Assembly: GCA_027069135.1 (NCBI GenBank)
Contig: JALXFE010000342.1
Coordinates: forward strand, 1-64,000
From: Thermoanaerobaculia bacterium
GTDB lineage: Bacteria; Acidobacteriota; Thermoanaerobaculia; Multivoradales; JAHZIX01
Direction of reading: 5' to 3'
Length of the DNA: 64,000 bases
This document shows positions 1-64,000 of this stretch, in pieces. The translations under genes were made by a program, and so were the position numbers. Below the pieces are notes generated by a model. That model worked only from the letters and a program-made list of their open reading frames with translations. It had not been told where the DNA came from and did not search any database. How positions within the stretch are numbered: position 1 is the first letter of the stretch; each line of letters starts with the position of its first letter.

Positions 1-1247
1 GCCCGCCCCGACGCTACCCGCACCGCCGCTAATTCCAACGCCGCCCGCAACAACACATTGGCACCGTTGACCACATCGGCGGGGCGGCAAAACTCCCGTG
101 GATTGTGGGAGATCCCGTCCTTGCAGGGCACGAAGATCATGGCTGAGGGAGTCACGGTGCTCATCACCTGGGCATCGTGACCGGCGAAGCTCAGCAGCCG
201 TTGATGGGAAAGGCCCAGGGAGTCCGCAGCGTCCTCAATGGCCCGCACGGCCACTTCTGCGGACGGTGCCGCCGGGCAGGTGCCGGCAGGCTCGATATCG
301 AGCTTAAGATTCCGGCGCCGGGAGATCTCCCTCGCCAGACCGTAGAGGGTCGTCGCCATGAGGTCCAGCTGCTCTTCCGACTCGTGGCGAAATTCGAGGG
401 CCAGAACGGCTTCCCCGGGAACGATATTGAAGGCCCCGGGTCGGACCTTGAGCTCGCCGCAATTGACCACCCCCGGGCTGAAGCTCCCGACCACCACTTC
501 ATGAGCCGCCTTCACGAATTCCGCTGCACCGAGAAGGGCGTCCCGCCGACCTTCCATGGGTAGGGTTCCCGCGTGGCCGGCGAGACCGCGGAAGAAAAGA
601 CGCGCCGAACGGATCCCGACGATCGCGGTCACCGCACCGATGTCGAGGCCGGCTTCTTCGAGGCGCGTTCCTTGCTCGATATGGAGCTCCAGGTAGCCCG
701 CCAGATCCCGGGGAGTGCGACGGGCACAACGGGCGGTCTCCAAGCTGATGCCCAGTCGGGCCATCCCTGAAGACAGGGCTTCGGCGCCTCCGCGGGCCCG
801 TCCCAAGGCCTCCTCGTCGAGCCTCCCGGCGACGGCCAGACTACCGAACTCCCCCAGGAGGCTGCCCTCTTCGTCCGTGAAGGAGATGGCCTCCAGGTGT
901 ACCGGCAACGCCAACTCCTGCTCTTGTACCCGACGCAACGCCTCGAGAGCCGCCAGGACCCCTAGGGCGCCATCGTAGCGGCCCCCGTTGGGGACGGTAT
1001 CGAGGTGGGAACCGAGGAGAAGAATCCGGGCCCCGGGATCCCGGGAGCGCAATACTGCGGACAGATTTCCCGCCCCGTCTTCTCGCAGCTCAAGGCCCGC
1101 CGCTTTGACCCGACCCTCGAACCACTTGCGCCCGGCCACATCCGCTTCGGAGAAGGCCCGGCGGGTCACCCCGCCTTCCGCCGTGGCACCGATCCGCCCC
1201 AGGTCCTCCAAGTCCGCCAGCAGGCGGTCGCTATCGATTCGCAACAT
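1..1247 (-). CDS. allC: Allantoate amidohydrolase (M20 family), C-terminus cut by window edge
   Basis: This is a zinc-dependent amidohydrolase of the M20/hydantoinase-carbamoylase family. It most likely converts allantoate to ureidoglycine, CO2 and ammonia in the cytoplasm. The reading frame is open from the ATG at 1247 to the window edge, about 415 codons, close to the full family length. Visible family motifs are LLGSHLDTVPNGGRYDGALG (metal-binding His and Asp), DEEGS (catalytic and metal Glu), ELHIEQG, and AGHAGTLPM in the lid/dimerisation region. It starts 15 bases after the stop of the ureidoglycine aminohydrolase gene on the same strand, so the two are probably cotranscribed. That neighbour is the reason for preferring allantoate over N-carbamoyl amino acids as substrate. 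A carbamoylase remains the alternative. Confidence 0.85.
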   Translation of the reverse strand, partial: MLRIDSDRLLADLEDLGRIGATAEGGVTRRAFSEADVAGRKWFEGRVKAAGLELREDGAGNLSAVLRSRDPGARILLLGSHLDTVPNGGRYDGALGVLAALEALRRVQEQELALPVHLEAISFTDEEGSLLGEFGSLAVAGRLDEEALGRARGGAEALSSGMARLGISLETARCARRTPRDLAGYLELHIEQGTRLEEAGLDIGAVTAIVGIRSARLFFRGLAGHAGTLPMEGRRDALLGAAEFVKAAHEVVVGSFSPGVVNCGELKVRPGAFNIVPGEAVLALEFRHESEEQLDLMATTLYGLAREISRRRNLKLDIEPAGTCPAAPSAEVAVRAIEDAADSLGLSHQRLLSFAGHDAQVMSTVTPSAMIFVPCKDGISHNPREFCRPADVVNGANVLLRAALELAAVRVASGR

Positions 1248-1262
1248 CTTTGAATCCCCGGC

Positions 1263-2012
1263 TCAGGCCCCGGGCTGCAAGGGATCTCGGTGGACGTCTT
1301 TGTAATAGAGGTAGGTGGCAGGGCTCTTGCCGTGACAGGCAAACCATTGGGGGCAGTAGGAGGCCATCCAGATCACGTCTCCTTCGGAAACCGGATACCA
1401 GGAATCCGAAAGCCGGTAGACCCCCTGGCCGGCAACCATCAACAGACCGTGCTCCATGATGTGGGATTCCACATAGGGGAGGGCCGCCCCGGGCTGAAAT
1501 GTGAACCGGTTGACGGCCATATCGAAAGCCGGTTCGTCCGGCAGAAGGGTCTGGAGACGGGCGTCCTCATCCCCCAGAAAAGGCTCGCCTTCGATGTCCT
1601 GCTGCCGCCGTACGATGAGGTTGGGCACGTCCTGCCGCGGAACCGCACAGTAAAGGCGTTCGAAGAGACAGAGACGCGCCTTGCTCAAGGCGCCGAGGCG
1701 GTGGGGCAATCCCGGCGGGAGGTACGCGTAGCCGCCGGCCTCCATCGAAAAGTCCTCCCCTTCCGCCTCCAGATGGATTTCCCCCTCGAGAATGTAGAAG
1801 AACCGTTCGGCGCCGGCCATCTGGGGCCCGGCGATCGCCCCTTTCTCCATCAACGCCAGGTATTGGGTGAATCGGCTCCCCAGCGTCGGGGAGATGAGGA
1901 TCACTCCTTGGGTACCCTGCCAGCGGGGCAAGGGGGCCTCCACATGGCTGTCCGGGGCGATCAGTGCATGGTCCCTCGCGATGCGGGTGCGGGTCAGGCC
2001 AGGATGGGGCAT
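1263..2012 (-). CDS. allE: (S)-ureidoglycine aminohydrolase, bicupin
   Basis: This 249-residue two-domain cupin releases ammonia from (S)-ureidoglycine to give (S)-ureidoglycolate. It begins MPHPGLTRTRIARDHALIAP, a typical start for the family. It continues with an N-terminal cupin (FFYILEGEIHLEAEGE, followed by YLPPGLPH) and a C-terminal cupin with the putative Mn-binding stretch YVESHIMEHGLLMVAGQGVY and a WMASYCPQWF segment. The frame is open further upstream, but the ATG at 2012 is preceded directly by GGAGGAGAG, and residues before it do not resemble the family. The allantoate amidohydrolase follows after 15 bases and supplies the substrate. The pbpC gene ends 59 bases upstream on the same strand. 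Confidence 0.9.
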   Translation of the reverse strand: MPHPGLTRTRIARDHALIAPDSHVEAPLPRWQGTQGVILISPTLGSRFTQYLALMEKGAIAGPQMAGAERFFYILEGEIHLEAEGEDFSMEAGGYAYLPPGLPHRLGALSKARLCLFERLYCAVPRQDVPNLIVRRQQDIEGEPFLGDEDARLQTLLPDEPAFDMAVNRFTFQPGAALPYVESHIMEHGLLMVAGQGVYRLSDSWYPVSEGDVIWMASYCPQWFACHGKSPATYLYYKDVHRDPLQPGA

Positions 2013-2071
2013 CTCTCCTCCAGAATCTCCGATGCGCCGACCCCCTGTCGGCACCTCGCCCATTCTATTCG

Positions 2072-4459
2072 CTACTCCACCCGATAGGTGATTCCGGACG
2101 ACCGACCCAGGTCGTCGGTGACCACCAATCGGTGCCTCCCTTGGCGAGGCGTGAGAAGCAACCGCTGGGCCGGCGGGGTCGTTCCCACGAGCCTCCCATC
2201 CCGGTACCAATACAGCTCACGAGCCTCCGGTGCAGCCCGAGCGATCAGGGGCAATCGCTGATCCTGCAAGGGGGCTTCTTTTCTCAGGCGGTAGGGGGTT
2301 GCCGGATCCGGTGAGAGGATCTTCGGCCCCCGGCCTCCGGCTCCGGCGCCACAATCCTGCGCAAAGGTCGGAGCTTCCGGAACCTCTTGCCCCCGGGAGC
2401 GCCACCAGGCCACCAACTCCCCGGGGAAGGCGACGAACTCCCGCCAGGCACGCTCTCGCCCGGCGAGGCAGCGCTCATCTAAGAGCTCACCCGTCGCAGC
2501 GTCCGCCAAAGCCCGCCGATGGTAGGTGCAGACCTTCAACCGCGTCTTGCCCGGCAGCGCGGTGATGCGCACTGTCTTGGGGCAATGGGGCCCGGGCAGC
2601 TGATGGGACAGAGCACACACTTCCAGCTTTCCGAGCCGCAAGCCCGTCGGCTTTCGAGGGCCCGGGCCGCCGGGGTCCAAGGCCCGAAAGAGATCGAAAA
2701 GCAGGGGTGCTGCGTGTTCTGCGCCGGAGATCCCATGGCGGGGCTTGCCGTCGAAATTCCCGACCCACACACCGATGGAGAAACGCCGGGAAAATCCCAC
2801 CGCCCAGGCATCCCGGTGTCCGTAGGAGGTTCCCGTCTTCCAGGCGACGGCGGGGGCCGACCGGGCCAGCCGCCAGGCCCGCGGTAGATCCGGTCGCTGC
2901 AGGCGCAGAAGAAGCTCCGTCAATAACCAGGCGGACTCCCGGGAGAGCAGCTCTTCGCCACCGAGGAGATCCTCCTCCACGTCTCGCGCCCACGTCACCG
3001 GTCGAAAGGCTCCACCGTTGGCCAGCACCGTGTAGAGTTGGGTCAATTCCAACAGGCTGAGCTCGCCGGCGCCGAGGATGAGAGGCAGGCCGTAGAGATT
3101 CGCCGGACGGTCCAGGGACTCTCCCCCGCCGCCGTGCAGAAGCTCCAAGAGCTCGCCCACCCCCACTCGTGCCAGGAGACGCACCGCCGGTGCGTTGAGG
3201 GATTGCACCAATGCCTGCTGGACCTCGACCCGGCCACGGAAGCGACCGTCATAATTCTCGGCCACATAGCCCGAGTAATCCGTCGGGATGTCCAGCAGAT
3301 AGGACGCCGGCACCACGTACCCCCGGTCGAAGGCGGCGCCATAGAGAAAGGGCTTGAGCGTCGATCCCGGGGATCGCCGGGCGAGGACCCCGTCGACCTG
3401 GCCTTCGAATTCCTCTTCCCCGAAACCGGCGGAGCCGACCCAGGCGCGCACCTGCCGAGTCCGGTTGTCGATCACCACCGCCGCTGCGTTGGCGATACCT
3501 TCCGGACGCAAACGCCGAGCATGGCCGGCGACTTTTTCTTCCGCCACCCGCTGGAGGCCCAGATCCAAAGACGTTCTAAGACGCCTCCGCTCTCCCCGGG
3601 CCGCAACCCCGGCGACTCGCCGGGCGAAGTGAGCCGCTTCGAAAGGCACGGGGAGGCGGCGCTTGGGAACAGGAATCCGCGAGGCCTCTTCGACCTCGGC
3701 GGCTAAGAAGGCTCCGCGGTCCCTCAATTGGCGGAGAACCTTGTCCCGGGCCCGGCGAGCCGCCGCATTATGCTTGACCGGATCGTAGTAGGTAGGCGAT
3801 CTCGGCAGGGCCACCAGGAGGCCGATCTCGGCCAAGGCCAGCTGCTCCACGGGCTTGCCGAAATAGAAACGGGAAGCGGCTCCGACCCCCTCCAGATTGC
3901 CTCCGTAGGGAGCCAGGTTGAGGTACATCTCCAAGAGCTCTGGTTTGGAGAACTCCCGCTCCAGCTGTAGAGCTCGAAACGCCTCTCGCACTTTTGAGGG
4001 CAGGGTTCTCGGAGCCGGATCCGTCATCCGCGCGATCTGCATGGTCAAGGTGGAGGCTCCGGAGACCACGCGGCCCGCTCTTAGGTTCTGACCCAACGCC
4101 CGCAGGATGGCCAAGGGGTCCACCCCCGGATGGAGAAAGAACCGTCGATCTTCAGAGGCGACGATGGCCCGACGCAGCTCCTCCGGCAGCTCGTCGTAGC
4201 CGACCGGCAGCCGCCAGCGCTCGTCCGGCGGCAGGAACATCCGCAAGGGCTCGCCGGAACGATCCTCGACCACCACCGCCGCCGGTCGTTCCAGGCGCTG
4301 CAAGGGAAAGGGGAAGAGGTGGTCGAGGAGGAGAAAGGCCAGGACACAGACCACCGGCGCGACCACGGCGAAGGCCAGAATGCGGCGCGGCCAGGAAAAG
4401 ACGAACCACCCTCCCGAACGGCCCCGCAGGGCGCGGAGGACATCCTTCAGGGGCCTCAC
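2072..4459 (-). CDS. pbpC: Penicillin-binding protein 1C (bifunctional transglycosylase/transpeptidase)
   Basis: This is a 795-residue class A penicillin-binding protein that polymerises and cross-links peptidoglycan at the outer face of the inner membrane. A membrane anchor lies near residues 20-45. The GT51 glycosyltransferase domain shows SEDRRFFLHPGVDPLAILRA and GASTLTMQIARM. The transpeptidase domain shows SPGSTLKPF with Ser366 as the predicted nucleophile, then SLN and KTGTSYGHRDAWAVGFS. The C-terminal 90 residues match the extra beta-rich domain characteristic of PBP1C. The start is GTG with a weak ribosome site. It lies 159 bases downstream of a large alpha-2-macroglobulin gene. This pairing is widely conserved in bacteria, where the two are thought to act together in envelope defence and repair. 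Confidence 0.95.
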   Translation of the reverse strand: MRPLKDVLRALRGRSGGWFVFSWPRRILAFAVVAPVVCVLAFLLLDHLFPFPLQRLERPAAVVVEDRSGEPLRMFLPPDERWRLPVGYDELPEELRRAIVASEDRRFFLHPGVDPLAILRALGQNLRAGRVVSGASTLTMQIARMTDPAPRTLPSKVREAFRALQLEREFSKPELLEMYLNLAPYGGNLEGVGAASRFYFGKPVEQLALAEIGLLVALPRSPTYYDPVKHNAAARRARDKVLRQLRDRGAFLAAEVEEASRIPVPKRRLPVPFEAAHFARRVAGVAARGERRRLRTSLDLGLQRVAEEKVAGHARRLRPEGIANAAAVVIDNRTRQVRAWVGSAGFGEEEFEGQVDGVLARRSPGSTLKPFLYGAAFDRGYVVPASYLLDIPTDYSGYVAENYDGRFRGRVEVQQALVQSLNAPAVRLLARVGVGELLELLHGGGGESLDRPANLYGLPLILGAGELSLLELTQLYTVLANGGAFRPVTWARDVEEDLLGGEELLSRESAWLLTELLLRLQRPDLPRAWRLARSAPAVAWKTGTSYGHRDAWAVGFSRRFSIGVWVGNFDGKPRHGISGAEHAAPLLFDLFRALDPGGPGPRKPTGLRLGKLEVCALSHQLPGPHCPKTVRITALPGKTRLKVCTYHRRALADAATGELLDERCLAGRERAWREFVAFPGELVAWWRSRGQEVPEAPTFAQDCGAGAGGRGPKILSPDPATPYRLRKEAPLQDQRLPLIARAAPEARELYWYRDGRLVGTTPPAQRLLLTPRQGRHRLVVTDDLGRSSGITYRVE

Positions 4460-4618
4460 GCTTCACCGTCCCGGGTCGTCGTTTCCCCCTCTGGAAATGG
4501 GGGGCAGGGGGGACTTTCCGACTCCCAGGGTCGCCCACTGGGATCGACGGCCAAGAGAGTATCTAGACCAAGACGGGACCATGGCCCCGATGGCGGCCCC
4601 GGTGGCGTTCCCGCTCCC

Positions 4619-7600
4619 CTACTCACGGATCTTCACCTCCAACACACTGCGCTCCCCAGTGGCCTTGATGGCCGGATCGTACATAGCTTCCGCGTGGACC
4701 GGCGGCAAGCGAAACTTGCCCGGCGTCACCGCCCGCAGAAGGATGTAGAAGGTCTGCCAGGAGTTGGCGGGGAGGTCCACGAAGAGGAGGGCGCGGTCGT
4801 CGCGCAGGTCCGTGTAGCGGGTCGAACGGGTCGCGTCGCTCACCCACGAGAGGGTCTCCGTCGTCGCGAGCCTCGGATTTTCGATCTCGAGGCCGGAGGG
4901 CAATAGGGCCTCGACGACCACGTTGTGGATGGGCCCGACGACGCTGCGCACCCGGGTCCGGAGTACGACCAAATCCCCTTGCTCCACCGCCCCGGCGAGG
5001 CGGCCGTCGTCCCGGGAGAGAAGAGCCCGCTCCACTTCCAAGCCCACCTGCTGCGGCTCGAAGGCTTCGTCCGTCGGAACCCCACGGGTGGTGAGGCTAA
5101 AGAAAGCCGAGCCGGCTTCGTAGCCTGAATCCATCTCGAGGGTCAGGGGCTGCGCACCCCGGAGATTCGAAAACACCCGCGGCCCGGAGCTATCGAAAGT
5201 CCCCAGCTCCCGCTTTCCCTGGAGCACGCGGCCGGAAAACGCGGGGCGATCTGTCTGGCGGCGAAAGAACTGCCCCAGGGCGAGGAAGGTGAAGGAGCTC
5301 TCCTGGGTCGTCCAGATTCCCGCCGTACCCGCATCCCGAGCCAGCCGATCCACCAACTCCAGCACCCGAGGATTCTCCGGCGCTGCATCGAGGAGGGCTA
5401 AGAGGGTCAAAGCCCGGCGGCGGATGGTGGAATCGAGATTCTTGCCGGTCTGGCGCTCGATCCGTTCGATGTCCCCGAGGCCTCTCAGAAGTCCATCCAC
5501 CGCCTCGGTATCACCGACGGCAGCGTAGGCCGCGGCCAGGAGGGCTCGAGAATCCGAGCGCAGGGCCGCGACATGCTTGGAGCGCAGGAAGTCCATGGTG
5601 CCCAGGTCTCCACGGCCGGCCCGGGCCAGGGTGTACAGGCTGTAGACGAGGCGCTCCAACTCGTCCGAGCCATAGGTCGCCTTGGAGCGCACCCGGCCCG
5701 TGAGATAGACCAGCGCCCGCTCCTCGAGCAGGGAGTCCAGGGGATAGCCGGCCCGCTGAGCTTCGACGAGAAAGTGCGTCGCATAGATGCTCGACCACGG
5801 CTCCACCTGGGTTCCCCCGCTCCACAGGGCGAAGCCACCGCTGGGAAGTTGGAGCCGGGAAAGCCGCCGGATCGCCCCCAGCACGCGGGTCTCCGGATCC
5901 CCCCCGCCCTGCTCCGGATCCAGGAGATCCGGCTCCAACTCCCGGGCCAGGTCCGCTAGATAGAGCATGGGAAAGGCGCGGGAGATCGTCTGTTCGAGAC
6001 AGCCGTAGGGATAGGTCAGAAGATCCCTCAGCCGGCCGCTGAATTGCACCAACGGGAGACTGCCGACCCGCAGCTGCCGCCTTTCGGTCCCCGGCCGCAG
6101 TGTCCCTCCTTCTAAAGGCAGGACGAGAGAGGCCTCAGACACAGGACCGCTGCGCCGTTCGGCCACCGCCGGTAGATCCGGCCGCAGGGGTATAGAGGCG
6201 GTGGTCTCGGCTTTCTCTCCATGGCCTTGGGCCGTGATCACGATCTCTACTTGCTCCCCCGCCTCGGCGGTCTCGAGATCGAAGTAGACCGTCGCCTCGC
6301 TACCGTCCGGGACTTGCCGAGTGCGGGTCCGGGAACCGACCACCTCGCCACCAGCGGAGACCTCGAGGCGGATCTCGACCGGCCCGCTCGAGCCGGTGTC
6401 GTTGCGAACCGTCACCGGAATCTGAACAGATTCCTTGAAAGAAAGGACCCGCGGCAGAGTTGGCAGGAGGACGATGGGATCCCGCACCCGCAGGCGCCGG
6501 GTCGAAGCCCCGAAGCGGCGCCCGTCGGCGGTGACGGCCATGATCCGCAGCGACCCCTGGAACTCCGGGAGCTCGATCTGGGTCGTCGCCTTGCCGCTGC
6601 CATCCGCGGTGAGCACGCCACTCCAAAAAGCTACGGGCTTGACCCGGCGAATCCCCTCGGTGCGCACGTATTGGGCCTCGCCGTCGCCGAAAGCACCCCC
6701 ACCGGCCGGCGCGGCGCCTTCCACATCCGGCAGGAGAAGGCCGAAGCTATCGAAGGAGCGAACTCCCAAAGCCAGACGGCGATAGAAGTGTTCGAAGGGG
6801 TCCGGGCTTTTCTGGGCGATGAGCTGCAGGATGCCCTCATCCACCGCGGCCACCGTCACCGCGGCTCCCGGCGCCGTATCGATGCCGATCGTCAGATGGC
6901 TCTTCGAGCGCACCTCCTCGGCTACCTGGAGCTCGGTGGGCAGACGGTTCGCCGTGCGGTCCACCGCTAGAGCGACAGCTCCGAAGGCCCGCGCCACCCC
7001 TCCCGGCGTGAGGTCCTGAGAGGATCGCACCAACGTCGCGGTGATGTAGACATTGGGCCGGTAACTCCCCCGCACGGGAACCTTGAGAGTGGCGGTATTT
7101 CCCGTCAGGGTGTGGATCTGGGTATCGAGAACCTTCCCCCCTTCAACCGTCAACAAGAGCTTGCCGGGAAAAGGAGAGCGCACCTGGACGGTCGCGGTGT
7201 CTCCCGGACGGTACTCCTCGCGATCCAGATCCAGGTTCACCCGGCCAGGATTCTCGATGGCCCAAGGGGAGTACCCCCAGCCGGAGACGTAGAAGGCGAC
7301 GGAGGTGGCGGCGCCGGTCGCCGGATCACTCAAGACCAATCGATGGCGGCCAAAATCTGCGGGTCTACATCGGATGGTGCCCCGTTTGGAACCCGCCGGC
7401 ACCGCCTGCTGCTGAACGGGAGCCGACTCCCGGGTGGACTCATAGCGGTAGGTGCCCGACGGCGTCTTGCGCAGCACGGTATTCCAACGTTCGAGAAAGA
7501 GCTCCGCCACCAACTCGCCGGTGGCCGTCTCAGCTCCGTCCGGGGAGACCCCGACAAAGTCGAAGGCGACCTCTTCCCCGGGCTCCGAGTAGCCTTCCTC

Positions 7601-10063
7601 TTGGCGCTTGAGGCCCAGGTAATAGGGCACCGGATGGAGGGGCACCCGAGTGATGGCCGTCACCCCCCGACCTCCGGCTTCCTGCACCCGCGCCAGGACC
7701 ACCGCCTCGAGAGCCGCCGGTACCTCGGACACCGCCACCGCCGGCGCCTTCAAGGCGAGGTGCCCTTCCCCATCCAACGTCCCCTGATGATGAAAGATCT
7801 CCCGATCCTCGAAGGAGCGATCCCGATCTCCGAAAGAAAATCCGCCAAAGCCCTTGGGAGAAAATGGCGCCCCCACCAGGCGAACCCGGCTCTCGACGGC
7901 CAGCCCCGCCGCCTTAGGACCGAAGAGGTAGCTGCTGTTCACCGCAAAGGCCAGCTCCTGGCCCGGGCCTACCCGCTGCGCCCCGGGCTCGATGGCCACC
8001 TGGATGCGATCCGGGATGAATTCCTCCACCTGGAAGCGGTAGCTGCCGATGGTTTCCTCGGCGACTTGCAATTCCAGGGAGTGACCGCCGGTCAGGGAAT
8101 AGGTCGGGAGATCCAGCGTCAGCTGCGCCAATCCGCGACCGTCCAGCTGCAGGCGTTGGTGGCCCAGGACCCGGCCCTGGGGATCCCGATGCCGCAGCAC
8201 CGCCGGCATGGCCGGTGGGCTGGTCAGATCTCCGGAACGCACGATGGCCAGACCTTTCAAGGTCTCACCGGGACGATAGAGATCCCGCTCGCCGTAGAGA
8301 TACGCGGTGTATCCGCTCCCCCGAGGCTGCGCTCCGGCCACGTCCAACCCGGCGGTGTCGATGCCCATGCGGTCCAGGTAGAGGAAACTGAAATCTTTCC
8401 CTTTCTCCACCGTGACCAGGAACGGCCGCCCCTGTTTCAAGGCCTCCGCATCCCGCAGACGCCATAGGCCGGAGCTATCCGTCAGACCCTCGCCGATTTT
8501 CTGATTCTGGTCCGAGATCAAGGTCACCCGAGCCCCGGCGGCCGGAGCCAGCGTTCGGGACGATGCCGCCCAGACCAGAAAGTCCCCGTCCCCCTGCTTG
8601 GCAACGGCTCCCAGATCCGTGATGAGAATCCATCGCTGCTGAGCCCTCCAATCTCCCGGTCGGCTCAGAAGAATCCGATAGAGACCCGGCTCTTGCCCCC
8701 GAAGCATCGGCGCCAAAGACACCACGGTAGTGACGGAGCGATTCCGCTGCCCCTCGATACGCAGGGTCTTCGTCGTCAGGCGGTTCCCCAGGGCGCGGGC
8801 GACCTGGGCGCCGGAATAGGTCGAATTCGTGTTCAGCCGACCGCCGTACTCGATGAGGGCGAAGAGGTTGTTACGGTAGACCCGATCGACGGCCAATTGG
8901 ATCTTCTGCACATTGACCGTCTCGATGGCGACGGACCGAGGGCCCTCGGCGGAAAGGAAGAGCCCCTGACTCACAAAATCCGCTGAAGCCTCCAGATCTG
9001 CCAGTCGGATCGCGGTTTCTGAAGCCTCCCGCAGCACCGCTTGGTCCGCCGCCGGCAAGCCTGCGCCGAGCTTCAGCCGGTAACTCCCCCCGGGGCGAAA
9101 AGGACCGGTAAGGCTCAGGCGATTGCGGGAGGCGGAGAGGCGAAAGTCTACCTTGGGCTCGACGGAGACATAGGGCCGAGCCGCCGCAGTGTTGATCGGG
9201 GATGAAAACACCACCTCGATGCGGGACTCCTGCTCCGCAGGAAAAGACTTGACCTCCCGGACGGCGAGGTTGTCCCGGGAACCGATGGGCAAGGTCTCCA
9301 CGAAGAGCTGACCCAGAGGGACATTGCCCTTGGCGGGTGTCAGCCCCGCATCGATGGTGAGCTCCACCTGCCGCTCCTGACTCGTCTTGGTCACCGGCCC
9401 GGTCCTGAATCCGATCTGGGGCCGGGTCCAATAGGCTTCCTCCAGGGTGACCTCGACCTCGCCGCCTTCGGCCTGGGAATCCCGCAGCCGGATCAGCGGT
9501 GCCAGGGTCTTCGGATCGACGGGATAATTGAAATACAACGTTCCGCGAAGCAGAACCTGAGCTTCGGCATCGAGGAGAGGCTCCTCCGTCACGTCGATGG
9601 ATTCCACCAGGAATTGATCCGTGCGCACGGTCAAACGCGTGTCCCCGGTGAATACCTGATTCTCGCCCAACAAGCGCTCCGAGATGAGGGTGACGAAAAA
9701 CTGGCTGGCGATGGGAAACCCACCGCTGGGCTCAAAACGCAGGGCGTTCACATCCCGCCAACGCCAATTCCCCGCCAGGGGCGGATCGAGGGTCGCCGGT
9801 GCCTCTCCCAGGACCTCGCCGAGGCGGCCCTCGCCGATGGGTTGGTCGAAGAGAACATCGAGATACTGGCGCTCCTGCCGGTCCAGGACCACGTCGAAGA
9901 CTTCCACCGCCTCCTGCGACGGATCCGCCTCGCCCCCGGACCGCTCGCCCCGGAGGGCGACGATTCCCATCAGCGTCGCCAGCGCCGCCAGAACGGCGAT
10001 CGCTGCGTTGCGCCAATCTCCGAAGAATCCGCTGCCGGCCGTCGATCCGTTTTGCTCTGCCAT
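4619..10063 (-). CDS. Bacterial alpha-2-macroglobulin, membrane-anchored, with thioester motif
   Basis: This 1,814-residue protein belongs to the bacterial alpha-2-macroglobulin family (YfhM-like), periplasmic protease traps that link covalently to attacking proteases. A single N-terminal membrane segment (about residues 14-35, RNAAIAVLAALATLMGIVAL) replaces the lipobox seen in many relatives. MG-type beta domains fill the N-terminal two thirds. The thioester motif YPYGCLEQ is intact, with Cys1355 as the reactive residue, followed by the alpha-helical toroid. The frame extends 99 codons further upstream, but the ATG at 10063 has GGAGGG at good distance and a proper membrane signal, while the upstream part overlaps the divergent peptidase gene. 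It precedes pbpC, the family's classic partner. Confidence 0.93.
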   Translation of the reverse strand: MAEQNGSTAGSGFFGDWRNAAIAVLAALATLMGIVALRGERSGGEADPSQEAVEVFDVVLDRQERQYLDVLFDQPIGEGRLGEVLGEAPATLDPPLAGNWRWRDVNALRFEPSGGFPIASQFFVTLISERLLGENQVFTGDTRLTVRTDQFLVESIDVTEEPLLDAEAQVLLRGTLYFNYPVDPKTLAPLIRLRDSQAEGGEVEVTLEEAYWTRPQIGFRTGPVTKTSQERQVELTIDAGLTPAKGNVPLGQLFVETLPIGSRDNLAVREVKSFPAEQESRIEVVFSSPINTAAARPYVSVEPKVDFRLSASRNRLSLTGPFRPGGSYRLKLGAGLPAADQAVLREASETAIRLADLEASADFVSQGLFLSAEGPRSVAIETVNVQKIQLAVDRVYRNNLFALIEYGGRLNTNSTYSGAQVARALGNRLTTKTLRIEGQRNRSVTTVVSLAPMLRGQEPGLYRILLSRPGDWRAQQRWILITDLGAVAKQGDGDFLVWAASSRTLAPAAGARVTLISDQNQKIGEGLTDSSGLWRLRDAEALKQGRPFLVTVEKGKDFSFLYLDRMGIDTAGLDVAGAQPRGSGYTAYLYGERDLYRPGETLKGLAIVRSGDLTSPPAMPAVLRHRDPQGRVLGHQRLQLDGRGLAQLTLDLPTYSLTGGHSLELQVAEETIGSYRFQVEEFIPDRIQVAIEPGAQRVGPGQELAFAVNSSYLFGPKAAGLAVESRVRLVGAPFSPKGFGGFSFGDRDRSFEDREIFHHQGTLDGEGHLALKAPAVAVSEVPAALEAVVLARVQEAGGRGVTAITRVPLHPVPYYLGLKRQEEGYSEPGEEVAFDFVGVSPDGAETATGELVAELFLERWNTVLRKTPSGTYRYESTRESAPVQQQAVPAGSKRGTIRCRPADFGRHRLVLSDPATGAATSVAFYVSGWGYSPWAIENPGRVNLDLDREEYRPGDTATVQVRSPFPGKLLLTVEGGKVLDTQIHTLTGNTATLKVPVRGSYRPNVYITATLVRSSQDLTPGGVARAFGAVALAVDRTANRLPTELQVAEEVRSKSHLTIGIDTAPGAAVTVAAVDEGILQLIAQKSPDPFEHFYRRLALGVRSFDSFGLLLPDVEGAAPAGGGAFGDGEAQYVRTEGIRRVKPVAFWSGVLTADGSGKATTQIELPEFQGSLRIMAVTADGRRFGASTRRLRVRDPIVLLPTLPRVLSFKESVQIPVTVRNDTGSSGPVEIRLEVSAGGEVVGSRTRTRQVPDGSEATVYFDLETAEAGEQVEIVITAQGHGEKAETTASIPLRPDLPAVAERRSGPVSEASLVLPLEGGTLRPGTERRQLRVGSLPLVQFSGRLRDLLTYPYGCLEQTISRAFPMLYLADLARELEPDLLDPEQGGGDPETRVLGAIRRLSRLQLPSGGFALWSGGTQVEPWSSIYATHFLVEAQRAGYPLDSLLEERALVYLTGRVRSKATYGSDELERLVYSLYTLARAGRGDLGTMDFLRSKHVAALRSDSRALLAAAYAAVGDTEAVDGLLRGLGDIERIERQTGKNLDSTIRRRALTLLALLDAAPENPRVLELVDRLARDAGTAGIWTTQESSFTFLALGQFFRRQTDRPAFSGRVLQGKRELGTFDSSGPRVFSNLRGAQPLTLEMDSGYEAGSAFFSLTTRGVPTDEAFEPQQVGLEVERALLSRDDGRLAGAVEQGDLVVLRTRVRSVVGPIHNVVVEALLPSGLEIENPRLATTETLSWVSDATRSTRYTDLRDDRALLFVDLPANSWQTFYILLRAVTPGKFRLPPVHAEAMYDPAIKATGERSVLEVKIRE

Positions 10064-10094
10064 GAAGCCCTCCACCTGGATTCGCGATGCCCCG

Positions 10095-10121
10095 ATTGTA
10101 GCCTCCCGAGCCGTGGCACAA
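10095..10121 (-). promoter_or_regulatory. Possible promoter for the alpha-2-macroglobulin gene
   Basis: On the minus strand TTGTGC (10121-10116) and TACAAT (10100-10095) sit in the divergent gap ahead of the alpha-2-macroglobulin gene. The -10 is close to consensus, but the 15-base spacer is short. The transcript would have a leader of about 25-30 bases. This is sequence resemblance only. Confidence 0.28.
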
Positions 10122-10214
10122 TGTGGCGAAAACAAGGGAATGTTCCGGCGAAATCGATCCTCTCCGGACAGAGAGTATGCTCGAACGCTCAAAAATCCAG
10201 GGAAAGGAATCGCC

Positions 10215-12287
10215 ATGAACCGCTCGACACTCTTGGTTCTCGTAGGGCTCCTCACCGCGGCGATGATGGCGGCGACGCCGTCCGCAGCCGCCGCCGCGGA
10301 GAAACCCCTCCTCGAGCTTCTCGATATTTTCGAGTTGGAATACGTCGCCGACCCTCGCATCTCTCCGGACGGGGAGCAGATCGTCTACGAGCGGCGGTTC
10401 ATGGATGTGCTCAAGGATCGGGTGCGCTCGGACCTGTGGCTGATCGACAGCGATGGCACGAACCACCGGCCCCTGGTCACGGGGGTCGACGCCTCCATGG
10501 CCCGATGGTCGCCGGATGGCACACGCCTGGCCTATCGCGCTCGGGACGGTGAGCACCAGGAGCTGTTTGTCTACTACCTCAAAAGCGGGGTTTCGGCGCG
10601 TCTCGCCCAGCTACCGACGGCACCGGACAACCTCTCCTGGTCGCCGGACGGTGAAAGGATCGCCTTCTCTCGACGGGTGGAGGAAGACGCACCTTCCCTG
10701 GTGGACCTCCCCAAGGCCCCAAAAGGAGCCGAGTGGGCGCCGCCGCCCCAATACATCGAAGCGGTTCTCTACCGTGAGGACGGGGAAGGATTCCTGCCGG
10801 CGGGCTACCACCAGCTTTTCGTCGTCCGGGCCCTTGGGGGAACGCCCCGCCAGCTGACCCACGACCCCTTCCACCACCGGGGCACCCCGTCCTGGACCCC
10901 GGACGGCAAGACGTTGATCCTCTCCGCCAACCGCTCGAAGGATTGGCAATACGACGGCATGGCTACGGAGATCTATGCCCTCGATGTTGAATCCGGCAGC
11001 CTCGAAACACTAACCCAGCGCAAGGGTCCGGATACCGACCCCCAGGTCAGCCCGGACGGCCGCTCCATCGCCTACCTGGGCTTCGATGACACCCTACAGG
11101 GCTACCAGGTGACCGGCCTCTACGTCATGGATCGGGACGGCTCGAACCCGCATCCCCTGGCCGCGGCCCTCGATCGAGACATCGAGAATCCTCAGTGGAG
11201 CTCCGATAGCAAGGGGCTCTTCGTTCAATTCGACGACCTCGGGGAGACGAAGATCGGCTACGTCAGCCTAGAGGGAGATCTCACGGTTCTGAGCGATGCT
11301 GTGGGGGGTACCTCCCTGGGCCGGCCCTATAGCGGCGGCTCCTTCACCGTGTCCCGCGACGACCGCTTCGCCTACACCCAAAGCGCTCCCGAGCATCCGG
11401 CGGAGCTAGCCGTCGGAACGATCGATCACCGGGGCCCCGGTCGACGGCTCACCCACTTGAGCGAAGCCCTCCTGGGCTCGAGGAGCCTCGGCGCGGTATC
11501 GGAGATCACCTATCGATCTTCCTACGACAAGCGGCGGATCCAGGGTTGGGTGATCAAGCCGCCGGGCTTCGACCCCAACAAGAAATACCCCCTGATTCTC
11601 GAAATCCACGGCGGCCCCTTCGCCAATTACGGGCCCCGGTTCACGGCTGAGCTCCAGCTCTACGCCGCCCGCGGCTACGTCGTCCTCTACGTGAATCCCA
11701 GAGGCTCCACCTCCTACGGCGCAGAGTTCGGAAACCTGATTCATCATGCCTACCCGAGCCATGATTACGACGATCTGATGAGCGGCGTCGACGCCCTCAT
11801 CGCCCAGGGCTTCATCGATGACCGAGCCCTCTTCGTCACCGGCGGTTCCGGCGGTGGCGTGCTCACCGCCTGGATCGTCGGACATACGAACCGATTTCGG
11901 GCCGCCGTCGTCGCCAAGCCGGTGATCAATTGGATCAGTTGGCAGCTGACCAGCGACATCTACACGTCCCGGGTACCCTATTGGCTGCCGGACCAACCCT
12001 GGAACGCCTTGGAGCATTATTGGAAACGCTCCCCCTTGGCCTACGTCGGGAATGTCAAAACCCCCACCATGCTGCTCACCGGGGAGAACGACCGGCGCAC
12101 CCCCATGGCGGAGTCCGAGCAATTCTTTCAGGCCCTTCAGCTACTCAAAGTGCCCACGGCGTTGGTGCGGGTTCCTGGAGCTTCCCACGGCATCGCCCGG
12201 CGCCCGAGCCATCTGATGGCGAAGGTGGCCTACGTGCTGGGATGGTTCGAACGCTACGCCCAGGAAAGCTCGCCGGAAAAGATGTAG
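10215..12287 (+). CDS. Secreted S9-family (prolyl oligopeptidase/acylaminoacyl) peptidase
   Basis: This 690-residue serine peptidase has a signal peptide (NRSTLLVLVGLLTAAMMAAT then an Ala-rich cleavage region), so it probably acts outside the cytoplasm. The N-terminal half is a WD40-like beta propeller with repeated SPDG and SPDGTRLAY blades. The C-terminal alpha/beta hydrolase domain begins near KPPGFDPNKKYPLILEIHGGP. Its nucleophile motif is TGGSGGG, with Ser545 as the predicted nucleophile. Asp lies in LLTGENDRRTPM and His in VPGASHGIARRPSH. ATG at 10215 follows GGAAAGGAAT; the frame is open upstream, but no signal peptide would result from those starts. It is transcribed divergently from the alpha-2-macroglobulin gene, and the lipoprotein-like gene downstream is convergent. 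Its substrate is unknown. Confidence 0.92.
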   Translation: MNRSTLLVLVGLLTAAMMAATPSAAAAAEKPLLELLDIFELEYVADPRISPDGEQIVYERRFMDVLKDRVRSDLWLIDSDGTNHRPLVTGVDASMARWSPDGTRLAYRARDGEHQELFVYYLKSGVSARLAQLPTAPDNLSWSPDGERIAFSRRVEEDAPSLVDLPKAPKGAEWAPPPQYIEAVLYREDGEGFLPAGYHQLFVVRALGGTPRQLTHDPFHHRGTPSWTPDGKTLILSANRSKDWQYDGMATEIYALDVESGSLETLTQRKGPDTDPQVSPDGRSIAYLGFDDTLQGYQVTGLYVMDRDGSNPHPLAAALDRDIENPQWSSDSKGLFVQFDDLGETKIGYVSLEGDLTVLSDAVGGTSLGRPYSGGSFTVSRDDRFAYTQSAPEHPAELAVGTIDHRGPGRRLTHLSEALLGSRSLGAVSEITYRSSYDKRRIQGWVIKPPGFDPNKKYPLILEIHGGPFANYGPRFTAELQLYAARGYVVLYVNPRGSTSYGAEFGNLIHHAYPSHDYDDLMSGVDALIAQGFIDDRALFVTGGSGGGVLTAWIVGHTNRFRAAVVAKPVINWISWQLTSDIYTSRVPYWLPDQPWNALEHYWKRSPLAYVGNVKTPTMLLTGENDRRTPMAESEQFFQALQLLKVPTALVRVPGASHGIARRPSHLMAKVAYVLGWFERYAQESSPEKM

Positions 12288-12300
12288 CGGGGAAGTGATT

Positions 12301-13071
12301 TCAGCAGCCGCGGGTGAGAAACCACAGAAGGAGGCCGCTCTCATCCCGCCACCGGATCCAACCTTCGTAACGCTGAGCCTGGTCGGCGGGAACAGTCTCG
12401 CAGAAAACGGAAGGCTCGGTGACACGGACCCGCAGCCAATCGCCCCGCCGCTCCAAGGGGTCGATGTCGTGGTCTCCCCCGATCCAAGCGACCAGCTCCC
12501 CCTCCGGGTCCGGGGCATCGCGCAGAGCATGGCGCTGCTCCCGGTCCGAGAAATGAAACGGGGAGCGCTCCTCATCTTCGAAGATCGCCTCCCAGGGCTC
12601 GACCCTCAGAGGGATCTCACCGTCGAGGTACGCCTCCCGGGTCCACCCCGTGCCGGCCTCCCCTTTGGCAAAGCGAAAGCGGAACCAATCCTCCGGCCCC
12701 CTCTCGAGAACGATGAAGGTACGCGTCTCGTAGTCGGTCTCGATCGAGGCACAGCCGTCCAGGGGCACCGGTGCCGGAGAGTCCGCCCCGGCACGCACCA
12801 ACCAGCCATGAGTCAACCGCCCCCAAGCTTCCCCGCCGGGGTGCGACGAGAGCGGCACCTCGACCCCGACAAGCCACTCGACCCCCCAATCCGGCAGCAG
12901 CTCCCGAGGTCGAAGATGCCCTACTCCCAGGTCGGTCACGGAAACCTCGTGATCGCAGAGCGCTGGTTTTCTGGCCGGGGTCGACGAAAGCTCACCGGCG
13001 CCGGCCACCCCCGGTGCTGCCCCGCAGGCGCATTGCAGCACGAATACCATCGCCAGCGCGGCGGCGGGCAT
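12301..13071 (-). CDS. Exported protein of unknown function, SH3-like
   Basis: This 256-residue protein of unknown function has a hydrophobic N-terminus ending in CACGA, suggesting export and perhaps lipidation, although the lipobox is poor. The body is beta-rich and acidic, with segments such as RRGDWLRVRV and YEGWIRWRDESG that resemble bacterial SH3 domains. The ATG at 13071 has no convincing ribosome site. A strong GGGGAGAGGAGG lies about 33-45 bases upstream, next to two in-frame ATC codons. Translation might therefore begin at a rare start, adding SESSSRDR-type residues to the signal peptide. It follows the giant secreted protein gene by 50 bases on the same strand, so the two may be cotranscribed. 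Confidence 0.6.
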   Translation of the reverse strand: MPAAALAMVFVLQCACGAAPGVAGAGELSSTPARKPALCDHEVSVTDLGVGHLRPRELLPDWGVEWLVGVEVPLSSHPGGEAWGRLTHGWLVRAGADSPAPVPLDGCASIETDYETRTFIVLERGPEDWFRFRFAKGEAGTGWTREAYLDGEIPLRVEPWEAIFEDEERSPFHFSDREQRHALRDAPDPEGELVAWIGGDHDIDPLERRGDWLRVRVTEPSVFCETVPADQAQRYEGWIRWRDESGLLLWFLTRGC

Positions 13072-13121
13072 CCGGTCGCGTGATGAGCTTTCGCTGATGA
13101 TCTGCCTCCTCTCCCCCGAGC

Positions 13122-16100
13122 TTACTCGAAGCGGATGGCGTCGATCAGCACAGCGGAATCGATGGAGGCGTCACCGACGTCGGAGACGAAGACCTCCAGG
13201 ATCAGATCACAGGCCAGACCTCCCACCCCACCGACGTTGACCGAGGCGTTGCGAAACCCGGTCATGCGGTCGAAACCCGGCACCGGAGAGGGCGAGCCGG
13301 AGAAGCGGAGGTTGTCCCGGCTGACCTGGATTACCGTCTGGGTGCTTCCGTCCGGCAACACCAGAGTCGCCCGGAAGAAGTCGTTGAAGGGCTGCCCCTG
13401 CTCGACCTCGTCGGTGAAGAAGTTGTAGGTCAGAGCCAGGCGCGTCGCCCCCGTCGGCACCACCAACCCCACCGCCTGTAATCGACTGAGGCGACCGCCC
13501 ACGGCCACGTCGGAAGTGATCAGCTTGGCCATGAAGCTTCCCTCCGGAGCGGCCACCGGGCCGAAGCTGGGCACCACGGTGACATCACCCTCAGCCTCGA
13601 AGGAAGTCAGGTCGCCCAGCTCGAAGCCGAGGTTAGCGGCCGCGGTGGAGAAAGGTAGCTGCCGTGGAAACGGACGCGTCACTCCCAGGCCATCGGTGAT
13701 CTCAAGATCGAAAAAGACCACGAAATCAGTTCGCAGAGGCAGCGGCAGATCCGGTGTGAACTCAAAAGAAGCCCCATCAGCAGCCGTGGAGGCAAGACCT
13801 GAGATGGGGATTCCGTCGACGGTCCTGACCTGGATATTGGAGACCGCCAACGGTGCCGTGTCGATGCGCTCCGAAAAGCCGAGGGTCACCGTTCCATCCT
13901 CACCGAGGTTGAACTGCTCCCCCAGAAAGAAAACGTCGGGAAAGACATCGACCACTTGGATCCGGATACTGGTGCCGAAGCCCGGCAGGGTGGGATCCGC
14001 CTCGAGCACGACCTCGCCATTTTCGACGGGGGTCACGACGGCATCTTCGGCACCCACATCGATGACCCCGGTCGGATCCTGGCCATAGTCCGTTCCCCCA
14101 ACGACGGGGCTCGACAAGTCGAGAGTCGATCCGTCGGCGAAAAAGGCGGTCACGACCACCGGCACTGGCGACAGATCGGCGCGAGTGAAGGTGATGGCCG
14201 GCGGAGCCACCTCAATGCGCTCAATACCCGCAGGCAACGCGGTGGTGAAGGTGGCTTCCAGGTCCGTCGACACCAGAGGGGCACCGTCGACACCGCGCAG
14301 GGTCGGAGCAAGGCCCACCGTGTACTCCTGAAAATCTGCCAGCGGTGACCGCGCCCGGATAGATAGGAGAGTCTGGCCGTCCAGCAACTGGAAGTCCACG
14401 GGCACCGTGGCTGCCGATCCCAGCTCCCGGAAGTCGACAGCACCCAGACCCAGACTGAGAGGGTCCACCGGGCCGTCAAAACGGATAGAGACCGCCGTGT
14501 CCGGCGGCAGCCCCGTCGCTCCCCAAGCGGGGGTGGTCTCCACGACCCGCAACGAGGGGCTCGGCTCTGTCTGGAAATTTCGCACCATGGGCTGGGGCAT
14601 CAGGGTTCCGTCGGCGAGCACGGCCCCGGTCGTGATGGTGAAGGTGTAGGTGGCGGCGAAATCCAAATCGTCCACCGGATCGAATCGGAGGATCCGGCCA
14701 CCGCCGTCGATGAAGACGTCACCGGCGACGGCTCCGCCGGGGCCGTCCACCAGCACCGTGGAGGCGTTGAGCGTGGCCACGTCCAGGGAATCGGAGACCG
14801 TCGCCACGATCACCGCGTCCACCGGCACATCCGAAGGGCCGGCGCCGGCGGCACCGATGCCGGTGAGGATGCAAGGGGGCGCCGCCGCTGCCGCATTGAC
14901 GCCGTCCGGAACCTTGGAGGGGTCGATGCGGAAATGAAAGTGGTGGTGGTGATTCCTCTTCGAAACACAGAGGTTCACCCCGCTGTGCTTCTTGGCGCAC
15001 AGGGTCGGGTCCTTGAGCCAGCGCTTGGTGGTCCAGCCGGAATCGATGGCATCCTTGAGGATCTGCTCCGCCTTGGTCTGGTCGTAGGAGGTCGAGGTCA
15101 CCGTCGTCTGCCCCCAATCGGGGCTTCCCGAGGGCCCCTTGCCGTCGTTGCGGGGCAGGGGGACGTCCACATCGATGCCCGTCTCATGGCTGCCATGATC
15201 CGGGTGGTCGCCGCCGGAGGGATTGCTGACGTCGTTGACCGCCGTGGCGATCTTGGCCAGGAAAGCCCCCATATCCGGCGTACCGTACCCATCCGCGGGC
15301 TCGGAGCTCGACTTGTAGTCCACGGCCCCTTTGCCCCCCACGTCCTCCCACAGCTTGGCCACGGTCAGCCCGTTGAGCTCGTCCAAAGAGTTCTTGCCGA
15401 ACTTTCCGTCCCCCTTCAACTTGCCGTCGCCACCGTTCTTCATCTCGAGGGTTTGGAAAAGCTTGACGGCCTTTTCGCTGTTACCGCCGAAGTCGCCATC
15501 CGCCACCAGCTCCTTGCCGGAATCCGTGGCGCTGCCCCCCTGACGAAAGCCGAGCTTCGCTAGGCGCTTCTGCAACGCTTCGACCTCCTTCTTATAACGC
15601 TCCTCGCTCTTGTGGGCGGAATCCTTCTTCAACACATGGGAACCCTTGCTGCCATAGTCGCCGTGGAGCACGATCTTGTCCGCCACCAGCGGCGCGTAGC
15701 CGTCGATCTTCACCTCACCGAAGGCGGTGGTTCCGTTCTGCACGGCCGCCCTCGATGGAGTGGTCTTGGGATACGTCTTGTCCTTGATGTCTTTGGCAGT
15801 TGCCTGCACGCGGATCTGACGGGGGGAACCCTGACGCCCCGCCGGGACGTTCGGCAGCATGAAGCTGCCATCATCCCCGGTGACATCCCGGACACTGCCG
15901 GACGCCACCCGAACGCCATGGAGAGGACTGCCGTCGTCGTCGACCACGGTCCCGGTGACGGTGGTAAACGTATTCGGAGGGTGGGGGCATCCCCAACCGG
16001 TGGTGGGCAGTCCTTGTCCCGGATTGGAAACGAAGAGCTGACCGTCCGCCGACACCGTGGCTGTGCCGTAGGTCACCCAATCGCTGACGTCATGGTCGAA

Positions 16101-19100
16101 GGTCGACAGGGGCACCTGCTCACCGGGCAGGGCGTCGGCATCGTTGGGAAAAGTAATCGGCGCCGACGGCACTAGCCGTAGTCTCGCCGGCTGAACGGTG
16201 ACGAAGGTGTCGGCGGAAAATTCCGGGGGGCCTTGCATCGGCACATTCGGTGCCGGCACGAGGGTAATGCTCATGCGCCCAGAAAACGGTGTTCCATCGG
16301 GATTGAGGACGGAGACACCATTGAGGTCGAGGCTCATCCCGGGCAATTGGGAGGAGGTCAGGATGCCGCCGCCGGAGGCGGTTCCACCGATCACGTCGAG
16401 ACCCCCGCTGAGGTCCAGGGCCGGTAGGAAGACCGGCTCCCGGAGACCGTTGGGGTCGATGCCCGCCACCACGTCGAGCTCAAAGTCCAGAGGCGGAAAG
16501 AGGAGCCCACCGGCCTCACCGCCGAGGATCCGCAGCTCCTGTAGCCCGGCGGGCACTCCCCGCAGCTCGAAAGCTCCGTCAGCGTTGGTCGTGGCGCTGA
16601 CACCACCGATCTCCACGCCCATGCCCGGGATGGGCGCGAGAGTGGTGTCGAGGACCTGACCGGCGACGATGGCCTCGTCCGGAAAGGTGATGAAGGAATC
16701 AGCGAAGCGCTGCGCCATAGCCCCAGCTTGCGAGCCCACCCCTTCGACGATCAATGCATGAAGGGTATCCGCCGCCAGGGGGCCGAGGGGGGTAAGGGTG
16801 ACGATGGTCGGGTTCAGGGGATCGAGGCCCGCCACCAGAGCGACCGGCAATCCTCCGGCGATGATGCGGATTCCCCCGAGGGTGCCGCCGTCGACCGGTA
16901 CCGTGAAGGTCAAACGAAAGCTGCTATCGACAGCGACCCGCCCGTCGAGGGCCCGGTCTGCCGTGAAGTCGATGGCCGCGATGGGCTCTGGAGGCACCGG
17001 TCGGGGGAGAACCGTCACGGTGACCGGCGCCGCCTGCCATGGGCCTCGATCCTCCATGGCCACGGCGTCGATGACCAGGGAAGCCACCCCCTCGGGCACC
17101 AGCACTGGAGTTTCAAAGGGAGCCGCACCGTCCACCGCCACCAGCTCACCGTTGGCAAAAAAGCGCACCTCCAGAGGGCCCACGGCACCGGTCACGGCGG
17201 CACTGGCGGTGAGGATCCTCCCAGCCTCGAAGCTGCCGCCACCGACGGGACTGCCCAGGGTCACCGAAACGGCATCCGGCGGCAGCAGGTTGCGCACGAA
17301 GAAAAGCAGGTCGACGGTGGCCTCGAGGCCACCATTATCAGCCGCCGTAACACTGAGCAGATGGCTACCGTCGCTCAGGGCCGTGGTGTCGAATCCCACC
17401 GGCACGGGAAAGGGGAGCTGGAAGGTGGTCAGGGGGACCGTCAGGTCGGCATCGGCGAAAGTCTCCACCTGGGTCGGGTCGGCCACGTTGGCCAGAGTGA
17501 GGAGCTGGATACAGCTCGCCCCGGCCCCGGTTCCATCGTCGTCCGAATCGCTGTCGTCGTCGGAATCGTCGTCCGAATCCTCGTCATCGTCATCGTTGTC
17601 GTCGTCATCGTTGTCGTCGTCATCGTTGTCGTCGTCATCGTTGTCGTCGTCGGAATCTTCGTCGTCCGAATCACCGTCGTCATCGGAATCGTCGTCTGAA
17701 TCTCCATCGTCGGAGTCGCTGTCGTCGTCTTCGTCAACGCACAGACCCGCGAGGGTTCCGGAGGGATCCTCCAGGCTCACCACCACCAAATCTCCGGAGA
17801 CATCCCCCACCTGCAGGCAGACGTTGCAGGAAACATCGAAAGTCCCCTCCGGAAGGCGCTGGCCACCGAGAAAATAGGGCGCCGCCGGCTCGGAATTCAC
17901 GGAAATGCCATCGATGGCAAAGCTCACCTGCTGCACCAGCTGGTCGTCCTGCGCCTCCGCTTCCACGAAGATGGTGCCGGTGACGACCCCCTCGTCCAGG
18001 ATCCCGGTGAGGGTCGTCACCTGGGGAGGAGAGATGTTGCGCACGGTAAATTTGAGCTGTGCCGTGGTCCGTTGGCCAGCGCTGTCGAAAACGGTGGCGG
18101 AGAGGATGTGTAAACCCTCCACCAGGGTCAGGGTGTCGAAACCCAGGGGGATACCTCCCGCTTCCCCACCTAGGGAATAAGGTGCTGACGGATCCTCGTT
18201 GATCAAGATCCCGTCGATGTCGAAGGCCACCCGATCCGCAGGGAATGGCAAGAAGACCTGAGCTTCCACCAATAGGGTTCCGGCCACTATCTGGCCATCC
18301 GCCACACCGACGAAACGGATCGACTCGGCTCCCGAAGGCACCACGGTGATGCGCACCGTTTCCCGGTCGGTGAGGGAGGGTGCCCCGTCGTCGGTAGCGG
18401 TGAAATCGATCTCGTAGGCCCCCGCCTGGCCGAGGGTCGGCTGCCATTGGAAGGACCGGCTGGCAGCGTCGAAAATCGCCCCGAGAGGGATGGGATCCGC
18501 GGCGAAGATCAAAGCATCGCCGTCCGGGTCAGAGCCGGTGACACCGAAAAGCAGCATGGAGCCCTCGGTGACGGTCCGTTCTCCGATGGTTCCGAGCAGG
18601 GGGAATCGATTGCTCGGCAGGACGGCAAATCCCACACTCTCGCGATCCGGGCAAGGGGGCGTAGCGTTGTCCCGCACTTCGAAGACGGTCCCCTGGTGAA
18701 CCCCGATATCGCTGCTGGTGGGGATCCAGTTGAAGGTTGCCGAGGCGGGGTCAAAAACGGCCCCCGAAGGTAGGAAGGAAGCCGAGAAGCTGAGCGTCTG
18801 GTCCGGGTCCGGATCGGCGCCGGTAAGGGTGAAAGTGAGTATCTCCCCCACGGCAGCCTCGCGGTTGCCCACCGGTGCCAGCACCGGACAGCCGTTGGCC
18901 GGGTCGAGAACGGTGATGGTGATCAGCTCACTGTCTGTCAAGACCGGTGAGCCGTCATCCCGCGCTTCCAGGTTGATACCGAAGGTGCCGATCTGATCCG
19001 CCGAAGGGCGAAAGGAAAGGGTACCACTGGCCGGGTTGCCCGGGGTCTGGACGAAAAGCGTGTTGGCCGGCAGCCCGCTGGTCCGTAGGGTGATCCGGTC

Positions 19101-19994
19101 GACGACGTTGGGGTCGGTAGCGACCACCGGCAACACCACCGACTCGCCCAGGCGGATCACCCGGTTGCCCAGGGGAGCCAGCTGCGGGGCCAAATTGGCC
19201 GTGTCGACCACGTCGAGCAGCACGTCGCGCTCGGAGAAGGCACCGGCGGCATCCGTGACCCGGACCTTGAAGACGTAATCACCGGCGGGATTGCGGGGAT
19301 TGACGGAGACCAGCCTCGCGGTGTCAAAGGGGCTGATCGCCACCTGACCGGTGGCATCGAGGCCTATTCCGGGGATATTCGAGCGGGGGCCATAAGTGGG
19401 CCTTCCGGAACCCACCAGGAACTGGAAGGACAAGGGCGACCCATCCGGATCGAAGGCGTTGACGTTCTGGCTGTAGAGCAAGCCCTTGCCTACCACCGTC
19501 AGGATACTGGAGTTGAGGACTGGCGATCCGTTGGCCGCGCCGTCAAAGATTGCCAACGCCTCGAGGGAGAAACTCGATTGCGGAGCGTTCTGGAGCCCGG
19601 CGATGCGGCAACAGCTCTCCCACCGCGCCACATAGATCCCTTGAGAAAGGCCCTGGGCGGGAAGGTCGACCACGATGACCTGGCGCCGAAGATCGAAAGC
19701 GGGATCCGACACGTCGCGGAAAACGGTCGTGTCGCCGATGTTGAAATTGATGGAGCGAAGGGCGAAGCTGCGATTCAGATCCCCCGGATCGTAGAAACGG
19801 ACCCTGGAGACTCCGGCGAAGGGGAAAAAAGCGCCTCCCTTCCGCCATAGAGTCTCGTAGGTGAAGGTCGCGACACCCTGCTCGGAGACCTGGACGTTGA
19901 CATTGCCGCCTCGAAAGTGAGAGGCCGAGGCTGGAAGGGCCAAGACCAAAGTCAGTAGGAATAGAGCGGAACGGGCTAGGCGCGGCAACGGCAT
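13122..19994 (-). CDS. Giant secreted multidomain protein: Ig-like modules, peptidoglycan-binding domain and LAS metallopeptidase
   Basis: This is a 2,290-residue exported protein with a signal peptide (ARSALFLLTLVLALPASA). Domains in order, with approximate residues: an N-terminal beta domain (20-250); three cadherin/putative Ig repeats with DPDGD and ARDDGSP motifs (265-560); Big-type Ig units (560-1100) interrupted by an Asp/Ser/Asn-rich tract (753-819); two carboxypeptidase-regulatory/CnaB-like domains (near 1108-1165 and 1343-1425); a peptidoglycan-binding-1-like domain (1465-1542); and a LAS-type metallopeptidase with HETGIDVD (near 1601) and HFHF (near 1684) as predicted zinc ligands. 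Ig-like Big_5 units and a C-terminal beta domain follow. The ATG at 19994 has GGAG six bases upstream; two earlier in-frame ATGs lack one. The role is probably extracellular, possibly acting on cell walls; this is inferred from the domains. Confidence 0.85.
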   Translation of the reverse strand: MPLPRLARSALFLLTLVLALPASASHFRGGNVNVQVSEQGVATFTYETLWRKGGAFFPFAGVSRVRFYDPGDLNRSFALRSINFNIGDTTVFRDVSDPAFDLRRQVIVVDLPAQGLSQGIYVARWESCCRIAGLQNAPQSSFSLEALAIFDGAANGSPVLNSSILTVVGKGLLYSQNVNAFDPDGSPLSFQFLVGSGRPTYGPRSNIPGIGLDATGQVAISPFDTARLVSVNPRNPAGDYVFKVRVTDAAGAFSERDVLLDVVDTANLAPQLAPLGNRVIRLGESVVLPVVATDPNVVDRITLRTSGLPANTLFVQTPGNPASGTLSFRPSADQIGTFGINLEARDDGSPVLTDSELITITVLDPANGCPVLAPVGNREAAVGEILTFTLTGADPDPDQTLSFSASFLPSGAVFDPASATFNWIPTSSDIGVHQGTVFEVRDNATPPCPDRESVGFAVLPSNRFPLLGTIGERTVTEGSMLLFGVTGSDPDGDALIFAADPIPLGAIFDAASRSFQWQPTLGQAGAYEIDFTATDDGAPSLTDRETVRITVVPSGAESIRFVGVADGQIVAGTLLVEAQVFLPFPADRVAFDIDGILINEDPSAPYSLGGEAGGIPLGFDTLTLVEGLHILSATVFDSAGQRTTAQLKFTVRNISPPQVTTLTGILDEGVVTGTIFVEAEAQDDQLVQQVSFAIDGISVNSEPAAPYFLGGQRLPEGTFDVSCNVCLQVGDVSGDLVVVSLEDPSGTLAGLCVDEDDDSDSDDGDSDDDSDDDGDSDDEDSDDDNDDDDNDDDDNDDDDNDDDDEDSDDDSDDDSDSDDDGTGAGASCIQLLTLANVADPTQVETFADADLTVPLTTFQLPFPVPVGFDTTALSDGSHLLSVTAADNGGLEATVDLLFFVRNLLPPDAVSVTLGSPVGGGSFEAGRILTASAAVTGAVGPLEVRFFANGELVAVDGAAPFETPVLVPEGVASLVIDAVAMEDRGPWQAAPVTVTVLPRPVPPEPIAAIDFTADRALDGRVAVDSSFRLTFTVPVDGGTLGGIRIIAGGLPVALVAGLDPLNPTIVTLTPLGPLAADTLHALIVEGVGSQAGAMAQRFADSFITFPDEAIVAGQVLDTTLAPIPGMGVEIGGVSATTNADGAFELRGVPAGLQELRILGGEAGGLLFPPLDFELDVVAGIDPNGLREPVFLPALDLSGGLDVIGGTASGGGILTSSQLPGMSLDLNGVSVLNPDGTPFSGRMSITLVPAPNVPMQGPPEFSADTFVTVQPARLRLVPSAPITFPNDADALPGEQVPLSTFDHDVSDWVTYGTATVSADGQLFVSNPGQGLPTTGWGCPHPPNTFTTVTGTVVDDDGSPLHGVRVASGSVRDVTGDDGSFMLPNVPAGRQGSPRQIRVQATAKDIKDKTYPKTTPSRAAVQNGTTAFGEVKIDGYAPLVADKIVLHGDYGSKGSHVLKKDSAHKSEERYKKEVEALQKRLAKLGFRQGGSATDSGKELVADGDFGGNSEKAVKLFQTLEMKNGGDGKLKGDGKFGKNSLDELNGLTVAKLWEDVGGKGAVDYKSSSEPADGYGTPDMGAFLAKIATAVNDVSNPSGGDHPDHGSHETGIDVDVPLPRNDGKGPSGSPDWGQTTVTSTSYDQTKAEQILKDAIDSGWTTKRWLKDPTLCAKKHSGVNLCVSKRNHHHHFHFRIDPSKVPDGVNAAAAAPPCILTGIGAAGAGPSDVPVDAVIVATVSDSLDVATLNASTVLVDGPGGAVAGDVFIDGGGRILRFDPVDDLDFAATYTFTITTGAVLADGTLMPQPMVRNFQTEPSPSLRVVETTPAWGATGLPPDTAVSIRFDGPVDPLSLGLGAVDFRELGSAATVPVDFQLLDGQTLLSIRARSPLADFQEYTVGLAPTLRGVDGAPLVSTDLEATFTTALPAGIERIEVAPPAITFTRADLSPVPVVVTAFFADGSTLDLSSPVVGGTDYGQDPTGVIDVGAEDAVVTPVENGEVVLEADPTLPGFGTSIRIQVVDVFPDVFFLGEQFNLGEDGTVTLGFSERIDTAPLAVSNIQVRTVDGIPISGLASTAADGASFEFTPDLPLPLRTDFVVFFDLEITDGLGVTRPFPRQLPFSTAAANLGFELGDLTSFEAEGDVTVVPSFGPVAAPEGSFMAKLITSDVAVGGRLSRLQAVGLVVPTGATRLALTYNFFTDEVEQGQPFNDFFRATLVLPDGSTQTVIQVSRDNLRFSGSPSPVPGFDRMTGFRNASVNVGGVGGLACDLILEVFVSDVGDASIDSAVLIDAIRFE
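17536..17740 (-). repeat. Asp-rich coding repeat with 15-bp tandem units
   Basis: This stretch inside the giant secreted protein encodes almost only Asp, Ser, Asn, Gly and Glu. Between about 17590 and 17650 the 15-base unit TCATCGTTGTCGTCG is repeated four times without change. The surrounding sequence is a degenerate form of the same pattern. Such tracts commonly act as calcium-binding or spacer regions and tend to vary in length by slippage. Confidence 0.85.
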
Positions 19995-20050
19995 CGCGTT
20001 CTCCTTTGGAAGCATTGATGGGCGTGCAATCATCTTCTCGCCAAACCTTC

Positions 20051-20079
20051 AGGTTAGACCAAATTTTGGATATTGTCAA
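20051..20079 (-). promoter_or_regulatory. Sigma-70-type promoter of the giant secreted protein gene
   Basis: On the minus strand a perfect TTGACA (20079-20074) is followed by a 17-base spacer and TAACCT (20056-20051). The predicted transcript start is near 20044, giving a leader of about 50 bases before the ATG at 19994. The local sequence is clearly more AT-rich than the genes on both sides. Confidence 0.55.
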
Positions 20080-20267
20080 TCCTCCAACTCTTCTAAGTCA
20101 CGCTTTCGCCGCCGCGTCCTCAATCGGCTGTGAGCTGTCCAACCCGTCCACCTCGTCGACGGCTCCGGCGGTGGCATCATGGATCAAGCGCTAGGAGCGG
20201 TATGCGCGGCGGTAGGCATCCCGCAGCGTCGGGCTCCAAAAAAGGGTCAGAGGGCGTAGTGGGCACG

Positions 20268-20455
20268 ACCGGCGTCACGGTGCCCCCGGATTCTCTTGCC
20301 GAGGCAGATGATCTGTGCTCCCAGGAGTTCGGTGCGGGCTGGCGGGTCTCGGAGTTTCACGACGGCGGGGCTGGTCCCTCCAGGCCTTTGGCGGTGTGGG
20401 GGATCCGTCCAAACGTTTTTGGGTCCACATCAAGGATCAGCCAGGAGCGACCTGA
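20268..20455 (+). pseudogene. Frameshifted remnant of a GWRxxEFHDG...FWVHIxDQP domain protein
   Basis: Frame one reads VPPDSLAEADDLCSQEFGAG followed by WRVSEFHDGG. The sequence then continues in the next frame as WSLQAFGGVGDPSKRFWVHI and KDQPGAT, ending in TGA at 20453-20455. Loss of one base near 20370 (the codon after HDGG) explains the switch. Joined, the two halves give a continuous small domain with the pattern GWRxxEFHDGxxWxxxAFGxxxxxxRFWVHIxDQP. I recognise this pattern from short exported hypothetical proteins but cannot name a family. No signal peptide or good ribosome site survives, so this is best read as a dead gene. Confidence 0.65.
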
Positions 20456-20851
20456 AGGTTTTATGTAATGACATTCATCGAGATCTTAGATCGACCGCCA
20501 AATTTCTATGAGTCGATATAGGGCCAGAGGGGAGAAAAGAACGTAGCTACCGCCTCTTGCCAGGCTCTGCGCATCCGCCCGATGCTCCTTCAAACCTACC
20601 TCCGGCTCCCAAGCTTCCTCTTGAACGATGGCTCGCATCGGAGTATAGCCCAGCCCCAGATGGCGCGTGCAGCAGTCCATCGCATCCCCGGCTTGGCCCA
20701 ATCGTAAGCGATACCCGCAGGGCAAGCTTCTACACAAGCGCCTCTCAAACCCTTCCGAACACGCCTTCAAGCGGCTGTAGCCGCGGCTACAGGCCCGCCA
20801 ACATCTTTCAAACCAAGAGTAGAGAAATCAGTGAACTACTCCCTTTACTAC
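20456..20851. other. Intergenic stretch without a supported gene; contains an 18-bp palindrome
   Basis: No reading frame here has convincing codon structure or recognisable motifs. The one distinct element is a perfect 18-base palindrome, CTGTAGCCGCGGCTACAG, at 20775-20792. The right end turns AT-rich and leads into the predicted promoter of the next gene. Confidence 0.5.
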
Positions 20852-20880
20852 TTTACGGACACTAAATACGGTGGTACATT
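20852..20880 (+). promoter_or_regulatory. Possible promoter for the 21 kb secreted-protein pair
   Basis: TTTACG (20852-20857) and TACATT (20875-20880) are separated by exactly 17 bases in an AT-rich patch. The predicted start near 20887 would give a leader of about 140 bases containing the hairpin cluster at 20901-20996. Confidence 0.4.
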
Positions 20881-20900
20881 ACTTCGACCATTTCTTGAGG

Positions 20901-20996
20901 TCGAGCACGGATCGGTGACGATCCGGGAGAGGCTTCCCGTCTGAGCTACCGTCAAGGTGCAGACGGCTGATTCTCCGTGGAGAAGAATCCGGTTTA
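20901..20996 (+). promoter_or_regulatory. Structured 5' leader, candidate cis-regulatory RNA
   Basis: This leader ends 30 bases before the ATG at 21027 and is unusually rich in complementary segments. GGATCG (20909-20914) and CGATCC (20919-20924) close a GTGA tetraloop. CGGGA (20924-20928) pairs with TCCCG (20935-20939). CCGTC (20949-20953) pairs with GACGG (20962-20966). CACGGA (20906-20911) can pair with TCCGTG (20974-20979) to enclose the others. CCGTCT at 20937-20942 offers an alternative partner for AGACGG at 20961-20966, so two folds compete. The layout recalls small ligand-binding leaders such as GEMM, but the conserved GEMM core bases are not clearly present. No ligand is claimed. Confidence 0.35.
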
Positions 20997-21026
20997 CCCT
21001 CACCTCCAAATCCACTGGAGTGTTTT

Positions 21027-21593
21027 ATGAAAAGACTCAGATCTCCGCTTTTGTTCGCGTTGTTCGCCATCGCCCTGATGGCGGGCCTCACCGCCCAAGC
21101 CACCACAGTGCTGAAGATGGATCTTGGAGAGCTCTGCGATCACGCTGACAGCATCTTCCGAGGAACCGTCGTCTCGACCCATGCTGGAACCGTCATGGCC
21201 GGAGGCATCGAGATGCCTACGGTGACGTACCGGCTCCAGGTCCGCGAGGACTTCAAAGGCAGCTTCGGCATCGTCGATGGAAACAAGATCGCCGAGGTCA
21301 CCATGCTCGGTACCACTCGGAGCAAGCCCCGTCAGGTCGGCGGCCTCCTGCTCTTCTCCGCCCTTCCGGAGCTGCCGAAGCTCAACGTGGGCCAGGAGTA
21401 CCTATTGATGACTTCCGCTCCCAGCACCCTCGGTCTATCGACGACCATCGGTCTGGGCCAAGGTTGCTTCGATATCAAAAACCACGGTAGCCAGGAAACC
21501 GCCGTCAACCAGATCGGCAACGCCGGTCTTTTCGACGGTCCCGTAAATTACCAGGACCTCGCCGCGCAAATCCGTGCGGCGGTGGCTCAATAG
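21027..21593 (+). CDS. Exported protein of unknown function
   Basis: This 188-residue protein starts with a clear signal peptide (KRLRSPLLFALFAIALMAGL ending TAQA). The mature part opens with TVLKMDLGELCDHADSIFRG, followed by TVTYRLQVREDFKGS and a later LPKLNVGQEYLLMTS segment. This resembles small exported proteins that often sit before secreted metalloproteases, but I cannot assign a function. GGAG lies six bases before the ATG. The metalloprotease-like gene follows after nine bases with its own GGGAGG, so the pair is almost certainly one transcript. A role in secretion, folding or inhibition of the downstream protease is only a guess from position. Confidence 0.75.
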   Translation: MKRLRSPLLFALFAIALMAGLTAQATTVLKMDLGELCDHADSIFRGTVVSTHAGTVMAGGIEMPTVTYRLQVREDFKGSFGIVDGNKIAEVTMLGTTRSKPRQVGGLLLFSALPELPKLNVGQEYLLMTSAPSTLGLSTTIGLGQGCFDIKNHGSQETAVNQIGNAGLFDGPVNYQDLAAQIRAAVAQ

Positions 21594-21602
21594 AGGGAGG
21601 TC

Positions 21603-23813
21603 ATGATGAAGAAAACGATCCTCTCAGCCCTCGCTCTCTCCCTCGTCCTCCTCTCGGCCCCCGTCTTCGCCGGTGGCCCGCTCGCCAATTGCTTCTCCGG
21701 ACAGCCCTTTCTTTGGCCCAACGGCGGCAACAACATTCCGTTCAATCCCGATCAGGGCGCACTCGGCCCCTTGACCGGGCCCCAGGCCGTTCAGCTCACC
21801 CAGGATGCCTTTGATCAATGGACCAACATTCCCTCTTCGTCGGTTTCCTACGCCAACGGCGGTCAGTTGCCGGTGGATGTGGACATCACGAATTTCGGCC
21901 CCTTCCTGAACCCCGCCGGCCCGGACGGCCTGAGCGCCATCGTCTTTGACGATACCGGCGATATTTTCACTCTTCTCTTCGGGGCCGGCACCGGCATTCT
22001 CGGCTTCGCCGGGCCGGAGTTCATGGACCCCGCCACGTGTACCATCCTCGAGGGGGTCTCTTTCTTAAACGGCCCCTCCTTCACCAATTTGACGGCGGCC
22101 TTAGATGTCATGACGCATGAGTTCGGCCACTACACCAACCTGGCCCATACCGTGGTCAATGGTCAGCTCTACCTCGGCTCCGTCGGAGGCGATACCAGCG
22201 GACCGACCCCCTTCAACCCCTTCGCCATCCCGAATCCGTTTACGGATGTCATCGAAACGATGTACCCGTTCTATTTTGGACCAGGAATCGGCACGGCGAC
22301 GCCCCAGGCGGACGACATCGCCATCGTCTCGACCCTCTATCCGGATCCGGCCTTCGCCGCCACTACGGGTTCGATCCAGGGCACCATCTTCGCGCCCAAC
22401 AACACCACCCGCCTGACGGGTGTCAACATCATCGCTCGCAACATCGCGAACCCCTTCCTCGACGCCGTATCCGCCATTTCGAGCGACTTTACAGACGGCA
22501 CCGGTCAGGGGGACCCGGTCGTTGGGACCTACTCCATCAACGGCCTCACCCCAGGGGCTGGCTACGTGGTCTACGTGGACGAGATCCTCGCCGGCGGCTT
22601 CAGCACAACCCTCTTGAGCCCTCTTCCGGGACCGGAGGAGTTCTACAACGGCGCCAGCGAATCCAATAGCGCCTCGACGGACAACCCGGGGGCGGCGGTA
22701 CTGGTTGCATCCAATGCCGGCAGCCCGACCACCGGTATCGACGTGATCTTCAACGCCTTCGATCCGGGCGACATTCTGCCGGTGGGAGATGACGGCGCCG
22801 TCCAGATCTTCCTGCCCTTCGACTTCTGCTTCTGCGGCCAGAGCTTCGACTCGGTGGTCATCAACGCCAACGGGCACTTGACCTTCGGCACTCCGGACCC
22901 CAGCTTTGCGGAGACCGTCGCCGGCTTCTTGGACGGTCCGCCGCGCATCGCTGCGTTGTGGGACGACCTCAACGCCAGTGCCGGCGGGACGGTGATCTTC
23001 AACACGACGGCTACAAGCTTCACGGCTTCTTATACCGACGTTCCGGAGTTTCCCGCCCTCGGAGCCAACTCCTTCGATATCACCCTGTTTGACAACGGTG
23101 CAGATTGCGCCGCTGGCGATGCTGACAGCGATGGCGATAGCGACGCCGATAGTGGCTCCAGTCACGGCGCCGACGTTCGCATCGACTATGGCAGCCTCAC
23201 CGCCACGGACGGTCTGGCCGGTGCCAGCTGCGGTCTCTTCGCCACCAACGGCCTGGAGCCGGAGGTGGACCTGAGCAGTTTCGGAAACAAGAAGGTCAAG
23301 CTCAAGAAGGAAGCGGCAGCCTATGAGATCTTCACGGTAGGGGACAACGACCTTGCCGGGACGACGAACTTCTACGATGTGGGCAAGGGGTTTAAGGACG
23401 ACTTCGAGAACAACAACACCTTGGCCGATGCGGAGGATGTCGATCTTCCCTTCAGCTCCGTCAACACCAAGGAGGACTTCACCAGCATCGCGCCGGCGGC
23501 GGCGGATGTGGACTACTTCGAGGTCGAGGACTTGGTGGCTGGTCAGACCCTCACCGCGGAGGTCCTTCGTGGACAGCTCGATTCCGTCATGGGGATCTTC
23601 GATTCGGCGGGCAACCTGCTCAACAGCCCGCAGGCGGACGATGACGCCGGCACCGGCTTGCTCTCCCGATCGGTGGTCACCATTCCTGCGGACGGAAACT
23701 ACTTCGTGGCGGTCTCCTTCTGCTGCGACTACGACCTCGACGGAGTGGACCCGGGCCAGGGCTTGCCCCTGGATACCGGTCGCTACGTCCTGGACATCGA
23801 TGTAACGCCGTAG
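21603..23813 (+). CDS. Secreted matrixin-like zinc metalloprotease with nidogen-like and PPC domains
   Basis: This 736-residue protein has a signal peptide (ILSALALSLVLLSAPVFAGG). The metzincin zinc site HEFGHYTNLAH (residues 172-182) matches HExxHxxxxxH exactly and lies within an N-terminal M10-like catalytic domain. A carboxypeptidase-regulatory-like beta domain follows (about residues 258-340). Next is a nidogen-like stretch (VINANGHLTFGTPDPSF and AALWDDLNASAGG). The C-terminus contains a bacterial pre-peptidase domain (ADVDYFEVEDLVAGQTLTAE onward). A short Asp-rich DADSDGDSDADSG insert lies near residue 510. It is exported and probably degrades extracellular protein; the substrate is unknown. 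A hairpin terminator follows directly. Confidence 0.85.
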   Translation: MMKKTILSALALSLVLLSAPVFAGGPLANCFSGQPFLWPNGGNNIPFNPDQGALGPLTGPQAVQLTQDAFDQWTNIPSSSVSYANGGQLPVDVDITNFGPFLNPAGPDGLSAIVFDDTGDIFTLLFGAGTGILGFAGPEFMDPATCTILEGVSFLNGPSFTNLTAALDVMTHEFGHYTNLAHTVVNGQLYLGSVGGDTSGPTPFNPFAIPNPFTDVIETMYPFYFGPGIGTATPQADDIAIVSTLYPDPAFAATTGSIQGTIFAPNNTTRLTGVNIIARNIANPFLDAVSAISSDFTDGTGQGDPVVGTYSINGLTPGAGYVVYVDEILAGGFSTTLLSPLPGPEEFYNGASESNSASTDNPGAAVLVASNAGSPTTGIDVIFNAFDPGDILPVGDDGAVQIFLPFDFCFCGQSFDSVVINANGHLTFGTPDPSFAETVAGFLDGPPRIAALWDDLNASAGGTVIFNTTATSFTASYTDVPEFPALGANSFDITLFDNGADCAAGDADSDGDSDADSGSSHGADVRIDYGSLTATDGLAGASCGLFATNGLEPEVDLSSFGNKKVKLKKEAAAYEIFTVGDNDLAGTTNFYDVGKGFKDDFENNNTLADAEDVDLPFSSVNTKEDFTSIAPAAADVDYFEVEDLVAGQTLTAEVLRGQLDSVMGIFDSAGNLLNSPQADDDAGTGLLSRSVVTIPADGNYFVAVSFCCDYDLDGVDPGQGLPLDTGRYVLDIDVTP

Positions 23814-23826
23814 CTCTTTAGATCTC

Positions 23827-23858
23827 GAAGGGCCCGGGGAAGATTCTCCGGGCCCTTC
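23827..23858 (+). terminator. Hairpin terminator after the metalloprotease gene
   Basis: GAAGGGCCCGGGGA and TCTCCGGGCCCTTC form a 14-base stem with one G-T wobble around the four-base loop AGAT. It begins 14 bases after the stop codon. The T-rich tail is weak (GTTCT), so termination may not be purely intrinsic. Confidence 0.65.
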
Positions 23859-24082
23859 GTTCTGGCAACCGAGCTCGCGGCGCAGGGATCTCAGTGTTGC
23901 CCCTGCAAGTCTAGGCACCCTCGGAGGCTTGAGGCACACGTTGAACCGGATCTTCCGAGGGGGGGCGCCCCAACAAGGGTCGGGCCCTCCCGTCGAGATA
24001 GCGACTCGGAAGGATTCATAGATGGCCCAGCTTCAGCTTGGCGGATTGCGCAGTCGTCGTATCTGTGCAGAGACCGGTCCGG

Positions 24083-24295
24083 CTAGCCGCCGACCAGATC
24101 CTCGACGGTCAGCTCCAGCTGAGGTAGAAGCTGAGGCGACAGCGTAGCCCCCGGCACCTTCCGGCGCTCGACCCTGCCATAACCCGCCGCCGTCGGTTCT
24201 CGGTAGACTTCGACCGCCGCTCCTTCGAGGCCTGCGATCCAGACCTCGGGTACGCCGTAGCGGGTGTCGGATTCTCGACCTCCCCCATGGGTCAA
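24083..24295 (-). pseudogene. C-terminal fragment of a Uma2-family (DUF820) nuclease-like protein
   Basis: The roughly 70 residues include RYGVPEVWIAGLEGAAVEVY and the ending PQLELTVEDLVGG, which match the C-terminal third of Uma2-type proteins (normally about 180-200 residues). The N-terminal half with the catalytic acidic residues is absent, because the ADOP permease ends only 17 bases upstream. It is best read as a remnant of a lost gene. An independent short protein is possible but unlikely. Confidence 0.6.
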
Positions 24296-24312
24296 GCGAC
24301 ATCACGCTTCGC

Positions 24313-26745
24313 TCATTCACTGCGCAGAGCCTCCAACGGATCGACCCGGCTGGCCCGACGGGCGGGGAGATAGCTGGCTGCCAGAGCGGTGACGGCTAGT
24401 AGCAGGGCAGCGCTCAAGAAGCTCAGAGGGTCGCGCGGGGCAACACCGTAGAGCTGGCTATCGAGGAGCGCCGCGGTGAAGAAGGCTGCGGGGGCTCCCA
24501 AGGTGATCCCGAGCAAAGCTACGCTCAAGGTTCGGCGCAGCACCCGGCGACGGATACCGGCGGCTGTTGCGCCCAGGGCGATACGGATCCCCCACTCGGG
24601 AAGGCGCCGTTGGACCGCCAACGACATCACGGCGAAGGTACCGATACCGGCGAGGGCGAGAGCCAGAAACGCCAGGATCCCCAGGAGAGCCGTCCGAGAT
24701 CGGGGGGTGTCAAGGGACTCACTGAGGAGCCCTTCCATCGTCTGGGTCGGGGGAAGGGGCAAGAGTGGATCGAGGCCGCGAAGGACCTGACGCACGACCG
24801 GGGCGTGGGACAAGGGATCTCCCTTAACTTCCAGCAGCACCGCCATGGTGAGGGCCGGTCCCTGGCTCCAGGGTTGGTACATGAGCTCTCCGGGCTCGGC
24901 GGCGAGGCCGTCATGGCGCAGGTTGCGCACAACGCCGACGACCGTGTAGGTTTCCTCGGAGGCACCTAAAATCACCTGCTGCCCCACCGCAGATCCATCG
25001 GGCCAATGGTGCTCGGCGAGGGTCTCGTTGACCATCACCGCCCGCCTCCCCTCCGGGCCGTCAGCAGGCGTGAAGGCTCGACCGGATCGGACGTCCAGAT
25101 CCAGAACTCGAAAATAACTCGGGCTGACGAACTTCATCGCTGCGCTACGGCCTCGGGTCCAATTCTCTTCGGCCTCGACATCGCGATCGGGAATTTGGAA
25201 TCCCCATACGGACGCTTTGCCCGCAAAAGGCAGCTTGGTCGTCAACGCCACGTTGCCCACCCCGGGCAGAGACCGCAATTCCTCCAGCAGATCGGCGGCG
25301 AAGGCCTTGCGGTGGTGGGCCTGCCCGTAGCGAGATTCCGGTAGCTGAATCTCCTGCACCAGAAGACCCTCGGTGCGAAATCCCGGGGGCACTGCGGAAA
25401 GGCTCAGGAAGCTGCGCACCAGCAGCCCCGCCCCCACGACCAAGGCCAGCGAGAGGGCAATCTGCACGACCACGAAGGCATCGTGGTGGTACCGGCGTCC
25501 ACCGCTGCGCCCGCCACCCCACCCGAGGCCGGCTAGACTCCGCGCCCGGCAGACGACCCAAGCGGAAGGGAGGCCGCAGAGCAAGAGAGCCAACAGGCTG
25601 AGCCCCAGGGTGAAGGCCAATACGTGCTCATCGAGAGCGATCTCGGACCTTCGGGGCAGATCAGCGGGGATCCCGGCGAGGAGGCTCTGCTGTCCAAGGA
25701 AGGCGAGGGCAAGGCCGACAGCTCCACCGGCGAGGGCCAGCAGGAGGCTCTCTAGGAGGAGACCACCGACGAGCCTCGAACCTCCCGCACCGAGGGCCCG
25801 TCGGATCGCCAGCTCCCGTCGGCGGGCGAGTCCCTGGGCCAGAAGCAGATGCAGGACGTTGACGCACCCGATCAGAAAGATGAGCGCGATGGCCCCATAG
25901 AGCAGGGCCAGACTCGGGCGGTGGTCTCCCAGGACATCTTCGGCGAGGGGAACCATCCGCACACCGATTCCCTCCCGGCTCATCAGGAATCCGGCTCCCG
26001 GGCCCTCCCTCCTTCGTCCCGGCGCATCCCCGAAGGGCTGCCCCCCCGCATCGGAGCTCAGGCGTGCCAGGGCGCTGTAGGCGAAATTGTCTCTGTCCCG
26101 GCGATCCTCTTCGGTCAGCCTCAGGGGCGTCCACAGAAGGTCACTCTCCCGGTCCGGCAGGTGAAAGCCCGGCGGCATCACACCGACCACCGTGTAGGCC
26201 TCACCCTCCAGCCGAAGCGTATCGCCGAGCGCTTCGTCTCGCCCCCCGAACGCCTCCCTCCAAAGAGGGTAGGCGAGGATCACTCGCCGTGCCCCCCTCT
26301 CGACCTCGTCCCGAGAAAAGTCCCGACCGAGGGCAGGCCTTACCCTCAAGACATCGAAGAGCTCGCTGTCGATCTGGGCACCCTCGAGGCGCCGCGGTTC
26401 AGCTGCGATTTCGAGGCTGGTAGTGATCCCCAAGTAGAGCCCGAGACCGGCGAAGACCTCCTCCCGTCGCGACTCGACGGCGTTGAGGTACGACATCGGT
26501 AGCCGATTCCAAAGGGCCTGTAGGCGCGGGTTAGGAGAGCCTCTGAGCTCTTCGTAGGTCTGGTAGACCCGCGTCAAGCGCTCCGGCTCCGAGAACGGCA
26601 ATGGGCGTAACAGGACCCCGTAAAGGAGGCTGAAGAGGGCCGTCGAGGCACCGAGGCTCAAGCCCAAAGTGCCGACCACTGCAGCCGTCCAGAGGGGCCG
26701 CTCAACAAGCCGCCGCACCGCCTGATAAAGCTCGAAACCGATCAT
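24313..26745 (-). CDS. ADOP-family (acidobacterial duplicated orphan permease) MacB/FtsX-like permease
   Basis: This 810-residue membrane protein has two MacB_PCD/FtsX modules fused in one chain, the hallmark of the ADOP family, which is abundant in Acidobacteriota. The first module starts LYQAVRRLVERPLWTAAVVG and contains the periplasmic region (LPDRESDLLWTPLRL) before its FtsX segment (LIFLIGCVNVLHLLLAQGLA). The second starts near HHDAFVVVQIALSLALVVGA and ends RVDPLEALRSE. About eight membrane segments are visible. No ATPase gene lies next to it, as usual for these orphan permeases, so the transported or signalled substrate is unknown. ATG at 26745 has AGGATGGGGG immediately upstream. Confidence 0.9.
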   Translation of the reverse strand: MIGFELYQAVRRLVERPLWTAAVVGTLGLSLGASTALFSLLYGVLLRPLPFSEPERLTRVYQTYEELRGSPNPRLQALWNRLPMSYLNAVESRREEVFAGLGLYLGITTSLEIAAEPRRLEGAQIDSELFDVLRVRPALGRDFSRDEVERGARRVILAYPLWREAFGGRDEALGDTLRLEGEAYTVVGVMPPGFHLPDRESDLLWTPLRLTEEDRRDRDNFAYSALARLSSDAGGQPFGDAPGRRREGPGAGFLMSREGIGVRMVPLAEDVLGDHRPSLALLYGAIALIFLIGCVNVLHLLLAQGLARRRELAIRRALGAGGSRLVGGLLLESLLLALAGGAVGLALAFLGQQSLLAGIPADLPRRSEIALDEHVLAFTLGLSLLALLLCGLPSAWVVCRARSLAGLGWGGGRSGGRRYHHDAFVVVQIALSLALVVGAGLLVRSFLSLSAVPPGFRTEGLLVQEIQLPESRYGQAHHRKAFAADLLEELRSLPGVGNVALTTKLPFAGKASVWGFQIPDRDVEAEENWTRGRSAAMKFVSPSYFRVLDLDVRSGRAFTPADGPEGRRAVMVNETLAEHHWPDGSAVGQQVILGASEETYTVVGVVRNLRHDGLAAEPGELMYQPWSQGPALTMAVLLEVKGDPLSHAPVVRQVLRGLDPLLPLPPTQTMEGLLSESLDTPRSRTALLGILAFLALALAGIGTFAVMSLAVQRRLPEWGIRIALGATAAGIRRRVLRRTLSVALLGITLGAPAAFFTAALLDSQLYGVAPRDPLSFLSAALLLAVTALAASYLPARRASRVDPLEALRSE

Positions 26746-26773
26746 TCCCCCATCCTACGACACAGTCCCGCCA

Positions 26774-26872
26774 CGACTCCCCACCCGATTCGACACGACT
26801 CCCCACCCGATTCGGAGACTCCCACGGTTCCCCACCCGAGTCGGAGACTCCCACGGTTCCCCACCCGAGTCG
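26774..26872. repeat. Cluster of four short repeats (TCCCCACCCGA-TCG family)
   Basis: CGACTCCCCACCCGATTCG occurs at 26774-26792 and again at 26796-26814. Variant copies with GGTTCCCCACCCGAGTCG follow at 26826-26843 and 26855-26872, spaced 29 bases apart. The same 19-mer recurs on the other strand at 61412-61430, with a one-base variant at 61946-61964. The cluster fills the gap between the divergent ADOP and 26.9 kb genes. Confidence 0.8.
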
Positions 26873-26917
26873 GAGGCCAGGCGAGACAGCGTGCGAGAAA
26901 CGGTGTACCCTCCTGCC

Positions 26918-27337
26918 ATGAGCACACTCTCCGATCTTCAGGGCACGCATTGGAAGGGAACCGCCGAGCTTTGGGTGGATCCTCTTGGGAACGACGTCGA
27001 GAACTGCGGTTGCACAATCTCCATCGAAGAAGGCATCGTTCGCTATACCTGGAGCTACCAAGGCAAGAGTCAAGTGGGCAGCATCACGCTGCGCGAAGGG
27101 GCTGCCGAGCTCACGGACACCTGGCATAGTCCCGAGCCGATGAAGTGTCGTCCCGTTCCCGACGCCTGGGGCCTGTTTCAGGTGCTGGGCAAGTACGGGC
27201 CTCAATCAGATTGGGCTTGGCGCACGGCCCTGAGCCTGCGTACGCCAACCGATGAGTTGGTTCTTCAGATGACCAACATCACCCCTTGGGGAGAAGAAGC
27301 CCGAGCGGTGCGTATGGTCTGCCAGCGTCAGCCTTAG
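26918..27337 (+). CDS. Small lipocalin-like/DUF1579-like hypothetical protein
   Basis: This predicted cytoplasmic protein of 139 residues starts MSTLSDLQGTHWKGTAELWV, a layout typical of small beta-barrel proteins annotated as lipocalin-like or DUF1579-like. It continues with alternating beta strands (ITLREGAAELTDTWHS, ALSLRTPTDELVLQMTNITP). There is no signal peptide. An upstream in-frame start would add MRETVYPPA, but the ATG at 26918 is preferred because family-like sequence begins there. The upstream DNA is CCCTCCTGCC and gives only a weak ribosome site. The first 30 or so bases of this gene also occur as an isolated copy at 30498-30534. Function is unknown. Confidence 0.65.
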   Translation: MSTLSDLQGTHWKGTAELWVDPLGNDVENCGCTISIEEGIVRYTWSYQGKSQVGSITLREGAAELTDTWHSPEPMKCRPVPDAWGLFQVLGKYGPQSDWAWRTALSLRTPTDELVLQMTNITPWGEEARAVRMVCQRQP

Positions 27338-27747
27338 CAGGCTCGACAGCCGCCGTAGGTGCCGATCACGTCGAGCAGTGAAACGTCTTAACCTTCCAGA
27401 TTCTCCGATCGGTGAGGACCGTGCAGGGCAATGATCGCAATCGGGCATATCTGATCGGTTCTGGTAGAGCCAGGGCGATTTGAGCTTCGCAGCGCCCGGA
27501 AAGCCAATCTGTTTCTTCAAGCAATGCCGATCGAGCGGCCCCTGCGGATAGCCTACGGTTCCAGGGAGCGTCTCCGCCTCACCGGAGGGGCTAGATAATT
27601 CCGAAGGGACCAGCTCGATCTCGACGTCAAGATTATCAGCGACCAGCGGAACCCCTTTCCGTCGATTTTCTGCTTCGGGGTGGCCGTTAGAGCGATCGAG
27701 AATCGCTAGTACGGTGGGGTCCGATTCATCGTGATCGCTAGAGACGC
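27338..27747. other. Intergenic region with duplicated scraps, no supported gene
   Basis: No intact gene is supported here. A 23-base block at 27354-27376 is identical to 29313-29335 inside the neighbouring secreted-protein gene. On the minus strand a short stretch at about 27482-27512 reads KQIGFPGAAKLK and resembles, at DNA and protein level, the stretch QIGFQDAARLK at about 30470-30500. These look like remnants of duplicated or decayed sequence. Confidence 0.5.
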
Positions 27748-30105
27748 CTACTCTCGAATTTCGACCCGGTAGAGATAGAAGGTGTTTCCGGCGGTCTTGT
27801 TGGTCAGCCGGAAGTCGTAGCCGGTTCCGGAACGGTTGCCGAAGTAGGCGTCCGTTAAGTGCCACGTATAGGTCTTCCAGGTGTTGGTGTTGGTCAGATT
27901 CACCACACCGGCGCTGCGATTGCCGTTCGTGCCATCGTAGACGAGGCGGATGCCGTCGGTACCTTGATCGTAGTACTCGATCTCGACGAAGACATCCTGC
28001 TTGCTACCCTGAAAAGCCCAGGCGTCGTCGACCAACATGAAGAAGTGGCGGTCGTTCGCGTCCTTGTTCCGGCGGCACGTACGGCCACCGATGGTGGTCG
28101 CCACGGTCTGCGCGTTGCCCGCCTCGGGGATCTTGCGTTGTAAGCCATTTTCGATATCCGAGCCGCGAAAACGCACCGACACCGTCGCCGGTGGCGTCGT
28201 CACGGTGACGACTTTTATGGCGAAATCCCCGAACCATTCGACGAGCTCTTCCACCATCTGCCAGCCCACCGAGTAGAGCCCCGGCGTCGTCGGTGCGGTC
28301 ATATTGAAGGTGAAGGTCCGTGACTGGCCCGGAGGTACCATCTCACCGACGTTGAGCCAATGCCGGGTGGCGGCAAACTGGCCCGCGTCGATTTGACCGC
28401 CCAACTTGTAGCCGAGACTGCCGTTGCGATTCCAAGTCGTATTGCCGGTATTCTTCATCTCTACGCTCACCGTCACGGTTTGCCCCGGGGCCATGGAGGC
28501 CGGAGTGGTGTTGGAGACGACGGTGGCGTTGTTGACGGCGACATGGCCTGGAACATATTGCGCCACCAGGTCGTTGACCGTATCGGTCATCGTGTAGGAC
28601 TGGGACTCGGGCACTGTGGTGGGGAGGTTTTGCAACCAGCTCTGGAAGTCGTACTCATCCGGGTCGCCCCCCGCGGCTCTGTAGTCCGCCGCCTGTTTTT
28701 TGAGGTCGTTCCAAAAATCCTGATTGTTCGAGCTACCCGTGAAGTCGGCACGGGAAGGGTTGTAGATCATGCTGAACGGGATATTCAGACCCCTGAAATA
28801 GTTCTCGAGCTGCTTGACTTCGTTCCAGTTGCCATTGCCGGGATATACCCGCCAGTCAGGGTCGAGACTGAAGGCGTCCATGATCGGTATCCCCTCCGCA
28901 GCCAGGGAGTCGTTGAGGTCTCGCACCCAATTCTGGATGGTGGCCCGCGAGTGGTAGCGGTAGGGCATGATGTGGTAGAGCTGTGTATTCGGATAGTTCT
29001 GTCGCACCAGTTGGTACCAACGCACCACCTGCTTGATGGTGGGCCAGTAGTTGGCATTGACCCCAGTGCCCCAGCAACTCGCCAGCATGGCCTTGCGCAG
29101 GGGCTCGTCGATAGCCAGGATATCCACCTGACCGCCGTTCTGGATCACCCGATCCCACCAGGGGCGCAGAACGTTGAAGACGTGTTCACCGTCGCAGCTC
29201 CATTCGGCCAGAGCGCCGGTCTCCATCGACAACATCAGGTCCCACTGGTCGAGCTGACTCATCCAACTCTGTAGTTCCTGATTCGTGGCGCCGCCGAAAC
29301 CGCCATTGCCGTCGTAGGTGCCGATCACGTCGAGCCTCGAACGGGCCGTCGTCCATTGGCTGGGATTCTCAAAGAGGGAGCGGATCTGCACCCCCGCGCC
29401 ACCGGCGAAAGGCGACGGCACCATGCGGGTGCAGTCCGCCCGGCCATTGCAAAACACCCGGACATAGGCCATGTTCACGTAGAGGAGGCCATCGCCGCTC
29501 CGGACGATGCGAAAATCAGCTCCCAACTCCTGGCGGTTCCCGAAGTAGGCGTCCTTCAAGTGGAAGGTCTTCGCCTTCCAACGACCGCTGTCGGTCAGGA
29601 CTGCGGCATCCACCACCGCCTTGCCCTCCAGCTCGAGCGTTGCGGAGCTCATCGCCACCTGATGATCACTGGAGGCCCCGTCGTACTCCAGATGAAGGGT
29701 TCCCGAGCCCGTATCGAAGTAATGGACGGTCAGGTAGACGTCGCTGCGGCTGCCGTCGCGGGCATAGCTGTCGGCGACCTGGAAGTACATCGAGTCGTCG
29801 ACCCCGGCTTCCAAGCTGCGCTGGCAGTTGAGACCGCCGATGGTCGTGGCCATGGTTCTGCCCCCCAGCGGCTGCACGTGGGTCAGCAGCTGCTCCGCCG
29901 TCGCCTTGGCAGCGTGCGCGGCTCCAAAGTCGACTTTGGCCATATATCCGGCCTCAGCCGCTGAGGCCAAAGGCGCCAGCGACAACGCCGCCAGCAGCAA
30001 GAAAAGGACGAGTCGCCGCGACGACCAGGAACGGTCGGCCCGCAGGACCTCGGTCCAGCAAGTTTCTCGGTTCTCGGCGGAAAGACGGTTCGTAGAACAT
30101 CTCAT
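27748..30105 (-). CDS. Secreted protein with duplicated beta domains flanking a TIM-barrel-like region
   Basis: This 785-residue protein has a signal peptide (RRLVLFLLLAALSLAPLASA). A beta domain near residues 80-220 contains DAYFGNRQELGADFRI, and the last roughly 130 residues repeat the same design with DAYFGNRSGTGYDFRL, so one domain was duplicated to both ends. Both copies also carry an MATTIGG or VATTIGG and C-R lead-in. The central region (about 260-500) looks like a glycoside-hydrolase-type barrel with acidic motifs such as DILAIDEP and DAFSLDPDW. A following stretch (MKNTGNTTWNRNGSLGYKLG) matches NBR1-like Ig domains. ATG at 30105 has AGAGGAAA upstream. It may bind or cleave polysaccharide; no family was recognised for the barrel. 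Confidence 0.8.
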   Translation of the reverse strand: MRCSTNRLSAENRETCWTEVLRADRSWSSRRLVLFLLLAALSLAPLASAAEAGYMAKVDFGAAHAAKATAEQLLTHVQPLGGRTMATTIGGLNCQRSLEAGVDDSMYFQVADSYARDGSRSDVYLTVHYFDTGSGTLHLEYDGASSDHQVAMSSATLELEGKAVVDAAVLTDSGRWKAKTFHLKDAYFGNRQELGADFRIVRSGDGLLYVNMAYVRVFCNGRADCTRMVPSPFAGGAGVQIRSLFENPSQWTTARSRLDVIGTYDGNGGFGGATNQELQSWMSQLDQWDLMLSMETGALAEWSCDGEHVFNVLRPWWDRVIQNGGQVDILAIDEPLRKAMLASCWGTGVNANYWPTIKQVVRWYQLVRQNYPNTQLYHIMPYRYHSRATIQNWVRDLNDSLAAEGIPIMDAFSLDPDWRVYPGNGNWNEVKQLENYFRGLNIPFSMIYNPSRADFTGSSNNQDFWNDLKKQAADYRAAGGDPDEYDFQSWLQNLPTTVPESQSYTMTDTVNDLVAQYVPGHVAVNNATVVSNTTPASMAPGQTVTVSVEMKNTGNTTWNRNGSLGYKLGGQIDAGQFAATRHWLNVGEMVPPGQSRTFTFNMTAPTTPGLYSVGWQMVEELVEWFGDFAIKVVTVTTPPATVSVRFRGSDIENGLQRKIPEAGNAQTVATTIGGRTCRRNKDANDRHFFMLVDDAWAFQGSKQDVFVEIEYYDQGTDGIRLVYDGTNGNRSAGVVNLTNTNTWKTYTWHLTDAYFGNRSGTGYDFRLTNKTAGNTFYLYRVEIRE

Positions 30106-30497
30106 ATAGGTTTCCTCTCTGACGTGGGTCGCGAGCCGGAGGGTGCTGCCGGCTCACGGATGGAAAAGGGATCTATCGCGGCGTCGGCCCAGCGCGACGC
30201 CCCCTCGGCAAACCGGCAGAGCAAGGACCGCGCCAGTCACCAACCCCGCGGCCGGATCAGCGGATGGGCCCACGGGGATGCAGAGTTACTGATGTAACTC
30301 GTTCCACTGGAGATATTTAGGGAACCTTCGACGGTGGGGCTATAGCAGGTGGCGAAACGTATCCTACCTCCACGCCGAGATCACTTTCTTCAGTCGCGCC
30401 CGGAACCGGGCAGGAAAGTGCCCCAAAACCGGGCATCGCCGGCTCAGTCTCGGAGGAAACGGATCAGCTTGAGCCTCGCGGCGTCCTGAAATCCGAT
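30106..30497. other. Upstream region of the secreted-protein gene with an operator-like palindrome
   Basis: No gene is supported. GAGTTACTGATGTAACTC at 30283-30300 is a perfect inverted repeat (7-base arms, 4-base centre) in an AT-richer patch about 180 bases ahead of the minus-strand gene start. GTTCC and GGAAC flank the next stretch. At about 30444-30500 a minus-strand fragment reads QIGFQDAARLKLIRFLRD and stops; it looks like the tail of a lost gene. Confidence 0.4.
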
Positions 30498-30534
30498 CTG
30501 CCATGAGCACACTCTCCGATCCTCAGGGCACGCA
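30498..30534 (+). repeat. Isolated copy of the start of the 26.9 kb gene
   Basis: These 37 bases match 26913-26949 with one mismatch, covering the sequence just before the start codon and the codons for MSTLSD-QGT. Beyond them the similarity ends at once, so only the front of the gene is present. The frame happens to remain open into the downstream SEC-C gene, but that gene has its own start at 30716. Confidence 0.8.
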
Positions 30535-30715
30535 ATCGACCACCAGCGATTCGTCAGTACCCGCTCGTGTGCCTTCCCAATCTTCAGATCCCGCGGGAAA
30601 GAGCATTCAGCAAGAATGGAGCCGTTTAGCCCCTTGGCAAGGACACCGCGCCGAAATAAGCTTCTCGGCGTCGGTGATGGCTTCTGCATTCAACACCTGG
30701 AATAGAGGTTCAACA

Positions 30716-32107
30716 ATGGCTGGAATATCCCGCAACGCTGCCTGCCCCTGCGGCAGCGGAAAGAAATACAAGCGATGCTGTCTGCAGGCGTCGGCAAAGC
30801 TTCAGCGCGAGACTCGGTTGAGGGACGCGGCGATCCGTCTCGCTCTAGATTGGCTGGACGAAGAGTACGAGGAGGAGATGGATGCGTTCCTTTGGAACTC
30901 GTTCCTGACCGGTTGGAGCCAAGAGAGTCTCTCGCGGCTACCGGAAGAGCTGGTGGAGCTCATGTTTATCAACGGCCGCGAGTATGGGCTCTGCGAGGGA
31001 ATGATTGCCCAAGAACAATCTGAGAGCTCGTCACCGGTCTTAGCCCTCGACCTGGTGCTCGGCCCCGGGGGACCGCTGATCGACGCGGTGCAGCGGCGGC
31101 ATCTGGAGAATATGCGCGAAGCGCCACTCAGTCTCTACGAGGTCGTGACGGTGCAAAGGGGCTCCGGCATCGAACTACAGGACCTCCTCGATGAAAGCAT
31201 GCCTCTGAGAAGGGTCGTCGAGGAACACGGATCGCAGGCCCTATTGGAGGGTGATCTGGTGGCAGCTCGCCTGCTCTGCGGCCCTCCATGGCACCTGAGC
31301 GGGGCTATCTACGAGTTTCCCATCGGCCAGGCAGCGAGCATCGTTGACGATATTCGAAAGACCCTGGCTCAAGCCCCGGCGGATCTCGACCGTCGCCGGC
31401 TCCAAGGGCAGTTGATCATCGATACATGGATCCGAGTCTATTGTACCCCGCTGCCCTCAATAGTCGATCACGGCGGAGATCCGATCCTGTTGGGTACGGA
31501 TCACTATCGGGTGAAGGATCGGGCAGGCCTCGCAGCGGCGATGGCGGATCAGCCGGACGTGGGTGGTGACGCCCAACGAGGCTGGGCTCGCCTGGAGACA
31601 CCGGAAGAGAATTTCTCCCGCACGCTCCTCGCCATCAACCCCGGGAAGACCGACGATCGTATCGAGGTTTTCGCCCGTACCCAGCCGATGGCCCAGGCGG
31701 GCCGGGAGTGGTTCCAGAAGGTCGCGGGAGACACCGTGGAGCTCATCGCAGGAGAGGTTACCGACCCCCTTTCCTCCCAGGGCCTCAGTAGCGGTAGGCC
31801 TTTCGTTATCGGCGTTGACGGGGCCTCCGGCGCCGTCGACCCGGCCTTGTTGCCGGAGGGCTTCTGGCAGGACTTAGCCGAGACTCGCCTCTATGAGAAT
31901 TGGGCCGACGAACCGATCCCAGCCCTGGATGACAAGACTCCCCGCGAGTCGGTACGCACCGAGAATGGTCGGCGCCGGGTCAAGGACCTCCTCGACTCCT
32001 ACCGCCTCGACGAAGAGCGCAACGCCCGGCAGCAGGGGCGCGAGGCTATGGATCTAACCTTCCTGTGGGAAGAATTGGGCTTGTCCCCATCGGACGAACA
32101 CCGCTAG
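30716..32107 (+). CDS. SEC-C motif protein of unknown function
   Basis: This 463-residue protein carries the zinc-binding SEC-C motif at its N-terminus, ACPCGSGKKYKRCC (residues 9-22), the signature found at the SecA C-terminus and on many otherwise unrelated proteins. The rest is acidic, soluble and unrecognised, with a helical region (LALDWLDEEYEEEMDAFLWN) and a mixed C-terminal half. The ATG at 30716 has GAGG seven bases upstream and places the motif near the start. An in-frame ATG at 30503 is rejected because its first codons are a stray copy of another gene's start. A terminator-like hairpin follows at 32186. Function is unknown; SEC-C usually implies metal-dependent protein or nucleic-acid contacts. 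Confidence 0.75.
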   Translation: MAGISRNAACPCGSGKKYKRCCLQASAKLQRETRLRDAAIRLALDWLDEEYEEEMDAFLWNSFLTGWSQESLSRLPEELVELMFINGREYGLCEGMIAQEQSESSSPVLALDLVLGPGGPLIDAVQRRHLENMREAPLSLYEVVTVQRGSGIELQDLLDESMPLRRVVEEHGSQALLEGDLVAARLLCGPPWHLSGAIYEFPIGQAASIVDDIRKTLAQAPADLDRRRLQGQLIIDTWIRVYCTPLPSIVDHGGDPILLGTDHYRVKDRAGLAAAMADQPDVGGDAQRGWARLETPEENFSRTLLAINPGKTDDRIEVFARTQPMAQAGREWFQKVAGDTVELIAGEVTDPLSSQGLSSGRPFVIGVDGASGAVDPALLPEGFWQDLAETRLYENWADEPIPALDDKTPRESVRTENGRRRVKDLLDSYRLDEERNARQQGREAMDLTFLWEELGLSPSDEHR

Positions 32108-32185
32108 CAGCCCAGCCCCGCTGTAGCCCACACCGCCCTCTCGATCGCCTCCATTTCTCATCCTCTTCCTACCTTTCTGAGCACA

Positions 32186-32208
32186 GCCGCCGACTCGGTG
32201 GCGTTTTC
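32186..32208 (+). terminator. Probable terminator after the SEC-C gene
   Basis: GCCGCC and GGTGGC form a six-base stem (one wobble) around GACTC, followed by GTTTTCTC. It sits about 80 bases after the SEC-C stop and before the next gene set. Confidence 0.45.
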
Positions 32209-32346
32209 TCGCAGAAGTTCTCGCGTGTAGAGATAGAAGCCGCCATGGAGCTTTGCCGTGGGGCTTTCGAGCCGGGAGATCGGGGACGAGCGTCTCGTCC
32301 GCGAGCTGTTACAGAACACATTGCCCACCAGGAGGTACTTGGAGCG

Positions 32347-32811
32347 ATGATTGAAAAGACCTTGAAACGCACAATTCCCAGAACCGGCGTTCGGGCCCTC
32401 CTGGGAGCCCTCTCGCTTTCGCTGGCCCTCGCACCGGCCGCTCTCGCCGCTGACTGCCTCGAGTACGTGTTCTTCGTCCGGCGGGGCGGATTCTTTCCTA
32501 ACCCTTACAATCCCACTACCCAGGCTCCGATCAAAGCGGATATCACGCTCTACGTCTTCGACGAAGACTTAAACCTTCACATGGCGCGACTCCGTCGAAA
32601 GACCATAAACGTCTACGGTGCCACCGTCGATGGTCCGGAGCCCCTCGGCACCTACGAATCCCGCCGGAGCCAGATCGTTCCGAACGTCTGGAACGGCCGG
32701 AATAACAACAATATCCCGGTAGCCAGCTCCGTCTATTTTCACACCATCCACGTGGACTCCACCGTGTGCGGGCGAAAGACCGTGCATCTCGACACCACCT
32801 TGATCAAGTAG
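32347..32811 (+). CDS. Small exported hypothetical protein
   Basis: This 154-residue protein has a signal peptide (VRALLGALSLSLALAPAALAAD). The mature part has Cys near the start (DCLEYVFFVRRGGFF) and near the end (STVCGRKTVHLDT), perhaps forming a disulfide. I do not recognise a family. GGAGG lies 11 bases upstream, and a second GGAG lies two bases from the ATG. A short hairpin (GGACGAG/CTCGTCC, 32284-32300) sits in its leader. It is the first of four exported-protein genes in a row (32347-37015) with gaps of 18-39 bases, which suggests a single operon. Confidence 0.7.
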   Translation: MIEKTLKRTIPRTGVRALLGALSLSLALAPAALAADCLEYVFFVRRGGFFPNPYNPTTQAPIKADITLYVFDEDLNLHMARLRRKTINVYGATVDGPEPLGTYESRRSQIVPNVWNGRNNNNIPVASSVYFHTIHVDSTVCGRKTVHLDTTLIK

Positions 32812-32842
32812 CCAACCTCGGCCGAAACCCTGGAGAACAGAC

Positions 32843-33895
32843 ATGCGATATGTGGATTTACCGAGACCGGGAGCCCGGTGGCAAGCTCTGACCTGCGCTG
32901 TGGTGATGGGATTGCTAGCTCTTACCCTGCAAGCCGGAGCAGACGACCTGAGGCCTCTGGACATTGCGATCGGAAAGGCCGCCCCTCCCCCGCCGCCACC
33001 GCCGCCGGCCCGCTGCTACTACTCCCAATCCTGGTTCCCCTATTGGTCCGGACAAGGCAGTGTTCCTCTCGCCAAGCTTCGTGTCCTCGCCAACGGAGAG
33101 GAGATCGTCAACAAGAATTTCTGTTTCAACGAGCTGTGGGTCTGGTTGGGGGACCTACGGGAGGACATCAAGGACCTGCTGGAAGGCACCCTGGTCAACA
33201 GAACCGTCTCCACGAACTATGGGAACTTTACCGTACAGTCCATGACATTGAACAAGGCTCCCTTCGAGACATTGCTGGTCTCCATGGACTTCCAGCAAGG
33301 GGGCGATCTGGATCTCCTCGCTCTGACCGACGACGTTCAGGCCACGGCCCGGGCCTCCGGTACCGTCAAGTACTTGGGCCTACCCATTGGAACGGCGAGC
33401 GGCACCATTCAGGCGACCCTGCCGCAGGTTGTTCTAGACGGCGTGCTGCGCAATCTCACCGTCGAGGAGTGGGAGGCCGTCTGGCCCGGAGCCTATGCTG
33501 ATACGACCCAATTCAACTTCCAGCTCAGCAACTGGGCCAACGCCTGCAATGCCCTCCGATGGGCGAATCTCGGCTGCGGGGCCCTAGGGTTTCTTCAGCG
33601 AGTCGTCAATTTGGTCGCCCCGGACCTGGTGGCTGGAATCGTGGAAAAGAAGGGCTTTGAAGTGGCTCGTACACGCCTCGAACAACGCCTCGATCCCAAC
33701 GATGCCATCGCCTCGCTCTTGGGCGATACCTCGGCTGGTGACATCGCCTCGGCGGTGGGCCAGGCGGCCAACGCCCTCGGCATCTCGATCCCCTCACCCC
33801 CCTGCGGCACCCGGTTCACGGTGTATGTCAAGAACCCGCCTTCAAACCGCAGCTCCGGTGGCGAAGTCACCATCGCCCTCTTCGCGCCCCTCTGA
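32843..33895 (+). CDS. Exported hypothetical protein with a polyproline linker
   Basis: This 350-residue protein has an N-terminal signal (WQALTCAVVMGLLALTLQAG), then DDLRPLDIAIGK and a run of eight prolines before the mature domain starts at RCYYSQSWFPYWSGQGSV. The body has several paired cysteines, an amphipathic middle (VNLVAPDLVAGIVEKKGFEV) and a beta-rich end (FTVYVKNPPSNRSSGGEVTI). No family was recognised. It is the second gene of the four-gene exported set and lies 31 bases after the first. Its place beside the repeat proteins suggests a shared extracellular job, but nothing in the sequence defines it. Confidence 0.7.
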   Translation: MRYVDLPRPGARWQALTCAVVMGLLALTLQAGADDLRPLDIAIGKAAPPPPPPPPARCYYSQSWFPYWSGQGSVPLAKLRVLANGEEIVNKNFCFNELWVWLGDLREDIKDLLEGTLVNRTVSTNYGNFTVQSMTLNKAPFETLLVSMDFQQGGDLDLLALTDDVQATARASGTVKYLGLPIGTASGTIQATLPQVVLDGVLRNLTVEEWEAVWPGAYADTTQFNFQLSNWANACNALRWANLGCGALGFLQRVVNLVAPDLVAGIVEKKGFEVARTRLEQRLDPNDAIASLLGDTSAGDIASAVGQAANALGISIPSPPCGTRFTVYVKNPPSNRSSGGEVTIALFAPL

Positions 33896-33934
33896 GGGAC
33901 GCCCAAAGAAAGGTATTAGCGAAGGAGAATCATC

Positions 33935-34939
33935 ATGGCAAACTCAATGACTCGGCGACAGTGGGCGGGGCTGCGATGGGCCCTCGCCACAGGCCTCTTT
34001 CTGTCGGCGCTCGGTGCTCTGGCGAAACCCGCGTGGTCAGCTCTACCGGCCAACTCGATCTTTTTCCGCCAGATTCGAGGCGGGTTCGGCGACAATCTCG
34101 GTTTTGATACCGGCATCAAGACCGCCGACTATGCTTGCGGGATTGCTGGTGTCGCCGCTCTCGGCGGTGATATCAACGAGGACGACGACGGCGACATCAT
34201 CTATGCCTTTGCGTATCAGCAGAACGGCACCTGGTGGACCAAGGCTGACTTCCGCTCTCACCGCGGCGACCATGAGACCTGGGATCTGACACTGATCTGC
34301 TCCCGGCGATCGATCACCGCCATCGGCGGTCCCGGCTCGTCTTCGGTCCCCCTCTTCCTGAAAACCTATACCAACCGGGGCGACAACGTCGATTACGACA
34401 CCGGTTACAGCACATCGAGCTACGTCTGCGGCATCGTCGGCTACGAGGCTCTGGACGGCGATATCAACGAGAATGGTTCCGGAACGATTCTGCGCATGTA
34501 CATGTATCCGTCCCTCGGTCGCTGGCGGATCCGTGCCGACTTCCGCACCCACCACGACGACGAGAACTGGGGCCGTATCGATGTCCTCTGCGCTCGTACC
34601 TCGGTGGCCACCGTCGGGACCCCGTCGACCTGGTCCTCGAAGGACATCTTTTTGAAAGAGTATTTCGGCCTGGCGAGCAACGGGTTCTTCAACACCGGCA
34701 TCAGCGGCTCGGGCTTTGTTTGCGGAGTGGTAGGAATGGAGGCCTACGACGGCGACATCGAAGAACACGGCAAGGGCGACATCATCCAGGTCTACGCCTA
34801 CCGCCAAAGCGGCACCTGGCGAATCCGCACCGACTTTCGTACCCACAACGATCACGAGAACTGGAATATCAAGCTGTTGTGCGTGAAATCCGGTCCCGCG
34901 AGCTGGCAGGCCCCGTTGCCGCTGGCGTGCAACTCTTGA
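33935..34939 (+). CDS. Exported protein made of three roughly 80-residue repeats (new repeat type)
   Basis: This 334-residue protein consists of a signal peptide (about 1-36) and three homologous units at about 42-122, 139-219 and 238-316. Each unit has the order F(F/L)-K/R-x-(Y/I), a GxxxTG turn, Y/F-x-CG(I/V)xG, DGDI(N/E)E, G-(D/T)-I-(I/L), Y/W, DFR(S/T)H, a W, and a closing L-x-C. The two conserved cysteines per unit probably pair. The DGDI(N/E)E element is acidic and could bind a metal, though this is inferred. I do not know a named family with this repeat. GAAGGAGAATCATC precedes the ATG. The next gene repeats the same architecture, 18 bases downstream. Confidence 0.75.
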   Translation: MANSMTRRQWAGLRWALATGLFLSALGALAKPAWSALPANSIFFRQIRGGFGDNLGFDTGIKTADYACGIAGVAALGGDINEDDDGDIIYAFAYQQNGTWWTKADFRSHRGDHETWDLTLICSRRSITAIGGPGSSSVPLFLKTYTNRGDNVDYDTGYSTSSYVCGIVGYEALDGDINENGSGTILRMYMYPSLGRWRIRADFRTHHDDENWGRIDVLCARTSVATVGTPSTWSSKDIFLKEYFGLASNGFFNTGISGSGFVCGVVGMEAYDGDIEEHGKGDIIQVYAYRQSGTWRIRTDFRTHNDHENWNIKLLCVKSGPASWQAPLPLACNS

Positions 34940-34957
34940 GCCTAGGAGAGAAACAAT

Positions 34958-37015
34958 ATGCTGCATTCGAATCCGAGACGAACGAAAAGTACCCGGAACT
35001 GGGCGCTGGGCGTTTGCCTGATCCTCACGGTGTGTTGCTCGGCGCTCCCCGCCGAGGCAGCCGTGGCGCTACAGAACGGCGCGATCTTTTTTGAGCAGTT
35101 CAACGGCCTGCGGGCGGAGAACGGTATCAACACGTATATCAGTGAGAGTCGCTACACCTGTGGCGTCGTGGGCGTCGCCGCCCTCGACGGCGATATCAAC
35201 GAGGACGACGCCGGTGACATCATCTATGCCTACATGTACCCGATGGCGGGAAGCTGGTGGATCAAGGCCGACTTCCGCTCCCACCGCGGCGACAACGAGA
35301 CCTGGAATATCACCGTGCTGTGTGCCGACAATAGCCAGATCCAGCTCGGTGGACCAGCATCGAAGCCGCTCTTTCTCAAGACGTTTACCAACCTGGGAGA
35401 CAACATCGATCATGACACGGGCTTCAGCACCTCGAGCTGGGTCTGCGGGATCGTGGGTTTTCAGGCTCTGGACGGCGACATCAACGAAAACGGTGCCGGC
35501 ACGATCTTGCGCATGTATATGCGCCAGCAGTACGGCCGCTGGCGTATCCGGGGCGACTTTAGAAGCCATCACGATCATGAGAATTGGGGTCGCATCGATG
35601 TTCTCTGTGCCAGCACTTCGGTGGCCACCATCGGTTCCCCGACCACCTCATCGGCGAAGCAGATCTTTCTGAAGGAATACAACGGTCTAGCCAGCAACGG
35701 ATTCTTCAACACCGGAATCAGCGAGGCCAACTTCGTCTGCGGAGTGGTGGGAATGGAAGCCTACGACGGCGACATCGAGGAGCATGGCAGCGGCGACATC
35801 ATCCAGGCCTACGCCTATCGCCAGAGTGGTACCTGGAGGATCCGCACCGACTTTAGGACCCACAAGAATCACGAGAACTGGAATATCAAGCTGCTGTGCA
35901 TCGACCGGCCGGTGGCCTCCTTCGCCGTTTCTGCGGCGCCCCCGGACCATTGCGTCACGGATGCTGCCGCCAGCTTCGCCACAATCCCGACCAATGTGTC
36001 CACCGCGCAATATCTGGGTGCTAACACCGAGGACGTCATCCCCTTCCCCCGTTACACCTCCAACATCCGAAATTTCGGCGGTGCCGGTGAGCACTTCCAG
36101 GGCATCGCCCGCCTGCAGGGCCGGCGCTATCTGGTGGTTTCCGGAGGGGTCAAGAACGGCTCGCCGAGGCGCTCGGAGCTGATCGTCTACGAGATGGGCA
36201 GCCAGTCGGCGACGGGTGCCTGGGCGCTGCCGTCCTATGGCTACGACTACCGCTCGCCAGCAGCGGCGGACCGTCTGATTACCGTCGAACGAATCGATGA
36301 GACCCTCTGGCACGCCGGCGGCATCCAGGCCCACGGCAACGTCGTCGCGGTGCCCATTTTCGGCGACAACCCCGGCAGCCAAGGTTCCGAGATCCGCTTC
36401 TACGACCTGAGTGTGCCCACCGCTCCCTTCGAGCTTACCGCTGCCCGCATCGATCGCGCCGCCGGTTTGAAATCAAACGCCGCCGGCCTTGCCCGATTGT
36501 CCGACGACCACTACATGACCCTGGTCTGGGACGATACCCATCTCGACTTCTACCGCTCCGTCTCAACCTCCCTCGGAGGCGGATTCCCGACGACCTTCGC
36601 CCGAGTCCACAAAGACAACGTGGTCGGCGGATTTCAGAGCGGCGGCGGAGGGTTCAGCGGCTTCGGAACCTACCAAAACGTAAACCTGGTCATGCAATGC
36701 GACGGCTCCATGTACTTGGTCGGCGCGCGCAACAAGGAGAAAGGCTCCCCCACCTTCTCCACCCCCGGCGACGATCTGGCCACCCTCTATCGGGTTTCGT
36801 GGCCGATGGGCAGCTCCGGGCTGCCCGACTACACCGTGGAACCGACGATCTACAAAGTCGACCAGCAGACCTTCTATTGCCGGAATCAGCAATGTAATTT
36901 CGGTGCCGGAGCGGGCGTCTACACACCCAATAGCGGCAAGCTGTGGCTCTACGGCGCCTCCCATTGGTTCCACGACGGCAATGACCGATACAACTTTAAC
37001 GAGTATTCCTACTGA
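34958..37015 (+). CDS. Exported triple-repeat protein with an added propeller-like C-terminal domain
   Basis: This 685-residue paralogue of the preceding gene has a signal peptide (LGVCLILTVCCSALPAEAA), the same three units at about 43-122, 136-216 and 235-313, and then a unique C-terminal region (about 320-685). The third unit is nearly identical to that of the neighbour (FVCGVVGMEAYDGDIEEHG), so the duplication is recent or kept alike by conversion. The C-terminal part contains strand-turn patterns such as GRRYLVVSGGVKNGSPRRSE, QAHGNVVAVPIFGDNP and GSMYLVGARNKEKGS, which suggest a beta-propeller. I found no catalytic motif. It is the last gene of the set; the kinase gene downstream is convergent. 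Confidence 0.75.
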   Translation: MLHSNPRRTKSTRNWALGVCLILTVCCSALPAEAAVALQNGAIFFEQFNGLRAENGINTYISESRYTCGVVGVAALDGDINEDDAGDIIYAYMYPMAGSWWIKADFRSHRGDNETWNITVLCADNSQIQLGGPASKPLFLKTFTNLGDNIDHDTGFSTSSWVCGIVGFQALDGDINENGAGTILRMYMRQQYGRWRIRGDFRSHHDHENWGRIDVLCASTSVATIGSPTTSSAKQIFLKEYNGLASNGFFNTGISEANFVCGVVGMEAYDGDIEEHGSGDIIQAYAYRQSGTWRIRTDFRTHKNHENWNIKLLCIDRPVASFAVSAAPPDHCVTDAAASFATIPTNVSTAQYLGANTEDVIPFPRYTSNIRNFGGAGEHFQGIARLQGRRYLVVSGGVKNGSPRRSELIVYEMGSQSATGAWALPSYGYDYRSPAAADRLITVERIDETLWHAGGIQAHGNVVAVPIFGDNPGSQGSEIRFYDLSVPTAPFELTAARIDRAAGLKSNAAGLARLSDDHYMTLVWDDTHLDFYRSVSTSLGGGFPTTFARVHKDNVVGGFQSGGGGFSGFGTYQNVNLVMQCDGSMYLVGARNKEKGSPTFSTPGDDLATLYRVSWPMGSSGLPDYTVEPTIYKVDQQTFYCRNQQCNFGAGAGVYTPNSGKLWLYGASHWFHDGNDRYNFNEYSY

Positions 37016-37081
37016 GGAGTCATGCCGCGGGTTTCCAGCAAGACTACCCCTGCCATGAAGGGTGATCGCCGGCCCGGGGCC

Positions 37082-39829
37082 TCACGGCTCCGGGTCAGCG
37101 GCGGTAGGTGTGAGCAGCGCCCTATACCCCTCCGCCCGGGCCGGGTCGCCGACGGCTTCGAAGTGGGCGATAAGACCGCCCAACGCTTCTTGGGTCACCC
37201 GATGATCCGGACCCCGCACCCGCGCGAGGACCGGATGGCTTTCGACCAGGAGCGGCTCGGCCTCTTCGAAGCGGCCGAGCTGTGACAGGACGCGGCCCAG
37301 GGCACCCTCGGCGGAAGCGATCCGCCAGCTCCCCGCCGGCAGAGCCTTCCGGCGGATCGCCAGGGCTTCGCGCAGAAGGGGCTCCGCAGCGGCGGAATCG
37401 CCACGGCGGCGGAGCACCTCGCCGAGGCCGACGAGAGGTAGGGTGAGCTCGACGTGCCCGTCGCCGAGGATCCGACGCTGCGCTTCGAGGACCTCCCGGT
37501 AATACGATTCCGCCCGGGCGAGATCCCCCTTGCGCTCGTAGAGGGTCGCCAAACCGTAAATCGACCACACGGTCTCCGGATGGTCGGGCCCGAGGGATCG
37601 GCGCATGATCTCGGAGGCCTCGTGATAGAGGGTCGCCGCCGCATCATATTCGGTGCGATTCTCCAACACCGAGCCGTAGTCCACGAGCATGCCGGCGAGA
37701 TCGGGATGGTCGTCGCCGAGCAGGCGCCTCTGCCTCCCGATGGCCTCGATGAAGATCTCCTCAGCGGCGGCATAATCGCCCTTCGCATTCAAGACCGTCC
37801 CGATCTGCCCGAGGTAACGGAGGGTATCCGGGTGATCCTCTCCGAAGGCGCGGCGGTGTAACTCGTAGGCCTGCCGATAGTGGGCCTGGGCGCCGTCGTA
37901 GTCTCCACGATCCTGACGCGCGATCGCCACCGAGTAGAGGAAGGGGATCAGCGCCGGATCGGCCTCGTCGGAGAACAGTCGCTGCATCTCGAGGGCTTCC
38001 TGGTAGAGCCTCTCGGCATCCTTGTGGTCGCCCTGCCCGCGACGCGCCGAACCGAGGGCCACCAGGGCCCACGCGATGCCCGGGTGGTCGCTCTCAAGGA
38101 GTTTACGCTTGATCGATAGTGACTCCTGCAGGATCGCCTCGGCACCGACGAAATCCCCCAGGCTCATCCGCGTGTTGGCCAGCTCGGCAAGGGTCTCAGC
38201 CACCGTGAGATCGTCGCCATGAGCGCCCCGCTGGCTGGTGATCGCCTGCCGAAACATCGTTTCCGCCCGTTCAAAGAGCGCCAGGTTGTAGTAAAGGATG
38301 CCGAGGGTCGTCAGGAGCTCGGCGCGCAGCTCCGGCTGATCCGCCAGCCTCGCCGTGACGCGATCCATCCCTTGGTCGAGGAGAGCCCGGGCGGTGATGG
38401 TCTCGCCCTCGACACCTCCCGGAGACGCCACTTCAAAGATCTCCTTCAAGAGCTCTACGACCCTCTGCGCCTTGTCCCGCTCCGCCTCGACCTGGTCGCG
38501 CTGCCGTGCGATCTGCGATGCCTGCAGCGCCATGGTGAGAGCGAAGCCGGCGAGAGATACAAAGAGCAGCGCCGCCAGCGCCGAGGCCGCGCGGTGACGG
38601 CGTAAGAACTTTCCCAGCCGGTAGCTCCAGGTGTCCGCCCGGGCCCCCACCGGCAGGCCCTCCAGGTGTCGCCGGAGGTCCTCGGCGAGCTCTTCGGCAG
38701 AGCTATACCGGCGTTCCGGCTCCTTGCGCAACGCCTTGAGCACGATGCGGTCCAGGTCGCCGGAGAGCCTACGGCGCAGCTGTTCCGGGCGTAGCTGCCG
38801 GGCCTGGCTGACACCTTCCGGAGACGGTGTCGAGGACCCGGCCCCAGCTCTGGAGGCTCGAGCGATCTCTTGGGTTCCCTCGATGACGTCGCTGGGCTTC
38901 GCAGGATCGTCTTCGCACACCTCCCGTTCGACCTCTCGCCGGGGTTCCCCCTCCCCTCCGAAGGGCAAGCGCCCGGTGAGCAGCCGGTAGAGCAGGATCC
39001 CGAGGGCGAAAGTGTCGGTGGCCGTGGTGATCGCCTCGCCCCGCACCTGCTCCGGGCTCGCAAAGGCTGGTGTCAGCAGCCGCAGTCCGGTGCCGGTCGT
39101 CTCGATCTCACCCGGGAAGCTCTCCGGGTCGAGCAACTTGGCGATGCCGAAGTCGAGGAGTTTCGGTACACCCTCCCTCGTCACCAGCACGTTGGCGGGC
39201 TTGATGTCGCGATGCACCACGAGATGCCGGTGAGCGTAGTGGACCGCTGAGCACACTTGACGCATGAGCCTCAATCGCTCTGAGATCGACAGCCGATTCT
39301 CCTGGCAGTAGACGTCGATGGGCAGGCCTTCGACATGCTCGAGGACCAAATATTGCTGCCCGTCCTCGGTGCTCCCGCCGTCGAGAATCCGAGCGATCAT
39401 CGGATGCTCCAGGGTCGCCAGGATCTGGCGCTCGACGCGGAACCGGCGCAGGAGATCCGGGCGGCTCAGGTCCGGGTACACCACCTTGATCGCCACCCGC
39501 TGCTCATATGCATCATCGTCGCGGCAGGCTAGAAAGACCACCCCCATGCCGCCGAAGCCGATCCTGCGCAGGAGCCGGTATGGGCCGATTCGCCGCCCCA
39601 GATCCGGCATTTCGGCAAGCTTCTCGAGAGCGGCAGCTCCCTCGGTACGAGGCGGCCGTTCGATGAATCCTGCCGCCGCCGCATCCGCGACCAGCAGCGC
39701 CTCCACCTCGTGGCGCAATGAATCATCGGCGCCGCAGGCTTCCTCGAGAAATGCGGTGCGCTCCTCTGCCGGCAAGTCCAGCGCCTGTTCGAAGACGGAC
39801 TCGATCTCCCGGTACCGCTCCGGCGTCAC
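37082..39829 (-). CDS. Membrane Ser/Thr protein kinase with C-terminal TPR array
   Basis: This 915-residue PknB-type kinase has its domain at about 60-320: the glycine loop is IGFGGMGVVFLA, the ATP lysine is in VAIKV, the catalytic loop is HRDIKPANV, the metal loop is DFG, and FASPEQ replaces the usual APE. A membrane segment (ALAALLFVSLAGFALTMALQ) follows near residue 425. About ten tetratricopeptide repeats fill the rest (for example LAELANTRMSLGDFVGAEAI). The start is chosen as GTG at 39829 because it overlaps the sigma-factor stop as GTGA and begins VTPERYREIESVFEQAL, as in relatives. The kinase is translationally coupled to the ECF sigma factor, so it probably controls that factor by phosphorylation. 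Confidence 0.92.
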   Translation of the reverse strand: MTPERYREIESVFEQALDLPAEERTAFLEEACGADDSLRHEVEALLVADAAAAGFIERPPRTEGAAALEKLAEMPDLGRRIGPYRLLRRIGFGGMGVVFLACRDDDAYEQRVAIKVVYPDLSRPDLLRRFRVERQILATLEHPMIARILDGGSTEDGQQYLVLEHVEGLPIDVYCQENRLSISERLRLMRQVCSAVHYAHRHLVVHRDIKPANVLVTREGVPKLLDFGIAKLLDPESFPGEIETTGTGLRLLTPAFASPEQVRGEAITTATDTFALGILLYRLLTGRLPFGGEGEPRREVEREVCEDDPAKPSDVIEGTQEIARASRAGAGSSTPSPEGVSQARQLRPEQLRRRLSGDLDRIVLKALRKEPERRYSSAEELAEDLRRHLEGLPVGARADTWSYRLGKFLRRHRAASALAALLFVSLAGFALTMALQASQIARQRDQVEAERDKAQRVVELLKEIFEVASPGGVEGETITARALLDQGMDRVTARLADQPELRAELLTTLGILYYNLALFERAETMFRQAITSQRGAHGDDLTVAETLAELANTRMSLGDFVGAEAILQESLSIKRKLLESDHPGIAWALVALGSARRGQGDHKDAERLYQEALEMQRLFSDEADPALIPFLYSVAIARQDRGDYDGAQAHYRQAYELHRRAFGEDHPDTLRYLGQIGTVLNAKGDYAAAEEIFIEAIGRQRRLLGDDHPDLAGMLVDYGSVLENRTEYDAAATLYHEASEIMRRSLGPDHPETVWSIYGLATLYERKGDLARAESYYREVLEAQRRILGDGHVELTLPLVGLGEVLRRRGDSAAAEPLLREALAIRRKALPAGSWRIASAEGALGRVLSQLGRFEEAEPLLVESHPVLARVRGPDHRVTQEALGGLIAHFEAVGDPARAEGYRALLTPTAADPEP

Positions 39830-40452
39830 CCCGGGACTCCCGGTTGGAGGTAGCGGTAGAGCCAGGCCCGGGCGAGGCGCCACTGTCGGAGGATGGTATT
39901 GGCGGAGATTCCGAGAACCGCCGAAATCTCCGCGTTGGTCAGGCCGCCAAAATAACGAAGCTCGACAATCCTGGCCTGTCGTGGGTTGAAGGCCGCCAAC
40001 TGGCCGAGAGCCTCGTCCACGGCGAGAAACTCCGGCACTCGCTCCGCGGCGAGGTCCGCGGCCCCGTCGAGGGACACCCGCCCACGGTGTCCGGCCCTCT
40101 TGGCGTAGCGGTGCGACCGCGCATGATCCACCAGGATGCGACGCATCATCTGCCCAGCGATGCCATAGAAATGGGCGCGGTTACGCCAGCGCGTACGCTT
40201 CTGGGTGGCCAGCCGGAGATAGGCCTCGTGTACCAAGGCGGTCGTTTGCAGCGTATGGCCCGGAGACTCACGACGAAAGTAGCGACCCGCCAGCTCCCGC
40301 AGCTCTGCATAGACCTGGGGCATGAGCCTGAGGAGCGCGTCCTCGTCTCCTTCGCTCCATTTCTCCAGCAGTTGGGTTATCTCTCGCGGCACGCCATTTA
40401 CCACCAGATTCCGTAACGAGATCGGGGAAGTTCTATATTCCCACATATTCAT
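39826..40452 (-). CDS. ECF-type RNA polymerase sigma factor
   Basis: This 208-residue extracytoplasmic-function sigma factor is of the kind typically paired with PknB-TPR kinases (TIGR02999-like, ECF43-like by context). Region 2 is visible as RRESPGHTLQTTALVHEAYL and region 4 as NPRQARIVELRYFGGLTNAE, followed by ISAVLGISANTILRQWRLAR, a clear helix-turn-helix. The C-terminus overlaps the kinase start by four bases (GTGA). ATG at 40452 has TAGG immediately upstream; ATG at 40446 and GTG at 40392 (VPREITQLLEKWSEGD) are alternatives, and the last fits family length best. The truncated DUF3368 gene ends 33 bases upstream on the same strand. Confidence 0.9.
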   Translation of the reverse strand: MNMWEYRTSPISLRNLVVNGVPREITQLLEKWSEGDEDALLRLMPQVYAELRELAGRYFRRESPGHTLQTTALVHEAYLRLATQKRTRWRNRAHFYGIAGQMMRRILVDHARSHRYAKRAGHRGRVSLDGAADLAAERVPEFLAVDEALGQLAAFNPRQARIVELRYFGGLTNAEISAVLGISANTILRQWRLARAWLYRYLQPGVPG

Positions 40453-40485
40453 CCTACTACGGATTATGGAATATACCAGGCTCGA

Positions 40486-40677
40486 TCAAGGGCCGTTCCC
40501 ACTACTCGATCCAAGGAGAATCCGTGCAGGATCCAGGGGTGGACCGACAATGACCTCAGAAAAGACGGCCTGTGGGATGACAAGCTCGGTGGTCAGCTCT
40601 TGGAGCAGGTGTTCCTGTCGGACCTTGGCCAGTGTAATCAGCGGAGATGCGTCGACGACCCAGGCTTCACCCTCCAC
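40486..40677 (-). pseudogene. Truncated DUF3368 PIN-like toxin
   Basis: Only the first 63 residues remain of a family that is normally about 150-165 long. The N-terminal PIN-like start WVVDASPLITLAKV, carrying the first catalytic Asp, and the following LVIPQAVFSEVIVG are recognisable. The sequence then diverges and stops just ahead of the sigma-factor gene, so the remaining acidic active-site residues are missing. The GTG start at 40677 overlaps the end of the UPF0175 gene by 11 bases, the usual antitoxin-toxin arrangement. The protein is unlikely to be an active nuclease. Confidence 0.7.
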
Positions 40678-40918
40678 GAGAGGCTTCAGCGATGATCTCC
40701 TCGGCGCTGTACTGGAAGGGTGAGACGTCGAAGCTTCCCAGGGCGTCGAGGAAAGCCGCGCGGGAAAGCCCTGCCACTTCGGAAGCACGGCCCTGGGAGA
40801 GGGCTCCTGTTTCAAACCACTTTACGGCAGCGGCGAGGCGCAGCCTGTCCCCGAAAGTGACGGGATCGTCGTCAAAGGCACGGACGGCCTGGTCTGGAAT
40901 ATCTAATGTCACACGCAT
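40667..40918 (-). CDS. UPF0175-family antitoxin-like protein
   Basis: This 83-residue protein matches UPF0175, the usual partner of DUF3368 PIN-like proteins. It starts MRVTLDIPDQAVRAF and has the helix-turn-helix-like centre ALSQGRASEVAGLSRAAFLD and the ending FDVSPFQYSAEEIIAEASRG. It is full length and probably binds its own operator. A 16-base palindrome lies about 40 bases upstream and overlaps the predicted -35 box. The partner toxin gene overlaps its 3' end but is truncated, so this is an antitoxin without a working toxin. Confidence 0.8.
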   Translation of the reverse strand: MRVTLDIPDQAVRAFDDDPVTFGDRLRLAAAVKWFETGALSQGRASEVAGLSRAAFLDALGSFDVSPFQYSAEEIIAEASRGG

Positions 40919-40942
40919 TTCTTTTTGGCTCTCCCGTCAGAG

Positions 40943-40972
40943 ATTCTAGCACCCCCGTCTTGACCTCAAGAC
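40943..40972 (-). promoter_or_regulatory. Promoter and palindromic operator of the UPF0175 gene
   Basis: On the minus strand GTCTTGAGGTCAAGAC (40972-40957) is a perfect inverted repeat with a two-base centre. TCTTGA within it can serve as a -35 box, and TAGAAT (40948-40943) lies 17 bases further on as -10. A palindrome overlapping -35 is typical of autoregulated antitoxin promoters. Confidence 0.45.
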
Positions 40973-40990
40973 CTGTACTTCTGCCCCCTC

Positions 40991-41080
40991 TACTCGATCC
41001 TCAACCGCGCTCCGCTCGAATAGGCGACCATCTCCGGGGTGTACATGGGCTGGACGGTGGCGGGACCGACCCGGAAATCG
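40991..41080 (-). repeat. 90-bp copy of the 3' end of the downstream alpha-2-macroglobulin gene
   Basis: These 90 bases match 41903-41992 with a single mismatch and in the same orientation. They encode the last residues of that protein (ending PEMVAYSSGARLRIE). No other part of the gene is present here. The two copies, 912 bases apart, bracket the DUF433/DUF5615 pair as direct repeats. From 41081 to 41321 nothing else was identified apart from the ribosome site of the DUF433 gene. Confidence 0.9.
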
Positions 41081-41321
41081 TCGTATGACGGCGAAGGGAG
41101 ACTCTTCGGAGCGGCCGCCCGCCAGCACCTGCGGACTCCGGTCGCAATCAAGGACAGAGCCTCCCGTCTGGCGGGGGGGGGCTCTCTCGGACGGCAACCT
41201 CAGGGAGTCGACACTCACCAGACCCTGTTAGACTCCGGTACAGTCCCCCATGGGGCGAGCCAGGGAGATCTGATAGCAAGATCTGCATTGGAGCAGTCCG
41301 GTTCTTGACAAGGAGGTCACT

Positions 41322-41570
41322 ATGCCAGGAGTCCCTCGCATCGAAGTCAACCCCAAGATCATGCTGGGAAAGCCCGTCATCCAGGGAACTCGGATTCCAG
41401 TGGATCTTCTCCTGAGAAAACTCGGCGAAGGAGCCGCCACGAAAGACCTCCTCGATGCCTATCCCCATTTGACCCGTCAAGACATTCAAGCCGCTTTGAC
41501 CTACGCCGCCGTGAGTCTTTCCCACGAAGAAACCCTCGTCTTCGACTTGCCTGCTGCAGCTGAAGGTTGA
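41322..41570 (+). CDS. DUF433-family antitoxin-like protein
   Basis: This 82-residue protein has the DUF433 signature: IEVNPKIMLGKPVIQGTRIP followed by VDLLLRKLGEGAATKDLLDA and YPHLTRQDIQAALTYAA. The family is a small helix-turn-helix protein that commonly serves as antitoxin to DUF5615 PIN-like proteins. A strong AAGGAGG lies five bases before the ATG. The partner gene follows after six bases but carries an internal deletion. Intact here by length and motifs. Confidence 0.85.
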   Translation: MPGVPRIEVNPKIMLGKPVIQGTRIPVDLLLRKLGEGAATKDLLDAYPHLTRQDIQAALTYAAVSLSHEETLVFDLPAAAEG

Positions 41571-41576
41571 GGCGCG

Positions 41577-41777
41577 ATGCGCTTCCTCGCAGATGAGAGC
41601 TGCGACTTCGCAGCGGTCCGAGCCCTCTGTGAAGCGGGACATGAAGTCCTTACGGTCGCGGATGTGGCTCCAGCCTCAGAAGATCAGGCCGTCGTCAATC
41701 TCATCGATCGGATCGGAGACCGGATCAAAGGGAGATTTGTCGTCCTTCAACCGGGCCGGGCGAGAATCACCGGATAG
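41577..41777 (+). pseudogene. DUF5615 PIN-like toxin with an internal in-frame deletion
   Basis: The 66 residues begin exactly like DUF5615 proteins (MRFLADESCDFAAVRALCEA, GHEVLTVADVAP) and end like them (GRFVVLQPGRARI). Family members are about 110-120 residues. The central 45-50 residues, which normally contain the DKDFGEL-type acidic site, are missing, and the frame is kept. The N-terminal Asp is present, but the second half of the PIN-like active site is not. The protein is therefore probably inactive as a nuclease. Confidence 0.7.
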
Positions 41778-41901
41778 CAACCGCCTAACACCCCGAGCAA
41801 CAGAGCACCCAGGATCATCTGGATCATCGGCTGCGACCTCTTCGTCGCGGTCCGGACACCTCATCCGGTCCCTTCGTCCGGGCGGGCCCGGAGGCCGGGG
41901 C

Positions 41902-44900
41902 TTACTCGATCCTCAACCGCGCTCCGCTCGAATAGGCGACCATTTCCGGGGTGTACATGGGCTGGACGGTGGCGGGACCGACCCGGAAATCGCCGCCGGT
42001 GGTGGCCCGCAGACGGTATTTGAAGGTGTATTCGCCCACCGGCAGGCGATCGAAGAAGAAATTGGTGCCGCTGTCGCGAACCTCCTCGTACCAGCCGATT
42101 CCCAGATTCCATTTGTAGCCGGAGGTGAGGGTTTCGGGCTCGAAGCCGGCGCCCCGGGGGTCGCGCAGGTGAACGTACTCGAGGGTGTGGCGGCTGCGTA
42201 GGGAGAGGTGGACCTCCACGCTATCCCCGGGCTCAAGACTCTCGTCATCGGCTAGGGGCCGCAGAATCCACTGCCCGTCCTCCGGTAAGCGCTTGAAATA
42301 GCTGCGCTCGACGGAGAGGAAATCTCCCTGGGCGGCTTCCGGGAGCTTTTCGGTGGAAAAATGCCAGGTGGCCGATGCGAAAAGGAGGCCCGGGGTCTCC
42401 TTCTCAACCGTCACCGTGGACATCGTCGCAGGATCGATCTCCTCTCCGGGGATCACCAACTGATTCTTCTTGCCGGTGTACTCATCCGGCTCGAATATGT
42501 AGGTCCTGGCGAGAGCCCCGGCAGTGATCGTGGCCTCCTCCCGGGTTCCCAGCTGGCCTTCCTGCTCGAGGTAATGGACCAGGGAGTAGAGCACCTCCGC
42601 CGTCGCCCGGGTGCTCTGCCAATGGTTGAGCTTCTTGTTGAGCATCAGCCATTGCACCAGGCCACCGCGGCGAGCATCCTCCGGATCGAGCTCCGAGAGG
42701 ACCCGCAGGGCGAAAGCGTGGGTGTCAATGGTGTCGTTGTACCACAGCCAGGAGCGATCTTCCGGGGCCCAATAGGTCCCCAGGTCCCGCTCGGTCTTGG
42801 CGGAATCCATGACGCTATCGAAGACGAACCGGGCCTCCTTCCCTCGACCGGCCCGCTCCAGGGTAAGGGTCAGATACCCCTTGAGGAGCGGGGAGTGCTC
42901 CTTCCAATGACGAAAGGAGAAATCAAGCATCGAGCGGCGGTCGTCGTCACTCCACACGCCACCGGTCCAGGAAGTGTCGGGGTAGCTCGAAAGGACAAAA
43001 TTCAAAAAGGTGACGGTCTCCCAACAGCAGTCGTTCGCGACCATCTTGCGAATCAGCTCGTCCACATAGTAGGTGTGGAGATAACCCCAGGCTCTTTGCA
43101 CCATGGCTTGGGGAATCTCGATGCCGAACTCCAGGGCTCGGGAAAAACCCTGCAATAGATAGGCGGTCATATAGGTCGACGGCGGTCCCCCGGGCCACCA
43201 AGGGAAGGCGCCGGAAGGAATCTGGGCCTTTTCGAGCTTCGCCAAGGAAGCCTGCCTTTCGGCCGCCGCGATAGCCGGGTCGAGGACGTTGATCAAGGGT
43301 AGATCGCTGCGCCCGCCCTGAGCTTGGGCCAACCAGGGGGTTTCTTCGAGGGTCATCTTACGGTTCGGGTCGCCCTCGTCCCAGGCTTCAAGAGGCGTAT
43401 CCCGATCCGAGAGCTTCTGCGCCATGGCCGCCACCGCCGGGTACTCCTCGTAGAGGCTCGAGACGATCCCTGTCGAGAGAAAGCGGTTGAGGGTCTGCTC
43501 AGTACATTCGTAGGGGTAGTCCGCCAGATAGGGCAAGGCGGACAAGACGCTGTAGAAGAGCTGACCTTCGAGAGTCACGACCAGCTGCTCGTCGATGCGG
43601 CTCGGATCCTCGTCCGCGGCCAGCTCTTTGAACGTAAGCTGCCGACGGTCAGCGTCCCTCAAGGCAGCGAAGCGAGATTGGGCGAGATGCACTCGCGAGG
43701 GCAAGACCGGCAGGGGCCGCAGCTCGCCATCGCTAAAAGAGCCGGCCCGGCCCACGGCTCGGAAGGCCACGGTCCCCAGACGCCGTGGCACTTCGATGGG
43801 AAAGGTCAACTCGGCACTGCCCCCGACTTCGACCTTGAAAGGACGATCGGTGGTCTCCTCCGGCGAAAGGCCGAAGAGGGAGGAGAGATCCTCGCCGGTC
43901 TCCGGATCCTCGACAGTGAAATTCAGCAGCCCTTCGAAGTCTTCCTCCCCGGCATTGTTGACGACGACCTTGAGCCGAGCCCGGTCCCCCTCCCGCAGGA
44001 ATCGCGGCAGGTAGGGACGCACCAGGAGCTCCTTGACGGTCCGTACCCGCTGGGCCAGGGTTCCGGCTCGCAGATCCCGAGTCATGGCCACGACCCAGAG
44101 ATTCCACTCCGTGACCGAGTCCGGAACCTCGATCTCGATAGCGACGGATCCGTCGTCTCCGGTCAGCAGGTGGGGATGCCAAAAGGCCGTCTCGGCGAAA
44201 TTGCTGCGCACCGGCTCCTGTGCCGGTGGAGCCTCTCCTAATGTGGCGGTGTCCTCCAAACGTGGGGAGCCGCCGCGGAATGAAACTCCATCGGTCTCTT
44301 CATCTCCGGCCTCGAAAACCGCATCCGCACTCATGCTTGCCCTGGCCTTCAGGACCCCACCTCTTTCCATCATCATGGCTTGCGGTGCCATGGCGTTTCG
44401 GAATTGGCGCATCCCCATGCCGCCAATGCCATAACCGCCATAGAACTTCAGGCGATCCCCTTGGAGGCGGGGATAGGGCATCACCCGACCGAGGCCTGCT
44501 CCCCCATGCCAAACGGCACCTCGGGAACCGAGATTGCTCGCCACCGAAGGCAGGCTCGCCGACGAAGGGTAGAGATTCAAGGGGTCGAAGGGTCGGTGCG
44601 GGGCGAAGAGATCGAGGCTCCGGTCTACCATATAGGCCAGGACCTCCGCCGCCCCTCGGTGGAGCTCTTCCTGATCCGCCCCGCGGACCACCAACCGCCA
44701 GGTCTCCCGGGCTCCCGGCCGCAGGGTGTCCCGGAAAGTAGAGAACGATACGTTCAGCTGGCGATCGTCCCACGGCACGAAGAACCGCACCTGGCGGGTC
44801 ATGGGTTGGTAGTCCCGCACCGTAGTCAGCCGCAGGGCGAACCCTCCCCGATCCTCTGCGGTGACGGGAATTTCGAGGACCCGTGGACCCCCTTGAGAAC

Positions 44901-47900
44901 GGAGAATCCGCCGTTCCAGACGTTCTCGACCTCGAAACCGCTCGAGGACCAGGTCCTGATCTTCGAGGCCGGAATGGACGAGGATCCGAGCCGTCTCCCC
45001 CACCGCTACGGAGGATCGCTGCGCCCACAGCGCCAGAGGAAGCACCAGAGAGTCCCGATTCTTCCGGGAATCCTTGCCCGGAGCTACAACGAGATCTTGT
45101 TGGGTTTTAAAGACGGCGCCGAAATCGTCTGGGGTCGAATAGCGCAAACGGTAGACCCCGGGGCGCAATGCCGGCAACTCGACGGTGCCCATCCCCGCCT
45201 CGCCATGGGTCACGGATCCCCTCGCCAGCTCGCGACCGTCGCTCCACGTGCGAAACGGCTGCGCATCGTCGAGATTCGTATCCCAGCGGGCCTTCTTGCG
45301 ATCGCCGGCGGTTTGGTAGACCTCAAGACCCGGGGGCGCCGGAACGGCGGGTTGTTCCGCCGGAAGAATCGCAGCTGCCGGCTGCTCCACGGAAAAAAGC
45401 CGCCACGCCCCTTCTCCGGATCGGGGCTCGCCATCGAGATCCGTCCGCAGGAGGTCTACGCTCGCACCCTTCCCTTCGACCAGAAATCCTCTCGTCGAAA
45501 GAATCTTCGCTTCGACGGCTACAAACCCCAGGCGGAAGACCCGGGAGGCGGTGCGGGTCTCCCCTCCCTCCGCCGTGAGATCCGCCGTGACGCGATATCG
45601 ATAGCTGACCTGCTGGTCCTCGCTACCCGCCAAACGCTCGTCGGCAAGGGGCGTGAAGCTGAGGACGAAGCTGCCTTTTTCATCGAGACCTGCCTCTCCG
45701 GAGGCAACGATCTCTTCCGATCTGCGGGGAGCCCACCACCACCACGAAGGGTAGATCGGCTCCCGGGAGATCCGCCAGGCGACCTCACCGCCAGTAACCG
45801 GCAACCCGAAATAATATTTCGCCTCCCCCTCGAGCCTCGCCGGTTGGTTGAGCCGCAACGCCGTCGCGGGCGGAGCCAGGGACACCTCGAAGGTGGGGCG
45901 CTTGTACTCTTCGACTCGAATACTCGCCTGCCCCGGCAGACTCGACCGGACTTGCCAGGCCCCCAACGCCCGCCCGGTCGGCACCCGAAAGCTGCCGGAA
46001 GCGGATCCGAAAGCGTTGGTCTTCGCCGAGACGGTCTCGACGACTTGACCGTTCGCGTCTACCAGGCTGACTTCCACCGCGGACTCCCCTCGGGTCTCGA
46101 AGCGGCCGGCAAGTGCATCGGCACGATAGGCGACGATCTTCCACAGAACTTCCTGCTGGGGACGGTAAATACTACGGTCCGTGTAGACCAAGGCCGCGCT
46201 GCGCTCCTGAGGGTCGGGGCGGGGGTAGAGCCTAAAGGGCCCACCGTCTAAGGCTAGATCTCTTCCGCGACGGGCGATCAAGAAGTAGCTGCGACGCCCC
46301 TCATCTTCCGGTTCCAAAAAAATGCGGCCGTCCGCTGCGGTCCGCCGTGTCGGTTGGGGCTGATGTCCCTTCTGCCAATCGTAGCGGTAGGGGGTAACCT
46401 CCACCCCTTCCAAGGGCTTGCCGCTATCTCCGTCCACCACCGTGATCTCTCGGCCACCCTCGAGCTCGCGGTTCAGGATCACCATCGAAGTCACCACCAG
46501 GCGGACGGCGCTCATGGAGTTGCCGGACCTCTTGAAATCCTCCCGCGTCGAGGCGGCGACCACGTAGATGCCGGCCTCGTCGAGGGCTCCCGCCGGCGCC
46601 GTGACAAAGGTCCGGTGGAGTCGATGGTCCCGGGTCGGCGGAAGATCCACAGTCCAGGCCGCGACGGGCTTCCCGTTGCTCACCAGGGGCTCGATTTCCT
46701 GGTGGGTCGGCAGGAGGTCGTAGCTCTTCGCCGCCTCGAGGCCCTTCTCGAAATCGATCGCATAGGCGCGCAGAAACAAGCGCTCGATGTTCTTGTGCAA
46801 AACCTCGATGGACCGCCGACGGGGGCCGTCGGCGAGCATGGCCTCCAGCGAGTATTGAGGCAGCTCGATGGACTCGGCGATAGACCGGCAACGCCGGCCC
46901 CCGACGCTCCCCTGATGCCGCTGCTGCCCCTCTCGGGCGATCTCCAAAGCCCGAATGAGAGCATCCGGTTCCCCGGTATCCCGCACCCACTCGGCCTGGG
47001 TAGCCTTACCCATGGACCACCAGGCGTAGCGGCGGCCCAGACGCTCCAAGTTCTCCTCGAGATCCCTCTGCAACACGGAGCGATCCCCGGCGTCAGAAAA
47101 CGAGCCCGCCAAGACTTCCAGGAGCTGGCGCCGAGCCTCGAAGGCGGCTTCCGGCCGCTGATTCTCCCGGTGCCAAGCCTCGAGATCGCCGAGGACGGCA
47201 GCCACCCTCAGCAGCGGATGGGTGCTGCTATCGCTCGGATCCGCCACCCCGCCGGCCCCCCTGCCGGTTTCGAGAAGCTGGGCCACGTCGAGGCGGTAGA
47301 GGCTGGTGCTCTCTTGGGGGGTCCATTGGGCAGAATTTGCCAACGCCTCCTGCCACAGATAGCTCACCGCATCCCGCAGCGTGCCTCGGATACGGGCCGG
47401 ATAGTCGTTGGCGTCGAAGTACTCCGCCAACGTACCCAGGGACTCGCCTCCCCAGGCTTCCCGCTGGGCCCAGGCGCGGCCGAAAGCGGCCATGGCTTCC
47501 TCGAAAATCTGGTCCCGATCCCAGGCTTTCAAGTCAACTTCACCGACGGTATCGACACGCTCTCGCTGGCCGATTTCCCAGGAATAGGCCTCGAGGTAAT
47601 GGGTCAGGGTCCGAGCATAGAAAAGCTCCAGGACCAGCCGCTCCATGGCCCCCGTCGGCCACGGCTCCTGGCGCAGGAAGCGCACAGTGGTCTCATACCC
47701 ATGGAGCCCGGTGCGCAGCTGCACCTCTTGGATCAACGACCGAGCCCACGCCGGTCCGTTCCCGGCCGCCTGGGCAGCGGCACGGGCCTCGGCCGCCACA
47801 ATCGCTGCGGCCTCAAATTTCTGTTCCGCGACGAGTCGCTCGATCTCCTCAAAGGGGTCCTTGGACGCCACGGCGTTCTCCTTTTCCGGGTCCGGCATCG

Positions 47901-48018
47901 GTGGGGTTTCTTGGGCGCCGGCATGAAGAGGCCCACATCCGCTCGAGGCGAAAGAGAGCGAAATCAAAAAAAGCGAAAGCCAACGAGAGGGCGAGCGAGT
48001 CTTCAGATCATTCACCAT
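41902..48018 (-). CDS. Second bacterial alpha-2-macroglobulin, lipoprotein type
   Basis: This 2,038-residue alpha-2-macroglobulin family protein has a lipoprotein signal (WLSLFLISLSFASSGC), so it is probably tethered to a membrane by Cys28. An N-terminal helical region precedes the MG-type beta domains. A low-complexity bait-like region lies near residues 1190-1260 (MMMERGGVLKARASMSADAV). It is followed by the alpha-2-macroglobulin core (NFAETAFWHPHLLTGDDGSV) and the intact thioester motif YPYECTEQ with Cys1505. ATG at 48018 lacks a ribosome site; TAAACT lies six bases upstream, so a leaderless transcript is conceivable. Unlike the copy at 4.6 kb it has no PBP1C partner; its upstream neighbour is an LtaS-like membrane enzyme. 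The 3' end is duplicated at 40991. Confidence 0.92.
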   Translation of the reverse strand: MVNDLKTRSPSRWLSLFLISLSFASSGCGPLHAGAQETPPMPDPEKENAVASKDPFEEIERLVAEQKFEAAAIVAAEARAAAQAAGNGPAWARSLIQEVQLRTGLHGYETTVRFLRQEPWPTGAMERLVLELFYARTLTHYLEAYSWEIGQRERVDTVGEVDLKAWDRDQIFEEAMAAFGRAWAQREAWGGESLGTLAEYFDANDYPARIRGTLRDAVSYLWQEALANSAQWTPQESTSLYRLDVAQLLETGRGAGGVADPSDSSTHPLLRVAAVLGDLEAWHRENQRPEAAFEARRQLLEVLAGSFSDAGDRSVLQRDLEENLERLGRRYAWWSMGKATQAEWVRDTGEPDALIRALEIAREGQQRHQGSVGGRRCRSIAESIELPQYSLEAMLADGPRRRSIEVLHKNIERLFLRAYAIDFEKGLEAAKSYDLLPTHQEIEPLVSNGKPVAAWTVDLPPTRDHRLHRTFVTAPAGALDEAGIYVVAASTREDFKRSGNSMSAVRLVVTSMVILNRELEGGREITVVDGDSGKPLEGVEVTPYRYDWQKGHQPQPTRRTAADGRIFLEPEDEGRRSYFLIARRGRDLALDGGPFRLYPRPDPQERSAALVYTDRSIYRPQQEVLWKIVAYRADALAGRFETRGESAVEVSLVDANGQVVETVSAKTNAFGSASGSFRVPTGRALGAWQVRSSLPGQASIRVEEYKRPTFEVSLAPPATALRLNQPARLEGEAKYYFGLPVTGGEVAWRISREPIYPSWWWWAPRRSEEIVASGEAGLDEKGSFVLSFTPLADERLAGSEDQQVSYRYRVTADLTAEGGETRTASRVFRLGFVAVEAKILSTRGFLVEGKGASVDLLRTDLDGEPRSGEGAWRLFSVEQPAAAILPAEQPAVPAPPGLEVYQTAGDRKKARWDTNLDDAQPFRTWSDGRELARGSVTHGEAGMGTVELPALRPGVYRLRYSTPDDFGAVFKTQQDLVVAPGKDSRKNRDSLVLPLALWAQRSSVAVGETARILVHSGLEDQDLVLERFRGRERLERRILRSQGGPRVLEIPVTAEDRGGFALRLTTVRDYQPMTRQVRFFVPWDDRQLNVSFSTFRDTLRPGARETWRLVVRGADQEELHRGAAEVLAYMVDRSLDLFAPHRPFDPLNLYPSSASLPSVASNLGSRGAVWHGGAGLGRVMPYPRLQGDRLKFYGGYGIGGMGMRQFRNAMAPQAMMMERGGVLKARASMSADAVFEAGDEETDGVSFRGGSPRLEDTATLGEAPPAQEPVRSNFAETAFWHPHLLTGDDGSVAIEIEVPDSVTEWNLWVVAMTRDLRAGTLAQRVRTVKELLVRPYLPRFLREGDRARLKVVVNNAGEEDFEGLLNFTVEDPETGEDLSSLFGLSPEETTDRPFKVEVGGSAELTFPIEVPRRLGTVAFRAVGRAGSFSDGELRPLPVLPSRVHLAQSRFAALRDADRRQLTFKELAADEDPSRIDEQLVVTLEGQLFYSVLSALPYLADYPYECTEQTLNRFLSTGIVSSLYEEYPAVAAMAQKLSDRDTPLEAWDEGDPNRKMTLEETPWLAQAQGGRSDLPLINVLDPAIAAAERQASLAKLEKAQIPSGAFPWWPGGPPSTYMTAYLLQGFSRALEFGIEIPQAMVQRAWGYLHTYYVDELIRKMVANDCCWETVTFLNFVLSSYPDTSWTGGVWSDDDRRSMLDFSFRHWKEHSPLLKGYLTLTLERAGRGKEARFVFDSVMDSAKTERDLGTYWAPEDRSWLWYNDTIDTHAFALRVLSELDPEDARRGGLVQWLMLNKKLNHWQSTRATAEVLYSLVHYLEQEGQLGTREEATITAGALARTYIFEPDEYTGKKNQLVIPGEEIDPATMSTVTVEKETPGLLFASATWHFSTEKLPEAAQGDFLSVERSYFKRLPEDGQWILRPLADDESLEPGDSVEVHLSLRSRHTLEYVHLRDPRGAGFEPETLTSGYKWNLGIGWYEEVRDSGTNFFFDRLPVGEYTFKYRLRATTGGDFRVGPATVQPMYTPEMVAYSSGARLRIE

Positions 48019-48098
48019 AGTATTAGTTTAGACGCCCCGCCCCCAGGAAAGGGAAACCGGAATCTCGAAATCCGCATGCATCCGCCCTTGTTCGGGGC

Positions 48099-50021
48099 TT
48101 ACCGCTCCTCAGAGCTCAACTCCCACGCCAGATCTTGAGTGGTGATCAGATAGGACAGGCGCCGCTCCTCGTCGCCTTCTTTCCTCAGAAGCCAACAATC
48201 CGATCGCGGCCGCCAACTCCAATCTCCGAGGGTCTTGCACTTGGATTCGACGAAGATTCGGCCATCCCCAACCGCCAGCTTCCACTTCCACCGGGAAGCT
48301 CGATTCGCTCCTCCGGGAACCAAAGGGCGTCCGAGGAAACTCATCGGCCGTTTCTCTCCCAGGAGGTGCAGGATCGTGGGGGCGATGTCGAGGAGCCCCC
48401 CGACTTCGGGGACGATACCCTCCAAGTCCTTGGGGGCGCCGCGAGGCAAGCGGAGGTAAAGGGGAACAAATGTGAGACCGGCGGCCAACGGCGCCTCCTC
48501 CGGGAGGCCGGCCACCCCTCGTAATCTCTGGTGATCGAATCCCTCCGCCGTATGGTCCCCATAGATAACGACCAAGGTATCGTCCAACAGGCCTTCCTCT
48601 TGAAGACGCTCGAAATAATTCCGCAGGGCCCCATCGAAATAATGAAACACCTGGAGATATCGACCTAAGGGAGTTCCTTCGAGGGATCCCATGGGCATCC
48701 GAGGGAAGCCCGGGGGCAGAGGCTCGAAAGGTGGATGGGTGGAGAGGGTGACAAGAAAGCCGAAGAAGGGCTTCGGGGTACGCCGCAGGATTTCCACTGT
48801 ACGCTCGACGAAGAAGAGGTGATCCGCTAAACCCCAGGAGATTCGCATGCCTTCTCCCAGCTCTCGGCGAAAGTAGGAATCTTCGAAGCCGTAGGCCGGA
48901 TGGATTCTCCCCCGATTCCAAAACCCGCGCTTGAAGGCATGGGCGGAGAACGTCCCGTACCCCCGATCCCGGAGGAGGGCCGGAAGGGCCACGAAACGGT
49001 TCTCGGCATGGACGTAGGCCACCGCCCCCCGCGGCAGGGGGTGGAGAGAATTGAGCACCAGATACTCCGCATCGGAGGTCCGCCCGTCCGAAGTCTGGTC
49101 GAGAATCCGTGGATAATGACGGGAGCTCCGCCGCAATTCCTGTAGGAAAGGGGTCACCGGTCGCCCCTCGACCTCGGCGTCGACCACCCAATGGGCCAAG
49201 GCCTCCACCTGGATGATCAAGACATTGGCACCCCGGATGGCGCCAAAGTGGGGTAGCCGGGCCGATTCCTGAGCCCGCCGACGGGTGAGCTCGAAGATGC
49301 TTTGACGATCTTCGGCGGAGAGCTCGGATCGCTGGGCTCTATCCTCCAGGACCCGTGAAATTTCGAAGAGATGAGCCCGGAGAAAGCCGTCTTCCAACTG
49401 CTGTGCCATATCCGGCTGAACTCGGCTCCTAGGCCCCGAAAGGTCCTTCCGGACCTCGGCAACGCCCGGGCTCGCCGCAGCCAGAACGGCCAGCAATGCA
49501 GCCCAGGGTAGGAGGCGTCCCCGCTTCCTTAGCTGGCGCGCTTGGCGCCGGGGCCACGCCACCGTGAGGGCAGCTCCCGTAAGGAGGAGGAACATCAGAT
49601 CGCGCCTCTCGAGGAGATCCCTCACGATCCCAAAGAGGCTCAGGGCTTGGTGGGCGGACCGCGCTGCTTGAGGGGGCACGATGGTGCCGAAAAACCGAAG
49701 ATAGAGCACATCTGCGAGGCCAAAAAAGACCAACATCAGAGCCATCGCCGCGGCCGAGCGCCAACGCCAGCGGAGAGGGCACAGAGCCACCGGGATTGCC
49801 GGCAGGACCGCGCAGGCCCAGGCGATCCCGGATAGACCGAACCAGGGTCCGCCCTGCAACGGCTGGTCGCCTAAGGTCGCCACGAGATGATCCGCGAGAG
49901 CAGCCGCGAGAACGGTCCAAAGCAGCGGCAGAACTCCCAAGAAAAAGGCTCCCCGGGGCCGGTGTTGCCGCCAGGACAGAGCCCCGCTCGCGAGGCAGAA
50001 GATAGTAAGTGCGACCGCCAA
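48099..50021 (-). CDS. LtaS-like membrane sulfatase-fold enzyme (phosphoglycerol transferase family)
   Basis: This 640-residue protein has four to five N-terminal membrane segments (about 1-185) and an extracytoplasmic alkaline-phosphatase-fold domain. The catalytic motif DGRTSDAEYLVLNSLHPL places the nucleophile at Thr315, as in lipoteichoic acid synthase and OpgB/MdoB relatives. Later metal-site motifs include VVIYGDHTAEG and VTLSTHPPFEP. It probably transfers phosphoglycerol or a similar group to an envelope glycan or lipid; the acceptor is unknown. The start is TTG at 50021 with GAGG seven bases upstream, the only start codon in frame. It precedes the lipoprotein alpha-2-macroglobulin by 80 bases on the same strand. 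Confidence 0.85.
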   Translation of the reverse strand: MAVALTIFCLASGALSWRQHRPRGAFFLGVLPLLWTVLAAALADHLVATLGDQPLQGGPWFGLSGIAWACAVLPAIPVALCPLRWRWRSAAAMALMLVFFGLADVLYLRFFGTIVPPQAARSAHQALSLFGIVRDLLERRDLMFLLLTGAALTVAWPRRQARQLRKRGRLLPWAALLAVLAAASPGVAEVRKDLSGPRSRVQPDMAQQLEDGFLRAHLFEISRVLEDRAQRSELSAEDRQSIFELTRRRAQESARLPHFGAIRGANVLIIQVEALAHWVVDAEVEGRPVTPFLQELRRSSRHYPRILDQTSDGRTSDAEYLVLNSLHPLPRGAVAYVHAENRFVALPALLRDRGYGTFSAHAFKRGFWNRGRIHPAYGFEDSYFRRELGEGMRISWGLADHLFFVERTVEILRRTPKPFFGFLVTLSTHPPFEPLPPGFPRMPMGSLEGTPLGRYLQVFHYFDGALRNYFERLQEEGLLDDTLVVIYGDHTAEGFDHQRLRGVAGLPEEAPLAAGLTFVPLYLRLPRGAPKDLEGIVPEVGGLLDIAPTILHLLGEKRPMSFLGRPLVPGGANRASRWKWKLAVGDGRIFVESKCKTLGDWSWRPRSDCWLLRKEGDEERRLSYLITTQDLAWELSSEER

Positions 50022-50160
50022 AAGAAAACCTCGAAAATCCCAAGAGCTCGACGCCCCGGGACAATATCAGGGCCATACTCCACTGCGCATAAACGCAGGA
50101 GAAGAGAGAAGATATTCCAGGAAACCAAAATGAGAGGTGGTGAATTCCCGAAGTGGCCGA

Positions 50161-52161
50161 TCAGGCGAAACTAGCTTCGAGGACCCGACGAAGGCTACCG
50201 GCCAAGTCTTCGTCCTTTTGCAGCATGGCCATGATCCCCTGCTCTACCAACAGACTGTCCTGGTGCGAGAGGTCCCGGGCGGTGACGATGACGACCTTCA
50301 TGTCGTGGAATCGAGGATCTCTGCGAACATCGTTCAAGAATGCGATGCCGTCCATCCCGGGCATAATCAGGTCGACGAGGATCAGATCCGGCCGTTGGCG
50401 CTGCATTTCTTCCAACGCCGCAGGGCCGGAAGCGGCGAAGCTCAGCTGAGCCCCCGTGCTGAGCAGATGCGCCTCCAGAAGCTTGCGCTCCCCCTCTTCG
50501 TCGTCGACCACGAGGATTCGGGAGGCCCCCAGCGGACAGGCCCGCTCCACGACCTCCAGGAGGTCCTCCGTCTCGACGGGTTTCCTCAAGACCTCGAGGG
50601 CACCCAGGATCGTTCCTCGCTGCTCCTTGGCCTCGACGCTGACCACCACGACGGGAGTCTCGGCCAGAGCTTCGTCGGCCTTGAGATTGGCCAAGACCTC
50701 CCACCCGCTCATTCTCGGCATGTTCAGATCGAGGACGATGAGGGCCGGGAGCTGGCGCTTGGCGGCCAGAAGCCCCTCCTCCCCCGAGGCCGCCACTTCG
50801 ACATCGCATCCCATCTCACCCAAAAGGCGATGGAGCAAGATGCGCGAGTCGGCGCTATCGTCCACCACCAAGACCTTCCGACCCGCAAACTGGGGGTCCT
50901 GCAGGTATTCGTCCCGGATCTCCTCGAGAATGGGGATCTCCTGAGAGTCGTAGATCTCCTCTTCGAGGTTCTCTTCTTTCGAGGACTGCTGCGCTGCAAA
51001 CGCCACTCGGAAGGTCGAGCCCACTTCGAGGGAGCTCACGACGCTCAGCTCATAGCCCATCAACTCACATAGGGACTTGCTGATCGACAGACCGAGCCCG
51101 GTGCCCCCATAGCGGCGAGCCGTTCCGGCATCCCCCTGGCGAAAGGCGTCGAAGATCCTCGGCAGACGGTCCTTGGCGATCCCGATCCCGCTATCGATGA
51201 CTTCCAAGGAGGTCGGCTGCAAGGTTGCGGCGTCGGAGCGCAGACGTACCGTCACCGTTCCCTCTTCCGTGAACTTGAGGGCGTTGCTGATCAGGTTGAT
51301 CAATACTTGCCGCAACTTGAGCTCGTCGGTTTCGAAGGGAGTGATGCTCGGCGGTACCCGCAGGACGAGACGGACTTCCCGGTCCACGATTTGCCCTCGC
51401 ATCTGCCCGACCGTATCGCGGAGCAACTCCTTTACATCCAGCCGGACGAGGTTGACCTCGAGCTTCCCGGATTCCACTTTGGAGAGATCCAGAATGTCGT
51501 TGATCAAAGTCAGGAGATGCTCGCCGTTGGCACCAATCCGGCTCAGATACCGCATCTGCTCCGGACTGAGCCTCCCCTCCTTGTTCTTGAGCAGGACGTT
51601 GGCGAAGCCGATGACCGAATTCAAGGGGCTGCGCAGCTCGTGGCTCATGCTGGCGAGGAATTGGCTCTTGGCCCGGCTGGCGTCCTCGGCCACCTCTTTG
51701 GCGATCTGCAGCGCTCGCTGGACCTTCTCCCGCTCCCGGATTTCTCGTTGGAGCTCCTGGCTGCGCTGGGAAAGCTCCGTCGTACGCTCGCGGACGCGCT
51801 GCTCTAGCTCCTCGTGGGCGCGGCGTAAGTCAGCTTCCGCCCGCCGCCGGGCTCCGATGTTCGGCAACCACAGCCAGAGGCCGACGGCCAAGAAGGAAAA
51901 GCCGCCGAGAAAACCGACGACCTTTTCGACGAAGCTTTGCTGCGGCGTGCGGCCTAGAATCACGAAGCGGCTAAGGCTGTCGAAATGGTCGCTCAGGTCC
52001 ACCACGGCCCCCAGCAGGAGGAGAAAGAACCCTATTTCGATCAGCCGGAAGCCCCGCTCCCGGCGCAGATCCTCCCGGTACCCGACGCGCCAGGCGATCG
52101 TGACTACTAGAACCAACACCACCACGATGATGGATTCTAGAAAAAAGCTGAACGGAAGCAT
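50161..52161 (-). CDS. Hybrid sensor histidine kinase with two receiver domains
   Basis: This 666-residue protein has about three membrane helices (SIIVVVLVLVVTIAW, LIEIGFFLLLLGAVVDL, GFLGGFSFLAVGLWLWL), a coiled coil (EELEQRVRERTTELSQRSQE), and a HisKA domain with FLASMSHELRSPLNS. A HATPase domain follows (NLISNALKF, DSGIGI, GGTGLGL). Two REC domains are then joined in tandem: VLVVDDSADSR with phosphorylatable Asp in IVLDLNMPRMSG, and ILVVDDEEGER with ILVDLIMPGMDG. There is no PAS or periplasmic sensor, so the signal is probably sensed in the membrane. ATG at 52161 has GGAGG ten bases upstream; the frame extends further, but those residues lack a hydrophobic start. No DNA-binding output is attached. 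Confidence 0.93.
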   Translation of the reverse strand: MLPFSFFLESIIVVVLVLVVTIAWRVGYREDLRRERGFRLIEIGFFLLLLGAVVDLSDHFDSLSRFVILGRTPQQSFVEKVVGFLGGFSFLAVGLWLWLPNIGARRRAEADLRRAHEELEQRVRERTTELSQRSQELQREIREREKVQRALQIAKEVAEDASRAKSQFLASMSHELRSPLNSVIGFANVLLKNKEGRLSPEQMRYLSRIGANGEHLLTLINDILDLSKVESGKLEVNLVRLDVKELLRDTVGQMRGQIVDREVRLVLRVPPSITPFETDELKLRQVLINLISNALKFTEEGTVTVRLRSDAATLQPTSLEVIDSGIGIAKDRLPRIFDAFRQGDAGTARRYGGTGLGLSISKSLCELMGYELSVVSSLEVGSTFRVAFAAQQSSKEENLEEEIYDSQEIPILEEIRDEYLQDPQFAGRKVLVVDDSADSRILLHRLLGEMGCDVEVAASGEEGLLAAKRQLPALIVLDLNMPRMSGWEVLANLKADEALAETPVVVVSVEAKEQRGTILGALEVLRKPVETEDLLEVVERACPLGASRILVVDDEEGERKLLEAHLLSTGAQLSFAASGPAALEEMQRQRPDLILVDLIMPGMDGIAFLNDVRRDPRFHDMKVVIVTARDLSHQDSLLVEQGIMAMLQKDEDLAGSLRRVLEASFA

Positions 52162-52185
52162 TGTGGCCCCACCTCCCCACTCGGA

Positions 52186-52215
52186 TTCGCGGGATCGAGA
52201 AGGTGAGATTATACT
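52186..52215 (+). promoter_or_regulatory. Possible promoter of the SDR gene
   Basis: TATACT at 52210-52215 is close to a -10 consensus. A weak TTCGCG (52186-52191) lies 18 bases upstream. It sits in the 101-base divergent gap between the histidine kinase and SDR genes and would give a leader of about 40 bases. Confidence 0.3.
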
Positions 52216-52262
52216 CCTCCGGCCAGTGGGATCTGAGACCGGCGTCAAACTATGGAGAATTC

Positions 52263-53036
52263 ATGCAACAGACATTGAAAGACCGTGCAGCCTTGGTCAC
52301 CGGCGGAGGATCCGGCATCGGTCTGGCCATCGCCAAGGCCCTGGTCGCGGCGGGGGCGAAGGTCGCGATTTCCGGTCGACGGCGAGACCCCCTGGACCAG
52401 GCCGTCGCGGACCTCGACAAAGACGGGGGGCAGGCCTTGGCGGTTCCCGGGGATGTGGCCGACCCGGCGGACGCCCGGCGCATGGTCGAGGAGACCGTCG
52501 AAGCTTTCGGGGGCCTACAAATCCTCGTGAACAATGCCGGTATCGCCCGTGGCGGCCCCCTTGCGGACATGTCTCCGGAGACCGTTCATGCCGTCGTCGA
52601 CATCGACTTGAAGGGCCCGATCTTCGTCACCCAGGCCGCCCTTCCCCACCTCCGAGAGCATCGCGAGGGGGACGGTGCGGCGGTGGTCAACATCTCCTCC
52701 TCTGTAACCTTCTCCGCCACGCCGAATTTCTCGGTGTATTCCGCCGCCAAGGCCGGTGTCGAGATGCTCACCCGCTGCTGGGCTCTCGATCATGCAAAAG
52801 ACCGTATCCGCTGCAACGCCATCAGCCCCGGTGTGGTAGAAACGCCGATCTTCGAGACCATGATGAGCGCCGCCGCAGCCTCCCGAGCCCTCGGTCAATT
52901 CGCCTCCGCGACCCCTCTGGGCCGGGTCGGTCAACCCCAAGACATCGCCGAGTTGGCTCTGTTTCTTGCCGATCCCCGGAGCCGTTGGATGACCGGTGCC
53001 ATCATCCCCCTGGACGGCGGTTTGAGTCTTGCCTGA
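52263..53036 (+). CDS. Short-chain dehydrogenase/reductase (SDR)
   Basis: This 257-residue classical SDR oxidoreductase has TGGGSGIG for the cofactor loop, NNAG at the end of strand four, catalytic Ser in VVNISSSVTFS, and the YSAAK motif with Tyr and Lys. SGRRRD after strand two suggests NADP preference. The C-terminus MTGAIIPLDGGLSLA is typical of the FabG-like group. The ATG at 52263 has GGAGAA five bases upstream. The substrate cannot be read from sequence. The next gene begins 59 bases downstream on the same strand. Confidence 0.92.
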   Translation: MQQTLKDRAALVTGGGSGIGLAIAKALVAAGAKVAISGRRRDPLDQAVADLDKDGGQALAVPGDVADPADARRMVEETVEAFGGLQILVNNAGIARGGPLADMSPETVHAVVDIDLKGPIFVTQAALPHLREHREGDGAAVVNISSSVTFSATPNFSVYSAAKAGVEMLTRCWALDHAKDRIRCNAISPGVVETPIFETMMSAAAASRALGQFASATPLGRVGQPQDIAELALFLADPRSRWMTGAIIPLDGGLSLA

Positions 53037-53095
53037 AGCCCGCCCCTAGGATCGTTTCTATTTCAGATTTCAAAGAAGCCAAGCGAGGTTAGACC

Positions 53096-54010
53096 ATGGG
53101 CCTATTGTCCGGATCCGCCAGTATCAGCCGTTTCAAAGTCGTCAGCCGACCTCCGGAGCCGGATTTCGAAACAGCGCGTTTCACCGAAATCCAACCCGGG
53201 TCCGAGGTGCGGGAGCGCTCCGGCTTTGTGCCCATGGAACCGGAGGCCGCCTACCAGGTGGGCCACGAGCGCTTCGCCTTTAGGGTCCGTCAGGACCAGC
53301 TCAAACCGGATCCGACGGCGGTGCGGGAACGGGTCAAGGATCTTATCCGCATCGAGCTCGACACCAGCGGCGCCAGCTCCGTGGGGCCCAAGAAACGCAA
53401 AATGCTCCGTGAGCTGGCGGAAGAGGAGCTCATCGTTCGCTCCTCCCCGCGGTCCAAGATCGTCGAAGGGACCATCGACGGCGAGACCCTCTACATCGCC
53501 AGCACCGCCAAGAACTTCCTCGGCACCGTCCTGCTGCTGCTACGCCAGGTGGGAGTCGTGGTCGAACCTTTCGCCCCCTGGACCGCGGACGGAAGCGCCG
53601 AGGAGATAGAGAGCGAATTGATCGAAATCCGCGAGCCCGGCCACTCGGTCCTCGGCTGCCGCTTTCTCAAAGCCTTGCTCGAAGACCGGGAGCTGCTCAT
53701 GGAACCGGTGACCGGCAGCGTACGGCTGCAGACCCGGGAAGCCAAGGTCTCCCTCACCGGCGCCGTCTTGACGGAGCTCTTCCGCTATGTCGAGCAGGAC
53801 GCAGAGATTCTCTCCGCCAAGCTCACCACCGGTGAGATCACCTTCCGCCTGGACGGCCCCAGCTTCCGCATCACCGGCCTCTCCATCGAAACCGCCCGCC
53901 ACGACCATTGGACCGAGCTCCTCGACGAACGGATCGAAAAAATCTCCGCCGCCTACGAGCTCTTGGACGGAAAATACGCCAGCCTCGCGGAACAGCTGGT
54001 CAAGAGCTGA
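53096..54010 (+). CDS. RdgC-like (recombination-associated) protein
   Basis: This 304-residue soluble protein begins MGLLSGSASISRFKVV, and its layout resembles RdgC-family proteins, which bind DNA as a ring and modulate RecA-dependent recombination. Supporting stretches are PMEPEAAYQVGHERFAFRVR, a basic helix VGPKKRKMLRELAEEELIVR, and the helical end LLDGKYASLAEQLVKS. The family similarity is by pattern only, so the function is moderately sure. The ArsC-family selenoprotein candidate starts 18 bases downstream, probably in the same transcript. Confidence 0.6.
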   Translation: MGLLSGSASISRFKVVSRPPEPDFETARFTEIQPGSEVRERSGFVPMEPEAAYQVGHERFAFRVRQDQLKPDPTAVRERVKDLIRIELDTSGASSVGPKKRKMLRELAEEELIVRSSPRSKIVEGTIDGETLYIASTAKNFLGTVLLLLRQVGVVVEPFAPWTADGSAEEIESELIEIREPGHSVLGCRFLKALLEDRELLMEPVTGSVRLQTREAKVSLTGAVLTELFRYVEQDAEILSAKLTTGEITFRLDGPSFRITGLSIETARHDHWTELLDERIEKISAAYELLDGKYASLAEQLVKS

Positions 54011-54028
54011 GGAAGGAGAGCTAAAAAG

Positions 54029-54385
54029 GTGATCACTCTGATTTGCACCCGCACGTGAGGCACCTGTCGCAAGGCGGTCGCCTTGCTCGACGAAAAAGGC
54101 ATCCCCTACGAGTACCGGGAGTACCGTTTGGATCCCTTGAGCGAGGAGGAGATCCGGGCGGTGTTGAAGAAGCTGCGGCTCCCCGCCTCGGGCGTCCTTC
54201 GTAAAGGGGATAGAGCCAACAAGGAGCTTGGGCTCACCGGGGAAGAGCCGGAGGTGGAATTGATCCGGCATATGGCCCGGCAGCCTACCCTCCTGCAGCG
54301 ACCCATCGCGATCCTCGGAGACGAGGCCGTTCTCGGCCGACCGGTGGAGAGGGTCTTGGAGCTGCCAGTAGAGCCAGGACAGTAG
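54029..54385 (+). CDS. ArsC-family thioredoxin-fold protein with predicted selenocysteine at the catalytic position
   Basis: From GTG at 54029 the frame reads MITLICTRT, then TGA at 54056-54058, then GTCRKAVALLDEKGIPYEYR and so on to TAG at 54385, 118 residues in all. In ArsC/Spx relatives the residue at the TGA is the catalytic Cys (pattern CGTCRKA), so reading it as selenocysteine gives a U-x-x-C motif. The rest is a normal ArsC-like protein: LDPLSEEEIRAVLKKL, VLRKGD, LIRHMARQPTLLQRPIAILG and an RPVERVLEL end. GGAAGGAGAG lies upstream of the GTG. A hairpin with a GGUC loop starts 7 bases after the TGA. It probably acts as a thiol or selenol oxidoreductase; arsenate reduction is only one possibility. 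No insertion machinery is in the window. The alternative is a nonsense-mutated gene. Confidence 0.8.
54066..54091 (+). promoter_or_regulatory. Candidate bacterial SECIS hairpin
   Basis: GTCG (54066-54069) pairs with CGAC (54088-54091), and CAAGG (54070-54074) pairs with CCTTG (54081-54085), leaving a two-base bulge CT on the 3' side. The apical loop is CGGTCG. The GGUC in the loop begins 17 bases after the TGA. In the well studied E. coli fdhF element the loop GGUCU begins about 18 bases after the UGA, and the loop GGU bases bind SelB. Confidence 0.7.
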
Positions 54386-54464
54386 AGACGGGCCAGTAGA
54401 GACGGGCCAGTAGAGACGGGCCAGTAGAGACGGGCCAGTAGAGACGGGCCAGTAGAGCCGGGCT
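54367..54464. repeat. Seven tandem 14-bp repeats
   Basis: The unit AGTAGAGACGGGCC is repeated without change five times at 54381-54450. A diverged copy flanks it on each side (54367-54380 and 54451-54464). The stop codon of the ArsC-family gene lies inside the second unit. Because 14 is not a multiple of three, changes in copy number would not extend that protein. Confidence 0.95.
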
Positions 54465-54524
54465 GGTTGCGAGCCCGCCGGGCGGCGGCCAGGGGAGGGC
54501 TGGAAGTCCGATGGAGGGCTCTGG

Positions 54525-55478
54525 TCAGGGGATCATCTGGATCTTTCGCACCCCGGACTTGGCGGCGTGCTCCAGGGCTTCAAGGGCCTGGCGGAGCGGA
54601 TACTCACCGTCGATCAAGGGCTCGACGGCAATGGCGCCTTGCTCCAGGAGGCGAAGAGCCGGCTCGAAGGGGCCGCAGCGGGAGCCCAGGACTCGCACTT
54701 CTGCGACCACCAACTTGGTCAGGTCCACGGTGACTCTCTTGGCGAGAGTGCTCTTCAGGACCAGATCCCCCTTGGGGCGGACCAGGCGTAGGGACTCGGC
54801 CAGACCGCCCTCGTTGCCGGTGGCCTCGACCACCAGATCGAAAGCATCGCTGGGCGACTCCGAGGCCAGGCCGGTCTCCAAACCGAGCCTCTCGGGCAGG
54901 GTCAGCGACTCCTTCCGGCGACCGAGGACCTTGGGGGCGCCGCCGGCTAAGGCCAGGACCTGGGCAATCAATAGGCCTAGACGCCCTGGGCCCACCACCG
55001 CCACCCGCGCCGAAGGGGGCAAAGGTAGCTGCTCCCGAATGCGCAGGGCGGCGGCCAGAGGCTCTGCAAAGACCGCGACCCGATCCTCGAGGCTCTCCGG
55101 GACCGGCAGAAGGTTCGCTTCCGGCAGGGTCAGGTAATCGGCGAAGGCACCGTCCTTGCCATCGATCCCTAGGACCTTGCGTCGGGGGCAATGCTCTGGA
55201 CCGGAGCCTATGCATTCCGGGCATTGGCGGCAGCCCAGGTTGATCGAACCGACGACCCGCTGTCCTTGCCACTCCGGATCTTCCGACTCCTCGACGACGC
55301 CGACGAACTCATGCCCTAAGACCCCACGAAAGGCGCGGTAGCCCTTGAGGATCTCCAAATCCGTGGCGCAGATTCCCAATCGGATCACCCGGATGAGAGC
55401 CTCCCCGGGGCCCCGCTCCGGGAGGGGGCGGTTCAGGACGAGGCGAGGGCCGGTGTCGGTGACCTCAACCGCTCGCAC
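54525..55478 (-). CDS. Zinc-dependent medium-chain alcohol dehydrogenase
   Basis: This 317-residue MDR-family dehydrogenase has the catalytic zinc-site start GICATDLEILKGYRAFRGVL and GHEF, and the structural zinc motif CRQCPECIGSGPEHC with four cysteines. The Rossmann motif is VAVVGPGRLGLLIAQ. It is shorter than many relatives (about 340 residues) but appears complete to the end AAKSGVRKIQMIP. The GTG start overlaps the 3' end of the DUF6986 gene by 14 bases, so it is the last gene of the xanthine dehydrogenase operon. The substrate is unknown; its position suggests an aldehyde, alcohol or hydroxy-acid intermediate of purine or one-carbon metabolism. Confidence 0.85.
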   Translation of the reverse strand: MRAVEVTDTGPRLVLNRPLPERGPGEALIRVIRLGICATDLEILKGYRAFRGVLGHEFVGVVEESEDPEWQGQRVVGSINLGCRQCPECIGSGPEHCPRRKVLGIDGKDGAFADYLTLPEANLLPVPESLEDRVAVFAEPLAAALRIREQLPLPPSARVAVVGPGRLGLLIAQVLALAGGAPKVLGRRKESLTLPERLGLETGLASESPSDAFDLVVEATGNEGGLAESLRLVRPKGDLVLKSTLAKRVTVDLTKLVVAEVRVLGSRCGPFEPALRLLEQGAIAVEPLIDGEYPLRQALEALEHAAKSGVRKIQMIP

Positions 55479-56823
55479 GGCGAGTCTCGAGAATCCTCAG
55501 GAAAGAGCGCCCGCGAAGCTCCTCTAGGGTCAGGCCCGTGGCCAGCACCTCGTCTTCCGTCAAGGCTCCGCAGCTCAAGCCCCGCAGAAAGTAATTGAGC
55601 AGACCCTGACCCGTAGCGGCGTCGTCGAACACATCTCCCACCAGGGTCGCCTGGGCCGCCTGGCGGACGAAATTCGACAGGCGCTCCGTGGCCGCCTCGC
55701 GGCCTTCAAGGAAGAACGAGTAGAGGGCGGCGTAGCGGGTCGGCAGCTGGGCCGGGTGCAGATCCCAACCCTGAAAAAAGGCGTTCTCCAAGGAGTGGAG
55801 CACGTGCTCGAAGTGGAGACACCAGGCGCCATGGACCCGCCGGGCGTTCTCTTTCTCCTGCTCCCGGGTCAGCGCGGCGTCCGCGGTGGCCCGATGGGGT
55901 GCGACCGGCAGGATGTTCGTGGCGCCGTCGGAGAGGAACACTCCCGTCCCCGCCAGGGCGATCTGCATCAGGCCGCGGGCCGCATCGCAGGCCGCGTGAT
56001 CCATGGTCTGCTGCTCGGCGGTGATCTCCAGGCTGGCCGTATAGTCGTAGACGCCGAAGTGGGCGCCGGTGCAGCGGCCCCGGGCGGCGGCCACCAGAGC
56101 CGGTAACGCGAGGCGTCCTTGGGGATCAAAAAGGCTCTGAGGGGTCTCCACCATCAACTCCAGCTTTAGGGAACCCGGTGCCAACCCGGCCTTCTCCTCG
56201 AAGGCCTGAAGCAGATCCACCAGGCCCGCCACCTGTTGCGGAACGGTGACCTTCGGCAAGGTGATCACGAAGCCCGCCGGCATCTCGCCGCCGGTCTTTT
56301 CGAGCAACGCGGTCAGGAAAAGATCCAAGGTCCGGGCGCCACGGCGGGCCAGCTCGCGGCTGAACGTCTTGATACGGATTCCCAGGAACGGCGGCAGGAT
56401 CCCAAACTCCGCGCCGCGAGCCACCTGGTGGGCGGCGGAGACGGCGCAGGCGTCCTCCTCCTCGTCCGGACGGTTGCCGTAGCCGTCCTCGAAATCGATG
56501 CGAAAATCCTCCACGGGCTCCCGCCGGAGCTTGGCGACGACGCGGTCGTACACCGTCTCGGCTAACTCGCTCGAATGTTCCATGCCGATGGCGTTGGCGA
56601 AGGCCTCGGCGTCGGGGCCGTATCGCTCCAGCGATCTGAGCGCCAGCTGCCCCAGCTTCTGAGCGGAGTCTGCACGAAAAAGATGAGCCCCACCGTAGAC
56701 CGTATGTACCGGCTGCCGGGCTGTGGATTGTCCCGGGTAGAGGGCCGCCCAGGAGTCGTAGGCGCCCAGCATGGGGCCGAAAATCGTGGCGATGGCGGTG
56801 GAATCAAGGGTCGTCTTCATCAT
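55465..56823 (-). CDS. DUF6986 protein (HpcH/HpaI aldolase/citrate-lyase-like)
   Basis: This 452-residue protein corresponds to the DUF6986 group, sometimes labelled phosphoenolpyruvate kinase-like or malate-synthase-like. Visible features include FRIDFEDGYGNRPDEEEDA (metal-site-like acidic loop), VITLPKVTVPQQVAGLVDLL, LKLELMVETPQSLFDPQGRL and GAHFGVYDYTASLEIT, which fit a TIM barrel of the aldolase/citrate-lyase type. It is full length. GAGGAACC precedes the ATG. It lies 18 bases after the xanthine dehydrogenase FAD subunit. Association with purine genes suggests a step handling glyoxylate or another C2-C3 product, but that is inference from position. Confidence 0.8.
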   Translation of the reverse strand: MMKTTLDSTAIATIFGPMLGAYDSWAALYPGQSTARQPVHTVYGGAHLFRADSAQKLGQLALRSLERYGPDAEAFANAIGMEHSSELAETVYDRVVAKLRREPVEDFRIDFEDGYGNRPDEEEDACAVSAAHQVARGAEFGILPPFLGIRIKTFSRELARRGARTLDLFLTALLEKTGGEMPAGFVITLPKVTVPQQVAGLVDLLQAFEEKAGLAPGSLKLELMVETPQSLFDPQGRLALPALVAAARGRCTGAHFGVYDYTASLEITAEQQTMDHAACDAARGLMQIALAGTGVFLSDGATNILPVAPHRATADAALTREQEKENARRVHGAWCLHFEHVLHSLENAFFQGWDLHPAQLPTRYAALYSFFLEGREAATERLSNFVRQAAQATLVGDVFDDAATGQGLLNYFLRGLSCGALTEDEVLATGLTLEELRGRSFLRILETRRASG

Positions 56824-56841
56824 GGTTCCTCGGATCCTGCC

Positions 56842-57666
56842 TTATTTCTCATCTGAGAATAAGGCATGGAAGAGCGTGCGGGAAAAGACCTTCTGCCGAT
56901 ACTGTGCCGTCGAGCGGATATCGTCGATGGGAGAAACATCCTGCCGGATCGCAGGCATCAGATCCTCCGGTCGCCGAATGGGAGAACCGTGCTCCAACAT
57001 CCCTTCGAGAGTCCGGCAACGGCAGACCGTCGGCGCCATGCTGTTGGCCACCACCCGCCAACCGGCGGCGCTGTGAGTGGCCGCGAACCCCAATTTGGTG
57101 ATCGCCTGAGCCCTCCGAGGCCCGATCTTCTCGAAGACTTCTACGTCGTGGCGGCGACGCGGCAGCCGTACCGCCCGGACCAGCTGGTTGGGGCGACGCC
57201 GCATCTGCTTATAGCCCAAATAGAACTCCGAAAGAGGAATTTCCTCCTCCCCTTGAGTCGAGACCAACTCCACCACCGCGTCGTAGGCCATCAAGACCGG
57301 AACCCCGTCGGCTGCCGGGGATGCGTTGACGATATTCCCCGCCCAGGTGCCCCGGGCCTGGATCTGCACCGCTCCCACCTGCCGACCGGCCTTTTCAAGG
57401 AGCGGGAAGGCATCGCAGACCGCCCGGTCCCCGAGGGTCTGCCAATAGGTCACTCCCCCCCCCAGGATGAGAGCGCTGTCGCTCCAGCGGATCGCTCGGA
57501 GCTCCGCCAATTGGGAAAGATCGAGGAAGGTGCGGCCGTGATCCTCGAAACGCTGGGGCCAGTGGACCAGAAGATCGGTTCCTCCCGCCAGGGGAACGGC
57601 CTTTCCATCGGAGGCCGCCAACATCTCGCAGGCTTCCTCGAGATCCGAGGGAAAGAGCATCGTCAT
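56842..57666 (-). CDS. Xanthine dehydrogenase family, FAD-binding subunit
   Basis: This is the 274-residue FAD-binding medium subunit of a three-subunit molybdenum hydroxylase. The FAD motif is AVPLAGGTDLLVHW near the N-terminus. QARGTWAGNIVNASPAADGV is the second FAD loop typical of XdhB/CoxM. The C-terminal CO-dehydrogenase flavoprotein domain ends near IRSTAQYRQKVFSRTLFHAL. The start overlaps the stop of the iron-sulfur subunit gene by four bases (ATGA), so the two are translationally coupled. It passes electrons from the iron-sulfur clusters to NAD+ or another acceptor. Confidence 0.93.
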   Translation of the reverse strand: MTMLFPSDLEEACEMLAASDGKAVPLAGGTDLLVHWPQRFEDHGRTFLDLSQLAELRAIRWSDSALILGGGVTYWQTLGDRAVCDAFPLLEKAGRQVGAVQIQARGTWAGNIVNASPAADGVPVLMAYDAVVELVSTQGEEEIPLSEFYLGYKQMRRRPNQLVRAVRLPRRRHDVEVFEKIGPRRAQAITKLGFAATHSAAGWRVVANSMAPTVCRCRTLEGMLEHGSPIRRPEDLMPAIRQDVSPIDDIRSTAQYRQKVFSRTLFHALFSDEK

Positions 57667-58136
57667 GGCGATGTTTCCTCCTGGCGCAGAGCCTCGGCGA
57701 TCCCTTCGATGATGCCGTCATAGCCCGTGCAACGGCAGAGGTTCCCCGCCATCAGCTGGCGGACGGACGCACGCTCTAGCAGCCCCGGATGATCGATCAC
57801 AAACCGAGCGGTCATCACGACGCCGGGAGTGCAGGCGCCGCATTGGGTCGCACCGGACGTGTGAAGCTCGACGAGAGCCTCCGGCGCCACGCTCTCTACG
57901 GTGTCCACCCGGCGATTCCGGACCTGACCGACCAGGATCAGGCAGGAGTTGACGGGAACTCCGTCGAGATGCACGGTGCAGGCGCCGCATTCGCCTTCGC
58001 CGCAACCCTCCTTGGTCCCGGGCAACCCCAAGCGGTAGCGCAGGACGTCCAGGAGCCGCTCGGTTCCGGTACCGCTGAACCGGATCTCTTCGCCATTCAG
58101 GGTGAAGCCGATGTCTCGGTGCTCGGGCTTCGTCAT
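57663..58136 (-). CDS. Xanthine dehydrogenase family, 2Fe-2S subunit
   Basis: This 157-residue small subunit has two [2Fe-2S] clusters. The plant-ferredoxin-type cluster is GCGEGECGACTVHLDG with a later Cys in VNSCLI. The helical cluster is QCGACTPGVVMTARF followed by GNLCRCTGYDGI. It starts MTKPEHRDIGFTLNGEEI. Its ATG overlaps the end of the molybdenum subunit gene by four bases, and its own stop overlaps the FAD subunit start. It relays electrons between the molybdenum site and FAD. Confidence 0.95.
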   Translation of the reverse strand: MTKPEHRDIGFTLNGEEIRFSGTGTERLLDVLRYRLGLPGTKEGCGEGECGACTVHLDGVPVNSCLILVGQVRNRRVDTVESVAPEALVELHTSGATQCGACTPGVVMTARFVIDHPGLLERASVRQLMAGNLCRCTGYDGIIEGIAEALRQEETSP

Positions 58137-60334
58137 CGGGCAACCTCCCGGGCTTCGAGCACCGACATCATCCGCTCCGGGGTCAATGGGATTGTGCAGG
58201 GATCCGCTCCCGTGGCCGCGGCGACGGCATTGACGATGGCGGGAGCCGGGCCGTCCATGGGGAGCTCACCGATGCCTTTGGCCCCTTGAGCGCCGTGGGC
58301 ATAGGGGTTCTCCAGAAACGCTACCCGGATCGGCGGTACGTCATCGCTGGTGGGAATGATGTAGTTGGTCAGCTGACCGTTGGCCATGGCGCCGTCCTTG
58401 AAGCGGAAATCCTCCAAGAGGGCCCAACCGATGCCCTGAACGACGCCCCCTTGGATCTGCCCCCGGGCCAGGACTTCATGGAGGACTTTTCCGATTTCCT
58501 GAACGGCGACAAAATCCAAGACCCTCGCCGTGTAGGTTCGAAGGTCCACTTCCACGGCGGCGACATAGGTCGCCCAGGCGAAGGCCCCATAAGCCTCACC
58601 GCGATAGTTCGCATCATCCCAGTGGATGCCATCGGGTGGCTCGTAATGGGCGGTGCCCAACAATTCCTCACCGGGGTGTTGCCGGTGCCAGAGCGCAAGG
58701 GCGGCGGTCAAGACCTCGCCACGCTCCTCGTTCCCCAAACCGAGGCGTCGGCGCAAATCGTCACAGGCCTTCTCGATGAGACCGCCCACGACCATAGTCG
58801 TGCGAGAGGCCACGGTGGGTCCGCTATCCGGAACCCGGGCGGTGTCCGGCTCGGCGATCACCACATCCTCCGCCTTAAGGCCCAGGCGATCCGTCACCAA
58901 TTGGGTGAACACCGTCTGGGTACCCTGCCCCATCTCCGTGTTGGCGGTACGCACCTCGACTTTGCCGTCCGCCAGCCCCGCCACGTGGACTTCGGAGGCG
59001 AGATATACCTCACCGCTGCCGGTAAATCCGGCACCATGGAGAAACGTCGCGAGCCCGACACCCCGACGCAGATAGGGGTGGGTGTCGTTGAAATCCAGGT
59101 AGGCGCGGCGTTTGTGCTGAAAGGAGGAAAGCTCGAGAGCCCGGTCGAGAACCTTAAGACGGTCCGTACCGTCGGTGATGACCTGACCGGTGGCCGTCTC
59201 CTCGCCGTCCCGGATCAGATTCCGGCGCCGGATGCGAACCGGATCCAGAGTCAACTCCGAAGCGATGCGGTCCATCTGCCGTTCGCAGGCGAAGAGGCTT
59301 TGGGGAGCTCCGAAGCCCCGAAAGGCTCCGAAAGGGACCGCGTTGGTCAGGACGGCGCGCCCCCGGATGCGCACATTCTCACAGTGGTAGGGCCCAGCGG
59401 CGTGGATCACCGCCCGGCTCAGCACCACCGAAGAGAGCGTGGCGTAGGCTCCGGCATCGAGAACCACTTCGATATCTTGAGCCAGAAGCCGTCCCTTGGT
59501 ATCGACCGCCGTGCGGTGCCGGATCCAGGAAGGGTGGCGCTTGGTGGTCGCCACCATATCCTCGCCCCGCTCGTAGATGAGCTTCACGGGCTTGCCCGCT
59601 TTGAGCGCGAGCAACGCCGCGTGGAGGGCGATGCCGGAAGGGAACTCCTCCTTGCCCCCGAAGCCACCGCCGGTGGGAGCTTGGACCACCCGCACCTCGT
59701 GATCCTCCCGCCCCAGGGCCAATTTCAACGCCTTCTGCACGTAATAGGGGCATTGCATCGAGCCCTTCACCGTCACGACGCCATCTTCCACCCAGGCCAA
59801 CATCCCCTGGGTCTCGAGATACACGTGTTCCTGGGCACCGGTCGTAAAGACGCCCTCGACGACGACGGGGGCCTTCGCCAGGGCCTTATCCACGTCGCCT
59901 TTTTCGATCTTGAGCTCTTTGAAAACGTTGTCGTTCCCGTGCTGGATCTGCGCGGGTTCCGGCGGCTGCCGAAAATCAAAGATCGGCGGCTCCTCCTCCA
60001 CCACCACCTCTACCGCCTCCACCGCTCGCCGCAGGAGGTCCCGGTCGGCGTGAGCCAAGAGCACCACCGCCTCGTGGACATGGCGCACCGCCTCCGCGGC
60101 CAACACCGGCTGATCCGTCTCGATCAAGGCGATGACGTTCTCGCCGGGCAAATCCCGATGATCCACCACCACGAACTCCCCCCAATCGAACCCCTCCCCG
60201 AACCGCACCTCCCGGATCCGCCCCCGGGCGCAGGAGCTTCGAACCGTCGCTCCCCACAGGCAATCCGCTACCGTGAGGTCGTCGACATAAGCCTCCCGGC
60301 CCATCAATTTGGCCAGCCCTTCCCGGCGCTTCAA
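58133..60334 (-). CDS. Xanthine dehydrogenase family, molybdopterin-binding subunit
   Basis: This is the large molybdenum subunit, 733 residues from the chosen start, which hydroxylates purines such as xanthine. The alpha/beta hammerhead begins KRREGLAKLMGREAYVDDLT. Molybdopterin-binding motifs include QAPTGGGFGGKEEFPSGIAL and FGAFRGFGAPQSLFACE. Near the end ARGQIQGGVVQGIGWALLED and the Glu-containing KGIGELPMDGPAPAIVNAV are seen; the latter carries the conserved active-site Glu. TTG at 60334 has GGAGG six bases upstream and fits family N-termini. A longer start at 60403 (MDTSGENRRN) has no such support. It is the first gene of a five-gene operon. The exact substrate cannot be fixed, but the allantoin genes at the other window end favour purine oxidation. 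Confidence 0.92.
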   Translation of the reverse strand: MKRREGLAKLMGREAYVDDLTVADCLWGATVRSSCARGRIREVRFGEGFDWGEFVVVDHRDLPGENVIALIETDQPVLAAEAVRHVHEAVVLLAHADRDLLRRAVEAVEVVVEEEPPIFDFRQPPEPAQIQHGNDNVFKELKIEKGDVDKALAKAPVVVEGVFTTGAQEHVYLETQGMLAWVEDGVVTVKGSMQCPYYVQKALKLALGREDHEVRVVQAPTGGGFGGKEEFPSGIALHAALLALKAGKPVKLIYERGEDMVATTKRHPSWIRHRTAVDTKGRLLAQDIEVVLDAGAYATLSSVVLSRAVIHAAGPYHCENVRIRGRAVLTNAVPFGAFRGFGAPQSLFACERQMDRIASELTLDPVRIRRRNLIRDGEETATGQVITDGTDRLKVLDRALELSSFQHKRRAYLDFNDTHPYLRRGVGLATFLHGAGFTGSGEVYLASEVHVAGLADGKVEVRTANTEMGQGTQTVFTQLVTDRLGLKAEDVVIAEPDTARVPDSGPTVASRTTMVVGGLIEKACDDLRRRLGLGNEERGEVLTAALALWHRQHPGEELLGTAHYEPPDGIHWDDANYRGEAYGAFAWATYVAAVEVDLRTYTARVLDFVAVQEIGKVLHEVLARGQIQGGVVQGIGWALLEDFRFKDGAMANGQLTNYIIPTSDDVPPIRVAFLENPYAHGAQGAKGIGELPMDGPAPAIVNAVAAATGADPCTIPLTPERMMSVLEAREVAR

Positions 60335-60772
60335 GGAGCACCTCCGGGCCCAGAAAAGTCTTTGAAATAGAGCATTTCGGCGATTCTCTCCCGAGGTATC
60401 CAAAAGCGCAAGACAGCCCCCGACCCGAGAACCGACCTCTCCAGCACAGCCGCCGTGAAGAGAGCCTTACGAAGAGGGTGGGGAGGCGTCTAAGGCGTCT
60501 AGGTTGTTTGCCACTTCTCAAGACCCCGCCCGCCATCCTCGGACCCCGTCGACAGTGCCCTGCGGGAACGAAGATCTACCTGCAAACTGGAACCCCTCAT
60601 CTTCAGCGCTCAAAGCTTGCCGGAGATGTCGCAGTTATGCTATCCTGTGAGAACTCTTTTCAGAGAGGAGATTTTCTATGTCGTGACTTACCCTGGCCCT
60701 TGCAATCCGGCTTTGGGCCGCGGCTTTGAGCGCCCTGGGGGAAGTTCACAATCAGCTTATGGAGGTATTCCC
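60335..60772. other. Intergenic region between divergent xdh operon and Cys-rich peptide gene
   Basis: No gene is supported. The left part upstream of the xdh start contains no clear promoter. The right half holds a possible promoter for the Cys-rich peptide and its leader of about 120 bases, with no obvious open frame. Confidence 0.45.
60617..60646 (+). promoter_or_regulatory. Possible promoter of the Cys-rich peptide gene
   Basis: TTGCCG (60617-60622) and TATCCT (60641-60646) are separated by 18 bases in an AT-richer patch. The predicted start near 60653 leaves a leader of roughly 120 bases. Confidence 0.32.
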
Positions 60773-61219
60773 ATGAAGAAACTCTGCCTTGTTACAAGCC
60801 TTCTGCTCCTCTCCTCTGTAGCCTTCGCAGGAGAGAACCCGGAAAGTGCAGACCCGTCGCAAGAAGACGCCGTCCTCTCGACGCAAACCGAAGCTGCCCC
60901 GTCCCCAGACATCGAGTTCGAACCCTTCGGTGCTGATCCGGTCTTCCTGGCGGGTAGCTGCAGTGCCACTGCCGACTGCTGGGATGGATCCACAGTGACC
61001 TGCACCACCACCAGCGGGAGCTGCGATTTCGCCGACAGCAGCTGTCCATCGGAGCATGGCTGGGCAACCTGCGGTTCTAACGAAAGTCATTGTCCGGCCT
61101 GCCCATGCCCGCCCCCGGCTCCGAAATGTATTGAGAATAGGAGTTGCACCAACCCCTGCGGATCAGAATGCGGACCAGCAGGAACCTGCATAAGAGGTTC
61201 TTGTAATTGCTTGATCTAG
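60773..61219 (+). CDS. Cys-rich exported peptide of unknown function
   Basis: This 148-residue precursor has a signal peptide (KKLCLVTSLLLLSSVAFAGE), an acidic spacer to about residue 60, and a mature region with 16 cysteines in about 88 residues. The first half has the order CSATADCWDGSTVTC then SGSCDFADSSC. The second half has PACPCPPPAPKC and a tail with CGSECGPAGTC and SCNCLI. Even cysteine number and export suggest a disulfide-bonded peptide. A modified peptide is possible, but no maturation enzyme lies nearby. GGAGG precedes the ATG by seven bases. Function unknown; similar C-x(n)-DGS-x-V-x-C motifs appear in other predicted secreted proteins of soil bacteria, from memory. Confidence 0.75.
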   Translation: MKKLCLVTSLLLLSSVAFAGENPESADPSQEDAVLSTQTEAAPSPDIEFEPFGADPVFLAGSCSATADCWDGSTVTCTTTSGSCDFADSSCPSEHGWATCGSNESHCPACPCPPPAPKCIENRSCTNPCGSECGPAGTCIRGSCNCLI

Positions 61220-61252
61220 TCCCGGTGCCGGAGGCATCGACGTAGAAATAGT

Positions 61253-61392
61253 AGCCTGTGGCAAGAGTCGGTCTGCGTTCCGAGCGGAGTTATCGGGTCG
61301 GATCTCTGTTGAAAGACCTCGATAATTCCAGGAATTATTTGCGGATTCTCGCGTCGATTCGACTCGAGAACTCCTGACTCTTGCCACAGGCT
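61253..61392. repeat. 140-bp element bounded by 17-bp perfect inverted repeats
   Basis: AGCCTGTGGCAAGAGTC (61253-61269) and its exact reverse complement (61376-61392) enclose about 106 bases. Inside, ATAATTCCAGGAATTAT (61322-61338) is a perfect palindrome around a single centre base, and TCTCG/CGAGA arms lie further right. It follows the Cys-rich gene by 33 bases. It could be a small MITE-like insertion or a structured 3' RNA acting as terminator. No flanking target duplication was identified. Confidence 0.7.
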
Positions 61393-61411
61393 GGTAGGCC
61401 ACGAATCGCTG

Positions 61412-61430
61412 CGAATCGGGTGGGGAGTCG
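61412..61430 (-). repeat. Dispersed 19-bp repeat, copy at 61.4 kb
   Basis: On the minus strand this reads CGACTCCCCACCCGATTCG, identical to the two copies at 26774 and 26796. It lies 19 bases beyond the inverted-repeat element. Confidence 0.85.
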
Positions 61431-61464
61431 TTGAGTCTTGCGTAGGACTTCGCCCGAGGAACCT

Positions 61465-61770
61465 TCAAGGCCGCATGGCAGCGAAGGCGAAGAACAGCAG
61501 GAGCCCACCCCAAACGAGGACCCCCAGGGAGCCACAGCCGATCCCTACCCAGGCATGAACGGACCCCTTCACCCAGGGGGCTGCCTTTCGCTTCTTGAGA
61601 CCCAGAACTCCGAGCGGAACCGAGATCAGCCCCAACAACAAACCCAGGCCTGGGATCAATGAGAAAAGACCCAGGTAATAGGACAGCAGCGCGGGCATGT
61701 TCTTGTAGGGGATCACCCCGCCGGTGGCGTCGCCCTGGGGCAGCACTTCTGGTTCGAGAGGTTCAGTCAT
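61465..61770 (-). CDS. Small DUF4190-like membrane protein
   Basis: This 101-residue protein has two membrane helices (YYLGLFSLIPGLGLLLGLIS and VGIGCGSLGVLVWGGLLLFF) separated by a short basic loop GLKKRKAAPWVKGSVHAW. It starts MTEPLEPEVLPQG and has the phrase IPYKNMPALLSYYLGLFSLI, typical of small DUF4190-type proteins that often accompany signalling or secreted-protein genes. GAGG lies eight bases before the ATG. No catalytic motif is seen, and the function is unknown. Confidence 0.75.
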   Translation of the reverse strand: MTEPLEPEVLPQGDATGGVIPYKNMPALLSYYLGLFSLIPGLGLLLGLISVPLGVLGLKKRKAAPWVKGSVHAWVGIGCGSLGVLVWGGLLLFFAFAAMRP

Positions 61771-62111
61771 TCTTCAATCCTCATTTCGCAGTTTTGGAAA
61801 AATGTCCCTATACCTAGAGCTTCAACCTCGCAGAAAATTGGCCAAGAGCCCTAGTTTCCCATAGCTAACCGCGAGTTCCTATCCCCAACTCCACGAATCC
61901 ACGACTCGGGTAAGGAATCCTTCAGGACCTGTGGTGCCAACTCCACGAGTCGGGTGGGGAGTCGTCGAATCGCGGCGCTACGCGTCCTGGACACTACCTG
62001 CTGGCGGCGAGTTGAGCTGAGTAGAGGGATCAAGGAGGAAACCGGGTTGAAAGCCCTTCACCGGGGGGGGAGTACCAACTGAGCGAAGGGGGGGTGGGTG
62101 AACATTGACAA
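61771..62111. other. Intergenic region with a dispersed repeat copy
   Basis: No gene is supported. CGAGTCGGGTGGGGAGTCG at 61946-61964 is a one-base variant (minus-strand sense) of the 19-mer found at 26.8 and 61.4 kb. A looser version, ACGACTCGGGTAAGGAATCC, lies about 40 bases to the left. A run of G residues and a GT-rich patch are near 62065-62100. Confidence 0.55.
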
Positions 62112-62154
62112 GCCCTCCAGGGAGTCTCCAGCTTGCGCGGAGGCCCTGGAGGGC
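62112..62154 (-). terminator. Hairpin terminator of the SdrD-B-type protein gene
   Basis: GCCCTCCAGGG and CCCTGGAGGGC form a perfect 11-base stem, with an inner CTCC/GGAG pairing around the loop. It lies 52 bases after the stop of the minus-strand gene. No strong T-run follows, only TTGTC. Confidence 0.55.
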
Positions 62155-62205
62155 AAGTGATTCTTGTCTGGTCCCGGCGAAGGGCATTTCCGCCGGAGGT
62201 TCCGA

Positions 62206-63222
62206 TCAGCCGCCGGTGTCATTGTCCCCGGTATCTTGATCCCCGGTGTCATCGTCCCCGGTGTCATCGTCGCCGGTATCGTCATCACCGTCGTCGGGCG
62301 GTGAGAAGACGAAGCCGAAATCGACGGTCAGGTCCACCGAATCATCCTCTTCGAGAGTGAAGGCAGCGGCAGAGCCCAGCAAAGAGGCTTGACCGTTGCT
62401 ATCGGCGCTCGGATCTCCTCCCTGAAAAGCCAGGGTCGGCACGAATTGGTAGAGCGGATCCCCGGGAAATAGGAAATTCCGATCGGCAACAGCTGCCAAA
62501 TAATCCCCGGCCACCAGACCGGCGAAGTAATAGCGCCCGTCCGGAGAGGTGTAGGTCTGATCCAGGTAGATGTCGCCCCCGTCCACGGCGCCATCGCCGT
62601 TGGCATCTTCGAGAAGGATCACGTTGACACCGCCGATACCGGGCTCGATCGCTTCCTGAAGGCCATCCGGTGCCGCGCTATCGTCCCAGACGAAATCTCC
62701 CACCACTCCCGGGCACATGGCGTCAAAGATATCGTCTCCTTCTTCCGAGACCCGAATCGTCATGTGATCATCGAATTTGTCCTGACCCGGACGGGCGAGG
62801 TAGATCCGGAACCTTCCGTCCCCATGGTTCCCGGTACCCGATTCCGCGTCGCCCGGCCCCACCTCGACGAAAGCACCGGCGTTGAAGTCGCTGAGGTGCC
62901 AGTTCGCCTTCGGTGCGCTGACGGGATCGTCCGCCTCGGCATCGGTGTAGGTAAAGAAGGCCTGGGACCAATCGACCCGGTCGCCTTCCCGGTCGCCATC
63001 TTTGAACCGGACGAAGTTGCGAATATTGAAACTCTGACCGAAGGCGAGATCGAGATTGTAGGTACAAAACTCGAGCTCGCCGTCGTCACCACCGGCCAGC
63101 GCAGCGGGGGCCGGTGCCAGCAGAAGCACCAAGGCCGCCACGGCAGCCAGAGGCACGAAGCTCCCTACAAAAAATCGCATCAGTCCGGAGGCTTCAAAGA
63201 CATCCTTCTTGGCTTTTCTCAT
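62206..63222 (-). CDS. Exported protein with SdrD B-like domain and DTG-repeat tail
   Basis: This 338-residue protein has a long basic-hydrophobic signal (SFVPLAAVAALVLLLAPAPA). A first domain (about 45-170) contains GQSFNIRNFVRFKDGD and PKANWHLSDFNAGAFVEVGP. It is followed by an SdrD B-like domain (about 172-300) with VGDFVWDDSAAPDGLQEAIE, PGIGGVNVILLEDANGDGAV and GRYYFAGLVAGDYLAAV. The last 30 residues are tandem Asp-Thr-Gly units encoded by a 15-base repeat near 62212-62284. The B domain usually binds calcium and acts as a rigid surface spacer. GAGG lies eight bases before the ATG. A terminator separates it from the partial Ig-like gene upstream. Confidence 0.8.
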   Translation of the reverse strand: MRKAKKDVFEASGLMRFFVGSFVPLAAVAALVLLLAPAPAALAGGDDGELEFCTYNLDLAFGQSFNIRNFVRFKDGDREGDRVDWSQAFFTYTDAEADDPVSAPKANWHLSDFNAGAFVEVGPGDAESGTGNHGDGRFRIYLARPGQDKFDDHMTIRVSEEGDDIFDAMCPGVVGDFVWDDSAAPDGLQEAIEPGIGGVNVILLEDANGDGAVDGGDIYLDQTYTSPDGRYYFAGLVAGDYLAAVADRNFLFPGDPLYQFVPTLAFQGGDPSADSNGQASLLGSAAAFTLEEDDSVDLTVDFGFVFSPPDDGDDDTGDDDTGDDDTGDQDTGDNDTGG

Positions 63223-63262
63223 GATCTTTTCCTCATAGGTCCTTTGGGGGGAACTTGTCGGA

Positions 63263-63291
63263 AAAACACGAGCCCGCGCCCGCGGGCTCGA
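63263..63291 (-). terminator. Rho-independent terminator of the partial Ig-like gene
   Basis: On the minus strand CGAGCCCGCG and CGCGGGCTCG form a 10-base stem with a tiny loop, followed by TGTTTTT. It begins 35 bases after the stop of the gene at 63327 and precedes the SdrD-B-type gene. Confidence 0.8.
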
Positions 63292-63326
63292 TTGCTCAAC
63301 TATTTCTGTCGACTACTTCCGAAACC

Positions 63327-64000
63327 TCATTTGGTAGCGACCGCAGCCGTATCGGTACCACCGCCGCTGGAGGTCACGGTGATGGTTCCAGGGTTGGCGG
63401 TGACGGCACCGAAGGTCGCCCGGAACCTCCCCGCGTCGTTGAATACGGCCTCGGTCCGGGTACCGAAAGTGGCGGTCAAAGTCGCCGTCGAGCTCGAGGC
63501 CGACCCTTCGATCTGAAGCTCATTCTTGGCGCTATCCCATTGGGCCTTGTTGATCGTCACCGAGTCCGCCGGGGGTGGTGGCGGAGGAGGCGGATTGCCG
63601 ACCGTGATGGAGATCGAGTCGGATCCGGTCCGCCCACCGCTATCGGTCACGGAGGCGGTGATGGTGTGGTTTCCGTCCGCCAGGGTGATCGAAAAACCAC
63701 CTCCGGTACCGATCGCTCCGCTGACGCTCGATGTCCAGGCCAGACCGGTGGTGAGGACACCGTCCTCCGCGTCGGTGGCCGTGCCGCTGAAGCTCACCAG
63801 GGCCCCCGTGGGGAACACCGTGCCATCCGCCGGAGCGGTGATCGTCACGTTAGGCGTGGCGTTGGCTGGAGGGTTGCCGTTGTTCTTGACCTCGATGCGC
63901 TGCAGCGTCGCGGTAGCGGTAAGCCCTCCGGAATCGGTGATGCTAGCGGTGATCTGGTGACGTCCTTCGGAAAGGGCGCTGGTCGTAAACGTCGCCCCGG
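63327..64000 (-). CDS. Ig-like repeat protein, N-terminus outside the window
   Basis: The frame is open from the window edge to the stop at 63327, giving at least 224 residues of the C-terminus. Two Ig/PKD-like units are visible: the first ends SEGRHQITASITDSGGLTAT, and the second has PNVTITAPADGTVFPTG, ADGNHTITASVTDSGG and DSISITV. Then comes a polyproline linker (GNPPPPPPPPADSVT) and a small beta domain (AQWDSAKNELQIEGSASSST, ending TDTAAVATK). It is probably a large exported or surface protein. An internal GTG at 63848 is not a real start because coding similarity continues upstream. Confidence 0.8.
   Translation of the reverse strand, partial: GATFTTSALSEGRHQITASITDSGGLTATATLQRIEVKNNGNPPANATPNVTITAPADGTVFPTGALVSFSGTATDAEDGVLTTGLAWTSSVSGAIGTGGGFSITLADGNHTITASVTDSGGRTGSDSISITVGNPPPPPPPPADSVTINKAQWDSAKNELQIEGSASSSTATLTATFGTRTEAVFNDAGRFRATFGAVTANPGTITVTSSGGGTDTAAVATK

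Follow-up and report, generated by a model that had tools for sequence, protein, structure and literature searches.

In ArsC arsenate reductases, the residue that opens a C-x-x-C/S loop serves as nucleophile, and arsenate is bound by three arginines. Selenocysteine (Sec) versions of such proteins are known in some bacteria, as the original prediction for the locus described here had stated: the GOS selenoproteome contains a UxxS form, 'arsenate reductase 1', and a UxxC form, 'arsenate reductase 2' (cd03032) (PMC2398784). Both UxxS and UxxC ArsC selenoproteins are tabulated again in a later paper (PMC9312934), and a third source, which also tabulates ArsC selenoproteins, ties the UxxC form to the model NF041106 (PMC13188914).

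Here we describe an ArsC-family gene in a 64,000-nucleotide stretch (the window) of contig C342 of a Thermoanaerobaculia bacterium assembly (7.17 Mb, 626 contigs). It is almost certainly a genuine selenoprotein gene, in which we infer Sec insertion at codon 10, and it combines features that are divided among the described ArsC subfamilies.

An ArsC-family gene with TGA at the catalytic position

The gene (Table 1) reads GTG(54029)...ACG TGA GGC ACC TGT CGC AAG...TAG, and its readthrough product would be VITLICTRTUGTCRKAVALLDEKG...LGRPVERVLELPVEPGQ. As originally proposed, the TGA lies in frame at the catalytic Cys position within a U-x-x-C motif, with a GTG start 5' of it and ArsC-like protein on both sides. 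The readthrough product matches the Pfam ArsC family PF03960 at 41.9 bits (gathering cut-off 24), and its AlphaFold model is a confident ArsC fold (pLDDT 90.1, pTM 0.80) whose best matches among solved structures, at TM-scores close to 0.9, are arsenate reductases. ORF calling under the standard code recovers just a 100-aa piece that starts at 54083, 3' of the active site, in line with the expectation that annotation software would call the downstream part alone.

Table 1. Features of the ArsC-family locus and of the selenocysteine gene cluster on the same contig
Feature	Position	Strand	Remarks
RdgC-like gene, upstream neighbour	window 53096..54010	+	304 aa; phrog_724, E 3.5e-8
Likely ribosome-binding site around AAGGAGAG, 5' of GTG start	window 54013..54020	+	Putative, from direct reading of the sequence
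ArsC-family gene, almost certainly a selenoprotein gene	window 54029..54385	+	118 aa; GTG start, TAG stop (54383-54385)
TGA presumed to encode Sec; codon 10, first position of U-x-x-C active site	window 54056..54058	+	TGA in 21/21 aligned homologues and 6 further
SECIS upper hairpin GCAAGGC-GGTC-GCCTTGC, 7 bp	window 54069..54086	+	GGUC loop 54076-54079, 17 nt after TGA
selD	C342 80030-80953		362 bits, over curated cut-off
selB	C342 81060-82943		350 bits, over curated cut-off
selC	C342 83033-83127		69.7 bits, over cut-off; anticodon UCA
selA	C342 83459-84814	opposite to others in cluster	554 bits, over curated cut-off

Among 197 relatives searched, 21 genomes (the window's own included) carry a close homologue; the proteins from other genomes of this order-level set are 54-68% identical to the window protein, and TGA occupies the same codon in all 21. 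When 396 genomes from across the phylum were searched with a profile, six full-length members came to light in families outside the order, each with the TGA and a hairpin, together with one truncated member (in G297; 97 bits over 69 positions, one TGA read). The clade thus comprises 27 genomes with a full-length copy, all 27 copies having TGA, and one with a partial copy; no Cys member was found in the genomes searched. Full-length clade members score at least 174 bits and other full-length homologues at most 109 bits.

Homologues have Cys or Sec at the codon-10 position, in agreement with the alignment check that the original prediction had suggested, and a named-genome collection yielded no more than distant Cys homologues or short matches. 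The 21 members form a group of their own in a tree, apart from other ArsC forms, with moderate fork support (83/99). Two further Sec ArsC proteins, L046 (UxxC) and L048 (UxxS), are placed among Cys forms, which points to more than one gain or loss of Sec within the ArsC family.

Relation to named subfamilies and likely function

Of the named models, TIGR00014, the glutaredoxin-type ArsC, comes closest to the window protein, at about 75 bits (75.4) against a curated cut-off of 106. The two share their fold, overall length and three active-site arginines: R58, R91 and R104, invariant in 20/20 clade members, align with the LR/MR, RP and GRP arginines of ArsC, the substrate arginines that we take to be R60, R94 and R107 in the R773 enzyme. 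TIGR00014 proteins have a CxxS or UxxS loop, whereas the window clade has UxxC with a built-in, presumably resolving Cys; this Cys13 is likewise invariant, as is an additional Cys6, which stands at the place of His in the TIGR00014 HNP motif.

NF041106 (ArsC_rel_Se_1) resembles the window clade in being ArsC-related, in its UxxC motif and in occurring in the same order. However, the ArsC arginine triad is missing from an aligned NF041106 member of this order, the window protein reaches 12.9 bits where the curated cut-off is 85, and NF041106 genes are present as separate paralogues beside the window clade in three genomes (G036, G040 and G026). A search of the window's own genome gave no NF041106 match. 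Sec proteins of NF041106 type with the motif NGUTSCT[KR]ASKFL (L072 in G036, L073 in G060) are common throughout the order, occurring in about 50 of the 79 genomes searched. Spx and YffB-like members of the ArsC family share the fold and have a CxxC active site, but the aligned Spx chain has VGY where the clade's last arginine falls in GRP, and TIGR01617 (Spx/MgsR regulators) reaches 47.1 bits against a curated cut-off of 75. The GOS 'arsenate reductase 2' is ArsC/Spx-related with UxxC, like the window clade, in a comparison made by description only (PMC2398784).

We therefore file the window clade as a selenoprotein of known kind in a new subfamily, outside the current named models and set against the GOS proteins by description, because it has both the ArsC arginine triad and UxxC, and misses the cut-offs of both models, TIGR00014 and NF041106. 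The chances seem evenly balanced that it constitutes a third, unnamed ArsC selenoprotein subfamily, defined by an intact arginine triad, a C-x3-U-x2-C motif with its own resolving Cys and the constant presence of Sec in the genomes searched, for which glutaredoxin would be dispensable in the first resolving step. If so, reduction of an oxyanion or another substrate would no longer need glutaredoxin for that step. Standard annotation cuts this subfamily to a 100-aa fragment without the active site, and current NCBI models miss it at their cut-offs.

The proposed mechanism begins with UGA codon 10 being read as selenocysteine, SelB and tRNA-Sec recognising the hairpin 17 nt downstream. The product would be a thioredoxin-fold reductase of the ArsC family in which Sec10 acts as the nucleophile; its target would be either an oxyanion, arsenate or some other, bound by Arg58, Arg91 and Arg104, or else a disulfide. 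Cys13 may then resolve the adduct as a selenenyl-sulfide, which a cellular thiol system would presumably re-reduce.

That arsenate is the main substrate is a tentative reading. Its physiological role as substrate is doubtful because no Acr3 was found in the genome, ArsB-like proteins appeared only below threshold, and no arsenic gene adjoins the ArsC gene. The missing Acr3 and the lack of arsenic genes alongside also suit a contrasting reading with close to an even chance, namely that the protein is indeed a selenoprotein but serves in general thiol-disulfide oxidoreduction or in Spx-like regulation, not as an arsenate reductase; UxxC belongs to the redox motifs of the kind seen in Spx and thioredoxin, and Spx profiles and structures do match the window protein. 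Against this, all three ArsC-equivalent arginines are invariant, the top fold matches are arsenate reductases and not Spx, and TIGR00014 outscores the Spx models.

A SECIS hairpin under selection follows the TGA

Bacterial SECIS elements have been modelled as hairpins with a loop of 3-9 nt, a G in the first two loop positions, a spacing of 16-37 nt and an MFE of -7.5 kcal/mol or lower (PMC13188914). The window hairpin, with its 4-nt GGUC loop, spacing of 17 nt and MFE of -14.6 kcal/mol, falls within every one of these bounds. In E. coli fdhF (GGTTGCAGGTCTGCACC, confirmed in E. coli records), GGUC likewise sits between GCA and UGC. The search for a SECIS element that the original prediction had recommended thus finds a hairpin 3' of the TGA, and several lines of evidence indicate that it is under selection. 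Pairing is complete across the 21 distinct aligned sequences (147/147 cells, 100%), and two pairs show compensatory two-sided changes, C-G to U-A in L023 and A-U to G-C in L030 and L037; none of 500 shuffles gave a covariation score as high. In the six sequences found later, which lie outside this pair count, the hairpin is perfect in four, retains 5 pairs in one and has a CGUG loop in one.

It could be argued that the hairpin sequence is kept only through the conserved peptide RKAVAL that it encodes, whose residues are near invariant. Yet it is at codons +4 to +9 (CGC AAG GCG GTC GCC TTG) that synonymous choice is frozen, and other invariant residues show no such restriction. Codons +4 to +8 are represented by fewer codons than expected, with p-values of 0.000-0.041 that treat kin genomes as independent, and for that reason more weight attaches to how these codons differ from their neighbours. 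Codon +9 is TTG in 18 of the 21 sequences, whereas TTG makes up 11% of the gene's remaining Leu codons. Where the codons do change they change in concert: L030 and L037 have AGG together with CTG, L023 has CGT together with TTA, and pairs are thereby preserved. Moreover, the unrelated selD has the same hairpin geometry. Conservation through the peptide alone is accordingly very improbable, and the hairpin is best read as a SECIS element.

Both selD genes of the window's own genome are themselves selenoprotein genes with the arrangement TGA-N17-GGUC, one having 8 and the other 9 stem pairs. Across 182 kb of DNA from this genome, TGA-N17-GGTC occurs at 20 sites on both strands, and a stem of at least 5 bp forms only in the ArsC gene and the two selD genes. 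A covariance model built from the ArsC and selD hairpins, run over the whole genome with 150 of 7,703 candidates scored, recovered these three known sites with confidence; the next match, at C238:17836 (20.6 bits), lacks a convincing frame and was set aside. A consensus of UGA-N17-GGUC with a 7-bp stem, common to the ArsC clade and selD, would be useful for finding the additional selenoproteins that this lineage may have.

Other Sec ArsC proteins vary in this respect. L048, from a genome of another family in the same class (G146), has the UxxS sequence HNPRUSKSR and a hairpin of the same geometry, GCAGGC-GGUCA-GCCUGC, whose loop lies 17 nt after the UGA; a Sec ArsC group with the motif EKPTUT[TK]CR (L093, L095, L097, L098 and L099, from f37 genomes) lacks a GGUC hairpin at that spacing. 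The exact SECIS string of the window was absent from the viral contigs searched.

A complete selenocysteine system accompanies the gene

Sec decoding would require selA, selB, selD and a selC tRNA, for which the original prediction had suggested searching the genome. All four are present on the contig that carries the ArsC gene, clustered at 80-85 kb, about 26-31 kb from it. Second, divergent copies of selB (C273:15747-17630), selD (C320:8966-9889) and selC (C185:5396-5491) lie elsewhere in the assembly, and selA is single; DNA identity between the two sets is 66% for selB (749 bases aligned), 69% for selD and 84% for selC. The duplicates mean either that one cell has two Sec decoding sets or that the assembly is contaminated, contamination being estimated at 2.4%. 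The additional tRNA-Sec matches that were examined proved to be ordinary Ser, Leu, Gly and Tyr/Thr tRNAs. Across the relatives, selA occurs in 177 of 197 genomes and in 20 of the 21 that bear the gene, the exception (G063) being 82% complete; as selA is nearly universal in these relatives, its co-occurrence with the gene is uninformative by itself.

The presence of a complete Sec system together with a SECIS element also bears on the idea that a changed genetic code assigns TGA to some other amino acid. Such a code would supply the readthrough that the frame needs, but TGA is an ordinary stop here: a TGA at 54008-54010 closes the upstream gene, and many of the homologues themselves end in TGA. 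We consider this explanation negligible.

Nor is there any real prospect that the TGA, which interrupts the frame when read by the standard code, is a nonsense mutation, a sequencing error or the mark of a pseudogene: 27 independent genomes from several families share it at the same codon, none of their copies has another internal stop, and the surrounding protein is conserved while its synonymous sites vary. The sign of chance origin that the original prediction had named, a random nonsense change accompanied by other decay in close relatives, was seen in no relative's copy. The nine codons before the TGA are particularly telling in this regard: their protein sequence is kept while synonymous sites vary (the Leu codon at -6, for example, appears as five different codons), which argues that this stretch 5' of the TGA is translated.

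Genomic neighbourhood

The original prediction had placed the gene after an RdgC-like gene, a context it thought might be undescribed. The RdgC-like character of the upstream gene is confirmed, but its position next to the ArsC gene is not conserved: in a genome of the same genus, the RdgC-like homologue and the ArsC gene lie on different contigs. No neighbouring gene recurs within 1.5 kb across the homologue loci. Window positions 54364-54472 carry a tandem repeat of about six GCCAGTAGAGACGG-like units of 14 bp, which spans the ArsC stop codon; each unit contains TAG. Further downstream, the minus strand of the window (54525-60403) has a cluster encoding a zinc-type dehydrogenase, a DUF6986 protein and a three-subunit molybdenum hydroxylase, all unrelated to the selenoprotein finding.
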